Assembly: GCA_950295325.1 (NCBI GenBank)
Contig: OX485809.1
Location: 33,308,144 to 33,372,143 of the forward strand
Direction of reading: 5' to 3'
DNA from: Polytrichum commune
Lineage: Eukaryota > Streptophyta > Polytrichopsida > Polytrichales > Polytrichaceae
DNA length: 64,000 bases
In this document: positions 1 to 64,000 of the stretch, piece by piece
Layout: every line of letters starts with the position of its first letter
Position numbering within the stretch: position 1 is the stretch's first letter
The notes under the pieces: generated by a model
The model's database searches: none
Told to the model about the DNA's origin: nothing
What the model saw: only the letters and a program-made list of their open reading frames with translations
Program-made: the position numbers and the translations under genes

Positions 1-545
1 ACTGTTCCATATGCCTCAATCAACCTTCTCGGAAGATGCGGTACCAGGCCAAGTAGGTAACCAGCTAGACCAATTCCTATCAACAACAAACAGACAAAAA
101 AGGACTTTAAATCATCATAAGTTGGGGAAAAAATGGCAGGGGCCAGACACATGCAATTTGGCAATGAAGAAGCCCTTGTGGATCTCATGGTAATTAAAGT
201 TGCAATTGTAAAGAAAACTGGTCCTACTTGCTGTGTCCTATATTTAGAAATTGCCGATAATGTTGCATTCCTGCAGCCTCTCTAGTGCATGATCCTAACA
301 ACCTAGATTTTCTTGTTGCTCAGTAAAGCATCAAGAACAACTACCAAAAATTCATGACCATTTCATTTCTCTTGCTTTGTTACAGAGCCTGTGAATAGAA
401 TATAAACTCCACGACTTACAGAAAAATAACTAGTCAAGCACCTGTGTACCTAGGTCTCTCAAAATTGACATATCTTCAAAAAAACAGGTGCAGCAGAATG
501 ATGCACAGTTCTCAAAGTTGGCAGTTGACAAAAATCAAAATTCTC
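1..545. other. Downstream flank of the HVA22 gene, no gene seen
   Basis: No coding region that I recognise. On the minus strand this lies directly 3' of the HVA22 stop codon (546-548) and probably contains its 3' untranslated region. Short open frames on the plus strand look random: no family motif and biased composition. Confidence 0.4.
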
Positions 546-3218
546 TCACCAGGCACCAGGGGGACCATTTGCTCGCTGGCGATTCCTTGTGTTGTATACT
601 CGTTGAGGTTGACCCTGCCCTCCAGTTTTGGAAAGTGGCCTCTCTACTTGATTCTCTACCTGATCTTCAGCACGATTTTCAATGACATCATAATCTGAGT
701 CACCACTGTCCTCTGACAATTCACCATGCAATTCTGACCCGACGCCAGGTGGCTCTGCTGGTGCAGCAGGAGGATATGGTGCATCCACATTTACTGCTGG
801 ATAACCAGCTCCTCCTGGAGCAGACCCAGGAAAGGCTTTTGTGGAAGAAGGTGGTGGTGGTGGCGGGTACACTTGAGGTCCTCCCTGCATGAACATACAC
901 ATGTTTCGGTAACAAATTGATGTTGTATTAGGGTGGATTTACAATAGGCTAATGTGGCATCACTTTCCCGCCAAATCTTGTCAGTCCCCACTCAAGCAAA
1001 TACTCCTAGTTTGAGAAACCAGTCTTCAAGGTAACCATTTGAATCACAAAAACAAGTCTATCAGGTAAACTTTGTAGGAACGTAAACATACCTGTGTAGG
1101 ACCCTGCAAAGGGCCCTGAGAAGTAGAATGCTTAGGGACCGCTAGAGCCGCAACTAAAGGTGGTATTGAAGATTGTTGGGATCTATTAGACTGTGACGCA
1201 ACATACTGCAAAAGCTCATAGAAACGAGCTTGGACATAAACCGAACTTCGCTGCCACCAAAGTAATGCCAAGTCAGCAGCTCTGGTCCTAAGTTCATTGA
1301 GGTTGCGGTCAATCTCTGGCTCATGCCTTGCCACAAATGGTCTCACAAATGTGGAGTACACGTATGTTGTCCCCTGCAAAATAGCACCCACAATTAAAAC
1401 GGGTCATACAATTATTGGATGTACAACTGACATAATTCCACTCAGCAATTACCTGCTTGTCTAGAGACCTTGTTTGACTGAACAAGAAAGTATTTATTAT
1501 TAGATAGGAGAAAAGTATTTACAGATGGGAGAATAGAAGCTTAAAATTTCGTTCGAATAAACAGGATTCGAAGGGTAACCAGCTGTTTAGCATTCGAGTT
1601 TGTTCTGATGATTAGGGAAGTCGTAGGAGTTAGGATCGAGTTCTGCTGTACCATTGTCTTGGGATACCAGAGATAAATGATGAAAGCAAGCTTTGCCTCA
1701 CTGTACATGGGCACCCTATTAAGACACAAAGCACAGCGCGTAATTAGTGAATGGTGTGTAACACAACCATACTTCAAAAACCTGTTAATAGGCCGAAGTA
1801 ATTTGGACCTGGATGACTTTCAAATGTCCCAGCATCTACACTTCCATTGACATGTGTCTAAGCATGTACAATGATTTAAGAGCCACATGATACCAATTAC
1901 GGGACGGCTCATCTACTGCATGTATATCACATGACTCAATGATTTCAACAAGCAATTGTTAAGTTCAAGATACTTCTTGATTCATCTTCACTCTCCATGT
2001 AAATGAATGTCAACCACACCTTGTGCTTAAATGCGATAGGTTAAAAAATGCAGTTGATTTATACATACCAGGAAACAAGGACATCTGCCAACCTCTCTAA
2101 AACTGTCACCATTGCAATTATCATCCTGCAATGGAAATAACTTATCAGATGCCAAATCATATCCATATCAGAAAACACCGTTAACAAGAAGGCACACTTG
2201 CAAAAAGACAAAAGACAGAAGAAATGAAATCCCTAAGCAAAAACGTACGAAGGGGTTGCTTGATCATAGACATCGCTGTTCCATCACTAAAATGATTCTA
2301 CATATATACAAGTGACAACTCTCTTGAGGTAGTTTAAAGAGAGGATTTGACAAACATATATGTGATTAAGCTCAAAGATACTTGGATTCACATATCTGCC
2401 CTAGAAATAATTCCCATAAAGCATCAAACCAAATCTTTACTATTCATAAGGGATCCCCATTTCTGCAGAGAACTACTATATAAAATTCAAACATTTAAAG
2501 ATGCCGTCAAGGTGTCTAGGAGCTCATAAGAAACACCAAACCTATCGCACCTAGGTAGTTCTCACCATGAATCACGACCCCAAGTTGAGAACTAAATTAC
2601 ATTATATTTTAATGCGTGATGAGAAAGGATCAGTCCATGCACACTGATGCGAGAGCAGATTAAACCCTAGAGTGATGTATCTAATTGCACCCTTTGAACC
2701 CTAATTGAACAAAAAAAATTGATCCTTTGCTCTGGCGACAACATCATCACGCAAGATGGAGGGAAGAACTAACCAGTATTGGCACCAGAATCGCAGGTGC
2801 TCCAAATCTGGTTTTCTTTTCTCCACTATCTTATAACATTCATACGCCGGGTAAACATACCCAAGGGCCATGCTGCAAACATCAATCAAACATGCTTCAA
2901 TTCAAACATGTCCAACCTAGACCAATACCCCTGTAACCCTCTTCTTACAATTACGCAACCCCTTACCGCCAATGCGCCGTAGAATTGTCTAAACTATGCT
3001 CCACCTCTAACCCATCTTCCAGTTCCTTCATTGCAAAAAAAACTCATCTAGTGGACAATTGCAATTCCCAAAACAAAGCACAAATAACGTCAGACCTCCA
3101 TTTTGTGTCCATCGTACCTATTAGCCCTAAAGTCATAACCATGCAATTTTCATCCACAAAGACGAGGGGAGAGGAGAGATACTTACATGATTCCCCTTGT
3201 GATGAATGACCCCATCAT
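546..3218 (-). CDS. HVA22-like protein (TB2/DP1/HVA22 family), complete six-exon gene
   Basis: Seen: minus-strand exons 3218-3187, 2872-2774, 2125-2069, 1715-1652, 1373-1092 and 884-546. All junctions are GT-AG and the phases agree, giving 873 nt (290 residues plus stop). The start reads MMGSFITRG, the family's usual opening. Then come GYVYPAYECYK, LRFWCQYW, VPMYSEAKLAFIIYLWYPK and RPFVARHEPEID, which span the TB2/DP1/HVA22 membrane domain (about residues 12-105). An amphipathic stretch with LALLWWQ follows. The tail (about 180-290) is rich in Pro and then acidic, and probably cytosolic. Known: these proteins are reticulon/REEP-like hairpin proteins of the endoplasmic reticulum that shape tubules and affect vesicle traffic; some plant members respond to abscisic acid or stress. 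The conserved exon order and open frame argue for a working gene. Inferred: the start could be either of two adjacent ATGs. The final exon is the least conserved part, so its acceptor is slightly less sure. Confidence 0.93.
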
Positions 3219-3900
3219 CTTGAATGATTGGAACCTCACTCCTTTTCGTCGGGATTTGAAAAAACTGATCCTGTGATGAAATATGAAATATGCAATACAC
3301 ACACAGCTACAAAGATGTCTTCATCCACTCTTTAATACTAAGATAAGTGAACCTTCTCCCCTTCTCCCTGAGTAATAATTCTCCCACACCTACACTACCA
3401 TCTTCCCAACAAAAAGCAGAGAGCCTTCTTAATTCCCAATCCTGTCACACACATCAATAAATGGACACAGCAGCAACTCTCATTACATAAAACCACATAA
3501 CCCTTCAACCCTAAACCATGATACCTTGCAAAAACCCCACACCCTTTCAAACCCACCAATCACACAACTCCTGCACCGCCTCTTTTGTTTCCATGTCTAA
3601 TAAGATGGCTCACACAACACACACCCAATACTCCAATCCCTCACAGGAAGCCATCCCCTGTAGATCATTGTGTGGGGAGTGTAAATAGTTGACAACAGGG
3701 AGAACTAGAGGAAGAGAAAGCTGTTCACACAAGGCAACAGAGCCACTAGCCTTGTTGTCTGTAGTTGTGCTTTCCTTCTTTCCTTTCTTCTTCGTGATGG
3801 TTGTGACCCACAAGTCATATTCGCATCAAATTTGAGGATCTCGTATCTGCTTCCGTAATGCTTTGACGTATTTTCTACGTGGGGATGTGTAGGGCCCAAA
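3219..3900. other. Upstream flank of the HVA22 gene, promoter region
   Basis: No gene is visible. This is the 5' side of the minus-strand HVA22 gene and should hold its 5' untranslated region and core promoter. I could not single out a convincing TATA box or ABA-response element. Confidence 0.35.
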
Positions 3901-3924
3901 GTTTTAAGTTAAGGTGATATAGCA

Positions 3925-4075
3925 TGCCCACACTCTTAATTGGTGTGGGCGACCAACGAACGGCTCCTACCAGCAGGAGTCACTTTTAGCTTCATTTTGG
4001 CCAGCGATGGTCACTGGATGTAACCAGTGTTGATAGGAACCGTTCGTTCGTGGCCCACACCAGTAAACGTGGGTG
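3925..4075. mobile_element. Small palindromic MITE
   Basis: Two inverted arms of about 45 bp face each other across a loop of roughly 55 bp. The left arm carries GGTGTGGGC, then CAACGAACGG; the right arm carries the complement of the same blocks (CCGTTCGTTCG, then GCCCACACC). There is no coding capacity and no clear target duplication, so the superfamily is unassigned. Confidence 0.7.
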
Positions 4076-4079
4076 GGTT

Positions 4080-6890
4080 ATGAGTGCACTTATCGTGAAT
4101 CATGAAGCTTTAACATATAGGTACATATCCAAGGCATAAATGTACATAATTAATAGAAAACTATCATAAGTCATTTATGGTCCTCACTTCCAAAATTTTG
4201 AAAATGTTCATTTTGTTTTCAAAATAGCAAGTTCAATTTCAATGTTCCTTATTATGATATGTTAATAGGTTAATGTAGTTTTTACTATGTTATGAATCTC
4301 TACATACGCTGAAATTATAAGAGTGTCCAAAAATCAATGATCTTTCAAAGGCATTCATATCACAAATCCTATTCACTATCAAGCACCCAATAGATTGTTG
4401 AGTCCATAACACATTTTTGTACCGTATTTTTTGTAGCCATGTAAATGGCACCCACAAAGGAGGAAACCAGTATATCATAACTTGAAATTGAATATGAAAT
4501 TCATTTGACACAAATGTACTTGTTGGAGGATCAAAAGGCATTTGATGCGACCATCGCATGTATGCAAGGAAATTTATGTTGGACGAATAATCTCCAACAC
4601 AATGATGGAATTAAAATCAAGCGCCATTATGAAGATACCAATCATTTGGCTACAATCGAAGTTGATTATTACATAATACAACACTCGTAATTTGTCAAGA
4701 AGATATTAAGTTGATTATGATCAAGGTGGGAAATATTCTTTTTGTTTTTGATAACAAGAATGCAAAGGCCACAAGACTCATTTGCATACATTTGAAAAAG
4801 GTAATATGGCAGTAAGTGGGAAGATGTAGCATAGATAATACACCTATGATGAGCTTTTGAAAATTGATATTCGTGTGCGAACCTTTCAAGAAGAGTTGAG
4901 GATTTTGAAGTTGATGCCAACGCATAATTGTTGATAAGTTGCATGGTTATGCATGTTGTGATAAAAAAAAACTATAAAATTTCATTATGAAAATTATGAA
5001 TCTAAAGATCTCTCCTAAAATATGAGGAAGCAAAGGTGCACGGATTACCAAATTTCAAGCAATTTTTAAATGAGATTTGAATGTCAATGTCATAAAATTT
5101 AAGAGGAAGAAAGGCTAGATGCAACATTCACATGATGTTGGGGTACGAGTGCTTGGAAAAATATATGAAACTTGTTTGTAGATTGCTAATTGTTGAAGAT
5201 CATCCATTGGTTTAGAAATAAGCGTGCGTAATGATTTGGTCCAAATTGTTAACTGAACACATGCATGGATAATGAAATTCAATATATGATTTTTTTAATA
5301 ATCTCTTGATGTTTAATATGTTCCAGTAAATGTCGTCATTTGTAATTAAAGTTTTAGGTGTAGTACTCCATATGTTTTGAGGTGAAACATGAATTTGTCA
5401 TCGTTATGATTTTATTTGAATTAATTGATAATTATGTTGAAAATATGAACATAGATTGGATATGTGACATTAAAGCGACTTATTCATGAAAACAAAAGAA
5501 AATACTACTTGCATAAAATTTATTGATCATAGATCCATGAAGAATTTCTAACAATATCAACACACAAAGACTGCATCCATGATGATTTTTGGTGGCTTGA
5601 TAGTTTAAAAAATGAATGTGTTGATTCAAATTATTGATCAAAAAGCCAAATCAACATATGTGTTTCTAGTATGCATGTGCGCTTATGACAATGCATGCCA
5701 TGTTCTTGTCACATGTCAACAATATGTGTGATAATAATTAATTCGTGCCTCAAATTTGCTCATGATTATGCATGAGGGATTTGGGAGTGTAGTTGAAGCT
5801 AAAGAGAGGAATATCATAATGAAAAACCTTGGTGGGAGTTTGTCAATGAGGGATGGGTTCTAAAACAAGAGGCCATTTAGTGTCGCACTATGAGTTTGTT
5901 CTATGATTATGTATGATAACACACAAAGTGCCATGGTTTTTGCAAAAGCTTTGAGAGTTGATAAACAATTAATACATAAAGGTCTAAGGAGACGAGTGAC
6001 CTTAGTAAGTGTTGTTAAGCTAATATGGACAACCATTGGAGACACAACTATCTAACTTTGTGTATATAAAATTGATCGCTCACGTATGTACATATTTGGC
6101 ATTTGGAGACAACTGTCAGCCTCACAAGAAAAATGTTATGTGTTTGAGCATGACAAGGCTAACTAGAATAGAAATTCAAGTTCTATTAATTGGGTTTTAT
6201 CAAATGAGACAATCGATTGTTTTGTAGTCCCTTTGCCTAGATAAAGAGACTCAAATGGGACATTTAGAATGGAAGACAATTGAAGAAGGTTGTACTTGTG
6301 AATGCATTTTTCGCAAGGTCCTAAATAAAATAAATACACTACTAGAACATGGTCAAAGTAAATAGAGTGAATATCAGTAACAACCATAAATGCATGTACA
6401 ACTGTCTAAGAGATCTTGAGGCTTTATTTAAGAAATAACCTTCGAATGAAAACTTGAATAACCTAATAAAAACATATTTTCACCCTAAATAAATTTATTT
6501 GAAACACTTAGATTCTAACAAATCACCTTTTCAATCTTCCATGGTGTTTAGCTAGGTTTTTTCCTAATCAAAACTTAAACTACAACTTCGTAAGTATCCT
6601 AAAAATGTATTGGGATAATGTTGGCATGTACACTTGGTGCGTTTGGTGGTGTACACTAACAAACAATATTGAATGCACTTTGAACAAACTTATCTTCAAC
6701 AGACAACCACAAACAATTCACAAGTTTTTTTCAAATTTGAAAATTGGATATGATATTGCACACAATTATGCAAATGTATGAAAATTTTGACATTAAAATG
6801 ATAGTAAGAAAGTATGTTGCAAAGCCAAATGAAAAACTATATACAAATACTCAATTTTGTTCAAGTCACCTAAACAAATCTTTAGTATTT
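4080..6890. other. AT-rich intergenic DNA
   Basis: AT-rich sequence with no open frame that I can tie to a family. Its right part probably includes the decayed 3' flank of the Tc1-like element that follows. Nothing else stands out. Confidence 0.4.
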
Positions 6891-6893
6891 GGT

Positions 6894-7889
6894 CTAGTAG
6901 ACCCTTCTCTTCAACACAATGTCAATTCTTTGTGGCATGCTCTCACAAAGCGCCAAGCAATCATGTTCGTTGAAATTGGTATACATTGAACACACACGCT
7001 CCCACAATTCTTGGATACCTCTTGAAGGTGTCGTAAATTCGTTCAAGCGCCATTTGAGAAATGCCCATAATTGTTCAATGGGATTCAAATCCGGAGATTA
7101 TGCATGCCATTAAAGGAGTTGAAATGGTTGTGATGCCACCCATTCTTGCACAATCTTGCTCATATGCTTGAGATCATTATCATGTTGAAAGACCACCCTA
7201 TTTGGATCCATATCGTAATTATGTATAGTGGACCACAAGAAATTTTCTAAACTAAATTTGTACATATGCCTATCCATCCTACCTTCAATTTTGTACCATG
7301 CTCCCGGCCCAAAAGCCATCATGCATCCCCAAATCATCACCGACCCACCACCATGCTTCACAATCTGATGAACATATCGAGGTCCACCCCGTTCTGCATC
7401 TCCAATCCAACACCATGACCTACCATCTGAGTTTATTTATTTATCTTTATCTCGTCACTGGAAATCACGCATTTCCAATCATCAATGGTCCAATGCTCAT
7501 ACCTTTGAGCAAATCTCATGCGTACGAGAACATGTTTACTACTGATAAATGGCTTCCTTTGTTGCACTTGTGCACCTAATCAAGCACCTCTCAAAGCATG
7601 CCTCGTAGTGATGTTACAAAACAATTTACATGTTTTAGATTGAAGTTGTTTTGTTATCACAAATGCAGTTCCAAGTCGACCTTTAGTTGACACAACGCCT
7701 CTTCTCTTGGTTTGCAAAATGCCTTGGACGCACTCTTGTTTGTCTCTCAATCTCGCCCTCTACATCATTCCTGATATGCGCTACAAAAGATTGGCTCATA
7801 CCCACTAAAGCGACAACTTTGCGAGTGGAAACACCGCTTCTAAAACACACCAAAGCTTGGTGCTTATGTTCTTGAGACAACAGAGGCAT
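6894..7889 (-). pseudogene. Decayed Tc1-like (DD34E) transposase
   Basis: Three minus-strand blocks in gene order match a Tc1-family transposase. The N-terminal block (7889-7683) has paired helix-turn-helix character (STRKVVALVGMS). A middle block (about 7540-7430, another frame) carries WTIDDWK and SSDE. The C-terminal blocks (7361-7110 and 7088-6894) carry KHGGGSVMIWG, FQHDND and SPDLNPIE. The three catalytic acids of DD34E can be placed: Asp in SSDE, first Asp of HDND, Glu in NPIE, with 34 codons between the second and third. The gene is dead: stops interrupt the C-terminal part, one frameshift lies near 7683, and another lies at a repeated ATAA run near 7440. Known: the enzyme cuts and pastes its element at TA sites in the nucleus. 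Terminal inverted repeats were not found. Most described plant mariner-like elements are DD39D, so this subtype is unusual in a plant genome. Confidence 0.85.
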
Positions 7890-10590
7890 ACGGCTACAAA
7901 CAATTCTACAAATTGCACCTCACATACTATGGAATCAAGGCTATACAATGCACAAAAAAACTCATGATGTTCTCAACTACACAATGCACATAGAGATGTT
8001 GATGTTGGAAGAGTGATGGCGAACAAAAGCAAGTATTGTAACCCTAACCACTTTGACATTCCTTATTTTAGAAACCCTAAACCCTTTTCACTTTTTGGTT
8101 TCACATTTATGCAATGGATTACTTGGACTCTTGCTTTGATCACTTCAACACTTTGTTTTCTAATTTGAATCGGGTGACAATGATAGCCAAAGTTGAGTTT
8201 GTGTACAACGTACTCAATTTTGTTCATAAATGTATATGGCTATTATCACATGGTGAAGAAAATGTGAAGTGACATGCAACATTGATTACCAAGCTGTTTG
8301 ATGATGTCATTCCCCCTAGTAAAAATATTTCGTCTCTTAAGTATGAGAGATTTTTTTTTAAATAATTTTGGAGTTTTAAGATTTTTCTTAGAATACCTCA
8401 CCTTCTTCATTCATATTATGTGGTCGTAGGCTCATACAATGAGATTGTAACGTTGTGTGACTTTTCAAGGATTGTTAATGGGGGGAGTGAAACTCGGGCT
8501 CCATGGTTCAACCCATAAGTTTGGTAGATGCGACAACTAATTGTGATGAGACTCACTGCTTGTTGTATGTACACCCTATGGTTGGAAATTTGGAAATGAA
8601 TAAGGTTTAGATGTTATCACATGCATCAAATTTTTATACTTGTTAGACAAATAATGTTTATTTTTAAATTCAAGTTCCTCGTATAAATGGTTCATTTGAT
8701 TTTTTATCAATTAACTTCTTTATTGTGGTAATTAGGAGTAATAATGAGGTCGGTTGGATGATTTTGATATTAAAATTGCTTAGTTAGGTGAAAGTTTAAA
8801 CAATATGTAGAAAAGAGTTATTAGTAGGAAATAATTAAGTAAAAATCTAGGACCAAAGTATTATATAATGATGTGCATTTGGATATAAAGGTTATTGCGA
8901 TCACCCAAGGTGATTACATGTCAAAACAAGCAAACAAATAAAGTTAAAATTAAGTTCACTACTATAGTGAGTTATTATATCTACCCTCTGATTTAGTAAT
9001 ATACACCTTGACAAAGCAGAATTCCCCTTTATAAGTGTCTTTTGATATCACAAAATAAATGACTGATGAATTTATTGGATGAAAATCAACGAGGGCCAAG
9101 ACAAGACTTTGAATGAGTATCCTAAAACAAGCAAACGGTGAGAAAACTATACTAGGTCAAACGGGTTGTAATGAGGCGCAAGTCAAAAAAACGTTCATCT
9201 CCAATCGCTAGAGACAACCCTTTAAAATGAGCTTCGACTTCGATCTTTTCATCTCTTACTTCTCTAACTTTGGTCTCTCACTTCAAACTCATATCTCTAA
9301 AGGCTAGTTCCTTCTTCTATCATCTTTCATTTTATTTCTAAGCAATTCTTATCTTTAAACAAGATTAGGTGAGTCAATTCTCCCTATTGGATTTGAGTGA
9401 TAGTTTAGTATAATGTAAAAGATAATTATTCGATGTTCATTTCTCAAATAAATATTTTTAGAGTCAATCTCATTTCTATTTATTTTTAATATTACATTTT
9501 CAATATAATTTATTTTTCTTTAGTTAATAGATGATATTTAGTTTCAAAAAGGTATTTGACTAGTAAATGATCTTGGACTCGATAAAGACAGTTGACTTCA
9601 AAACATTGCTACATTATATTGTTGGGTTCACCATTTACATACATACATACATACATATAAGTGTTTTTCCCAAAATATCAGCCTTATAATTATATATATT
9701 TTTATTCAAAATTATGAATTTTACCATAAAACAACTCAGAAAACCACCTTGTTGAAAAGAATTGATTTTAGAGGCTTCCTACAAAATACTCCTAAATTTA
9801 TTCTCTACACAATTTACATTTTTCAATAGGCCTTCATGTCTTCTTTCTAATGCAATTAGTCTTGTGAAGATCTAATTTTTTATGTTGGACTCATGAATAC
9901 TCCCATGAGGCAACCTTGATTTCAATGTACGTAACTTTGTACCTTCACCAAAGTTACTATTTCATAATTCTTATATCATTAGAAATATTTTCGAGTTCTT
10001 GTATTCTAACATGAAATTATAGATGTTTTCATAATGTGACTTCAATATATATATATATAGTTGTAATAATCATATTGGAATTGAAAAAATATTGGAGTAC
10101 ATTGTAGTGATTAAAATATATTTGAGGGATTCAAGTTGCTTACTCCATGACTACTCCCTTTCATATAGATTTTAGATGTTTAGTAAGACTAACTAGATTC
10201 GTTTCACTCATTAAAGATTTTTTGAATCTTAGATGATTATTTATGGCTCAAGAGTAAATACAAACTCACCTTTGACTTGGAAACCTAAGAGGTATTTACT
10301 TCACTTTACACCTCATCATTGGATTAAGAACAATGATTTTAAGTTCACAACTATTGTCCGTACATGCAGTAAAGATATTCGGCCTTATATTAGATTTGCA
10401 AATTCAATATTATTTCCTTAAGAATGTACGTTGTTTGTTGCAAAACATCTTTCCACACTACATTATCGTTGAAGTTAAAGTTGAGGCATTGCACAAACTA
10501 GGAAAAACCCAAAATCTTGGACCATGTTATTTTCAACTATAATAGAAAATTAGTGTGGGCCAAGTTATTTAATCCCACATTAATTGTCTA
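7890..10590. other. AT-rich intergenic DNA
   Basis: No gene seen. The stretch is AT-rich with short simple repeats, including a CATA run near 9635-9655 and a TA run near 10045. Its left part may be the upstream half of the Tc1-like element. Confidence 0.4.
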
Positions 10591-10596
10591 CCAACA

Positions 10597-10600
10597 CAAA

Positions 10601-10635
<35 letters not shown>

Positions 10636-12692
10636 CTTGATCAAGGCCATGATATTAAACACTTTGTGATTATAAACTTTCACATTAGTCAACTAAAAAT
10701 TGTTTTCTTTACAAATAAATGATAATGCAATCAAGAGATCGTACATATACATACATGGAAAACGATCATACTTTCCATACTAGACATGTAATGAGGATGT
10801 AGATGAAAGGTGCAAAGTAACCATGATTACAACTATGAATCACATATGTAACCCATGGTAAAAATTAGGGTTTGGAAAAACTTACCATAGGTAAGAACTC
10901 CAATATAAACCCCTTAGGCTAACCCTAAAAGAAGCCTCGTTTTCTTACCATTCATGCAAGCATAAGGTGAGGTGACTTTGTGCATACTCACTAGAACAGT
11001 TGATACGTGTGGAAAGTGAAAAAAAACTAGGACGAATCACCAAGAGGAGTATTCTACTTGGAGTAACCTAACCCATATGTCATTTTGCAATGAGTGTTAT
11101 AATTTGAAATACTGCAATGCATTTGATGTTGTTTATATGTGTGCGACATGGATAACAATTGGGTCCTGTTGTTATTTACCTCGTGTACGTAACTAATCCT
11201 CAAATGTTTGTTGGTTGGTTGCATGGGCGCATGTGAGGCATGCCCTTCACACTCTCAATACGAGGATGTATTGTGATTATGACATTTTAAGCATTTCTAT
11301 GGGTTGATGTTACTAGGGACTTTTCCTTTGTAAGTACTCCATACACGTGGTGGAGTAGATATGTGTACTTTGTAGAGAAGCAAGAAGATAGGTGATTAAA
11401 CCTCAAAGGTATGGGGCAGTAAAACTTAAACATTTGTTGTTGGCTACCATGTTATTGCGGAAACCCTAAGTAAGGTACATAGTCTTGCAAAGCAAAATGA
11501 GTTATAACACAAAATATCCAGGTTATACAACACATAGATAAGCATGATTGCAAATAACTACACTATGCAAAATGCTATTGTGTTACCAAGTAGGAAGATG
11601 CCATGAAAATAGAAAGAGTCTTGTGGAAATTCCCACCCACCCACCCTTGTATTGCAATGAAGAAGTTATTGAAGGATTTGGCCTCTGAAAATAGGAAGTT
11701 CAAACTTTGTAAAAGTTTTGAAAAGTTAGCTCTCTCTCTCTCTCTCTCTCTCTCTCTACCTAGCTCTAGGTCTGATTTGAACTAACTGACACCACACAAT
11801 AAATTTTTACCCTAAAAGGTTTTACCTTGGTACTAGGCAATGGCCAACTAAGGATGAACGACCATAGATCTGATGGTGCGAATCTACGGTCCTAAACGAT
11901 TACCTAATCGTATATTAAGAGGAAGCCCACTTGAGTACTTCCTTTCCAAGAGTAAACCGTGGAAGTTGTTTACCTTAGGTAATTTTGGTGATTAGGGTAA
12001 ACAAGGTGGGAGCTTGTTGAAAGTGAAAGTGACTTACTACAGGCTATGGGTTTTCAAATGGCCAAAGAACAGGTAGAATACTCATTGAGGATAGTGAGTA
12101 TTTCGGGATACAAAATGTATGATTATGCCTCATGTATTTGTGTGACATAGATAACAATTGGGTTCTGCTGTTATTCACCTCGTGTACGTAACTAATCCTC
12201 AATGTTTTGTTGGTTGGTTGCATGGGCACAGGTGAGGCAGACCCTTCACAAGATTGACGGCCCCATTAGGTTTTGTATACCATCTCATTACGAAATAGTG
12301 TGTATAGAGGAAGTAAACATTCCATAAGTTAGAAGGCATGTTTTACAATGCTACCTTGTTAATGACTTTGAAAGGCTTTTGGGTAGTCATGTTAAACTTG
12401 ATTATGCATATGTTGGACTTAAGTTACATATTGGTTTGGAAAGGATATACACTTGCAAACCGTAGTGGTGTGAATACTCCAAAGTCATACATAGTGAAAG
12501 TAGTTTCAAAATGCTCCAAAGTGTAAAGGTTAAAATGTGCAATGTACTAACAAGGAGGGAAGATCCCACCCACCCTCCCAAGTTTTGATAGATACATAGA
12601 TATATGAAAGAATGGAATGGCCTCTTGACAAAGAGGATGTTACATAAAGAAATATGCTTGAAAGTAAGCATAGCTTCACTCAAGAAATGCCC

Positions 12693-12729
<37 letters not shown>

Positions 12730-13310
12730 GATTTTGCTATTGAGATATACTTAAATATAACATTCTTGAAAAATTGATTAAAACCTTCTACTAAGACCAG
12801 AACACTTAGTATAATCTACACCACGGTTAAAACAATAAACTAAACCTAACCATGGGTTAACTTACCATGGTAAAGGAGAGTTACCACGCCTTACGTTTTA
12901 GGGTTTTCAGTGACCTAAAGCGGCCACTATACCTTACTAAACCAATACTTAAACCCTAAGCTCCTCCATGTGAAAACTCTTTTACATGTTTGAAGGAGCA
13001 AACTCTTGGCTTAGAAGGTGGATACAAGAAGAGTGTGGAGGTGCATGGTGTTTGGTGTACTAAAGATTGTTACTATCCAAGAAGTTACACAATATGGCAA
13101 AAGAGCAGGTTTGTATACTCATTGTTTTGTAGTGAGTATTGGTATTTACAAACATTCAATGGACTTTACAGGTGAGATAAATGTGTGACATGGATTGCAA
13201 CTGAGCTTAGCTGAAGACACCTGACACACGCCTTTCTAACACACAATTATATGTTTGGGTTGGCACGGGTGCAGGTGAGGCTAGCTCTTCATATTTTCAA
13301 CACCAACAAT
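10597..13310. repeat. Degenerate tandem array, three copies of a roughly 1 kb unit with CT tracts
   Basis: Three diverged copies share the same order of landmarks. A CT microsatellite occurs at about 10602-10633, 11731-11757 and 12693-12728. Each is followed by a stretch with ACCATGGTAA-like and CCTAAACC-like words. Then comes a block containing GACATGGATAACAATTGGG and CGTGTACGTAACTAATCC and ending in a GGTTGGTTGCATGGG-type word, at about 11127-11270, 12131-12256 and (weaker) 13175-13300. Spacing is about 0.96-1.13 kb. No open frame is shared between copies, so the unit is probably non-coding. Confidence 0.75.
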
Positions 13311-13730
13311 AGTATATTACTCATGTTTGGATATTCTTTCACTTTATGATCTTATACTTGTGAAAGTTACTATTTTACTTTGAACTAGTATCTTGATATA
13401 TACACAAACTTATGATTACAAAGTGTCAACAAGGGTGGATCTGTCTTACCATTGTTTGATTCCAAATTAATATTACGTATGTTATGAATGGCGATTCATG
13501 TAGTTTATGATGATGAATCAATTTGGCTCTATGCATTTATGTATGGGTTGGGCTTCGGGAGTGATGTGTGCTCCGTCTAAACCGGAAACCCACACAACAA
13601 CTCCGCAAGCCCTTCCCCAAGCTTCCTATACACGAATCGTTGCACACGCCCTCATGCATCTGTAATCGGGTCACACATAATTGACAATAGCAAAATTCGG
13701 TCTTCCCAACAAGCAGGTTTTTCATAGGAG
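13311..13730. other. Intergenic DNA
   Basis: No gene or recognisable repeat seen. Confidence 0.3.
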
Positions 13731-13734
13731 ACGA

Positions 13735-14240
13735 ATTTTGCAAGCTTTCGAAATCTAGGTCGAACTCAACCCGACCTTTGAGATTGGAAGAACGTCAAAG
13801 ACGGATCAAGGAGATCGGAAGAAGGTCAAAGAGCATCGGAAGATCTCCACTCCACCTGATTCTCTTGCCGCAAGCTGACTTTTGAAATTTAGGTCAAACT
13901 CAATCCGACCTTGGATATTGGAAGAACGTCAAACTCGGCTCAAGGAAATAAGACGGAAGGTCGAAGAAGATCAGAATATATCAACTAAACCTGACTCTTG
14001 GTGCCGCAAGGTGTTGAGCTTCTCATAAGGTCCCAAATCTGCAAGCTCTCGAAATCCAGGTCGAAGTTGATCTGCAAGTTCTCAAACCCAGGCCACAGTT
14101 GATCTACAAGCTCTCAATGTGTAGATCGAACGCTACCCAACCTTGGAACCGGAAGAAGAGAATAAGGCTAGATGGTCAAGTTGATCTGCAAGCTCTCGAA
14201 ATCTAGATCCTTAGAGATCGGAAGAAGAGGAGAAAAAGGC
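13735..14240. repeat. Degenerate tandem repeat, unit about 130 bp
   Basis: The phrase GCAAGCTCTCGAAATC (with variants), then AGGTCGAACTCAACCCGACC, then GGAAGAACGTCAAA recurs several times with substitutions and small indels. It starts near 13740, 13870, 14040 and 14185. Composition is purine-rich and no reading frame survives through the copies. Confidence 0.65.
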
Positions 14241-15056
14241 CGGAAGAAGATCAGAATTTGGTCGTAATCTATATTGTGACATGAACTCTGAGGCAACACA
14301 ACAACCAAAGTTCATCATCAAGAAGAGTCTTGTATGCACAACAAGGTCATTAATTGCGAAGTTGAGAAGCTGAAAAGTGAGCGGAAGCTCGACATCTTTG
14401 TTGATCCAGAAGTGCTCCAGCTGAAATACTAGTGTTCTCAAGCCCAACCGGTTACATGCTGACATCTCTCAGTTTTTCTTTATTGTCTTGAGGAACAGAA
14501 TAGTAGCTGCCCTATAAGGACTTGGAGAAAAGCTGCATAAGAGACTCTGCACAGAGTTACATCGTTGGAGCTCAATCTGCACAAATAAGCCACAAAGAGC
14601 AAGGAGAAGAGCATCATAAGAAACAAGCATCTCCAACCGCAACAAACTTGGGAGAAAATGCAAGACTCACCCAGAGGAAACAAATATTTGGAGGAGCAAA
14701 AGGCATCTACAGAGAAAATAAGAAATTCTGAGGCAACACAACAGTCAGGATCCATCACCAAGTGGAGAAGCAAAAGGAGTGAAGATATCAGAGGCATATG
14801 TCCAAAATAAAATAAAATAAAGTAAGCTGCCCTCCCCTCTCAAAGCTCTTCACATTAATCTTCAACAAGGCAACGAAACTCTTGCTAAAAACAAAGAATC
14901 CTCTTGGGAAACGCCATACTAAACATTCGTTCATTTCACTTTGAGATACATAGTGTAGATATCAATTAGGATAGACAGTATTTTTTTTATTGTATTTTCG
15001 AATTTCTCAAATTCTTAGGGCCACTTCTCCAATTTTCCAGCCCTTCTCAAATCTTA
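14241..15056. repeat. Dispersed-repeat remnants
   Basis: Two pieces recur elsewhere in the window. About 14430-14510 (containing AACCGGTTACATG) matches sequence at about 39510-39680 and, inverted, 49330-49510. About 14725-14830 (containing GAGGCAACACAACAGTC and CACCAAGTGGAGAAGCA) matches 23778-23880. The second piece lies about 50-250 bp upstream of a PIF-type element at both sites. No gene seen. Confidence 0.55.
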
Positions 15057-15636
15057 GGGCCACTTCACACACAGGACTGAAGGCCCGTGACCATTGCAAT
15101 CTAAGAGCTCTCATTGGTCGAAAGGGCGGAGACTGTCCAAGTTCACTTCACACACACAAAGGTGAAGGCCTATAGGTCCAAAGCAGACTTCATGGATGAA
15201 AAGTCTACATAGAGTCCTACATGGCGGACTTTGGATAAGGTTTCATGGTCTACCATAATTTTCGTCAGGCTCACGTCCAAGAGGTGGGCTTGACACAAAT
15301 TGAGGGAGACCATGACTTTTTTTACTTTTTTTCCAGCAAGACAGATTGCAAGGCAAATTCCATAACAGATTCCAAGACAAATAAACACCATCAAGTAATT
15401 CTCTTAAATTGATAAAATTTGAGACATATTATATTAAACCAAATCTTCTCCTCTTTTTCCGCCAACAAACTATGCAATGGTCCCGCAACGTGGTCTATTC
15501 TCACTTCACACTATGCTTGAGAGCCCGTGACTACATAAAATGGCTTTCCCAACACCCATGGTACAGCCTTCGGATGAGAGTCAAGGGTCCTCACCATTAC
15601 AAGGTCACAACTCTTGGCTCATGTGTGAAGTGGTCC
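15057..15636. mobile_element. PIF-type MITE, copy 1 (GGGCCACTTCACACA ends)
   Basis: The left end reads GGGCCACTTCACACAC; the right end is the complement of GGACCACTTCACACATG. Left flank is TTA and right flank ATA, so the 3-bp target duplication is imperfect. The interior has GGCCCGTGACCATT near each end, also arranged as an inverted repeat. A second copy lies at 49655-50163. No transposase. Confidence 0.7.
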
Positions 15637-15791
15637 ATAGCAATCCCCTTAATACAACATCAAAGCACCCTGTCAATTCCTCAGTGTAAGAATTTGTTAA
15701 ACAATCCAATCTTGGAATAATCTCAACTAAAGCCAATTGATAAACATCAACTATGTTCTGCCCTTTAACCCTCCACAATCATCTCCCACCA

Positions 15792-16453
15792 CAGTCTAAC
15801 CTCGTTTATACGACACCCTCGATATTACCGCACATTTTTGCGAGACCAAACTTGTTAGTTCAAAATTCCCTCTTTTATACAACTATTCCTTTCATCTTCG
15901 TTATGTACATCTAAATACATCCATTTTCACTTGGGAGCTTCACTTATCATTGGGAACTAGTGTAGAATGGACATGGTTAGGGTTAGAGCCTAGTTTGTTG
16001 CCTCATGCCTAGTTTGTTGCCTTGTACACATGTGATATAATATCACCGGTATCTTGATGCTAAACGTCACGCATCATTGTTGTCTAGTTGCTTATTAGAT
16101 AACTCTTTGTATTTTGGTGCTAATGAAATTATTAGTTTCCAAAAGTTAGTAGGAAATTTAGATAAGATGGCAATTGCTAACTTGGGTACGCAACACCAGA
16201 GCTCTTTGGACTCCTATTTCAAGAGTTCTTGAATTTTTTTGAATTTGTTTGGAGTTATAAGTTATTATTTCATACCATCTATATTGCTTAAACTCATTGT
16301 ACATATTTCTAAGCTCATGTTATTTATGTTTTTGTATTTCCTCAATAATATGACAACTTTACGCCATTTCTCATATTAATGAGAAGACAACACCTCAATA
16401 ATACAACTTTTTTTCGTGTTCCCCAAACATGTCATACTAAAGAAGGAGAACAA
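15792..16453. mobile_element. Pogo-like MITE, copy 1
   Basis: The left end CAGTCTAACCTCGTTTATAC pairs with a right end whose complement reads TTGTTCTCCTTCTTTAGTAT. The sequence is homologous along most of its length to 45890-46652. The right flank is TA; the left flank is CA, probably a mutated TA. CAGT-type ends and repeated TACGACACC-like words suit pogo/Tc1-mariner non-autonomous elements. No open frame for a transposase. Confidence 0.7.
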
Positions 16454-16455
16454 TA

Positions 16456-18274
16456 CTTGCAAGTTTCATACCCCTCAAGAGGTGGGTGTAGAGAGAAAAA
16501 AATTGTATGTGGTTTAGGTTTTTGGTTACAAACAAAATCCAAGGAAACACTTAAAAGACTTAAAAGGTGATTTGTGGATCATCTAGGTGTTTCGGATAAG
16601 TCTATTTAGGAAAAATATGAGGTTATTGCACTTCACTCCAAGTTTAAACTGACAGCTAGATTGTGGTTTACATGATAAAGATTTTAAAATCTCTCAACGT
16701 CAGTACATGTAAGTGTGATAGTTGCTCATCTCACTCTAATTACCCAAGTGAAAGTTTGGCAGTGAGTTCATTTTAAGTGGATCAAGTGCGGTGCACAAGC
16801 ATAGGCACAATCATGATTAATTGTCTTGCATGTAGTATCCTATTTGAGATTGCTTACCAAAGCCAAGGACACTTTGGGATTTGTCAATAGTCTCAAGTTG
16901 ACTAGATCATTTTTAATGTACCTTGGAATTGTTGTGCAGTCATCCTTCCAAGATTCATTGTCTTCATTAATTAATATTCAATTTAATTCCACTGTCATAT
17001 TATAGTTTTGGTTCATTGAACATCCCCTTGTTTAAATAAGCTTTTCTCGTATTACATTTGAAAGCTAGTAAATCAAGGCTTTGACAAATACTTACTTAGT
17101 CCATCGCCTTCCTCTTCCTTGAGTTACTTCATAACTTCCTTAGTCAATCGCCTTTCCTCTTCATGTCTATTCTCAAAGGTCATTACCCTTTCATCTTCTT
17201 CCCAAGTGAATCACTCACTTGAACTAATATATTCTCTCAATACTACAACGACAATTGCCTCTCATGGTTCAATTCAATTTTCCAAAGGCCATAGTCTTCT
17301 AGTACTTTCTTCCTCTACTTATGCAACTTTGCCTTTTTTTCCAAACTATCCTTGTGTACATAATTAGTTTTACCTCATTTCAAGGTAAAGCTTTTCTATT
17401 CAATGATGTTGTGACCATAGTCTTGATTTGACACAACATATTGTTTCATTGATTTACACAATATCGATAAAAGTTTATATGCACTACATACTCATAATAT
17501 CTACCCACTTATTTATCTTTATAGTTGCTTGCTTACGGCTAATTAGATTGAATATCTTAGTTACTCTTGCTATAGTCCCTCACAAATTATCATGACTTCC
17601 TTGATACGATTTGCAATTTTTCCAAGTACTGGTCATTTCATCACGCTATTGACTATCCCATTATTACCTGGTACATTTGAGTAATTCACATGCTTATTCA
17701 CTCAAGACAATAATCTTCCTAAGATTAACATCAATGTGTACTTGTCCCTAGTACAATCATACAGTCAAACTTATCACTCAATTCAATGAAGTAGCCACTT
17801 ATCCTTATAACCTCTCCTAGACTATAGTCAAGATTACAAACAACTCACTGACTTCACAACATTAGACAATTGATTGTCACTAAAGTATAATTTGCAATTT
17901 TAGAACAAGATTTCATAAAAGATTTACTAATGAATCACTCATTAGATGTACGCCACAACAATTCTAGTTCTCACAACTAGAATGAATATAGTAAAAATGT
18001 AAGGATCAATCCCCAATCTTTCAATGGGATTAAAAAAAAAATCAATTGCCCTCCCAACAATGACAATTTATACAAGTTCAAAGATCAAAGTCATAGAGAG
18101 TTTTTATATATCACCATAATAATCCCCTTCCTCTCCTTCTTTTCTCTAAAGTCCCCCCCCCTTACATACTTCTTCCAAGAGACCATGTGCTAAATCCGAG
18201 GGTTACACCTTCCCAAATCAAACAATAGTCTACTCATATCTTCACTTTCCCTATCTCCTAAACGATTGCCCTAA
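16456..18274. other. AT-rich intergenic DNA
   Basis: No gene seen. From about 17050 to 18250 the plus strand is rich in C and T (CTTCCTC-type words), with a C9 run at about 18153. Short open frames here look like composition artefacts. Confidence 0.35.
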
Positions 18275-18574
18275 TTTCACTACAACAAAACACGTCTTTT
18301 ATTCCAACACCTACTTCACTACATGTCTTTTACTACTATAAACAGTGATTGGAGGAATTATAGAAATCCACATGGGCTCATTTGATGTCCGAATTAACTT
18401 TGCGGAGTTATAGTAGTGAAGTGGAACAACAATTCAATTGGGAACGCTCTTGTAAACGTGTTTGGGAACGTCCAGTAGAACGTGCATGACTGTGGGTAGT
18501 GAAGTGGTCCACATGGAGAGAATGTTAAGTCCAATTGTCAGGGTTTTAGACAAAATACTCACAAAAAATGATCC

Positions 18575-18800
18575 GTTAGTGTGTATGAGTGTGAGTGTGT
18601 GTGAGTGTGAGGGAGTATGTGAAAGTATGAATGATAATGTGTTTGAGAGTGTGAATGACAATGTATGTGTGTGAGTATGAGAGTGTGAGAGTGTGAATGA
18701 GAATATGTGACAATGTGTGTGTTAGTGTAAGAATGTGAGTAAGAATGTGTATGTGGGTAGGAGTGAAAATGTAGTTGTGAGTGTGAGAATGGAAGTGTTG
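18575..18800. repeat. GTGAGTGT-type minisatellite inside the CACTA element
   Basis: Irregular tandem variants of GTGAGTGTGA and GAGAATGTG cover about 220 bp. The complement reads as a Ser/His/Thr-rich frame, which is a product of the repeat and not a gene. Confidence 0.75.
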
Positions 18801-20879
18801 ATGGACGCCGTGGGTCGTTCCTTTGTAATTAGCTAAGAAGACTTACGATGAGACATCATGTAAATTTATATTCGCTTGAGAACTACCGTGTCTCATTAAT
18901 ATGCTCGGTCTCGAATTAGTAATCTCTTTCTTCTCCTTGTGATATGAATATAATTATTGGAGTGAACACATTCTCATTATCATATATTCTCACTCTCAAT
19001 ATAAGGCATCATTGATAATAAAAACAATTAGATTAGAGAAGGTTTCAAGAGGTATAACAATATCGTTGATAACAATATAATTTTCAATAGGTTATATAAG
19101 TCTTCAAGGAGTTAAGTTCGTAGTTCATAAACGTCAATCACATACTTTATAATATTACTCCATAACTTATAATAATAAGAAAGATATTGTGTTCTTGAAT
19201 CTTCCTTTTTAAGCTCAAGTGTTACTACTTATAGTATTGTAACTTTGATATGTGTAACATATAGTGGTTATAACCTTATATCCAAAACACCATTGATTGT
19301 TTTGCAATGTCACGTTTTTACTTCAAAGTGTTTCTTGATGACGAGAGCAATTATAACTCTCTTGAGTTTTGTTCAAGAGAGAGAACTATTCTCTTTGATA
19401 GTTAATCTTTCACTTGTAATGACATCCAACAACTCACAAGAATCTTAAAGGTAAGAAGTTTCAATAACAATTGTTGTGAGTAGTTAATCAATCAATCTTT
19501 GTTAGTATCAATAAAATCTTTGTTACTATCCTTACAATTTACTTAAAGAATTGAATATGAATAAGTTCAACTATCATCCATAAGTCACATAATATATATA
19601 GGTAGTTTATATTGAGAAGTTTCTCTCAATTAATTGTATCTCTTTTTTAGTAATATTTAAGAAGTCTTACTCTCAATTTAATTGAAATATGCATGCAAGT
19701 CTTATCAACTCAATCTTAATCACTCTATCACTTTATATTTGGATAATTCCATTTTGAGGAGTTCAATGATAACTTCCACTTTTAAGAGACAATCTTGTTT
19801 CCTTCATTCACGTTGTATGAATTGACGTTTGCTTCATCATAACAACATCTCTCAAAGTTCCATTGATTCTCCGAATATCCTTGAGCGCTTTGTTCTCACC
19901 CTCACACACTAAGCTTTTGAGTTCTTGCTCAAAAGAGTCTACTCTTCTCTCGGTTGCTTAATCACTTAAGTTCCAAGTACCGCTTAACAACTTGTAAGTC
20001 CAATTAAGAGAGAAAGATAGATCACACATATTTGTGGAAAAGATAGTATATTGCAAAAGTACTCCGAGAGGAGAGATACAAAAGGAACTCAAGTATTTTT
20101 GACACTCAAATTTAAGATAGCTTCGTCGTATTGAAAATGAGGTGTAGTCTCCTAAAAGTGTTCCCTTTATATAGTTTTTCCTTCCTAACCCAAAATCTAT
20201 ATTTAAAATGGTTGTTAACTCCATTTTCCTAGATAACTACCTATCTCCGACATAGGTAGATGATATCTATTATAAACGGTTATAACCGTTTTACCACTCT
20301 AATGTTCGTCTTTCTAAGATTCCACTATATCTTTGTCGTGGCTACATTCCAAATTATTTTTGAGAATCCATCAAATCTTCATATTGATTGATTTAAATTC
20401 AAATGATCATACTAGTAGAATGTACCATATTCCTATATACTCCTTAATACTTATATACTCCTCGTAATTGCTTAAATATTCTTCTTTCATAATTGTCCTT
20501 GAATAAAATCTCGTATACTCATACTAATGGAATGTAATCCTAGTCCTATATACTTTCTAATATCCCTATATACTCCTATATATTCCTCATATAAGACCTT
20601 TCATACTTACATAGTGATCTTTTATCTCTAAGTTCTAAGTTTCTTTCACTAGGCCGTTGGGGACCCATTGCCGTGGGTAAGGGGCCCTATAACCACGCGA
20701 CTTCCTTGTATATCCGTGGAAAGGGGGCCTAAAACCGTGGCCGAGGGCTCTCCGAGTTTCTCTTGTCTTCGGTGCTTATTCTTCGTTTCGGTGGTGATTC
20801 ATTTTTCCTCTTGGTGATGTATATTGTCGTTGGCTTCTCCATTATGCATTTTTTCTCTCTTATAATGTTGTTACTCAAC

Positions 20880-21515
20880 AAGTGTAAGTGTGGATATGAG
20901 AGACAAGCTAAAAGTGAGGAACTTAGAGTGTGGAACCCAATATTTGCAATATTAGGGTTTACCATAAATGTGTGAGGAAATAAATGAGAATGTGTGTATG
21001 AATATGAGAGTGCTAGTATGGATATAAGAGATAAATCAAAAGCGAGGAACTTGGAGTATGCAACCATGTGTCTTCACCAAATCCAATGACAAAGGTATGT
21101 TTATATATTTGTATGAATGGAAATGTATGTGTGTGTGTGATATATGTGTGAGTGTAATAATAAGAGTGTTAGTGTGGACATAAGAAATAATCCAAAAGTT
21201 AGGGTTTGAAATGTATAATCTCATGTCTTCACCAAATGCATTGACAAAAGTATATGTATATTTATATAACTGAAAATGTGTGTGTGTGTGTGTTAGGGTT
21301 TGGAATGTGTATGTGTATATTTATATGAATGAAAATGTGTGTGTGTGTGTGTGAATATATATGTGAGTGTAATGATAAGATTGTTAGTGTGGATATGAGA
21401 AATAATCCAAATGTTAGGGTTTGGAATGTATAATCTAATGTCTTCACCAAATGCATTGACAAATGTATGTGTATATTTGTATGAATGAAAATGTGTGTGT
21501 GTGTGTGTGAAAGAG
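20880..21515. repeat. Tandem repeat of about 155-215 bp units with GT tracts
   Basis: The block GTCTTCACCAAATGCATTGACAAA, then TATGTGTATATTT, then GAATGAAAATGTGTGTG recurs at about 21070, 21227 and 21440, with a partial copy near 21302 and a diverged one near 20880. Each copy ends in a (GT)n tract. Confidence 0.75.
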
Positions 21516-21654
21516 GGGACCTAAACCAAAGCATATACGTCTGAGTGAAGACGAGAAATTAACTTTGGAGGCCGGTGCAATGCTGCAGAAAGGTTACGTT
21601 CTCACGAAGGGGCGTTGCATTATTCTGAGTGCTTATGCTAAGTTATATTGTTAT

Positions 21655-23020
21655 GTAAACATAACTCCACATGGTGAAGTATCACTGTAGCCAGTATGCA
21701 ATAATGGCCATTGTCGTATTTTTTACTACCCGTAGTCACTGACGCTTACTACGTATAGTTATTGGCCTACAAAATAGTTGTCCTATATTATTAGAAGCAG
21801 TAATATGATAGCCATAAAGCCGTGGACTGTTTAGACATTAGAGATGTACATTTATGTAGGAAGTGGTGCATACCAAGAACCAGCTGTAGGAAATTCTAAA
21901 ACTATGAAATTCTAAAACTTTCGGCTATGTTCGGTAGAACTAACATTAATGTCCTTCTCTACATCAGTTTACAATGCATTAATTAATGTAAGGCTAAAAT
22001 GATTGAATAAACATTGCAGAGAAATTGAGGTCTAGCCCATCAAAAAAAAGTTCGAAGAAAATGGAGAAAGAAGGAGACAAAGAATTGATGGATAAGCGTC
22101 GGGGTGATAAACCTCCCCTTGCCACGAAGGGGAGGTTACAATTGGCCAAACAAAGGGCCATTTCATTCTTTGGGCAAGTGACTGTATAAGGTTGTGTGCG
22201 GATACGTGAGTGTGGAGTTAGATATTGACCCCTTTGGAGTTTAGTGCTTACCATTGTTAGTAGCGATTTGTGAAACATTCATGACATACTATTGTATAAA
22301 TATGATTTGGTCTTTTAACATCATTACCATGTTTGTATGACTGCATTTCGTAGGTGACTATATTTTGTATGATAAGTGGAAATATATGGTGCATGCCACA
22401 AACATATGACCTTGTTGAGTCATCATCATGTTATTAGTTGCAGTAAACGCAATCATTTGCATTATAAACATGACACTTAGCAAAGTGAACATGAACTTAA
22501 CTACTCGTAATAAACCCTAAAGATATATGAAGACCATATGACCTCACAACGTAGGGAAAACACCAAAGTTTGTTGTCAACATTACTTTATATAGTAAAAT
22601 AGATATTACTTCGTCAAGTAAAAAATATATATCATTTCCATATTTATTCACTCCTACCAGTCACAGACGCTTACTACGCAAAGTTATTGTCTAGTATGAC
22701 CAGTGACAATATAATGTGTATGCCAGGAACATATCACTATGTCAAGTGAACCCCATGTTACTCGATACAGTAAACGCAATCATTTGCATTAAAAAAATAT
22801 GACTTGGCAAAGTTATATACACTTCACTACTAGTAATACATAACAAAGACATACGACAACCACATGACCTCACAACGTAGGCCAGAAATCACTGGTTGAT
22901 GTAAACATTACTCCACTCAGTGAAGTAGATATCACGACATGTAGTAAAACAAATATGCATTTGTTGTATTTATTTATTATTAGCAGTCAGAGACGCTTAC
23001 TACGCAACATTATTGACTTC
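21655..23020. repeat. Internal repeat family of the CACTA element (three copies)
   Basis: Each copy has a GTAAACATTACTCCAC-like block, a region with paired GTGAAGTA words, and the signature AGACGCTTACTACGCAA (or a variant). Signatures lie at about 21740, 22667 and 22990. Two copies are about 326 bp apart and the third about 920 bp away. An ACCACATGACCTCACAACGT block is shared between about 22530 and 22860. Confidence 0.7.
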
Positions 23021-23502
23021 CCGCTTTGTTGTCCGCGATTACGGGAAACAGTAATGTGTGAAAATTAATTCAACTAATCATCGCCACGATGAAACTTATT
23101 TATTTCAACCACGTTGTTAATGTTGACTAGTAATTTGGAATGTATGTATATGCATTTTACATGTTATGACTTTGTGTAGTGAAGTGCAAACACCATACAT
23201 GACTGGTGCCAGTGCCATGAGTCCACTAGGCCTAGTAATATGAACGTGTGTCTTATCTTACTTATATTGACGAGGTGTAGTGAAGCAGGACACGACTTTA
23301 AGAAGTAAAGCACTCGAGCACCCCAAACTTCACTGCCATTGGGAATGTGTCCATTGGGAACGTCCTGTCCGACATGACTATGACCACACTTTACTTCTTG
23401 TCCGAAGCGAGTGGTCGTTTTCCACGTCAGTAAAGTCTGGGTTTTTTCACTTGTAGAAGTTGAAAAACCCAGTTGTAAAAGACGTGTTCTGTTGTAGTGT
23501 TT

Positions 23503-23926
23503 GCACATGTCGATAGAATATCTAGCTTTGATTCATTCATTTTCACATTGTTTTTTTTTTCTTTTTTTCTTGTTTACACAATAATCACTAAAAACTGCCT
23601 CCACAGTATCCCACGAAGAAAAGAAAAAACTCCACACTCATATAGATATCTTGTCTAATCGACACAGAAACACCCATCAATCAAGCAAACCTAATAAGTC
23701 CACGCCACAAACTTGAGATAACCACCCAAGGAAATCTCCCATGTTTGACTGTAGAATAAAGTGTGATAGAAAATCATGAGGCAACACAACAGTCGGGACC
23801 CATCACCAAGTGGAGAAGCACAAAGAGTGGAGATATATATCAGAGGCATATCCGCAAATTTTTTACAATAAACTCAACCACATCACAATTCAATCATCTC
23901 CTACAAGACAAGCTAGCTCTGTTAAC
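23503..23926. other. Intergenic DNA with a dispersed repeat
   Basis: No gene. Positions 23778-23880 match 14725-14830, including CAACACAACAGTC and CCATCACCAAGTGGAGAAGC. The rest is unremarkable AT-rich sequence with a T-rich run near 23550. Confidence 0.45.
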
Positions 23927-24542
23927 TTAGGGCCACTTTACACCTAGAGGCCAGGCCAATTCGTTGTGTAAGAGGCTTGAAATCCTCACTTGTGATTGGC
24001 TAAAAGGCTGAAATCGGCCCCAACCCCTTTACACCTAGAGGCCGGGTCGATTTGGTGGTATGATTTTTTTAATCAAAAAATGCATGGTATGACACTGCTC
24101 GAGCTCATTGAATTGGGTGCACCCAAAATGGAAGGCCAATTCTTAGCCTCGGGGCCAATGTCAAATTTCAATTAATTTTTAAAAAATAAAAATGGTTTTT
24201 TTTAGCGAACCATATCCATTGGATTATGTGGAAATATGAACGGTTTTATGCTGAATCAAGCTAACTTTGTTGGATTATACTAGATTTATTGAATCGGCCT
24301 GGCTTCTTGACCCTAAGAGCATCGCCAGCGTGGATGCCAACGGAGACGCCAACAGTGCCCAGCGCGGCCTAGGCTTCCAGGAGCTCCCCACCGTGACCCG
24401 TTGAACGGTCACTTCGAGGCAGGCCACGACAACGCTACCAACTTGACCGGCAGGCTGCCGTGAAGAACTCGTCCACACAGGGCACCTAGGATTTTGCACG
24501 TGGTGATTTTTTTATTTTTATCTTTGGCTTGTTGACATCGTC

Positions 24543-25926
24543 ATGGTGGGAGGAATGAGGAGGAAGCCAACTCCCAGGGTTGCCCAGGAGGGTGGTCCAG
24601 TGCGTCCAGGAGTGAAGGGGAAGGTCTACTTGCGCGAGGAGGAGGAGCAGTTGTGTCGCTCGGTGATGCATGTGTCGCAAGATCGAATTGTAGGTAACCA
24701 ACAGAGAGCTGGAGTCTTCTAGGAGCGCGTCTCCGAGCACTACGACGACAACAGGCCTGCTGGTTTGAGGCCTCAGAGATCCTTGGAAATGAAGTGGGGC
24801 AATGTGAAGCATGACGTGAGCAAGTGGATTGGGGTGTATAGCCAGGTGCTAAAACTAGCTAGAAGTGGTTCATCAGTTGCAGACAATTTGAAGTGAGCAC
24901 ACGACCTGTATTGGCATAAGGAGGCGAAAGGCTGCGATTTTGTATATGAGCATTGCTAGCTGCTTGTGAGGGACAATCCCATACGGGCTCTTGGCTGGGC
25001 GCAGGAGAAGCCTCCCACACCGACTCGGTCGCGGGGAGAAGGCAGTGAGTAGGAGTTGACGGAGCCAGCTGACGGGAGTATGTCCAGGCCGTCTTCGGCT
25101 ATAGGTTTGGGAAGTGGTCCAGACTCGGAGGTGGCAGACTGCACTCGAATTTTTAAGGGAAGGCCTGGAGGAACCAAGGCGGCGAAGGACGAGGTTTCCA
25201 GGTCGAAGATGAGGGAGGGAGGGCTATATGCGCAAGCCACAGCCACAAATAAGATGGCTAAGGCACAGATGTTGAAACCTGCTCCTCCTCATGACAACAG
25301 ATGACTCCGCATTGGTCAATGCAGAAGCCAGGGAGTACGTGCAGCTTCGGAGAGTCCAAGAACTCCGCAAATTGAAGTTGCGGATGGCCGCCGAAGAGGC
25401 TGCTGAAGCTGAGCTCCAGCTTGAAGGCAACAGGACCAGGAAGCGAGCGGTGGGGGTGCAAGGTTCGGGAGACTCCGGGGAGCCTCCACCCGAGGCAGAC
25501 CTGGGAGCGGAAGAGACCGAGGAGCGATCGCCGGAAGAGTCTGCAGCCGACTTGCTGCAGCAGAATGCCAGCTCCCGAACTGCTCCAGAGATTGTAGCAA
25601 TTCACTACTACCGAACTACAGAGAATTCCACAGAGGCAGGGGAGAGACTGTGGGGGGCTGCGGGGTTTGGGAGCTTTGGGCAGAATGATGGTGTTGTTCA
25701 CCATGATTTTTCAAGCCAAATAGAGAGAGCACAAAATCGTGAGGGCAGAGGAGGGAAGTGGGATGATGTAGTGCATGTTGACAATCACCAACCAACTACT
25801 TGGGCCACTCATTGGAATTCCCAATCGCAAGACATGTCACAATCAGTTGATATTTCAGATACAATTCACTTGGATACACACAATAGTGTTAATATAGGAT
25901 TGAGCCTCCATGGGCATAGATATTGA
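24543..25926 (+). pseudogene. PIF/Harbinger ORF1, Myb/SANT-trihelix-like DNA-binding protein, decayed
   Basis: From ATG at 24543 one frame gives a trihelix/Myb-like N-terminal domain (YLREEEEQLCRSVMHVSQD, EMKWGNVKHDVSKWIGVY). A conserved middle (RPGGTKAAKDEVSRSKM) follows. The reading then moves one frame near 25275 into an open C-terminal part (25291-25926) with EAREYVQLRRVQELRKLKLR. Known: in this superfamily ORF1 carries DNA-binding activity and acts with the nuclease for import and transposition. Four in-frame stops precede the frameshift (near 24719, 24896, 24957 and 25050). Each is one C-to-T or G-to-A change from a likely Trp, Arg or Gln codon. It would not make a full protein. Such ORF1 proteins are often listed in databases as glutathione S-transferase T3-like, a naming artefact. 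Confidence 0.85.
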
Positions 25927-25935
25927 AAACAAACT

Positions 25936-27242
25936 TTAGGTTTTTGTGTTGGTGCCTTTCAAAGCCCACAAAAGTTCAATCAAATCACCTCTGAAACTAT
26001 AATGCAAGTCCTCATTTTCTATCTCTATTGTATCATTCATAAGAGCATCAAATGACAAGCCCTTACGCAATGGCACATTCTCATCAACTAGTCCTGAAAT
26101 AATATTTTCTAACCCCGGTACATCGCGTTCATCCTCCAAAATCATGTTGTGGAGAATGCAACATGTAAACATGATGTCAGAAATCGTGTCCATGCTCCAC
26201 TGGCGACATGGATTCTGAATAATGTTAAAACGGGCTTGCAACACTCCAAAGCAACGCTCAACATCTTTGCGGCACGCCTTTTGTTTTTTTGCAAAGTGTT
26301 TGCGTTTCTCATCACCGGGCTCGTGGATGCTTTGAACAAAGCAACTCCATTGTGAATATATTTCATCCGCCAACAAGTAGTACCGGTTGTACTCTTTCCC
26401 ATTCACCTCGAAGGTGAAGTCACTAGCCTCGCTAGTGAGCATGTTGTGGATCAATGGAGAGCGGTCAAACACATTGAGGTTATTATTTGACCCCGGCAAC
26501 CCAAAAAATATATGCCAGATGTGCAAACTATGATCAGCAACAACCTCTTGAATAATTGACCACTTTCTCTTCCTATTCCCAAAGTCTTTCTGCCATGCTA
26601 CCGGAAAATTTTCCACTTATAATGCATGCAATTCGATGACCCAAACATACCAGGGAAACCGCGAGCCGCATTGACTGTCAATTGTTGCTCAAAGTCAGCT
26701 CTCATGGGTTGTCGAAGATGGTGCTCTCCAAACTCATGACGGATAGCTGAACAAAAACGCTTCATGAACTCCATAGCGGTTGATTCACTTGTCCGACAAT
26801 AATCATCCATGGCATCAGCACAAACACCCAGAGAGAGCATCCGGAAGGCTGCCGTCATCTTCTGGCGAGAAGACAACCCTAATAAACTGCAAGCATCTTT
26901 CTTCTGAACAAAATAAGGGTCACGGACACAAACCCTTTTTAAAATGGTGAGAAACAATGATCTCCTCATGCGGAATCGCCGCTGGAAAAATACAGGACCC
27001 CACACCGGCTCATCATAAAAATAATCTAGGTGCATTCGCTCATCCATGATCACTCTAGCCCTCTCAATGTTCTTGGCCTTCCTTACACTTGACCCTCCAA
27101 TAACACTCATTGGTGGTTGTAATTCCGCATGAACTGCGCTCTCTAACTGACCCAAAGCCATAGCAATGCTAACCTCATCGTCCTCATCGTCCTCAAGAAA
27201 AGTTGCACGTGCATTTGCTAATCTAGCCCTCCAAGCTTCCAT
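25936..27242 (-). pseudogene. HARBI1-like (DDE_Tnp_4) transposase, decayed
   Basis: Two minus-strand blocks join head to tail. The N-terminal block (27242 to about 26620) has MEAWRARLANAR, RFRMRRSLFLTILKRV and GVCADAMDDYCRTSEST. The C-terminal block (about 26616-25936) has HIWHIFFGLPGSNN, YYLLADEIYSQW, KDVERCFGVLQARF and MFTCCILHNMI. A one-base loss in an A run near 26617 separates them. Two catalytic acids are changed. The family's GSxDCMH reads GSSNCMH (Asp to Asn, about 26641), and GSNNDxN reads GSNNNLN (Asp to Asn, about 26498). The Glu of DVERCFGV remains. Known: this nuclease cuts the element ends and targets TWA sites. The copy cannot be active. An in-frame stretch upstream of Met 27242 extends to 27332, but the family usually starts at the Met chosen here. 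Confidence 0.92.
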
Positions 27243-27339
27243 TGCAAAACACCACACAAAGAAGTGGACTCTAAACTTTGAACTGTGCTGAATACTGTAA
27301 TGTGAGATGGGAGAGAGGCCAATGGTCTTCAACTAGTCT

Positions 27340-28465
27340 GCTGGACCTGACAGTCTGCGGGGCCGGAATTGGCCAATTCGGGGCCAGTTGGAGGGCGAGG
27401 ACCGGCTGTGGGTGGGGGGTGGACCGGGGCCCAGCTGACGGGGCCAGGATAAGCACCGGCAGTGTCGCGCACCTCTTCATGAGGAGTGCCCGAAACACCA
27501 TGGGCACAAGGGGGACCCCGGAGTGACACCCGGGACTTGTGGCGCCGTTGGTGAGAGGGCCCAAGTGATCCTAGTGTGGGCGAGGGCCCCGGGCGTTGGG
27601 AACGCCTCCCACCCACGGAGACTAGGATGCACAAGGGTAAGGCCATGAGCTATGTGTAGCTCATGGCGTGGTGATTCTAGAATGCTCAAGATCACCTCAA
27701 GTGGAGGTGTGAGCTAGGAGTTATGGCCATTTGAGTGGGACGCTGTCCCGGGACAGCGCCCAGGTAATGCAGTGCCTGGGAGTGATTCCCGGGACTGCCA
27801 AGGTTCAAACAGGCATAACTTCCTCAAGACTTGCCCGAATGGGGCAATTGAGGAGTCCATCGGCATCTACGTGAAGCGTAGATGAAGATGGAGTGGTTGG
27901 TTGTTATGATCAGACATCATACAAGGAAGTTATGATGGTCTGAAGCTGCTGGGGTGGTTCTAGGCCCAGCAGCTAAAGGAAAATGTCCACTTGGCCCCAA
28001 CTCTTGGTAGAGAGACAAGAGGTTGGTTGACGGTGGGGTAGGGGCCCCGCGTAAAGTCCTAGAGGCTTATATGGGTGAGGTGGTGTGGCCTCACCCACCC
28101 GAGGCCGAACGGCACGGCCTCCATGGGCTTTGGCCCATTGTGAGGCCATAGTTGCCTAGTATGCTTCGGGTTGTTGTAGTGTTGCTCCGGCAATGCGATG
28201 ATCAACATAAGATGGGACTTCCACGGATAGAAGTCCACATCTAGGAATGGGTTACCGATTAAGGGGTGAGTCCCGAAAGCAAAGTAGGAGGGTTGGTTCC
28301 CTCCTATGAACTAAATGGTCCGGGGTAGGAGGAGCTAACCATTAGCATGGCGGAATGCGAATGGTTAGCGCTCGTAACCTTTGCTAGAAAATGAAAATTG
28401 GCAAGATTGCTAAGGGGGCTAGCAAGGGTTGCGACAGGCAGGGGGGCGACCACCGGGGCCGTTGG
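27340..28465. other. GC-rich non-coding insert within the Harbinger element, possible solo LTR
   Basis: About 1.1 kb of sequence much richer in GC than its surroundings, with no lasting frame. It includes a perfect 16-bp palindrome near 27740 (GCTGTCCCGGGACAGC) and a TATA-like CTTATATGGG near 28069. These could be an LTR promoter. I could not find TG...CA ends with a 5-bp target duplication, so the call stays open. It could also be the 5' region of the transposase gene. Confidence 0.35.
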
Positions 28466-28765
28466 CGCTCTAAGGCCTTTACATATGGGAAAATTGGCCC
28501 CCATTATAATCTTATTATAATCTGTAGTTGAGGCCGGCCTCAAACCCAAAAAGGCCTGAAATTTCATGCAATTGGCCCGGCCTCTAGGTGTAAAGCGGCC
28601 CTTAAACTCCGAGAGGCCAAAGCTCCAATGGAAAAGTGATACCCCAAACTGTCGCAACCTACATCACAAGCTACTACACCACCATTCGAAACATGTGAAG
28701 TTCCATTCTTAACCCTTTCTGTTTTTAAATATCAATATCTATCTATCTATCTATTTGTCTACTTA

Positions 28766-29296
28766 TGGGGCATTCCCACCTGACTTTAGTTAAGACCCAA
28801 AGTATTTCCTAAAAACCGGGTAAAGCTCCCTCGGTTATAGTGGAGGCATCCGACTATCCCAATGCACCTACAAGAACTTGCTCCGGAGATTTTCAAGTAG
28901 GTTTTAGTTAAGTAGCTTTCACACATGTTCATGGTTTTATCTACCAAGCAATGAATGTTGGGTAGTTTTTGTCCCATCCCAGAATGCCTTACTACTCACC
29001 TATCTTACCATCGGTTTTTGTTAATGAAGCTCCTCGTGCCCTCATAGCTAAGACTAAAAAGCAACCAATCACAAGGGTGGGAGGCGACACTTTTAAAGTT
29101 CCTATATTCTTGCCTCATGTTTAGGTACCGATGGGAGGGTCGGTGGTTGAGGCTTAAAACTTCCACTTTTAAGCCATGCCACATCATTTTCCACCTAGGC
29201 TTGGCACTAAAAAGAGCCATATGTGTGAACCCTAGATAACTAAAACCGCTTTTAGACTAAAACTACTTCTAACTAATGTCAGGTGGGAATGCCCCA
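28766..29296. mobile_element. PIF-type MITE with TGGGGCATTCCCACCTGAC ends
   Basis: A 19-bp terminal inverted repeat TGGGGCATTCCCACCTGAC is perfect at both ends, with a perfect TTA target duplication (28763-28765 and 29297-29299). Length 531 bp, no coding frame. It sits inside an ATCT tetranucleotide repeat that continues on both sides (about 28735-28765 and 29310-29335). Confidence 0.88.
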
Positions 29297-29299
29297 TTA

Positions 29300-29742
29300 G
29301 CTAGCTAACCGAATATCTATCTAGCTATCTACCCATTACTTATTATATTGCATACACCAGGCACAATCGTCACAGTGTCTGATTAGATAATCAGAAAAAC
29401 TCACAAATACTTCAAGACATGAACATGCCACTTGGGAGTAAGGTTAGCTCATGTCTCATTCTATATTCCGTCAGCAATATAGGGCTTAGGCTAGCCAAAG
29501 TTCATCTTGCAAATCCCAAATATAACATTGATTTGTTGGAAGAAAAGAAATCACTTGTCATTCGGCTGCACGAGGGAAACGTGGTCATTCTCAAAATGAA
29601 AAGAAAAAAAAACCTTTGAAACACATACAAAAAAATGGCATCTCATAAATTTTGCTGATAATCCACATTTGGTGGGCGTTACACAAAAGAAGATCACATT
29701 CCAAAACATCTTCGAGAACTACAATCTTAGACTCGAGAATCT
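29300..29742. other. Intergenic DNA
   Basis: No gene or repeat recognised beyond the end of the ATCT run at the left edge. Confidence 0.3.
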
Positions 29743-30360
29743 TTGGATGCTTCCAAGGTACCTTCCAAAGATTTTGTTCATGTGTTTTTCGCAAACTTCT
29801 TTTCTCATACCAATATGTTTAAATATGGGTTGAAACTTAGAAGAAATATTTCACTTCTGGTAGCACCCAAAAAAAACCCTACTATGGCACAAGAGCAAGA
29901 ACAAGAACAATCCGATATGGGTTTCACTCTCACTATAACGGTTTCTCAAACCTCCTGTAGAGACACTCAAGATGAGTTTTTCAAAGCCTTCATTAGATAT
30001 GTGTCCAAACTTTATCTTAAAACGCTCCATTTTGTTAAAGCTAAGAAGTGGAAAAATTGCCCATACTGGGAAAGCTCCTTTGTATGCTCGAATGCGGTAC
30101 TTTATAACAAATATTTGAACAAAATAATTGTAGCATGTGGATGGAGTTTTGTGGACGTCAATGCTTGTTGTAGGAGTATCGAAGGGAGAATGAAACCGTT
30201 CAAGGATATCCTCAACAAGCTCGACATTGGAGACATCTACAAAACACTTGCCAACACCTTAGGAGTCCATAAATATTTGTGGCCCTCCACCCGCAATTGC
30301 TTTATCTACCTTGAATACGAAGCGTACAACTTGGAAGGTGAAACTCAAGGCACTAGATGA
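29743..30360 (+). CDS. Unrecognised 205-codon open frame
   Basis: An open frame that is long for this AT-rich setting. I do not recognise its family. Visible features: a Gln/Glu run (QEQEQEQ) near residue 50, a mixed-charge body, several Cys (NACCRS), and aromatic-rich stretches (KKWKNCPYW, KYLWPSTRNCFIYLEYEAY). No signal peptide or membrane segment is clear. It lies between a PIF-type MITE and an A/C-rich repeat region, so a transposon-borne gene fragment or chance frame is as likely as a host gene. The first Met is not well supported by context. Confidence 0.3.
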   Translation: MDASKVPSKDFVHVFFANFFSHTNMFKYGLKLRRNISLLVAPKKNPTMAQEQEQEQSDMGFTLTITVSQTSCRDTQDEFFKAFIRYVSKLYLKTLHFVKAKKWKNCPYWESSFVCSNAVLYNKYLNKIIVACGWSFVDVNACCRSIEGRMKPFKDILNKLDIGDIYKTLANTLGVHKYLWPSTRNCFIYLEYEAYNLEGETQGTR

Positions 30361-30880
30361 TAGAGTAGAAAGGAAGATGCATTCTCAAGAATAAATATTG
30401 GAAAAAATGATCACTACTATGATAACAAAAAAAAATGTTTGCATGTTTGGATAAGCTCTATTTGATTTACAACCAATGACCTGGCCACTTAAGCATCTTA
30501 CTCATCAATGAGCAAATGACTCTACTCATTAAAGACAACCCCACATTTGAGTTAGCATCCAACAATGAGGATACCACCTTCGTTTTAATCGATATTACAA
30601 AATGACATCACAACAAGGATTACCACTCTAAACCTACGTTTTTTTCATGTACATCTATGCCCACTAATAAAACTATTGCCAAACAGTTTTTTCAACATTG
30701 ATATTTTCATATGTGAACATCATTTCATCCTCAACATTTTTATAGTTTGCATTCATGTGGACTTATATTCATTGTATTTGTGCTACCTTGCAATCTTTGC
30801 CCTACAACGATACCACCTATCTACTTGCTCCGGTTGTTTGCTCTCACATCCTTTCACATTCGAAGCTCCACATTTTTCCA
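30361..30880. other. Intergenic DNA
   Basis: No gene seen. Confidence 0.3.
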
Positions 30881-30889
30881 ATATATATA

Positions 30890-32130
30890 AATGATTGGAA
30901 CAAATAGCGACTCACACTTTAACAATTCATGTCATTTTCACACTACACATACTTCCAATAAATACACAACATACATTCTTACCCATTAAATCCATACCCT
31001 CACAACTATATTCTTTACCAATTTCTCTAACATTTGCTTACAATACATCACACCTTAGTACTTTATGACATGTTGATATCTCACATCCTCCCTTCATCCA
31101 ATATTGATTTCACACCACAAACTAACCCACACATTAAAACATACACTGGTATAATATATTCAAAATTGCGTCCATTCAATCTCATTATAATCCTACAAAT
31201 ACAAATACCTACTTATTTTCAATCAACACACACTAACAATGTTACCAACACATTGTCAAACTATGCAACTAATTCATCCAAAAAATATTACTTCAAATCC
31301 AAAACACACATATATACAAATCCAAGTCAAGCATATACACCCCCTTCCTTCAATGTACCTACTTACCATCGGAAATAATCATTAAATATTTCCTACAAAA
31401 CAAACACATATACTTCCAATAAGTATATCAACCAATACAATTGCCTAATAAAAAAACCACCACACTACACACCCCTACAAAATCACATCTCACATATATC
31501 ATAAGTTTTTCCTCTATATCATAGGGGATATTGAAACTAACCCACGTCTTGCCAATGTTGTCACCAACCTAACCAAAAAATACATTCTTAAAGTACATAA
31601 ACACCACCACAATACAAAACCATTTCTCTTTTTTTTTAACACTACTACTTGGCATTTTTTCAACATACCCGCAAGAATCCTCCAATGAAAAAAAAAAAAA
31701 CCCACACATATAAACAACCACCTTCACCTACATAAACAACATGTCATAATCTCTCATGTCCTCATAACATACATTATAACTCTAGACTTCTACACATTAA
31801 TCAGCCCACACCACAAACATCTCACATACATACAAAAAATTATCTACATAGAGGACCTATATCATCTCCTCCTAAAAGGTGCCAACATCCAACCAAATCC
31901 GGGACCAATCACAAAAAAAATGACAAGGACTCCCAAAATAATACCAACAAAGACAAAAGTAATATTTCATAATAAACGAACTAAGGCTCAAACCCTTAGC
32001 CGACCTCTTTGAACCATACATAAATTACAAACAATTCACACCCACTCACCAAATACACCAACACTTATTAAAACATAAGGTTCTCCTCAATACCTACCCC
32101 CCCCCCCCCCCACATCACAAATTATTTGCA
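30890..32130. repeat. A/C-rich, G-poor strand-asymmetric segment ending in a C17 run
   Basis: Over about 1.2 kb the plus strand is dominated by A, C and T with very few G (words such as CACACATATATACAAATCC). It ends near a run of 17 C at 32097-32113. No repeat unit is obvious and open frames here are composition artefacts. A G/T-rich segment of opposite skew lies at about 41150-43880. Confidence 0.6.
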
Positions 32131-32151
32131 TTTACTACATCAATAAGCCCA

Positions 32152-32523
32152 CTACCCGGAATGTGCAATCATACACTCCACACTAATATTTTCTTTAAAA
32201 TGGTATCTTTCTCCTTCAAAACATGTCATAATAAAGTACATAAATATATAAAATGTAGATGTACTTACCTTCACCCGCTTTTGAGAATCACCATCTAAAA
32301 ATGATCCCAAAAATTGCCAACATTTCCTTTGATAATTTGCCATCCGTCTTTGTGTAATACAAATTGCCATCATCATCATTTGGGCATTTTGTTGAAAAAT
32401 TGAAAGTTTTTGCAATGCCAAAATGCCCACAATGACATACTTTATGACCATAAAAATTGAAAGTAAAACAAGAATGCATTTCCTTCTAGAATCCATGACT
32501 AGAAAAGGTGAGGATTTTTTCAT
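32152..32523 (-). CDS. Unrecognised 123-codon open frame, hydrophobic N-terminus
   Basis: A minus-strand frame with a hydrophobic stretch (LVLLSIFMVIKYVIVGIL) near residues 18-35, a Met/Gln-rich middle and an aromatic C-terminus. No family recognised. It could be the start of a transposon gene, since it lies just upstream of two PIF-type elements. It may be chance. Confidence 0.2.
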   Translation of the reverse strand: MKKSSPFLVMDSRRKCILVLLSIFMVIKYVIVGILALQKLSIFQQNAQMMMMAICITQRRMANYQRKCWQFLGSFLDGDSQKRVKVSTSTFYIFMYFIMTCFEGERYHFKENISVECMIAHSG

Positions 32524-32598
32524 GAATTGGATGTATTGGTGAGGTAAGAAATGAATAGAAGCTGGATAAATGGTATGGTTTGGACTTTGGGCTTGGCA

Positions 32599-32827
32599 TT
32601 TGGAGGCTTCACGTTATGGCCGTCCAATTCGAGAGGCCGTGGGAGTTCATGGCCAAAGGTTTGGCCTTTCGGCTTGGCCTTTGGAGGCTTCACACTATGC
32701 CCTCCCGAAGGCTCCTATTCCTATATTTTATTGGCTATTTTCAGCCCACTTCTTTGGACTGTCAACAAAGTTTGGCCATTCAATCCCATGGCCTCTCGAC
32801 TTGGGCGGCCATAATGTGAAGTGGCCC
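32599..32827. mobile_element. PIF-type MITE, abutting the next element
   Basis: The right end reads as the complement of GGGCCACTTCACATTATGGC. The left end (from about 32599) reads GGAGGCTTCACGTTATGGCC and stays matched for about 40 bp (TTCGAGAGGCC in both). A partial copy of the left arm recurs near 32679. The right flank is TAA (32828-32830), shared with the element at 32831. Confidence 0.65.
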
Positions 32828-32830
32828 TAA

Positions 32831-33354
32831 GGGCCACTTTACACCTAGAGGCCGGGCCAATTCGTTGTGTAAGAGGCTTGAAATCCTCACTTGTAATTGG
32901 CCAAAAGGCTAAGATCAGCCCCTTTACACCTAGAGGCCGGACCGATTTGGTGGTATGAAATTTTTAATCAAAAAATGCATGGTATGACACAACCTGAGCT
33001 CGTTGAATTAGGTGCACCCAAAATGAAGGACCAATTCTTGACCTCGGGGCCAATGTTACATTTCAATAAAACTTTTTTTTAATAAAATATGATTTCTTAG
33101 CGAACTATATCCATTGGATTATGTGGAAATATGAACAACTCTATGCTAGATTATACTGAATCCGTTGGATTATGCTAGATTTATTGAATCGGCTTAGCTT
33201 CTTGGCCCTAAAACCTTTACATATGGAAAATTGGCCCCCATTATAATTTTATTATAATGTGTAGTTGAGGCCGGCCTCCAACCCAAAAGAGGCTGGAATT
33301 TCATGCAATCGGCCTCAAGGGGAATTGGCCCGGCCTCTAAGTGTAAAGCAGCCC
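32831..33354. mobile_element. MITE derived from the 4.67 kb Harbinger element
   Basis: Its first roughly 390 bp match the left end of the element at 23930, and its last roughly 140 bp match the right end at 28465-28601. The join is near 33205-33215 (CTTGGCCCTAA to ACCTTTACATATGG). Ends are GGGCCACTTTACACC and its complement. Flanks are TAA on the left and TTA on the right, so the TWA target duplication differs at one base. No coding frame. Confidence 0.88.
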
Positions 33355-33357
33355 TTA

Positions 33358-33763
33358 GAGTTCACTTCCAAACTTGCATAAACTGTTCACGTATTTTAGG
33401 TAATTGACGTTACATTATGGGCATCTCAGATGCCCTATGGTCCACTCAACTCACACCCGGGTTTTGGGTGATGTTATGGAGTCACTTCCTTCTATGGCAC
33501 CCTTTTTTATGTACGCGTGTTTTTTCATTGACCCCTGCCTAGCTTTTATTGCCTTGGAATATTCCATGCTGTAAAGTTTTCGCCTACATAATCTACAAAA
33601 CTTTACCCAGAATGTAATCGGGCCTTTTGCCTTTAGCCTCACCATATAAAAGTCAAAGAAACACTCATTGGTTGGATGGCATACCTGCTTCCTCCAAAGG
33701 ATGGGCTTGATGGCGATACTCCAAAATTAGCCAGGAATTCTCCCGGACATATATATATAGGTG
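33358..33763. other. Intergenic DNA
   Basis: No gene or repeat recognised. Confidence 0.3.
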
Positions 33764-33771
33764 CCCATATG

Positions 33772-34458
33772 CAGGGCTGATTTTTCACAAAGTTTTTGCC
33801 CGTCCACGTCCAAAAACCTTGAATTGAAAGGCAAAAAAAGTTGCAACCCGTCCCAAAACCGGTAATTTCTAAACCTACCCGTCCATGGAAAGGTTAAAGA
33901 AAAAATAACCCGTCTCAAAACCGGTTTGAAAATGAAAATACCAGTCCCGCAAGAGGTATAAATAAGTCTCTTACAATGTTGGTAAAAATTTAGAAAAAAA
34001 AACCAACTAAAAACCGAAAGATATCGACATGTGACTGGTTGCACTTGGAAACAATAGGATCTTGACAAATTATGCCTTCAATGTTCATTAGTTATTTGTC
34101 TTTTGCTGTCGATTTTCATCTTTCCAATACACCCCATTCTAAATTTTGTGGTTGATGAATTAATTTATGCAGGTGAATCAAGCACTTCAAGATTTATATT
34201 TTGATTGGGTATTAGTGGTTTGATTGCATTATGCTTATATTCACATGTCATACATGACATAATGTAACTGATATTTGTACCATTTCTTTTTTTTGGAAAA
34301 AATTATCAAAAAAGTTGTTATTTTTGGAACCCGTCCAAAGTGAATTTGACACGTCCAAAAACCGGTTCATTTCTAAGAACCCGTCCACTAGAAATGTTTT
34401 TTTTTTTTTATGAACATGTCCCTAGACATGTTAGGGACCTTGTGAAAAATCACCACTG
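33772..34458. mobile_element. hAT-type MITE with repeated CCCGTCC-CCGG words
   Basis: Ends are CAGGGCTGATTTTTCACAAA and, on the complement, CAGTGGTGATTTTTCACAAG. The 8-bp flanks are CCCATATG (33764-33771) and TCCATATG (34459-34466), matching at seven of eight bases, as expected for hAT. The interior repeats ACCCGTCC followed by AAAACCGGT at least five times (near 33800, 33848, 33880, 33910 and 34330-34385), resembling subterminal transposase-binding repeats. No transposase frame. Confidence 0.8.
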
Positions 34459-34482
34459 TCCATATGGTTTTTGGGGTTCAAT

Positions 34483-34811
34483 AACTACACAAAATATGAT
34501 ATTTAGTGTTTGATACACTAAAATACGAATGCATACACTAAATATCAATAACCCTATGAAAGTAAGTAACAGTAAATGCAAACTCAAACACTAAAGATCA
34601 ATTATGGTAATATGTGGAAGTTACATGTTTGAATTTAGTGTTAACAAGGATATGAAAAAAAATATATAATAAGGGAGGTGGCAATAGGGAAGGTAATGGC
34701 ACATTTATGTCTAATACTAATTGTCAAAGAATTGAGAATTAGTGTTGAGCATGGTAGGGTGGTAACAACACTAAATGTAATCAAACACTAAATATCATAT
34801 TTTGTGTAGTG
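34483..34811. mobile_element. CACTA-type MITE, 329 bp
   Basis: About 32 bp inverted ends, CACTACACAAAATATGATAT then TTAGTGTTTGAT, with one visible difference (A for the first C on the left). Flanks are AAT and AAA, an imperfect 3-bp duplication. The word CACTAAATATCA recurs inside. No coding frame. Confidence 0.82.
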
Positions 34812-35047
34812 AAAGTGGCTTTAGAACATGACCATCTATTATCATTACGGCCACTTGTAACAAGATATTGTTGGGTTGAGCTAGACCCACGCGTCAAGCC
34901 TAACCATTATTGTACCGTTTGGGGGGGGGGGGGTTAGAAAGCCTAAGTGGAATAGCTTGTGTATATGGTGGCCCAACTTTCAACTTCTTCAAGGTAGATG
35001 AGTAATCCATGGTTATTTAGCCACTGTCTTGATGATATTTGGATTGC
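34812..35047. repeat. Remnant of a GAGCATGTTC-family element with a G13 run
   Basis: The stretch at about 34870-34905 (GACCCACGCG, AAGCCTAACC) resembles the interior of the TTA-flanked element that begins at 36519. A G13 run lies at 34921-34933. No gene. Confidence 0.45.
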
Positions 35048-35469
35048 GGTGAGTTTCCATGTAAGCCGCTCACCCACCAAATTTTAATGTGAATAAGGAC
35101 AAAACCCGCCCAAATGTAGAGGGAATCTAGTGGAGTGGGGTTCATATGTGCCAACTAGCTACTTCCATCTTCTCGAATCCGGGCCCACCTGCTAACCGTC
35201 TCCTCCCGGTTACCAAGGATGGAGTTCTAGACCCAACCATGGTTCTCTTGAGTCTTCAAGTGGTTTTAATCATCCGGTGTCCGACAATTGTAGGTTACAA
35301 ATTCTTTAGTGGGTGCATGGAAGTCTAGTCGTTTGTGCCCATGGCCCTCCAAATTCTAGCGGACCTCCATAATGTGGTTGGATGGCAATTGTGCTTAACT
35401 ACATGTAAACACCTCCAGCTCACTATTATCTAGAATCTAGTGGGCAAGCGGTCTACATGGAAACTCACC
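35048..35469. mobile_element. MITE with GGTGAGTTTCCATGTA ends
   Basis: Inverted ends of about 30 bp, starting GGTGAGTTTCCATGTA and continuing through a CCGCT-x-CCCAC block at both sides. Target duplication not clear. Length about 422 bp, no coding frame. Confidence 0.75.
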
Positions 35470-36270
35470 CTTAGTCACCTTCACAAAAATCAAACTACAC
35501 CCACCATCCTGCATAATTAGGAGTGCTAGAGGTATTGAGGTCTTAAAGCATCATTGTGAGAAACTATTTCCATTCCATGGAGGATTAAGTAGCTTGGAAA
35601 CTTTTCAAAAAAAATACACAAACTAGCGAATCTATATAGAGTATACGAAAAACAAAATGGTTACTTAATGCCACATATGATTAGTCTTTTTAAACAATGA
35701 CTTACTTGATGGCACCATTACACTCATTTGTTGACGGCTTAAGGATTTAAAATAAGTGTCCCCAAAATGAAGGTGTTACTTAAAGGCTTCAATGCCTTAT
35801 CCATTGAGTTATGACGTGCTTGATTTTTGTGGGTGAGGTGCGCAAATTAGGAGGCAACAACTTGGGAGGCATCACGTGGTTGCGAGGTGCCGACCAACTT
35901 GTATTGTAGTTTCCTATAATGAAAAGCCAAATTTGCAACATTTTATCTTACCCGTGACCACTTTAAAGACATGACACAACCAACATCAACATTATATTTA
36001 TTTTGTGTTCACAGAGGACCCATGTAGAACATGCTAATGATGTCGTCCACTTACACAACATTGAACTATAACACAAATTGGGAAGTAGAGAATCTTTGAT
36101 TGTAGAGCCTAGATCAACGCCTTCCTCAACTCTAATTTGACTCTAATTTCATTGATTTCAAATCCGTTGGTCTTGATTCCAAATTGCTAACATGCTCGAG
36201 CTTCTAATGCTCAAATCCATTAGTTGGATGATTCCACATGGTTAGAGGTGTCCACACTAGCCTCATCTAC
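35470..36270. other. Intergenic DNA
   Basis: No gene or clear repeat seen. Confidence 0.3.
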
Positions 36271-36515
36271 CTTGTAAGAGAATCAACTATCATTACCTCA
36301 CATTATATGACCATATAGGATCTTAGCTTCAACTAGTTCTATGGAAAACCATGTGTATTGTGAGATATTAGTTTTGATCATGAGACTCACGATTTATAAA
36401 GCTCATATAGAGTGAACATGTGGGGCAGATAATGAGACTACACCCTCCAAAACAATGTTACCCGATTTAGCACCCCTTTGTATTAGCGTTTGGTGTACAA
36501 CGTGTGATCATGCTC
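36271..36515. mobile_element. Right part of a TTA-flanked GAGCATG-family element
   Basis: Homologous in the same orientation to about 38262-38510. It ends ...ATCATGCTC, followed by TTA (36516-36518), directly next to the start of a second family member. Its left end was not found; it probably begins somewhere before 34870. Confidence 0.6.
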
Positions 36516-36606
36516 TTAGAGCATGTTCATACGTTATCAATACAAGACCCGCAACGGGATAATGTCATGTTTAGCCTGGGAGTTGGACACACGCGTTAGG
36601 CCCAAC

Positions 36607-38168
36607 CAGTGTTCAAGATTGAAGGCTTCAATGCCCTTCAAACGCGATTTGGCCCTTCAAAATATACCTCTCTCAAAACAGCCCTTCAAAATGCAACCCC
36701 AAACTCAAAATGAAAACTTCACTTGATGTCCTCAAAATTTTTACACCCGTCAACACTGTAGCGCTACAGTGACGAGGAGGTCGCTACAGTGACGACCTCG
36801 ACACCTAGCAAATGATTCATTCAACATCGATCTGACTTGGAATTCAACTTTTTAGGTCTTGCAAAAGATTGGAATCCAACCCTTTCTTTGGTAAGCATTG
36901 AGTCAGTGTTGTAGTGTGATGTGATTCAATCAATGTGAAATCAGTGCTGATTTGGGTCTACAAATTTAAAGGTTTGTGATGTAATTCACAGGCTAATCAC
37001 GAATGAATGTTTTTTGTGGGGTGAAGGCCAGCACACTGGTAGTGGTGGAGCATGATGGTGGGGTTCTGAAAGGATCATCAATTAGTGCAATTGCAGCTGC
37101 GAGTGCATTAGGGGAAGGAAGCACAGTCCAAGCTCCATCCAGCTATTGATAAGGTACTGATTCAGGCTTTGAAATGTTGTTGTTTACAATTATAGCTCTG
37201 GCTCCTTAAGGATTTACACCACTTTTGAGGATGAGCTTCTTAGGTTATACACTACTTTTAAGGGTGAGAGTGAAATCTGTTGCATCTTTTAAGCATGAGC
37301 TTCTTAGGTTAAACACCACTTCTAAGGGTGAGAGTAAAGTCTGTTGCATTCTTGTGCCAGAGACCGGTTTCGTCATCTTATTGTGAATGCAACCGATCAA
37401 ATTGATGAATTAGGTTGATCAAATTGATGCAACTCAATGATCGATTTCCTGACTTGTCCATTTTCAATGCGGCCCGGCTTTTTAGCCCGAAGCACTATCC
37501 CGTAGATGAATTGGACAGAGGGACATTAACGGAACAATGGTTGAACCGGTTGGTGACACATTTCCGTTGGAGCGATGACCTTGTTAATCAATGCAATGCG
37601 GAATTGCTAGAATTCGTGGAGATGTTATGTTCCGTTTGTGAACGCCGAAGTATGCAAGAAGCTTGGGTTTTTTGTGGCAATGACCGGGAGTTCATGATTA
37701 ATTGGCCAACTATGACGTCGCTATGGCAAGCCATACTTGTGATCCCAACTAGCATTGTTGTTTGTGAGCGTGGTTTTTCAAAGCAAAATTGGGTTAAGAG
37801 TGAAAGGAGAACTAGACTCAACCTTGACACACTAGATGCTTTAATGAGGGTTAGTCTAAATGGGTTAGGAGTTGAATTCATGGATTGGGATAATATTTTT
37901 GAATCTTGGAAAATTGGCACAAGAACCAACAAGCGTAGGGCATTATCACTAGAAGAGGTGGAGTTAGATGGTTGATTCTTAATTCTTCACATTGTATTGG
38001 AAGCATGCACCATATAAATCATGCATAAGTTTAATATGAGTTTTTTATATTTTATTTCTATATTACTGAATTGACGTCTTGAATTTGAACTAGCCCTTCA
38101 ACCGAAGGGCTCAAATTTTAGAGCCCTTCAAAATGAAACTCATATGAGGGCTTCAATCTTGAACACTG
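36607..38168. mobile_element. hAT transposon remnant, 1.56 kb, perfect 8-bp target duplication
   Basis: Inverted ends CAGTGTTCAAGATTGAAG at both sides, with GCCCTTCAAA words just inside each end. The 8-bp duplication GGCCCAAC lies at 36599-36606 and 38169-38176. The interior keeps only the 3' part of a transposase. A minisatellite of about 64 bp units (GAGCTTCTTAGGTTA-x-ACACCACTT-type) lies at about 37200-37350. CGCTACAGTGACGA is tandemly repeated near 36760-36800. Confidence 0.92.
37415..37975 (+). pseudogene. hAT transposase, C-terminal dimerisation domain only
   Basis: The frame encodes the conserved hAT C-terminal (hATC) region. MTSLWQAILVIPTSIVVCER, then GFSKQNWVKS, then RRTRLNLDTLDALMRV is the diagnostic block, about residues 100-150 of the frame. 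The N-terminal BED zinc finger and most of the RNase-H-like catalytic core are missing. A short direct repeat (GATCAAATTGATG, twice) at about 37395-37430 disrupts the upstream reading. Known: full-length relatives move hAT elements, and some have been adopted as host factors. Here the setting inside intact ends with a target duplication makes it a deleted transposon gene. Confidence 0.85.
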
Positions 38169-38519
38169 GGCCCAACAGTCGTTATACCCCTGGTGGGGCC
38201 CGAAAGCTCTCCCGGGCCGGAGTACGTAGCTTAGATCTCTTGCGATTCAACTTTCAACTCCTCTAGAAGAGAATCAACTATCAATACCTCACGATCTTTG
38301 ACCAAATAGAATCTTAGCTCCAACTATTTCTAAGTAAAGGCTTTGTGTATTGTAAGACATTAGTTTTCAGCGCGGGACCCACAGTTCATGAACCTCATAT
38401 AGAGTAAGCTACTAAGCGTGTGAGCCTTATAATGGCACTTCTCCCCTCTAAAATAGTAGTACCCGATTTAGCACCCCTGTGTGTTTGCTTGTAGTGTACA
38501 ATGTGTGAATGACAGAGGT

Positions 38520-41000
38520 CAAACATCTTCGGCTCTGATGAGAGAGGAGTCGACTTTGAACTACTTCCATAGTGAGAGTTAGAGCTGCTATTAGAGAATA
38601 TTAATCTTAAAAGCCCACCTTCAATGCAAGACTACTGTAAGAAGCTGTGCTGGAAAGGATGACACCTACTTTACCAATGTAAGACATACACATAAAACAG
38701 TAGAGTTTACATGTATCAATAGACAAAGCACATCTGGCACTGACATGTCTTGTTTAGATTTAGATGCAAGTGGAGGGCATCACGATATTGCGCATGGCAA
38801 GTTGTTTTAAGCGAATATTTTACCGACTCCAGCTCAGAGGCACCTAATTTTTGCAAATTCCAGAGGTGTACGTGTTTCCTGCTCAAACAAGAAGCAACAA
38901 TCAGCGGAAACGTCGCATGCAGAATCCTCAGCTTACACTGGTATATCATGTGCAAGTAGGTTGTCTTCACAAACATGTTGTCTCTGCACCCATGCACACC
39001 ACCTTGGGCCAAAATCGATAGAAAGAGCTTATAACTTTGTTCATTCGTACCAGTGCCCAGGAAGTTTTTGGGCATAGTCGGTCAAGATCCTAAGTAGAAA
39101 TACCATAACCCGTGAAAATAAGGTGATTCGCATTGAAGATCTGGTCTGACAATCATGAGATAAATTTCCGAGATAGACGAGAAGGATTAATGAAGAATGC
39201 AAGTTGTTTCATATTTTTTTGCCTTATACAAAAAAATGCTACAATTTTTCAAAGTGGGAAGTTGTCCAAACCCCTATTCAGTCACTAGATTCTCCCTACA
39301 CCGAACACAGTAATCCGCATTTCCATACAAAACATCGCGTAAATCGGTTACCTAAAACTTGACTCCCATTAGCTACACTAAGTGTACACGCATGGAAGTT
39401 GTTGTTGAGCCATAATCGGTTTTAGAAATGGCACTTCACCGTTATGACGGCGGTCTAGTGCACGGCTAGAGGGTGGTTAACAGGTTATGGTATTTCTACC
39501 TTAGTCATTCTAAATCCAGCCGGTTACATGTTGATACCTTCTGGTTTTCCTTTATTCATTTGAGGTATATTCTACAAATTCCCCTAGGAACGATTGGTGA
39601 TTCTCCTGAAGTCTCCAACTTCAACCGGTTAATTCTCAAACTCATCCGATTCGTCTGCAACTAACCGCCGGTTCTTCCCGAGAAGTGGTGTATGAAAACC
39701 TATATATGTGGATAAATAGAGCAATAGAAAGAAAGCATCTAACTTTGTTCATTCGTACCAGTGCCCGGGAAGTTTTTGGGCATAGTCGGTCAAGGTCCTA
39801 GTCATTCTAAATCCAGCCGGTTACATGACAATATTTAGTTCATTACAAGCACAATGTTGTGATCAACCATGTAATTGTACTACGCATTTATGGCAACAAT
39901 GTAAATTGAAGATGGCAATCTCGGAAACTTTTATGGCTCATAAATGATTGTCATTAGAGGCCCGTGATTAGTTATAAGTGAGATCACATTGTGATGAATG
40001 TAAACCATAAACCTATAGAGGTGTGTTCTTACAAACCTCCCAGCATGGTTGCCACTAAATTGGAAAGGCCTCTCCACCGGATCTAGCATGTGGACCTGTG
40101 TGAGCTGGAAGTCTAGGCTTGGGCCCCATGCGGGTATGGGACCGGGACAAAGATTAAACTCAACATTTACATTGATGAGTGCAATTAGGTTGATCCATGA
40201 TCATTTGCCGCCATTCCACACTAAGTTGAATATTTATCACCACAATAACATATCCATGAAATATATTTCAATTGTGGTTGCTTTATAAGTGGATAAATAA
40301 AAATGTAAGTTTTAGTGATATAGTTTTCACCTTGGGTAGTTTGTATCGGTAAAAAAAAAGCCAATCTATTGTGAGGTCAACCTAATTGCACATCTCAATG
40401 TAGAAGAGAAGTTACAACATATCAAGCTAAAACGTGATATTGACCTTGGGTGGTTAGTAAGGACCTTTGGTACCAGGGTTCAAGGATTGAATTTTGAACA
40501 TGTCAACTTAGTGACTAACGTGTGACTTCTTCTTACTCGATTGTCACGTTGACTGCATTGTTTATGGTATTTAGTGTCGCTTATTATTTGGAGTCATGCT
40601 ATGCTATATCTTTTCAATGATAATGTAGCTTTGTATCGAATGAGGTTGTTTTACACTCTATAATGGCCAAGTAAATTACTTAACATATGTTTTTGCGATT
40701 ATGGCTACACTTTCTATACTTATTATTGTGGTCCACTATAATTTTGTCATGCCACAATAATTTGTATTGTCAATGTAATCTTTCTTGACCTACTCCATTT
40801 ATGATTTTAAAGTATCAAATGTTCAAAACTAGGAATATGGAACCAATGTTTTTCACATGAACATAAATTTATTGTGGGTTGGATGCGTGTGTGTATCCAT
40901 ATTAGACTAGAACATCAATAGTTTGTTGTATCTTATCATATTCTACATGAATATGAGTACTTTATGAATTATAAGCCACCTTAATTTCAACCCACACAAA
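38520..41000. other. Intergenic DNA with dispersed direct repeats
   Basis: No gene. A block of about 55 bp (TTGTTCATTCGTACCAGTGC, then GAAGTTTTTGGGCATAGTCG) occurs at about 39036-39090 and again at 39744-39800. TCTAAATCCAGCCGGTTACA occurs at about 39508 and 39806. The stretch 39510-39680 is the inverse of 49330-49510. Confidence 0.5.
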
Positions 41001-41009
41001 GTGACAATA

Positions 41010-41160
41010 TCAATTGTCAGATTGACATGAATGATGGACACTTCACCTTAATAATAACGGGGAGCTCATATGCACACCCGAGACATGGTTATTGAGCATG
41101 GTTATGGGACAAATGCTAATGCCCCATGTTGGAGGTGATCCCTATTAGTAAGTAACGATG
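41010..41160. repeat. Dispersed repeat, left copy flanking the G/T-rich segment
   Basis: Shares order and words with 44600-44760: GACATGAATGA, CACTTCACCTT, GAGCTCATATG, GGTTAT(T/G)(G/A)AGCA, GGAGGTGATCCCTAT. Both copies have the same orientation. Confidence 0.6.
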
Positions 41161-43880
41161 ATATGGGGGGGGGGGGGAGAGAGTTTGTTGGGATGTTTAT
41201 TGGTATATGGGTTTGTGTGTACCAATATGTGTGTTTCAGAGGTGGGTGTCATAAGGCTATGGTGGTTGTACTTGTTGTAACATGTCTTGGGTTTGATTAT
41301 GGGGGTTGACCTTGACAAGTCGACTATCCTTTATGTGAGCAAGTTACTTAGGTGTTTTCTTGTAGGATTCATTACATAGGCTTTGGTGTCTTGGGGGGGG
41401 GGGGGTATTGGTGGTTTCTTAAGTGGGAATTATAGGTTGTTGGTGGATTTCCAATTTTCATTTGTCAAGAATTAGTAAGGTAAGGTATTTTATGGCCATG
41501 AGGTGGATTTATTGTTTGCATGGATGTGCAAATTGGGGGGGGGGGGATGTAGCATTGTTTGAGTAGGTTGGTGACAATGCTTGTGTAAATGCCTCCTTTG
41601 ATGCATGCTATGAATATCACTAATGTGACATACTAGCTGGTGTCTTCAAGAGTGTCCAAATCTAGTAAATGGTAATTGAGTTTTCTTTCTCCTTTGGGTT
41701 GCGCTATTGGCATAAGGTAAACTTAATGAATTGTAGGCTCGAGTTTTGGGTGGTTTCATGTGTGGTTTTCTCAAGGGAAGTGATGGTGATGATTAGGAAG
41801 TCAAGTGTGAGTATGGCGAGGCATTGGCATGGCCTTGGGGTGCAAATGCAGGAGTATAGCCATGTAAGGATTTTATTCTATTTGGAGGGCCCCTCCAAGT
41901 ATATGCATTCATTAGTAGGTTGTCTTGAGTTGTGGAGTGTGCAAACTAGCTTATGTATTTTGCCATATTGCTTTATTGAGTTTGATTGTTTGGATATTGT
42001 TGAGGATGGAGTTGGTGCATGTGGAAACATGTGTCAGCCTCTTCTTCTAAGCAAATGTGGTAGAGGGAGGAGGGCATTTTGGTGGGCTAGATGGTGTGTT
42101 TCGTTTGATTACCCATGTATTGGCCAAATCACAATTTAAGGGTGTGCATTATTTATGCATACATGCATTGGGGTGTTGAGCAAAAATAGTTGGAAGATGG
42201 GAATGTGGAGTAGTGGTTGTTGAGACATTTTGCTATATATAAGTATTGAGGTAGTATCGTGGTAACCAATTATGGGGGGTGTATTCCTTATGTATGCAGG
42301 GGTTGAGGTGCCTAATAAGTGTGGTGTGGGGGTGTTTTGTAAGTATGTTGGAGTGCCATAAGGGAGTGGTTTGTGCTATGTGCATTGGAGGTGTGGTGGG
42401 GGTTTGTGAGCGCCTAGTTTGGCAAGTTTATCGGCGGTGTCATTCCCGAGTATTCCCGAGTGTACACGAGTTTACTAGAGGATGAGGGGAGTTGTGTGTT
42501 GCGATAGTTGTCAAACTAAGGCTTGTGTGAGTAGTTTGTTGGGATGGTTATGTTGGGAGGAGGGTCGGTGGAGGTGGTTGTGATAAAGTTGAGTATTATG
42601 TGAAGATATATGAGTGTGTGGTGTTCTCGTTGGTGACGTCCTACATAGGTGGTTCTTAATCCTACGCATAGGATAGTTTAATGTTCATGGAGTCGATTGG
42701 CATATTGAGAAGTGCTAGCAAGGTGGTAGATTCCCAATCTAGTAATGCCTTTGTCATTTGTGGTGGGAGGTTGGGGTAAAATAACTGTGTAGTAGGTGTG
42801 TGGTGGGGTATTTTAGTGTGGGTTGTATGTAGAACAAGGTTGGGAGTAGGAGGAGGAGAGAAGGGGCTGGGGATTCGTGGCACTCAAGTAAAATCATCCA
42901 TCCAAGATATCGTGGATGAAGTGGCTCCAATAAAAAAAGCCCCCCTATGGGATTGAGGGCCGATTCATTCGAATGTGACATCACTAGACTAATTCGGGGC
43001 CTTTGACTCTATTTCCGGAATCAAATAGCCCAAAAATAGCCATTTAGATTATTTATGTGTTTTTTTCATCCGCACGAATGATTTTACTTGAGTGCCACGA
43101 ATCCCCGGCCGAGAGAAGGGGGTTGTATTCATCGTAGTATTAGGGGGTGGGGTGTATTTCCATTTCTTGAATAGATTGACCTTGGTGGGTATGGCCCATG
43201 TGTTGAGATTTTGTGCAAGGAGAAATTTGGTTAATAATAGTAGTGTGGCGTTGAGGCATTATTACCAAGATGGGAATTTAAATGAAGGGTGTCTAAAATT
43301 GGTGTCAGCGTAAGATAGTGTCATTATTTAATTTGGTTTTGGTGAGGTATGTTGGGAATATGGCTTTTTTTTTGGGGGGGGGGGGGGGTATTAAAGGGAA
43401 TGTGAGTTGAGATGAGCGAGTATTTGGGTGTTGGTATGGGAACCGACAACAAAATTTTATTTTTTATATTTAATACTAATACTAATATTTTTGGGTAGTT
43501 ATGAAGATGGCGAGGGCTTTGGGGTATATGTGTGTTGGCATTTTGGCCAAGTGTAGTGCTTTTACGGCGGTTTGAGACTTTGGTGGGTAGCTAGGCCCCT
43601 CTCTACCCATTGGAAGGAATATGCGTTGATGTGGGTTCTGAAGATTGTGTCTCATGGGCGGGGGTGAGTGGTAATTGTGGAGTTTAGGGACATGTAAGCG
43701 GACTCGAGTATTATGAGTGAGTGAGTGAAAATGTACTAATGGGGAATGGTAGGATAGAGGGGAGTAAGTTGTTGTAAATAAGGACCTTTTTAAAATGCAG
43801 TGGAGTTGATAAGGAAACGAGGGGATAAATATGGTAAGTGCAACATGGTATTTTCTACCCACGAATTGTTCAACCCACAA
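41150..43880. repeat. G/T-rich, C-poor strand-asymmetric segment with poly-G runs
   Basis: For about 2.7 kb the plus strand is rich in G and T with few C. It has runs of 12-15 G at about 41165, 41393, 41535 and 43374. An ACCAATTATGGGGGG-type style recurs, but I see no fixed unit. Long open frames (for example 41669-42139 on plus, 43482-43988 on minus) have low-complexity composition and no family motif. It is interrupted by the inverted-repeat element at 42867-43110. Confidence 0.6.
42867..43110. mobile_element. MITE with long direct flank repeat, possibly Mutator-type
   Basis: Inverted ends match for about 27 bp: GGGGATTCGTGGCACTCAAG then TAAAATCAT on both arms. The 11-bp word GAGAGAAGGGG lies immediately outside both ends (42856-42866 and 43111-43121). 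A target duplication of 9-11 bp suits Mutator-like elements. Length 244 bp, no coding frame. Confidence 0.78.
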
Positions 43881-44560
43881 TATTAGGTGTAAAAATGTAG
43901 ATGTATTGCTCTTTGAGTCCTCCCCCCCCACCCTAGGGTGCATTAATTTTACCAAAGTAAAAGGATATAGGTAAACCGTGCTCCCCATGTTTGTATTATG
44001 TCCATCCTAATTCATTCATGCAAAGAGAAAGACTTTGACTAGCCTTGTAGCTCGGTTTTCTGGTGTCTAAGTAAACTCATCTATTGTAGATGAGATGGCT
44101 TGAATACACACAAACCTTGACAACAAATTGTGCAAAAATCATTGTCAACAAAGCATGTAAGGCCAGAACGATATAATCTTTTTCTTATAGAAAATAAAAA
44201 CCAAGAGGATGTTGGAACAGGGGTGTATATTCAAGCAAATTGAACATAGATAATCTCCAAATTGAGGGATGTATTATTCCAATTAGACCACAGAAGAACA
44301 TGTCATCACAGAATTTGAAAGCCCTAATATAATTTTCACATTCCTGTTTTATATAAGAATCATACAATCATGAATGCGCATGAGACACCAATATTGAGAA
44401 GTTTCAAACTTTGTACATTACAAAGGCTTTATAACTTAAACACAATATTGTGATTGCTATGAGCTCAAACCACATGACCTTAGGAGAGAAACAATAAGAT
44501 GATCTTCTCTCCTACCCCGAGCTCTCTCTTATACCCGAAAAGTACTCCTAGTCTTATCCA
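43881..44560. other. Intergenic DNA
   Basis: No gene seen. A C8 run lies near 43922. Confidence 0.3.
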
Positions 44561-44562
44561 CC

Positions 44563-44564
44563 TT

Positions 44565-44602
<38 letters not shown>

Positions 44603-44760
44603 AACCAATGGTGTTGGCATGAATGAGGGATGCTTCACCTTGATCATAATTGTGAGCTCATATGTGAACCCATAGCAGGTTCATTAAGCAAGGCTATGAG
44701 ACAAGTGCTATTGCCTCATGTCAGAGGTGATCCCTATAGTATCTAAGAGATATTTTTAGA
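44563..44760. repeat. GA microsatellite followed by a dispersed repeat
   Basis: An uninterrupted GA tract covers about 44563-44598, followed by the right copy of the repeat at 41010-41160 (GGCATGAATGAGGGATGCTTC, then GAGCTCATATG). Confidence 0.7.
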
Positions 44761-45120
44761 AGTCACAAGTCCTATCATTAGATTCATGCATAATTATACA
44801 TAGAACATAGAACATTTCATCATATGATCCTTTTCTTATCCAACATTAAATCTTTTAATCCGGGTATGTCACATCAGTGAATGGATAGAAATTTGAGCCA
44901 ACTTGGTCCCTAGCTCTAATTTCTTTATTATCAACTAGTTATTCATTGAAATGGGTTGGTTATTTCTTGTATATGTACTTAAACTAGTATATATTTTCTC
45001 AAAAAACATGGTTTGGTTCATTTCCTGGGATGATTGTAAATGGGGAATTTGTAATTAGGAGTCAATTCTCCCCATTCATTGCCCGTTTTGGAGTCAAATA
45101 ACCTTAAAGAAGACCAATGG
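44761..45120. other. Intergenic DNA
   Basis: No gene or repeat recognised. Confidence 0.3.
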
Positions 45121-45123
45121 TTA

Positions 45124-45744
45124 GAGCATGTTCACATGTTGTACACCAAAAGCAAACACATAGGGGTGCTAAATTGAATAAAAATATGCTAGAGGGGAGT
45201 AGTCTCATTATATGTCCCACTTGTTCACTCTCATATAAACTATGGGTCTCACAATCAAAACTAATATCTTACATAAGACTCTACATGGAAATAGTTGAAG
45301 CCAAGATTCTATTTGGTCAAAGATGATGAGATATTGAAAATTGATTCTCTTAATACTCTCTCTGTCCTAAAATGATTGTCCTACCCCCCAAAATTTGCTA
45401 TCCCAAAGTGATTGTCCAAGATCAAATGTTTATTGATTTTGTTGATGTAGAAATTGTTTTGCACACCATATTTGTCTAGCAAAATTATCTATATGAACAA
45501 AATCAATAAATATTTGACCTTGAACAATCACTTTGGGATAAAAAAATAAAAATTGGGGGGTAGGACAATCATTTTGGGATGGAGGGAGTAGAGGAGTTGA
45601 AAGTTGGCCACAATAGACATGAGCTATTCCAGACCAGGAGAGCTTTCCAGGCCTTGCCATTGGTATAAAAGTGGTTGGGCATGACTTGTGGGTCCAACTC
45701 CCATGCTAAACCATATCCCGTATTGATAACATGTGAACATGCTC
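45124..45744. mobile_element. PIF-type MITE with GAGCATGTTCACATGTT ends
   Basis: Perfect 17-bp inverted ends GAGCATGTTCACATGTT with a perfect TTA duplication (45121-45123 and 45745-45747). The interior is homologous, inverted, to the elements at 36271-36515 and 36519-38515. A Stowaway element is inserted inside it. No coding frame. Confidence 0.85.
45356..45588. mobile_element. Stowaway-like MITE (Tc1/mariner)
   Basis: 233 bp with ends CTCTCTCTGTCCTAAAATGA and, on the complement, CTCCCTCCATCCCAAAATGA, close to the Stowaway consensus CTCCCTCYGTCCCA. TA duplications lie at 45354-45355 and 45589-45590. The whole element folds as an inverted repeat. It is nested in the PIF-type MITE 45124-45744. 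Confidence 0.92.
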
Positions 45745-45889
45745 TTAGGTCTTGTACAATAGTTAATTGTATTTTCACCTAAGTTCCCAATGGTTGAGTT
45801 GACCTTGAAAACACAAGGCTCCGACCCTTATCTTGTATGAGATAAGATTCACTATATTTATCGAGAAACTAGTTCAGAACATGTTGGTA

Positions 45890-46652
45890 CAACTCACCTT
45901 GTTAATACGACACTCATTTATATGACACCCTCAATATTATGACACATTTTTGCGACACCAAACTTTTTAGTTCAAAACTTCCTTTGTTATACGACTACGA
46001 CACTTGATAATGCGACATTTAATATCTCCGTCTTGTCATATTAAAGAAGTAGTTAATGCTAAAATTCCTTTCATCTATGTTATGTACATCTAAAATACAT
46101 CCATTTTCACTTGGGAACTACTTGGGAACTTCACTTATCATTAGGAACTTAATGATAATTAGGGTTACTAGTGTAGAATGGACATGGTTAGGTTTAGAGT
46201 GGCCTCATGCCTAGTATGTTGCCTTGTACATGGGTGATATAGTATCATCAATATCTTGAGCTAAACACCATGCATCATTGTTGTCTAGTTTCTTATTAGA
46301 GAACTCTTTATATTTTGGTGTTAATGAAATTATTAGTTCTCAAAAGTTAGTAGGGAATTTAGATAAGATGACAGTTGCTAACTTGGGTAGGCAACACCAT
46401 AGATATTTGGACTCCTATTCAAGAGTTCTTGAGAATATTTGTATATGTTTGAAGTTAAAAGATATTATTTCATACCATCTACATTGCTGAAATTCGTTGT
46501 ATATATTTTAAAGTTCATATTATGTATGTTTTCATATTCCCTTAATAATACGACAACTTTATGCCATTTGTCATATTAATGAGAAGACGACACCTCGATA
46601 ATATGACTTTTTGTGTGCTTCCCAAACGTGTCATACTAAACAGGGAGAACAG
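45890..46652. mobile_element. Pogo-like MITE, copy 2
   Basis: Homologous to 15792-16453 in the same orientation. The left end is CAACTCACCTTGTTAATACG; the complement of the right end is CTGTTCTCCCTGTTTAGTAT. TA flanks lie at 45888-45889 and 46653-46654. About 100 bp longer than copy 1. No transposase frame. Confidence 0.78.
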
Positions 46653-46654
46653 TA

Positions 46655-49320
46655 AGAAACACCCATTGATTAGCAATGCATGGTAGGGACCCCGGGGGAA
46701 AAGTTACAAAGAAATGATGTCAGGAGGGAGGACAACATAAGGCATGTACATAGACCTAATCGGATGCCTATATTTGAGTGGCTTAAAGGAAAGGCTTTCT
46801 ATAAAGAACTGTCACCGAAAAGATCCGTGTTACGAGGAGATTGGATTACGTGCTCAAATATACACATCACTTTAGCTTTGATAATGAACACATTCAAAAG
46901 GGTTTATGTATGTGATTCATGAAAGGGCCTAAGAGCAAAAACTTATTTACTGTGAACTCTTACTATAATTGCTGCACATTAGTTAATTTTGAACTTGAAA
47001 CGATGATTTTCATAATCAGCAACAACTATATGGATGAGACATCTCCTGAGCTGATCCTCCGGCCAAAGTTGTATGTGGGGTTGGAAACACTTGTGACCAC
47101 ATACATTAATTTCCCAATGAATGGGTTAATATATTAGTATACACTGTAAGGTTCTAGCACTAGGCCTTGTACAAATAGTTGAGCAAGCATAAGCTTGCAG
47201 GTTTGGTGGGCCAAGGTAAAACAATTTGGACCCTTTTATATGCTTAAAATTTGATACAACTTTGGTTCCATCCTATTTTGGATTGATAATCAAGTTCAAG
47301 CTTGAACCTGAACATGTAGTCATCGGATTTGACATGGAACATCCATGACCTTCATGGTGTGTGTGTGTGTGTGCGCGCGTGTTTTGGTTTATTTTTTTGG
47401 GGGTCAATGTTGTCCCACTATCAATGACATGGACACAAAACCGGCCATTGCCACATAAACATCGCACATCCTAAGACCCCACCAACTAGGCAGTGGCATT
47501 GGGACTTTTGTTGCAATGACCAAGTTTTCTACTTTATTAATCACCCCAATTAGTGTGTGTTGCTATTTGGAGTTACGCAATGCGATAATGTCTTACTCAA
47601 GAGTTCAATTTTAGTTACTGACGAAACTTCAATTGGTTGTTCAGATGTTTTAGAACATAAATGACTTGTCTTGGTAAACTATTACATTCTCATTAAATGG
47701 TCATGGCATTGTGTAACTCCAAATAGGAACATGCACTACACCGTTTATGATATTTATTGTCACTTACTATTCAAAGTTATGTTGTGCTATAACATTTTAC
47801 TATAGATCTCATTTTTTTTACCAACAAAGGATAAATTGGTTGTTTGGACACTATAGATCACTAACATCTTTACTTGGTGAAAATTTACAATAACAATAAG
47901 AATGTTTCAACAATGCATAACTTTGAATTGTAAGTGACATTAAATACCATAAATGGTGTAATTGGGATAATGAGTGTACGTAGTGACATGACTACAAGTT
48001 CAAGTCCAGGCTTGAACTTAAAAATCAATCTTAAAAAAAGGGACCACCATTGAGACAAAGCTCCACCATTTTAGGCACATGTAAGGGTCTACTTCTTTTA
48101 CTTTGGCCCACCAAATTTGGCAAGCTTTAGATTGAGTTGAAGTTGTGTGTGACCATTGACAACCCCATATTACTACTATATTTCAAGGGGATTTCAGTTC
48201 ACAACACTTGTGGAGGATGGTAAACCAACCCTCCGACATGTTTGTGGAAAACTCTTCCAAATTTAAACGTACTAGACCAATTTGGGATCTTTGACCCAAT
48301 GCATAGTAACTGAAGTTGTCCATAATTATTAATATTTGGGCTCTCGTAACAATTAAAATCATTGACAAGTCTATTCACTCTTCCCCCTTGGAACATCTAC
48401 TTGATGTTGAAAAGCAAGGTGTGGATGTCACATTTGGGGTGCTTGTTCACAACACTTATGAAGTGAAAGGTGTATGGGGGAGGGGGAAGGTGAAAATGAT
48501 GATTACTATTTATTACATAACCATAGTTGACTATTTAAAGTTATAAAACCACTAAATCATAGACCCCAAATTAGTCTAGCGAACTCAAATTGAGATGAAT
48601 CAACAACCAATCTATAGGGGGCATGTTGGATATTTATTGTTGCCCTCTTAGTAGATGTTAGGAAACCAACCATCGCGTTTGTAAATAATATGGTTCAAAT
48701 TATGCTCGTCAGAGATATTCAATTAGCATTTCAGAGGTGATTTTCCATGACATCTACCAAAGGGAGGACAAACCGAGTGAGGGGAGGGTGAAAACGTTGA
48801 TTATTATTGTACAACCTTAATATTATTATTTAAAGCTACCCCCCCCCCCAAACAAGGTTTGAAAATAAGACATAGAAACCCCAAATTAAACCATTGAAGT
48901 GAGCTTAACCCCTAAAGACCAAGATACTCGTTTTATTGTCCAATCGCTACTGCCCAACAATGCCAACATATGTAATCATCTCATGATTTTGAGCACGTAG
49001 ACGGTTGAAATTTTGTGTGAAAAAAACCAACCTCGAAAACCTTCCACCCGAACACTCATATCCACCATAAGAGATGCCGATTTTCATTAGTGGACATCTG
49101 AATGCGACCAAAATGTTTTTTACGATTTTGCTTCAACTTGTAGGGATGAATCAGGCAACTGATATCATACACGACCAGTTTGACTTAACCCCTCAGGAGC
49201 TGCTAGGAAACCAAGCCGAGGGCGTTTGAAGGGGGGCGAGACATGATGAAAAGGTGTCTTGATGCCAGGCACATATCTTGAGTTATTATATACTCTCATC
49301 CCAAGCACAGAAACATGGAA
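46655..49320. other. Intergenic DNA with repeat remnants
   Basis: No gene. About 46740-46890 resembles the element family found in the kinase-gene introns (GCCTATATTTGAGTGG, GATTGGATTACGTGCTC). A GT/GC run lies at about 47357-47382 and a C11 run at about 48839. Positions around 47750 and 40560 share a degenerate TTATTGTCACTTACTATT-like stretch. Confidence 0.45.
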
Positions 49321-49329
49321 CCAATGATC

Positions 49330-49540
49330 GGGGAGAACCGGCAGTTAGTTACAGATGAACCGGTTGAGTTGGAGAAATAACCGGTTGAAGTTCAAGACTT
49401 CAGGAGAATTATCGATCACTTTAGAGGAATTTACAGAATATACCTCAAATTAATATACAAAAACCGAAGCATGTCAACATGTAACCGGTTGGAGTTGCAA
49501 ACACGAGGATCTCAACCCATTATCTTATGCCCAAAAATCT
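49330..49540. repeat. Dispersed repeat with AACCGGTT boxes
   Basis: Inverse copy of about 39510-39680, with a shorter relative at about 14430-14510. It contains several AACCGGTT palindromes (ATGAACCGGTTGAGTTGG, ATAACCGGTTGAAG, GTAACCGGTTGGAG). No frame is conserved. Confidence 0.65.
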
Positions 49541-49654
49541 CCCCGATCACAGAGGCTCGGCTGACTGCAGGTTTTGGCAGGCAGGCAGGCACGCATGCAC
49601 TTGGAAGAATCTGCACCTGGACCCCTTGGTATCGCTATCACCAAGGTAAATGTA

Positions 49655-50163
49655 GGGCCACTTCACACACGAGACTGAGAGCCCGTGACCATTACACTTC
49701 AAGCACTTTCGTTGGTGGAAAACGCGGAGCCGGTCCAAGTTCGCTGCTTCACACTACGCTTGAGGGACCAACGGAGTATGTGAATGCAAGATGGATGTAA
49801 AGTGTACATGGATTCCTACATGGCATCGAATGGATCATGTTTCATGGTCACTTGGACTATTTTCAAAAACCACCTCTTGGTGGTAGGCCTAACACAAAAC
49901 TAGGAGACAATGGCACTCCGAACGTTCACAATTGTTGGTTTATTATATATATATTTTTATCATGTGTGAGGACCCGCGTGAATAGACATTTGTTGAGATA
50001 GCATTTGGTTGAGGGCCCGGTCACATATGACTTCACACTACACTTGAGGGTCCGTGACCACACTACATGATTTTGGAGGTGTGTTGGGATGGCTTTTGGA
50101 CACTTTCTTTTGGGCTCTCACAATTTCATGGGCAAGGCTCTTGGCTTGTGTGCGAAGTGGCCC
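49655..50163. mobile_element. PIF-type MITE, copy 2 (GGGCCACTTCACACA ends)
   Basis: The left end is GGGCCACTTCACACACGAG; the complement of the right end is GGGCCACTTCGCACACAAG. The right flank is TTA and the left GTA, one base short of a perfect duplication. Relative of 15057-15636, including the GCCCGTGACCATTAC block. Confidence 0.8.
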
Positions 50164-50166
50164 TTA

Positions 50167-50657
50167 AGGAGCTATACACCCTACCCTCCATAACATCATC
50201 CTCCGATTTGGGTGAACCGACCCATACACTCGTTCTTTGTTGGATGTTTAGACCCTTGCTTCCAAGGAACAATGTACGGGTTGTTTCACCCTAGCCATCA
50301 CCCTCCTTAATGTCACTCCTTCTCTTATATCTCGAACTTTTAGGGAACATATGTTCTCAGTTTGAAATCTCCCTCCTTGGTGTCACATTTCCCTCCCACA
50401 TATCGCAAGGGTTTTGACATTAAAATAATCCACCCAAGAATTCAAACCACACGCTCGCACGCATCACCTTGTTATCGTTGTAATTATTGCAATGTTGACG
50501 TTGTGTTATTCCATAACGTCACATGCTACACTAATTCTCTCATGTCACACATCCATGTCACGCATCCATGTTTACACTATAGACCTCCTTGATATCACAT
50601 ATACCGTGGTTTCCACATGCGTGATGTTGGGGAGGTTAACGTGTAATAGACTTGCTT
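50167..50657. other. Intergenic DNA
   Basis: No gene recognised. Confidence 0.3.
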
Positions 50658-50660
50658 GAG

Positions 50661-51029
50661 GGCTGCTGGTTCACACGGGGTCCCAAGTCCTCAGTCCCAC
50701 GTCACATGAGGTCAATCCCATACAATCTCAACTGTTGAGAACATGAAAGTTGGGACTTACCACTCCACATAGGGTCCCAAGTCCTTAGTCCCAACTATGA
50801 ATGGGTGCCTACATGGCAACACTTTTTGAAGACGAGACTTGGGACTTGTGTTGCGAGTTAATCAGTCGAACAAAGAACTAAACCCAACCCTCAACCTGAG
50901 AATATTTTTGCATAAAATAATCAAGACCCGACTTTACTGATATTTAACCATATATTTAATGGTTGCTTGAGGCTCCCAAGTTAGGACTTGGCCTCCATGT
51001 TGGGACTTGGGACCCCTGTGAAGCGGCCC
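50661..51029. mobile_element. PIF-type MITE with GGGC-GCTTCACA ends
   Basis: The left end reads GGGCTGCTGGTTCACACGGG and the complement of the right end GGGCCGCTTCACAGGGG. Both continue GTCCCAAGTCC. A TGA duplication flanks it (50658-50660 and 51030-51032). The GGGTCCCAAGTCC word recurs inside near 50773. No coding frame. Confidence 0.78.
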
Positions 51030-51032
51030 TGA

Positions 51033-52519
51033 GTTGTCACCTCACCTCGCCTTGCTTCGGGTAAAGAAGGGCAGCTGAAAGAGGCCCCTCCGCCTTGCTC
51101 GCCGACAGCACGCGACTGGCCACTCGCTTGGCCTACTCCCTCGCCTCAAACCTCTCCCGCCGACTGCCGCAGCTTCGCAGCAAACACACCAACCAACAAC
51201 AGCGTTGACGATGGAAAGTTCATTGGAGAGTACTTTACTACCTTCATTACTCCTTACGTCAGGTCATGTCCCGATCACACCAACGTTTCCGTCCGGTTGT
51301 AGCCGCGAAATTGCTTGCTGGCCGTGGGTTATGTTGAGAAATAGATGTTTGCTCACCACTTTTCATACTATTACAGTCGGAGGAGATGCCGACCGATGGT
51401 GCCAGAAGTGGCCGGCGTGATCAGCCCCTAGTGAGACAGATACTTGTAACCTACTTGCTGCCTGCCGCTGGACTCGCTCAATGTGGTTAGCAATGACGAG
51501 GAGGAGAAGGATCAGGTTAGGTACTGCAGTTCTGTTGTAAGTATGGAGTTTCTGGATCCAAGCTAGCTTAAGTACTTGTGAATCTAGCTATTGGTTCATG
51601 TTTTCTCATGGGACCATCAAGTTGTAGCTGTATGTACTGCTTTTGTGGGGGTGGAACTACGTAGTCTAAGGACGCTGCAGAGGACGAGAAGGTTTGGATC
51701 AGGTTGCTCTCAGTTTTTGCTCTCAGAGATAGGCGTTGCTGGCGACGGAGAACATTGTTGACGTGAAACTTCCAGTTTTTCTTCGATTTCGGGTAGTTGA
51801 TGACTATCATCCGTGCACACTACTGTACAGCGAACGACTTAAACTCCTTTTTTTGATTTTGATTTTTTTTGGTTTGGTTTTGCTTAGGGATGCCGACTTC
51901 CATTACACCAGCTGTGCGGACTCTTGATGAACTTTCCCACGAAACCTGGTGTTCAACTGAATGGGGAGCAGGCTGCTAGAGCGTGGACTTCCAGGTTCAT
52001 ATTCCTGGTAGGAATTCTCCCGGGGCAAAGAAGACTCGAATGATACTGTTTGAGAAGATTGTACTCTAGTGCTCGGACCTGGGTGTTGAGGCGATCGGTG
52101 GAGCAAAAAGGTTGGGCTGGAAAATCAACGACCCGACTTATACGGATAATGCGATCAGGCTGTTTATGCGGAGTCGGGGTGAATCCTTATTGTCATCATA
52201 TTGTTAGTTCCCCCGCCCACTATCCTCAACTATGCAGTTTTTTGTGCAAGGCATTCCGCTGCAATTGGGTCCAAGAACTGGGCGCCAGGGGCACCAGAAA
52301 GGCATGGCAAACTATTAAGGAGGGCGCAGATTTGCAATGACAGTTTCATTTTAAGGCTGATCTCGAACCGGGTTTTATGATCTGTGCGCCTGCAGATCGA
52401 TTTGCAGACAGAGATGACTGCTGCGTCCTGAACGATTGGGTGGAAGTCTGGGAATTAGGCAGGGTTCTGGAAGCTACCGAGAGGCGGAGCAGCAGTCAAA
52501 GTTACTTGTTAGGTTGGAA
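51033..52519 (+). promoter_or_regulatory. Upstream region of the receptor kinase gene
   Basis: The segment is richer in GC than the repeats before it, as expected around the start of an expressed gene. It should hold the promoter and 5' untranslated region. Several short frames exist (for example from ATG at 51205), none recognisable. No TATA box could be chosen with confidence. Confidence 0.35.
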
Positions 52520-55500
52520 ATGGGGACGAAGAGGACGAGCATCGTAGCCCTGATCCTTTCGCTTATAATATCTACAACGACACTGATCCCTCAGGTGTGT
52601 GTCACGGCGCAGAGTTACAACGATGCTGTGGCATACCTGAACACGGTTGAGGAGGAGGTCAAGACAGTCGCCGCCGAAGCCATTCAAAATTTTGTTGCCA
52701 CATGTGGTACGTTAATCCCACACCGGTTCATTGTGCGACATACACACATAAGTGATATTGCAGCCTGGCTCAACACAATATGTCAGTTATATAAATATCA
52801 CATGTTTCTTCAGTATCTCTGAAAGTAATATAAATCACAGCGCATTATTATATCACTTGACAAACCCCAAAAGTCTTCCTACTTAGAAGCTCTTGCATAA
52901 GAGAAGCATATGAATATTCACTAACCTGTTTCTCTCAAGTCGACTCTCCTATTGTTTGACTTGAGCCCTTCCGTTCCGGTTTATTCAGAGCCTCACAGCC
53001 AAAACAGGTCAATGTGGCATGATTCTCAAACTTGAAAACAAAGAAATCCATTATACAAGCTTAGCTATCACACACCCTCAAAAAAATTTGGTTGAAGAAA
53101 AATTAATCTTTGCAGCAAGGCCTCGACTCTACGTGATACTACCTTACATCTTGACACGATGTCTATCCTGTTTGAATTAATATATCGATGCGTGCAGAGA
53201 GCACCATATCTGCACAATGAACTAGAAAATTTCGGAAGACCTAAAAAAATGTACATATACTAGAGAACTATGGCAAGGATTCTTTGGTTTGATATCGCAC
53301 CTTTGTGTGGGGACTCTGCAAACTCTGTTGCTTAGATGCTCCATTTAGAAAGTAGAGTATATTTCTCCAACATATATGTGGAGAGTACATGTGGCTTTTA
53401 AGTTCGGAGCCTCTTCGAAACTGATACTTAGGGCTTTCTTTCTAACGAAGTGGAGAAAATCTTGTGTAGTACATTAATTATGCAAAGCATTCTACCGCCT
53501 GATTCTAAACCATGTTTACAGTGACAGTGGGACAACAAATAGTGGATTTTATCAGAGAATCATTGTATAAGTTAGCTTAGAAGATCACAAGTCGAACCAT
53601 CAAGTTCTCCACCTTGCTCTCTAAGATAGATGTACCTGATTCTGATACTTTTCTCTATACATCCACTTCTAGTAAGATATGAACACGCAATTAGTGCGAG
53701 TTGATTAGCAAATGCAAATTGTGCCTGTAGCCATTTTCCTTATAATTTTTGGAGCTCACATGCATATCTTGTTCGTTATCAAAGTGAAGATTCTTGTGCT
53801 CATGAAATAGTCATATAGGTCCCCTAACCATGTTGACTTTTTGAGCATAAAATAGTTAGCAAATTCTAAGTACGCAGTCCAATCTTTTTAAACACGTCTT
53901 TTTGGTGTCCGTTCTTTGATCCAATCCTAACCACATACCGCTTAAATATAGATGTTCAAAATTATTGTTGTGTTGGAATTAGGCATGTCTACCTTAGATT
54001 ATCCTTCAGGAAAAGTCTTTCAGATTATTGCAGTAAGGTGGCTGAATTACTGATCTCTATGTTGGTGATATTTTGTATCTGGATGCAGACTTAGTGACTT
54101 CGTGTCCGAGTAGTTGCTCAAGGAAGGCATGTGACCCGTTGGAAGGAGACACGGCATTGCTCACTTGCATGAGCGTTGCCTTGAATCCAACCTGCAATGG
54201 ACCAAACGGAACCTTGGGTTGCACCAAGCTGCCAGTCAGTCTTTCTAAGAGCTATGTGAGGTGAATTGATCTTTCCACCACCTTCATGTTAATGCAAGCT
54301 CAGACTCCCCCACTTGCAGATATTGCACTGATGTGCAATCACAATCAGCATTTTGATACTTCTTGTGGATTTTCTATTCCAGGAGATGTTGGTGACAGAG
54401 GCTGTCAATCTTATCACTGAAAAAAAACTTCCAATCTTAGAGCAACTCCTGTGTTCACTTGCAGATGTTGCTCTGATGTGCAATCATAATTAGTACTTGA
54501 ATACTTTCTTTTCTTTTTTCTTTCCTATTCTAGGAGATGTTGGTGACAGAGGCTATCAATTTTATCACTGAAAAAAATATTACAATCACAGAGCAACTCC
54601 TGTCTCCACTTGCAGATATTGCACTGATGTGCAAACACAATTAGCATTTGGATAGATATTGTAAATTTATTATATACCAGGAGATGTTGGTGGCAGAGGC
54701 TGTCAATTCTAATACTGAAACAAATCACAATCTTAGAGTAACTCTTACGGTCAGTGTAAAATGGTTTTAATGAATTTAAGGCTTTTGAAGTTTTTGGGCT
54801 ATTGTCACAGGCTCCACCCACCCATAAAGTCCACATAAATCATACATCTTCACTGGCCACCAAATATTGAGAGAAAGACACCTTTCTTAAGTCCTCATTC
54901 ACTCAATGTTGATGGTGGGTGAAGGTTTAAAGGGTTGCTTCTCTCAGAAATTGATGGATATTATTTGATTTTTTTGTGTGTATATATATATATATATGGA
55001 TGGACTTTATGGGTGGGAATAGTTTGCTCCAAAAATACCTAGAAAGTTGATTATTTTACATGGATTGTTGGAGACATTCTTAGACTTATTTAATGGCCAA
55101 GAAACAACATTTGAACGATTTTGTAGAATCTATTTCTCCAGATAGCCAAGGTAACAAATTTTTTATGAGTGCAGGTTAAAGTGAACACTCTTAGAGTACT
55201 AAATTTAAATGTATACGTATTTGGTTGCAGGTTGTCAAGCCCATCCAATGTGACTGTGGTAGACTCAGCCAACTACACAATTTGTAGTCAACGGATGCTT
55301 GACCCCACATTTATCAACATCTCAAATAGTCAGAACAATACAATCAACCTGACTACTTGGGTCTACTTTGGTTCAGTGGAAGGCGTTGAACGTTCATTTC
55401 CTGGTCGTGTAAGCTTTCCAACCACCTTGAACTCACAACATAACTTCCAAATTTCTAAGACAATTCCACTTGTCAAATTCAATAATAGATCTTTCAAACA

Positions 55501-58500
55501 CATTAAAGAATTTGTAACAATGCCCTAATCATATCAGTCTCAAAAACATCCTCATTTTAATGTGGTGACTTGTGTTCCAGGAATCGGCAAAGACAGATTG
55601 CACCTTTGAGCCAAGAAAACGCCCATGGTAAGTTGACAACGACACTTGCAATTCAATTACGCCTTGACTTTAATATACATATCGGCCTCTCAATTTCTTA
55701 TATCAAGAATTGCACAACATTACGAACTAGGTAATGGATGCGGGGAGTCCTTCCATGGCATGTTTTAGGCACCCAAACTACTGAGCTACGGCAGAGCTGA
55801 CGTAAGTATTGGGTGCCTACCACAGCAGGATGACAAGTGCCCATCACCAGACGTAGTGGTCAGGTGGCAGAGACATCAATGGCGCATCAATGCCTCTCTC
55901 ATGCCCAATCAATACTAGACAAGTCACAAATATTGCTTGGCCTGATCTTTATCAAGTTGCTGTGAAGTCTGGACCACCCTGTTAAATATTGATTCCATGC
56001 TAATCCTTTCTCCATGCCACAGGTATGTAGGTGCCACGGCTGTGAAAAAGGATCTTGTAATACTCCTGGATGGTGGCTACTCTATGGGCAATACCCTCCC
56101 TGTGGACTTGTTCACTGCCTCTGAAACCAAGTTCACTGCTGCTGTCAACATGATCACGGAGTTACTGGACACTTTGACTTATGGCGATCGTGTCTCTGTA
56201 CTCAAATTTACAAGCGACTCTACCGCAACCCTTGTGGGGAACACGGTATGTGCAGTACTGTCTCATCACAAACATGTCTCAGGATGTCATTATTGATAAC
56301 TCTTGAAAAGATTGTGTATGTTGCATGTCTAGTAAATCCACATCATAATGTTCTCCGCGACATCTTACTAGCTTTGTGAGCATTGAATTCTTACTTTAAG
56401 GTCAGTGGGCCCAAAGTGGACATTTATTAAAATATTTAGCCCACTTCTCCTAGTAGGGCATTTGACATGAGATAATAAGCAAATCCAAACTGAGCCCGTA
56501 GCCATTTTCCTCAAAATTATCAGAACGCATATGCTTATATCATGTATTATAAAAATCAAGATTTTTCCTTACATGATATATAGCCCCTGCCCCCCCAATT
56601 TTTGCCTACTAGACTACTTAACAAGTTTCTGAGCATGTAGTCCTAAATATTGTATCAACACATATGTGTTCTTCTATCCTCACCTTATCACATGGCACCC
56701 ATCCAAATTTAGGTGTTTTTATTAAGTTGAGTGACCACATTGATAAGCCCACTTAAGGTAGACGTCTCTAAGTCGAACACAACAATAATCTGAATACCTA
56801 TGTTTGAGTGGTATGTGTGGGTCTAAGAACTTGCACCAAAAAAGGATGTGTTTAAGAAAGATCAGAGTACGTGCTCAAAATATGCTAACCATTATAGACT
56901 TAATAGTCAACATGATTAGGGACCTATATGACCACTTAATGAGCACAAGAATCTCCACTTTGATATTCATGCATACGAGCTCAAAAGATTATGAGGCAAC
57001 GGCTGTGGACACGATTTGGATTTGCTAATCATCTTGGCACACTAATTACGGTTTTCATATTCTACAAGAAACTGTGGGTGTGGAGAGAAAAGTATTTGTC
57101 TAAGGCATGTCTACCTTACCTTATGAGAGATTCTGATGCATTCTTAATGCTGCATCATGCAGACGACAGCGACCGGCAACGCTTCCGATTTCGTCCTTCA
57201 GCCTCTGAAAAACGCACTGAGCTCATCGTCTCCTGACACAAAGCAAGGCTCCTCCTCCAATTTGGAAGCTGGGTTCCAAATGGCAAACCAGACATTTGCT
57301 CCAAACACGAACAGTCTGAAAATCATCCTGGTCATCACGGACGGCCAATTTGCAGACTCTAACTTACTCTCGACTGTGAAACCCGTGCTTGATAGCCTCG
57401 TGTTACAAAAGGTGTTGGTGCTTCTGTACAGTTTTGACCGTACACAAGGTACAGGAGGAGCCAAAGCCGCACTGTCCCAGGTGGCCTGTTATGTGAATGG
57501 CACATATGAGCAAGTGGAGAAGATGGTGGATAATCCTCTGTGGACGCTGAGATCCTATTTTGGGATTATTGCCTACTGGCGCCTGGAATACAATAAGTTC
57601 AGACCCTACTGGAGTAAACCTTATCCGGACGATGGCGGCCTCGGATCAGTGATAACAGCCGCGTACCCAGCCTTTGCTCCAGACAACTACACACTGATAG
57701 GTGTGGTGGGCTATGATATTAACCTGAACGAGTTGGCAGGCATTACGGCTACACAGTTCTCAGCAGCCTTGGCTCTTCGAGCTAGTTCGGATCCCGCTGA
57801 CATTGTCGTCAACCCGGTCCCATTGCCGTGTAATGTGAGCCTCTCTAACTTAGCATTTATTGTCTTCCTGGTCACTTTGGTTTGAGGTAAGACATGCCTA
57901 AATTGAACATAGCAATAGTATGGACACTTATTTGAGTGGTATGTGGTTAGGTGTGGGTTTAAGAATGGATACCAAAGAGATGTACATGTTTAAAATAAAT
58001 TGGATTAAGTGGTAAAAATATGCTCACCATTTGAGGTTCACTAGTCAACATGATTAGGGGGGCCTATATGACCACGTAACAAACATGAGTGTCTTCACTT
58101 TAATAGTGAATAAGGTACTCATGAGCGCTAAATTTTTTGAGACAAATGACTATGGGCAAGATTTGGATTTGCTACTCATCTCGCACTAATTGAGTGTTTC
58201 ATATCCTACAAGAAGTGGATGCAGAGAGAAAAGTATCTGAATAACACATGTTTACCTTACATCAATTTCTCAACCACACAACGTACACTAGACAAACCCT
58301 TTGTGTTTTCTTAGTCGTAATATATACATACTATGTGAGTGGAGTACTTGATGAGTGGGTCTATTTCGGTCACTTACCTTAAAAAAAACACCCAAATTTG
58401 ATAGACATATCACGATTTGGTATGGAAATCGGAAAAAATACATGTTCAAAGAAGTTGGACTACATGCTCAAGAATTGTTAGCTATTTTAAGCTCAAATGT

Positions 58501-61084
58501 CAAAATAATTGGTGAGAACCTATATGGTGATTTAAGAAAGAAAATCCTCAATTTGACAATGAATAATATACTTACATGCACTCCAGAATATATGAAGACA
58601 ATGGCTACATTGTCAACTTGGATCTGCTAGTCAGATTGTACTTACTGCATGTTTAATATCCTAGGAGTAGGATAATCAGAAGAAAAAAAAACAAAGTTTC
58701 TGTTTTAGGCCCACTTCCCTTATTGATGCCTTTCTGCATGAACTTTGGTGCCTGCTAACAAGCCAGGCAACCCCACAGTCCTTTGGTCGAGCATTTACTC
58801 ATCCCCATTAAGAGACACTTCTATTAATGGGATAGGTCTAAGTGGAAAAGCATAAGATATTCTTCATACATTCAGCTATCATGTTGTTTTCTCAGCATCA
58901 AATACTCATTGTTGGAAGGGTGTATATATAAATATTTAACACACCATTAAACTGCCATGTGTGGTGTCCATTACAGATTCAACTTTCACAATTGAACGTG
59001 TGTCCCAATGTTGGGCCCCCTGCCGCTCCTTTGTGCATATCGAATGACACGAGCAACATTTCGTTCGAAGACCGGGTGTGCAGTTGCCAACCTCAATGCC
59101 ACGCTCCGCCAACCCTTGCTCCGCCCACTTCGGTTTCACCGGTAGTAATTGGTGTGGTGGCAGGTGGTGGGGGAGCCCTCCTGGTGGCCATTATCATCAC
59201 GGCCGTTTTCTGTTGTTGGTGCTGTAAACGTAGGAAGCTCAACCAAATGGCTGTTGACCAAAAGACATCTGTTGTGGAGCCTTTGAATTCAGGCTCACCC
59301 AATTCCACCTCCACAAAGTCCACAAAGACGTCGCAGAAGAGCATGAAGGCCAGCTACAACGCGACATCTCAGGAGGTTGATGGTCCCTCCTCGGTTGTGT
59401 CCACAACCGGGTCTAAGGCTTCTGATGGGTATGTGTTTCTCCAATTTGAAATCAACCCTGCCTGAGTGATGTCCATGCTCTTTTGCATTTCTAGAGTAGT
59501 AACTGAGTCAGTGATGTCTTTTTTGTAAATAAGTTATATCAAATCCTGTGCTTGACAAGGTATAGTGCCATAACAAAAGAAACGTTATAATTTTTGCCTT
59601 TTTCCATGAAGAAGCCAAAAATTGTAATAACAAGTGCAGCATAATTGCCACTTTGACATATAAAACACTCTTCTTTATTAAGAATGTTTGGATTGCAGCG
59701 TAAGGTATGAGCAGCTACATTAGTAAGGTCACTGTGGAATGGTTAAGTGATAGCATTGAGGGGTGTCTATTAGACTCAAATAAAATGACCTGCTTATGCT
59801 TCAAGTAGGAAGTTCACTAGATATGTCATGAAAGTCACTATGTTCTGGCTAGTAATAACCTTGCTCATGGTACACACAAGTACAACGTTCGATATGTAAC
59901 AGAACTTCCTAACGCAGTTAGACTAAGGGCTAGAGGCCAACCGCCAAAGCGGATGCAATGACATGCCTTAAGTTATGGCCCAATAAATTATTGCTGGCGA
60001 CTAAACTTGGTGATATGATGGCTTTTCTTCAAACCAAATCAGGCAAACGCTGAGAGGATCCAAAACTTTGAAAGCTCCTGCGTGGCCAGAGGGTGGTCAA
60101 AGTTTGAGCAGAGATTTACGGTGCTTCTCGCACGAAGAATTGAGCTCCGCTACGGGCAACTGGTCGAATGAGTCCATATTAGGGCAAGGAGCCTGCGGGA
60201 ATGTGTACAAGGGGGACTTCGACGGATTGGTTATGGCCATCAAAAAACCTCATGAGGGGGTCGAAGTCGCGAGCGGTACGTTCGACCGGGAACTGGAGCT
60301 GCTGTCGAAGCTCAACCACAGATGCCTGGTGCGGCTACTCGGGTACTGCGAAGACGAGAGGGTACTCGTGTACGAGTTTATGGAGAATGGCACGTTGGAG
60401 GATTGTTTGCACCGGAACTTCCTGGGGAGGATCCTCACGTGGGAGGAAAGGTTAAAAATCGCGGTGGGAGCGTCCCGGGGCCTCGAATACCTGCACGACT
60501 TTGCGGTGAATAAAATCATTCACGGGGACGTAAAACCGGCCAACATTTTGTTAGACGACAGGCTTGAGGCCCATATCTCGGACTTTGGGCTTTCCCTGTG
60601 GCACAATGACCAGCAGGCGTCGTGCCTGTGGGCGAGCCGCATGGGAGGCACACCTGGCTACTTTGACCCCGAGTTTGCGAGCTTAGGCGCGTCCACGGCT
60701 GGCAGCGACGTGTACAGCTTCGGGGTCGTGTTGCTGGAGATTTTGAGTGGGCGGAAGGTGATTCAGGAGAACATGAACATCACCAACTGGGCCGCGAAGC
60801 TTTACGAGTCCGACGCGTCCCAGATCCTGGATCCGAATCTGGAGCGGCCGAGCGCCATCGACTCGTTCGAAGGGATCATCAAACTCGCGCTGCAGTGTGT
60901 GCAGCCGGAGAATAGGTATCGCCCCCGGATGAAGGACGTGGCAACCTATTTGGATAGCGTGTTGTCCGAGTGGCAGAAATCGAGCCAGGCTACGCCCACC
61001 ACCCGACATCCGAGCCGACGCAACCACCCACACCGGCCCTTGTCGCAATCTTCATTTGAAGATCAGTCTTATTCGAATCCGTGA
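52520..61084 (+). CDS. Receptor-like kinase with a VWA_N-VWA-Cache ectodomain
   Basis: Eight exons: 52520-52706, 54089-54260, 55231-55408, 55581-55627, 56023-56245, 57163-57834, 58977-59428, 60043-61084. Every junction is GT-AG and phases agree, giving 990 residues. Residues 1-30 are a signal peptide. About 32-195 resemble VWA_N, including LTTWVYFGSVEGVERSFPG and FEPRKRPWY. About 205-380 are a von Willebrand A domain (LVILLDGGYSMG, IILVITDG). About 392-465 are a Cache-type sensor (DDGGLGSVITAAYPAF, LIGVVGYDINL). A Cys/Pro-rich stalk precedes one membrane helix (about 549-576). The kinase (about 685-950) has GQGACGNVYKG, AIK (Lys711), HGDVKPANILLD and DFG. HRD is HGD, so it is a non-RD kinase. 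The metal site reads DGGYS, not DxSxS. Known: this domain order is that of animal calcium-channel alpha2-delta subunits. Inferred: a plasma-membrane receptor for a small ligand. Start choice: the first ATG that gives the signal peptide. Confidence 0.9.
53625..53993 (-). mobile_element. Intronic MITE, GGTAGACATGCCT family, copy in intron 1
   Basis: The right end GGCATGTCTACC is followed by TTA; the left end GATAGATGTACC is preceded by TAA. The body is the inverse of 57886-58256 (for example TTAGCAAATGCAAATTGTGCC against GGATTTGCTACTCATC). Length 369 bp, no coding frame. TWA flanks suggest PIF/Harbinger. Confidence 0.7.
54298..54760 (+). repeat. Exon-like tandem repeat in intron 2, unit about 150 bp
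   Basis: The word GAGATGTTGGTG begins copies at 54383, 54534 and 54681, and a partial copy precedes them. Each copy follows an intron-like CCAG or CTAG acceptor. Two copies read open for 36 codons and end at the same TAG (EMLVTEAVNLITEK... and EMLVTEAINFITEK...). A second acceptor-like CACTTGCAG lies inside each unit. The simplest splice model skips them, joining 54260 to 55231 in phase. They might be alternative or poison exons, or an intronic satellite. Confidence 0.6.
56340..56750 (-). mobile_element. Degenerate intronic MITE in intron 5, inverted
   Basis: About 56450-56640 is a diverged copy of the element at 53625-53993 in the same (minus) orientation. Shared order includes AATAAGCAAATCCAAACTGAGCCCG, TAGCCATTTTCCT, ACGCATATG and GAGCATGTAGTCC. 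Its edges are unclear. It lies next to an oppositely oriented copy at 56759. Confidence 0.5.
56759..57110 (+). mobile_element. Intronic MITE, GGTAGACATGCCT family, second copy in intron 5
   Basis: The left end GGTAGACGTCTCTAAG follows TAA. The right end GGCATGTCTACC lies near 57101-57112, followed by TTA. The body carries TATATGACCACTTAATGAGC and GATTTGGATTTGCTAATC, as in the intron 6 copy. The 3' edge is about 50 bp before exon 6. Confidence 0.7.
57886..58256 (+). mobile_element. Intronic MITE, GGTAGACATGCCT family, copy in intron 6
   Basis: The left end GGTAAGACATGCC follows TGA. The right end is the complement of GGTAAACATGTG, followed by TTA. It begins only about 50 bp after the donor at 57835 and provides a downstream GGTAAGAC that could act as a cryptic donor. 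Confidence 0.65.
58357..58700 (+). repeat. Related intronic repeat in intron 6
   Basis: A second, more diverged relative of the same family in the same intron: TACATGTTCAAAGAAGTTGG, ACATGCTCAAGAATTGTTAGC, CCTATATGGTGATTT and GGATCTGCTAGTC follow the family's order. Ends not resolved. Confidence 0.5.
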
Positions 61085-61420
61085 GGATATTCAAGGATAG
61101 AAGATGGGTAGCTGAAGAGGGCGTTCGTGGATTTATAGAGGGTCTGGGAACGAGGGCGGGAGGCAGCTTAGTGAGTCCCGACTCGAAATTCGAGGGCGCT
61201 GAAGGGAACTGATCTTTTGAGCCCGGCCTGAAAGTCAGGCGTTTGTTTCTCCGTGGATGTTCATTATTTGCCCACAAACGTTCCTTCCGTCTCCCAAAGT
61301 TCCTGAAAAATCAAAGAGCAAATCCAACCATGTTTCTACGAATAGGAGAAAGTTAGCTGAAGAGCACGTTCGTGGATTGGAGGATCCTGGAACGAACGAG
61401 GACGTGTCAAGGATTTTTAA
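61085..61420. repeat. Diverged duplication after the kinase stop codon
   Basis: About 65 bp at 61096-61160 (GTAGCTGAAGAGGGCGTTCG, then TGGAT, then CTGGGAACGAGG) recurs at about 61338-61404 (TTAGCTGAAGAGCACGTTCG, then TGGAT, then CTGGAACGAACGAGG). The region is probably 3' untranslated. The open frame at 61257-61757 spans the second copy and matches no family I know. Confidence 0.55.
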
Positions 61421-63240
61421 ATATTTTGTAACCCGAGAAGACGGCAGGGTCCGAGTGAAGTTACTGGACACAACCCATTTGAGTGCTCTCCCCTTTGAGC
61501 CATGTGATCGTGGAGATCAGCGACCTCCATGGAATCAAAGCGGGGGAAATCACCCTCCAATCTGGGAATGCCACCTGAGGTGTCCGATGGTGATGACGTG
61601 TAACTTAGGTCTGGCATATCAAATGCTCACTCATACTCGAGACGCATACTGCTTCCTCGTGGTGAAGTATTACCACGAAATTCAGCTCCATCTCGTGATG
61701 ATTTGTCTGTTGTTAAGCACAGGGCAAGTGATCAGCCCTCATTCTTCCTTAATGTAGAGTTGCAGGCAGAATTAACGAGGTCAAACAGCTAACTAGGTTT
61801 ATGGGAAAGTAGAACTTGAAGTTATCTGTACTCGCCTTGTTCAGGGTGGAGAGCTATCCGAGTAGTGTACTTTCAACTAGGTTAGACAATTATTGGTATG
61901 GACAGCAGTCTTCAATACAAGCATGGAGCATTTGTAGTTGTAGTTCTATAACCTGATATAAAACTCAAAGAATCGCAATCTGCTGTGACCTTGCAAATTG
62001 CAACTGGGACGCTTAGTGATTTGGTGGTGGCAGAGGCCAATGAAAGTAAATATGGGGCCTGCTGTCAACTTTGGGGTGCTAACGGATAAGGCCCCTTTCT
62101 AATAGAGCTCAATGCTGCATACTTAGAGAATTTGATACTTGGATTTGACAACCTTTCATCCGCAGCTCATATTACCGAAAGCTTTACCATCCTCAAGCTT
62201 TTAAAATTTTGATCAAGTGTAAAGTAGCCATGCTCAAAGAGAGATAGATATCAAGGAGGGAGTGGTACTAACCACAGGAGAATTCCTCCCTGCTCATTCA
62301 AAACAACACAAGCAAAAGATCATTGTCCAACCACAATAGCTCGACTATCAAGACCAGTCATGACAAACTACCGTGGTAAGCAAGTGTTACTTGAAAAAAT
62401 ATTTTCAATAGTCCACTCAAGAATGCTGTCATTAAAAGGAATTTGATCAGAAGTCTATTGACCAACAGTAAATCTCCTGCTAACTTATGCTGTGAAGAGC
62501 AAAAGAAATGTGGTACTGGTACAGAGAAGTTCATTAACATATAGATAAGAGGATGAGAGAAACAAAGATGATCATTGTAGCTTACAAACGCACATTGACA
62601 GTTCTATGTTGGTTGATAGTCACGTTTTGAACTTCTGTCTCACGCTAATATAAAGAAATGAAAACGCAAGAACTGTTTTGATGCCACACGATTGATTATG
62701 GTACATTGTTATTTCAAATATTAGTTTATGTTTGTTTACAGAGTTTAGTCATCTAGCAGAACCAGAAAGTTCTGCACAGAGATGATCAAGTGGATTTATT
62801 AGGGATTTGAGTAGGTTGTGGATAATATGAACAGGTAGGAAGATGCAGTGTCAATCGAATATTCATCAAGGTCTTACTATCAAATCTGCATCCACTTCAC
62901 GTAAAGCCAACCATGAAGCATACCAGAAATGATGCCTTGATCCATTTGTATTACATACATTCAGTCAGCCTTGAATCATGCGTGACCCATCCTACAGAGC
63001 CTGTCATGGCCTGCCTGCTATCTGAGAAGCACACAACACGACTATATGTGCATGACCTGAAAATATCGAAAAATTAGAACATGAAAGTGCAATTTATATC
63101 AGTATGCAGAGTAGCCAGGTATCAAGAATAATTTCATCAGAGTGATTCACCTTCACCCTGGAAATTTCAGTTTATATACAACTTCATTTGCCCCACTTTG
63201 CTTACCTTGTTATATCATTTTAATGATCAAAATTAGCAGG
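61421..63240. other. Intergenic DNA between two convergent genes
   Basis: No gene recognised. It should hold the 3' ends of the kinase transcript (plus) and of the F-box/kelch-type transcript (minus). Nothing repeated was noted. Confidence 0.35.
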
Positions 63241-63243
63241 GTA

Positions 63244-64000
63244 TTATTTTGGATGAGAAAATGGACACGAGCAGATCCAATCCTTGGAAACATGGAGTGC
63301 TTTCCATGACCGGAGTGCCATATCATACAGCACAAGCCTGGCAAGACCGGAGTTCTCAGGAAAGCCGTGGTGAGACAAAAGAATGTACTGCTTACAGTAG
63401 GAGGTTTTGATGCCTTGTTTCGTCATGGGAGGATTCAGAAACCCTTGCAAGCCGTAAGGCTCAAGGAACCATTCCAAAATACTTGCTGGCATGCAATCCA
63501 CTTCAACCCATTCATAGCCCGTCTGCTCAAACACCCAGACGCGCCGGTACTCATACTCCAACCAATTCAAGACCGGCCTGGCTGGAATGGCGGGCATGGC
63601 GGGCATGGGTGGCATGTCGGGCCGCACTTCGATCCACTCGTCGCCGCTCCGCCGATGTCGAAACTGGTTCACCCATCTCTGTTCGTGGCTGCGGGTAGTC
63701 TCAACTTCTATACCTGTCAACTGGAACTCCCAGACACGAAGGACACTCTTGTCGTCAAGGGTCATGTCGCACAGGATGCTGTTCCACTCGCCAAGCCCTT
63801 TCAGACGCGCATTGGCGTGAGGCGCTCGTGCAAGCACATTCCAAACATCATGTTCGAAATCGTAAGCAAATAAGGGTTGGAGTGTCACGGGGAGCTTAAG
63901 AGTCTCCCGCTTGATGTACATGACGCCATCGCAGTAAGCGTGATCCTCTCCGTCGTCGCCCGGTCCGGCAGGGCTATCTGATTTCCGCGTCCATGTTCCA
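63244..64000 (-). CDS. F-box/kelch-type protein, 3' part, runs off the window
   Basis: The minus-strand frame is open from the window edge to the stop at 63244-63246 (about 252 codons) without an intron. Visible blocks: DGEDHAYCDGVMYIKRETL, FAYDFEHDVWNVLARAPH, SVLRVWEF, YRRVWVFEQTGYEWVEVDCM and LVLYDMALRSWKAL. The alternation of DGVMY, a YD-x-W strand and a V-x-VWEF strand is typical of the beta-propeller or F-box-associated part of plant F-box/kelch proteins. A low-complexity MPPMPAMPAIPARP insert lies near the middle. The F-box would be upstream, outside the window. Known: such proteins select targets for SCF ubiquitin ligases. Inferred: the substrate is unknown. The Met at 63921 is not the start, since the frame continues upstream in the same style. 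Confidence 0.75.
   Translation of the reverse strand, partial: GTWTRKSDSPAGPGDDGEDHAYCDGVMYIKRETLKLPVTLQPLFAYDFEHDVWNVLARAPHANARLKGLGEWNSILCDMTLDDKSVLRVWEFQLTGIEVETTRSHEQRWVNQFRHRRSGDEWIEVRPDMPPMPAMPAIPARPVLNWLEYEYRRVWVFEQTGYEWVEVDCMPASILEWFLEPYGLQGFLNPPMTKQGIKTSYCKQYILLSHHGFPENSGLARLVLYDMALRSWKALHVSKDWICSCPFSHPK

Follow-up and report, generated by a model that had tools for sequence, protein, structure and literature searches.

A plant receptor-like kinase family with a Cache-VWA ectodomain and a possible role in sensing extracellular amino acids

The stretch of DNA analysed here (the window, 64 kb, C7:33308144-33372143 of a 407.8 Mb plant genome) carries a gene that is predicted to encode a 990-aa type I membrane protein, in which an ectodomain resembling that of animal calcium-channel alpha2-delta subunits is joined through one transmembrane helix to a plant receptor kinase. 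A sequence-only reading of the same DNA had proposed a single gene of this kind, and the proposal was borne out by the spliced reading frame, by matches to CACHD1 and alpha2-delta-1 and by six sister loci; we regard the fusion architecture as near certain. The gene belongs to a small family of plant receptor-like kinases, and with moderate confidence we consider its product most likely to be a receptor at the cell surface that binds an extracellular amino acid or a compound resembling one, with GABA as a candidate.

Gene structure and predicted protein

Eight exons at 52520-61084 (+) were spliced by hand and, as the earlier reading had claimed, they join in phase, with GT-AG boundaries at all seven introns and no internal stops. 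The resulting frame has 990 codons and encodes 990 aa, with an in-frame stop upstream of the ATG and a stop codon at 61082-61084. GC content is 0.44-0.56 in the exons of this gene vs 0.33-0.45 in its introns. The features are as follows.

52520-52706 (+): exon 1, start codon, signal peptide (approximately residues 1-30) and start of the ectodomain; residues 1-62
52707-54088 (+): intron 1, GT-AG, GC 0.37
54089-54260 (+): exon 2, cysteine-rich N-terminal ectodomain; residues 63-119
54261-55230 (+): intron 2, containing a 151-base tandem repeat at 54310-54744
55231-55408 (+): exon 3, start of the Cache module, with WVYFGSVEGVERSFPGR; residues 120-179
55581-55627 (+): exon 4, 47 bases, with F188, R193 and W195, the residues of the first half of the amino-acid motif encoded here
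56023-56245 (+): exon 5, motif residue Y196, followed by the start of the inserted VWA at about residue 205
56069-56083 (+): incomplete metal motif DGGYS, in exon 5
57163-57834 (+): exon 6, end of the VWA (to about residue 390), then the second half of the Cache module
57622-57624 (+): Y423 codon, in exon 6
57715-57717 (+): D454 codon, in exon 6
58977-59428 (+): exon 7, cysteine-rich stalk, transmembrane helix, CCKRRK and a Ser/Thr-rich juxtamembrane part
59142-59216 (+): transmembrane helix, residues 549-573, in exon 7
60043-61084 (+): exon 8, plant receptor-like kinase domain with VAIK-type lysine and DFG; stop codon
60167-60940 (+): kinase domain, residues 686-943, in exon 8
60521-60529 (+): HGD (non-RD) loop, in exon 8

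The W195 codon is split by the intron between exons 4 and 5. Hydropathy exceeds 1.5 at two peaks only, the signal peptide near residue 8 and the transmembrane helix at 549, as read from a hydropathy plot rather than from a dedicated predictor, and the helix is followed by the basic stop-transfer sequence CCKRRK. Together with the Pfam matches, this gives the layout expected of a plant receptor-like kinase: signal peptide, ectodomain, single transmembrane helix and cytoplasmic kinase. Pfam placed Pkinase at 686-943 (E 4e-37), VWA_2 at 206-331 (E 4.6e-10) and VWA (E 3.9e-7) in the 990-aa protein. The kinase and VWA matches that the earlier reading had predicted are above cut-off, while the Cache match (PF22673, a PDC/Cache module, at 408-461, E 3.8e-5) remains below it at 24.5 bits against 27, and the predicted VWA_N match fell away, as described below.

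The tandem repeat of intron 2 comprises three copies and lies outside the open frame; in each unit an AG resembling a splice acceptor precedes what looks like the start of an exon (GAGATGTTGGTG). Related repeats, direct and inverted, occur at 53622-53948, 56469-57119 and 57929-58514 (introns 1, 5 and 6) and are probably the remains of a mobile element. Elsewhere in the window, two frames at 25936-27332 (-) match the plant transposon protein family PF04827, one of them also matching DDE_Tnp_4; we take these to be a Harbinger-like transposase. The C-terminal dimerisation region of a hAT transposase lies at 37409-37975 (+), and the block at 40001-44000 has the highest GC skew (0.359) among the 16 4-kb blocks of the window.

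The ectodomain and its relation to Cache and VWA domains

When residues 1-552 were used in a sequence search of the PDB, CACHD1 (147-468) was matched with E 6.6e-10 and alpha2-delta-1 (162-501) with E of about 1e-8; in a BLAST comparison of 333 residues with the alpha2-delta-1 segment, identity was 25% across 329 columns. With both CACHD1 and alpha2-delta-1, a single alignment covers the VWA together with the sequence on either side of it (WVYFGSVEGV...RPWY, VWA, YPDDGGLGSVITAAYPAF...GVVGYD). A profile of the seven family genes described below matched alpha2-delta-1 with E 2e-25, and its best non-animal match was the bacterial amino-acid chemoreceptor PctA (E 0.0011). CACHD1 was not among the 18 sequences returned by the profile search (E up to 0.1), despite leading the single-sequence search.

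In alpha2-delta-1, the VWA sits within the first dCache_1 domain and splits its amino-acid motif, according to the structural account in PMC9901441. The insertion point in the plant protein is the same: after the RPWY strand, inside its Cache module. When the VWA was excised in silico, PF22673 rose to 27.5 bits, just over the 27.0 cut-off, and the best PDB match became PctA, a weak match (E 0.0012) in which no single stretch passes alone; alpha2-delta-1 then scored E 0.19. The alignment of the excised protein to PctA pairs the PRSRPWY, PY and GGD segments. The PctA E-values are modest, and by these searches the strong match is that of the family profile to alpha2-delta-1. We therefore interpret the ectodomain as a single Cache (PDC) module that is interrupted by a VWA, like the corresponding module of alpha2-delta, and its pre-VWA part as the first half of that module.

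This interpretation changes one element of the earlier reading, which had described the order VWA_N-VWA-Cache. The homology to alpha2-delta was upheld, but three separate modules give way to a single Cache split by a VWA. As a domain, PF08399 VWA_N was rejected: the pre-VWA part alone scored 13.5 of the 34.7 bits needed, and a scan of the 990-aa protein up to E 10 did not list the model at all. In four of the six paralogues (C2, C5, C6a and C6b), the same model reached 13.0-19.6 bits, all below cut-off and nearest to it in C6b (19.6 bits, E 0.0015). A PF08399 search of the plant's own genome gave no matches, which is uninformative because its 14 control genomes also gave none.

Other searches bear on how much of an alpha2-delta subunit is present. 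PF02743 dCache_1 did not match the whole or the VWA-excised protein, against 90.7 bits for a bacterial control (L053). A second dCache or a VGCC_alpha2 region gave no Pfam match up to E 10 in the 990-aa protein, and NCBIfam returned nothing for the ectodomain. Between the Cache module and the transmembrane helix there are approximately 60-90 residues, the figure varying with the end point chosen for the module; we judged this too few for a second module, and therefore describe a single-module Cache followed by a cysteine-rich stalk. The N-terminal part has its own conserved feature, six cysteines of exon 2 (68, 72, 77, 89, 98 and 107) that are invariant in all seven genes. Pfam on C2, C5, C6a and C6b placed the VWA model over cut-off in C6a only (41.5 bits), with PF22673 at 15.9-21.3 bits, below cut-off, in C2, C5 and C6b and absent from C6a. 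Since alignment homology of these genes to the window gene is clear, we attribute the weak scores to divergence from the models and not to absence of the domains. A structure prediction for exon 6 alone gave a pLDDT of 36.7.

The gene family and its two kinase types

Searching the genome with the ectodomain returned 28 exon-sized matches, which resolve into at least seven loci on six contigs; the search scored the best candidates only, so that seven is a minimum. Within the 64-kb window the only matches were the gene's own exons, with no paralogue.

C7:33308144-33372143 (+): window locus, ectodomain and kinase
C4, 1.93 Mb: ectodomain and kinase, with an in-frame TAG between the motif halves
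C3, 36.06 Mb: ectodomain and kinase
C5, 36.21 Mb (-): ectodomain and kinase
C2, 47.18 Mb: ectodomain and kinase
C6, 15.32 Mb (C6a): ectodomain and kinase
C6, 22.62 Mb (C6b): ectodomain and helix, kinase not found

The six other loci were modelled by spliced alignment of proteins, with an aligner that reproduced the window model up to the stop codon; the paralogue models are incomplete, chiefly at their 5' ends. In the ectodomain, C3, C4 and C5 are 52-54% identical to the window gene, and C2, C6a and C6b 32-34%. Three introns, at window residues 120 (phase 2), 180 (phase 0) and 195 (phase 2), are common to all seven genes, and a fourth at residue 270 (phase 0) to six, with C6b one column off. 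The small exon carrying the RPWY motif is 47 bases long in the four closest genes and 53, 53 and 50 in the other three. The window protein and its relatives served as guides for the aligner, so that these intron positions lean towards the guide; the GT-AG signals and the differing intron lengths are independent of it. One intron of the C2 model begins with GC. The genome search also reported a 689-aa open frame at C2:47180954-47182762, yet no frame of at least 250 aa was found in the 16 kb analysed for this locus. An eighth candidate member, C4:46722248-46723065 (46.72 Mb), consists of broken pieces of a C2-like ectodomain; it is probably a pseudogene and was left out of all counts.

With six more loci carrying the same ectodomain, a chance origin of the fusion is excluded, and we consider the joining of ectodomain and kinase to be real. 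An assembly artefact or contaminant DNA is extremely improbable given seven loci on six contigs, with differing intron lengths and common intron positions. It could also be supposed that two adjacent genes are involved, the first encoding the ectodomain and finishing with exon 7, the second encoding the kinase. The frame of exon 7 can indeed be followed roughly 12 residues into intron 7 before a stop, and C6b has an ectodomain and helix with no kinase found in the approximately 25 kb beyond its helix exon (tblastn with four kinase queries over 36 kb that include this stretch). However, a kinase lies downstream on the same strand at six of the seven loci, the splice from exon 7 to exon 8 keeps the frame and has GT-AG ends, and a phase-2 juxtamembrane intron occurs in each of the four close genes, although in differing alignment columns. 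Exon 8 also has no usable start: the first methionine of its frame falls in the MAIKK segment of the kinase, and none stands ahead of the nucleotide loop. Two separate genes are thus very improbable, and we continue with a single gene.

The kinase of the window gene has all of its catalytic motifs (K, D, N and DFG), and its pre-kinase FSHEELSSATGNW resembles a consensus given in PMC10916322. Its nearest PDB chains are plant receptor-like kinases, FERONIA (E 1e-54) and SYMRK, and for the C6a kinase the nearest structure is BAK1 (E 9e-75); solved structures sample the kinases sparsely, and these matches do not amount to an assignment to subfamilies. The window gene, C3, C4 and C5 have HGD, with glycine for the arginine of HRD (non-RD), and C2 and C6a have HRD. 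Identity between the two types is 33-36%, and C2 and C6a have in common four intron positions within the kinase that are absent from the others. Because four genes are non-RD and two are RD, with differing introns and nearest structures, the ectodomain has been combined with two types of kinase. For C3 vs C5, pS is 0.73 and pN is 0.18 in the ectodomain and 0.14 in the kinase; for the window gene vs C3, pS is 0.70 and 0.68 and pN is 0.34 and 0.28, respectively, the ratios being rough because synonymous sites are near saturation. By these comparisons the ectodomain and the kinase are both under constraint, and the family is old.

Candidate ligands, signalling and comparison with known systems

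The amino-acid motif reportedly has its primary description in a 2022 PNAS paper. In PctA, its residues are listed as Y121, R126, W128, Y129, Y144 and D173, of which R126 makes the bond to the carboxyl group (as reported in PMC10104139). R stands five positions after Y in the PctA numbering and in alpha2-delta-1, and the motif shorthand printed in PMC9901441 places it four positions after. The corresponding positions in the window gene are F188, R193, W195, Y196, Y423 and D454. R193, W195 and Y196 are kept in all seven genes and Y423 and D454 in six, the exception being C4, with F and Q. C2, C6a and C6b begin the motif with Y and so carry all six residues (Y, R, W, Y, Y, D); the remaining four genes have F there, and the window gene reads F, R, W, Y, Y, D. 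With C4 set aside, five of the six motif columns are invariant vs 52 of 319 overall (hypergeometric P 5e-4), and with C4 included three of six vs 45 of 317 (P 0.04), where the columns are not independent of one another. The published amino-acid-binding motif thus appears to be largely kept.

The earlier reading had proposed a small-molecule or metal-dependent sensor. The kept motif favours the first part of that proposal and, being conserved, sharpens it to amino-acid-like ligands. The second part would have the VWA MIDAS bind Ca2+ or Mg2+ and report apoplastic divalent cations to the kinase. In its favour, the VWA is over cut-off in the window gene and D211 and D329 are kept in all seven genes. 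Against this, the MIDAS DxSxS reads DGGYS in the window gene; the position of the first serine is G in seven of seven genes, and the second is S in five. The metal site is therefore incomplete, which weakens the metal-dependent reading, and we consider it improbable.

The main rival to the amino-acid reading is a receptor kinase for a protein ligand, in which the split Cache-VWA would bind a protein or cell-wall partner and the small-molecule pocket would be a relic. CACHD1 is the best single-sequence PDB match, and it binds Frizzled and LRP6, the latter through its dCache, as described in PMC7615972; VWA domains are often protein-binding (noted in PMC9901441), and four of the seven genes have F at the start of the motif, among them the window copy, whose F also counts against the amino-acid reading. 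So does C4, which is without Y423 and D454 and has the in-frame TAG, and so does C6b, for which no kinase was found. CACHD1 binds proteins and has I in place of the motif tryptophan (RPIY), from which it follows that a split Cache can serve protein binding. The plant genes, however, keep R, W and Y throughout and Y and D in all but one, three of them have the complete set, and the metal site that a VWA uses for protein ligands is incomplete here. We regard a protein ligand as unlikely, although binding of amino acids and CACHD1-like binding of proteins could both be true.

Returning to the amino-acid reading, the sensing domain is otherwise known from animal calcium-channel subunits and bacterial amino-acid receptors, and one genome has a family of genes that join it to a kinase, so that the window gene may encode a receptor sensing free amino acids. 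We infer a ligand, a conformational signal and a partner kinase as follows. An amino acid or a similar compound in the wall space would bind the pocket, where R193 would hold its carboxylate and D454 its amino group, the latter contact being suggested by the role of this residue in related sensors, with F188, W195 and Y423 forming an aromatic cage around the ligand. Closure of the pocket would move the VWA and the cysteine-rich stalk, and this movement would rearrange contacts of the receptor or a co-receptor through the single transmembrane helix, switching the cytoplasmic kinase. Non-RD kinases, such as those of plant immune receptors, probably need a partner; as the window kinase is non-RD, a partner RD kinase would probably be required. 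More tentatively, it is possible that plants of this lineage dedicate a receptor kinase family to the sensing of extracellular free amino acids or GABA, using a split-Cache pocket of the alpha2-delta-1 type in an ectodomain that was joined at least two times to different kinase types.

A plant receptor kinase with a Cache domain runs against a 2016 survey, in which Cache in plants and fungi is stated to be limited to histidine kinases (PMC4822843, in the statement cited here). None with a Cache or VWA ectodomain was found among the literature matches listed, though automatic database annotation may exist, and the terms VWA, von Willebrand and Cache do not occur in the main text of a 2024 plant receptor kinase review (PMC10868138) or in that of PMC10916322, also on plant receptor kinases. 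The VWA-split Cache has been described in animals for alpha2-delta (PMC9901441); its occurrence here indicates that it exists in plants too. For the perception of extracellular amino acids by plants, glutamate-receptor homologues are presented as hypothesised sensors in PMC3483616, and a recognisable amino-acid pocket on a receptor kinase would make such perception directly testable. The split-Cache pocket of human alpha2-delta-1 binds amino acids and gabapentin, and the drug gabapentin would become a possible chemical probe in plants.

As to origin, a prokaryote scan with the window protein returned no relative, and with the seven-gene alignment it returned at least 11 bacterial loci. In all 11 of the bacterial loci among the matches listed, the 30 residues after RPWY continue without a VWA. 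Full open reading frames were read for five of them, and in the four that were scanned with Pfam a Cache is combined with an output of the SpoIIE, chemotaxis or kinase kind, and no VWA was matched; VWA-split Caches may nevertheless occur in bacteria. Because plants and animals share the insertion point, common descent of the split module, vertical or by transfer, is suggested, and the plant form points to one of two histories, an ancient origin within eukaryotes or a transfer of the gene.

Among known systems, alpha2-delta is alike in that the VWA splits the Cache module after the RPWY strand and in the R, W, Y and Y, D of the motif (as given in PMC9901441). It differs in having two dCache domains, where the plant protein has one Cache module and no VGCC_alpha2 match, and in its delta part and lipid anchor, where the plant protein has a transmembrane helix and a plant kinase, together with an incomplete metal site. 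With no second dCache, no VGCC_alpha2 and a kinase after the helix, the window gene product is not an alpha2-delta subunit, and the kinase following the helix argues against a lipid anchor. CACHD1 is likewise a type I membrane protein with VWA and dCache, but as described in PMC7615972 its dCache domains number two, it includes a domain that binds Frizzled, and it lacks a kinase. PctA and the other bacterial dCache_1 amino-acid chemoreceptors resemble the plant protein through the weak best PDB match after VWA removal, in which the motif is aligned; they have no VWA, a two-module dCache and a chemotaxis output. A Victivallales MAG (L044:3-1796) encodes a Hanks-type Ser/Thr kinase and a dCache_1 sensor in one protein, but this is bacterial, has its kinase N-terminal and gave no VWA match, and it looks like an independent joining. 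In mGlyR/GPR179, a Cache also serves as the ligand-binding ectodomain of a eukaryotic cell-surface receptor; by its description in PMC12716839, that receptor is set apart by G-protein coupling, the absence of a kinase and a Cache placed on an EGF-like domain. Finally, FERONIA, SYMRK, BRI1 and BAK1 are alike in their kinase domain, and the plant protein carries a split Cache-VWA as its ectodomain instead.
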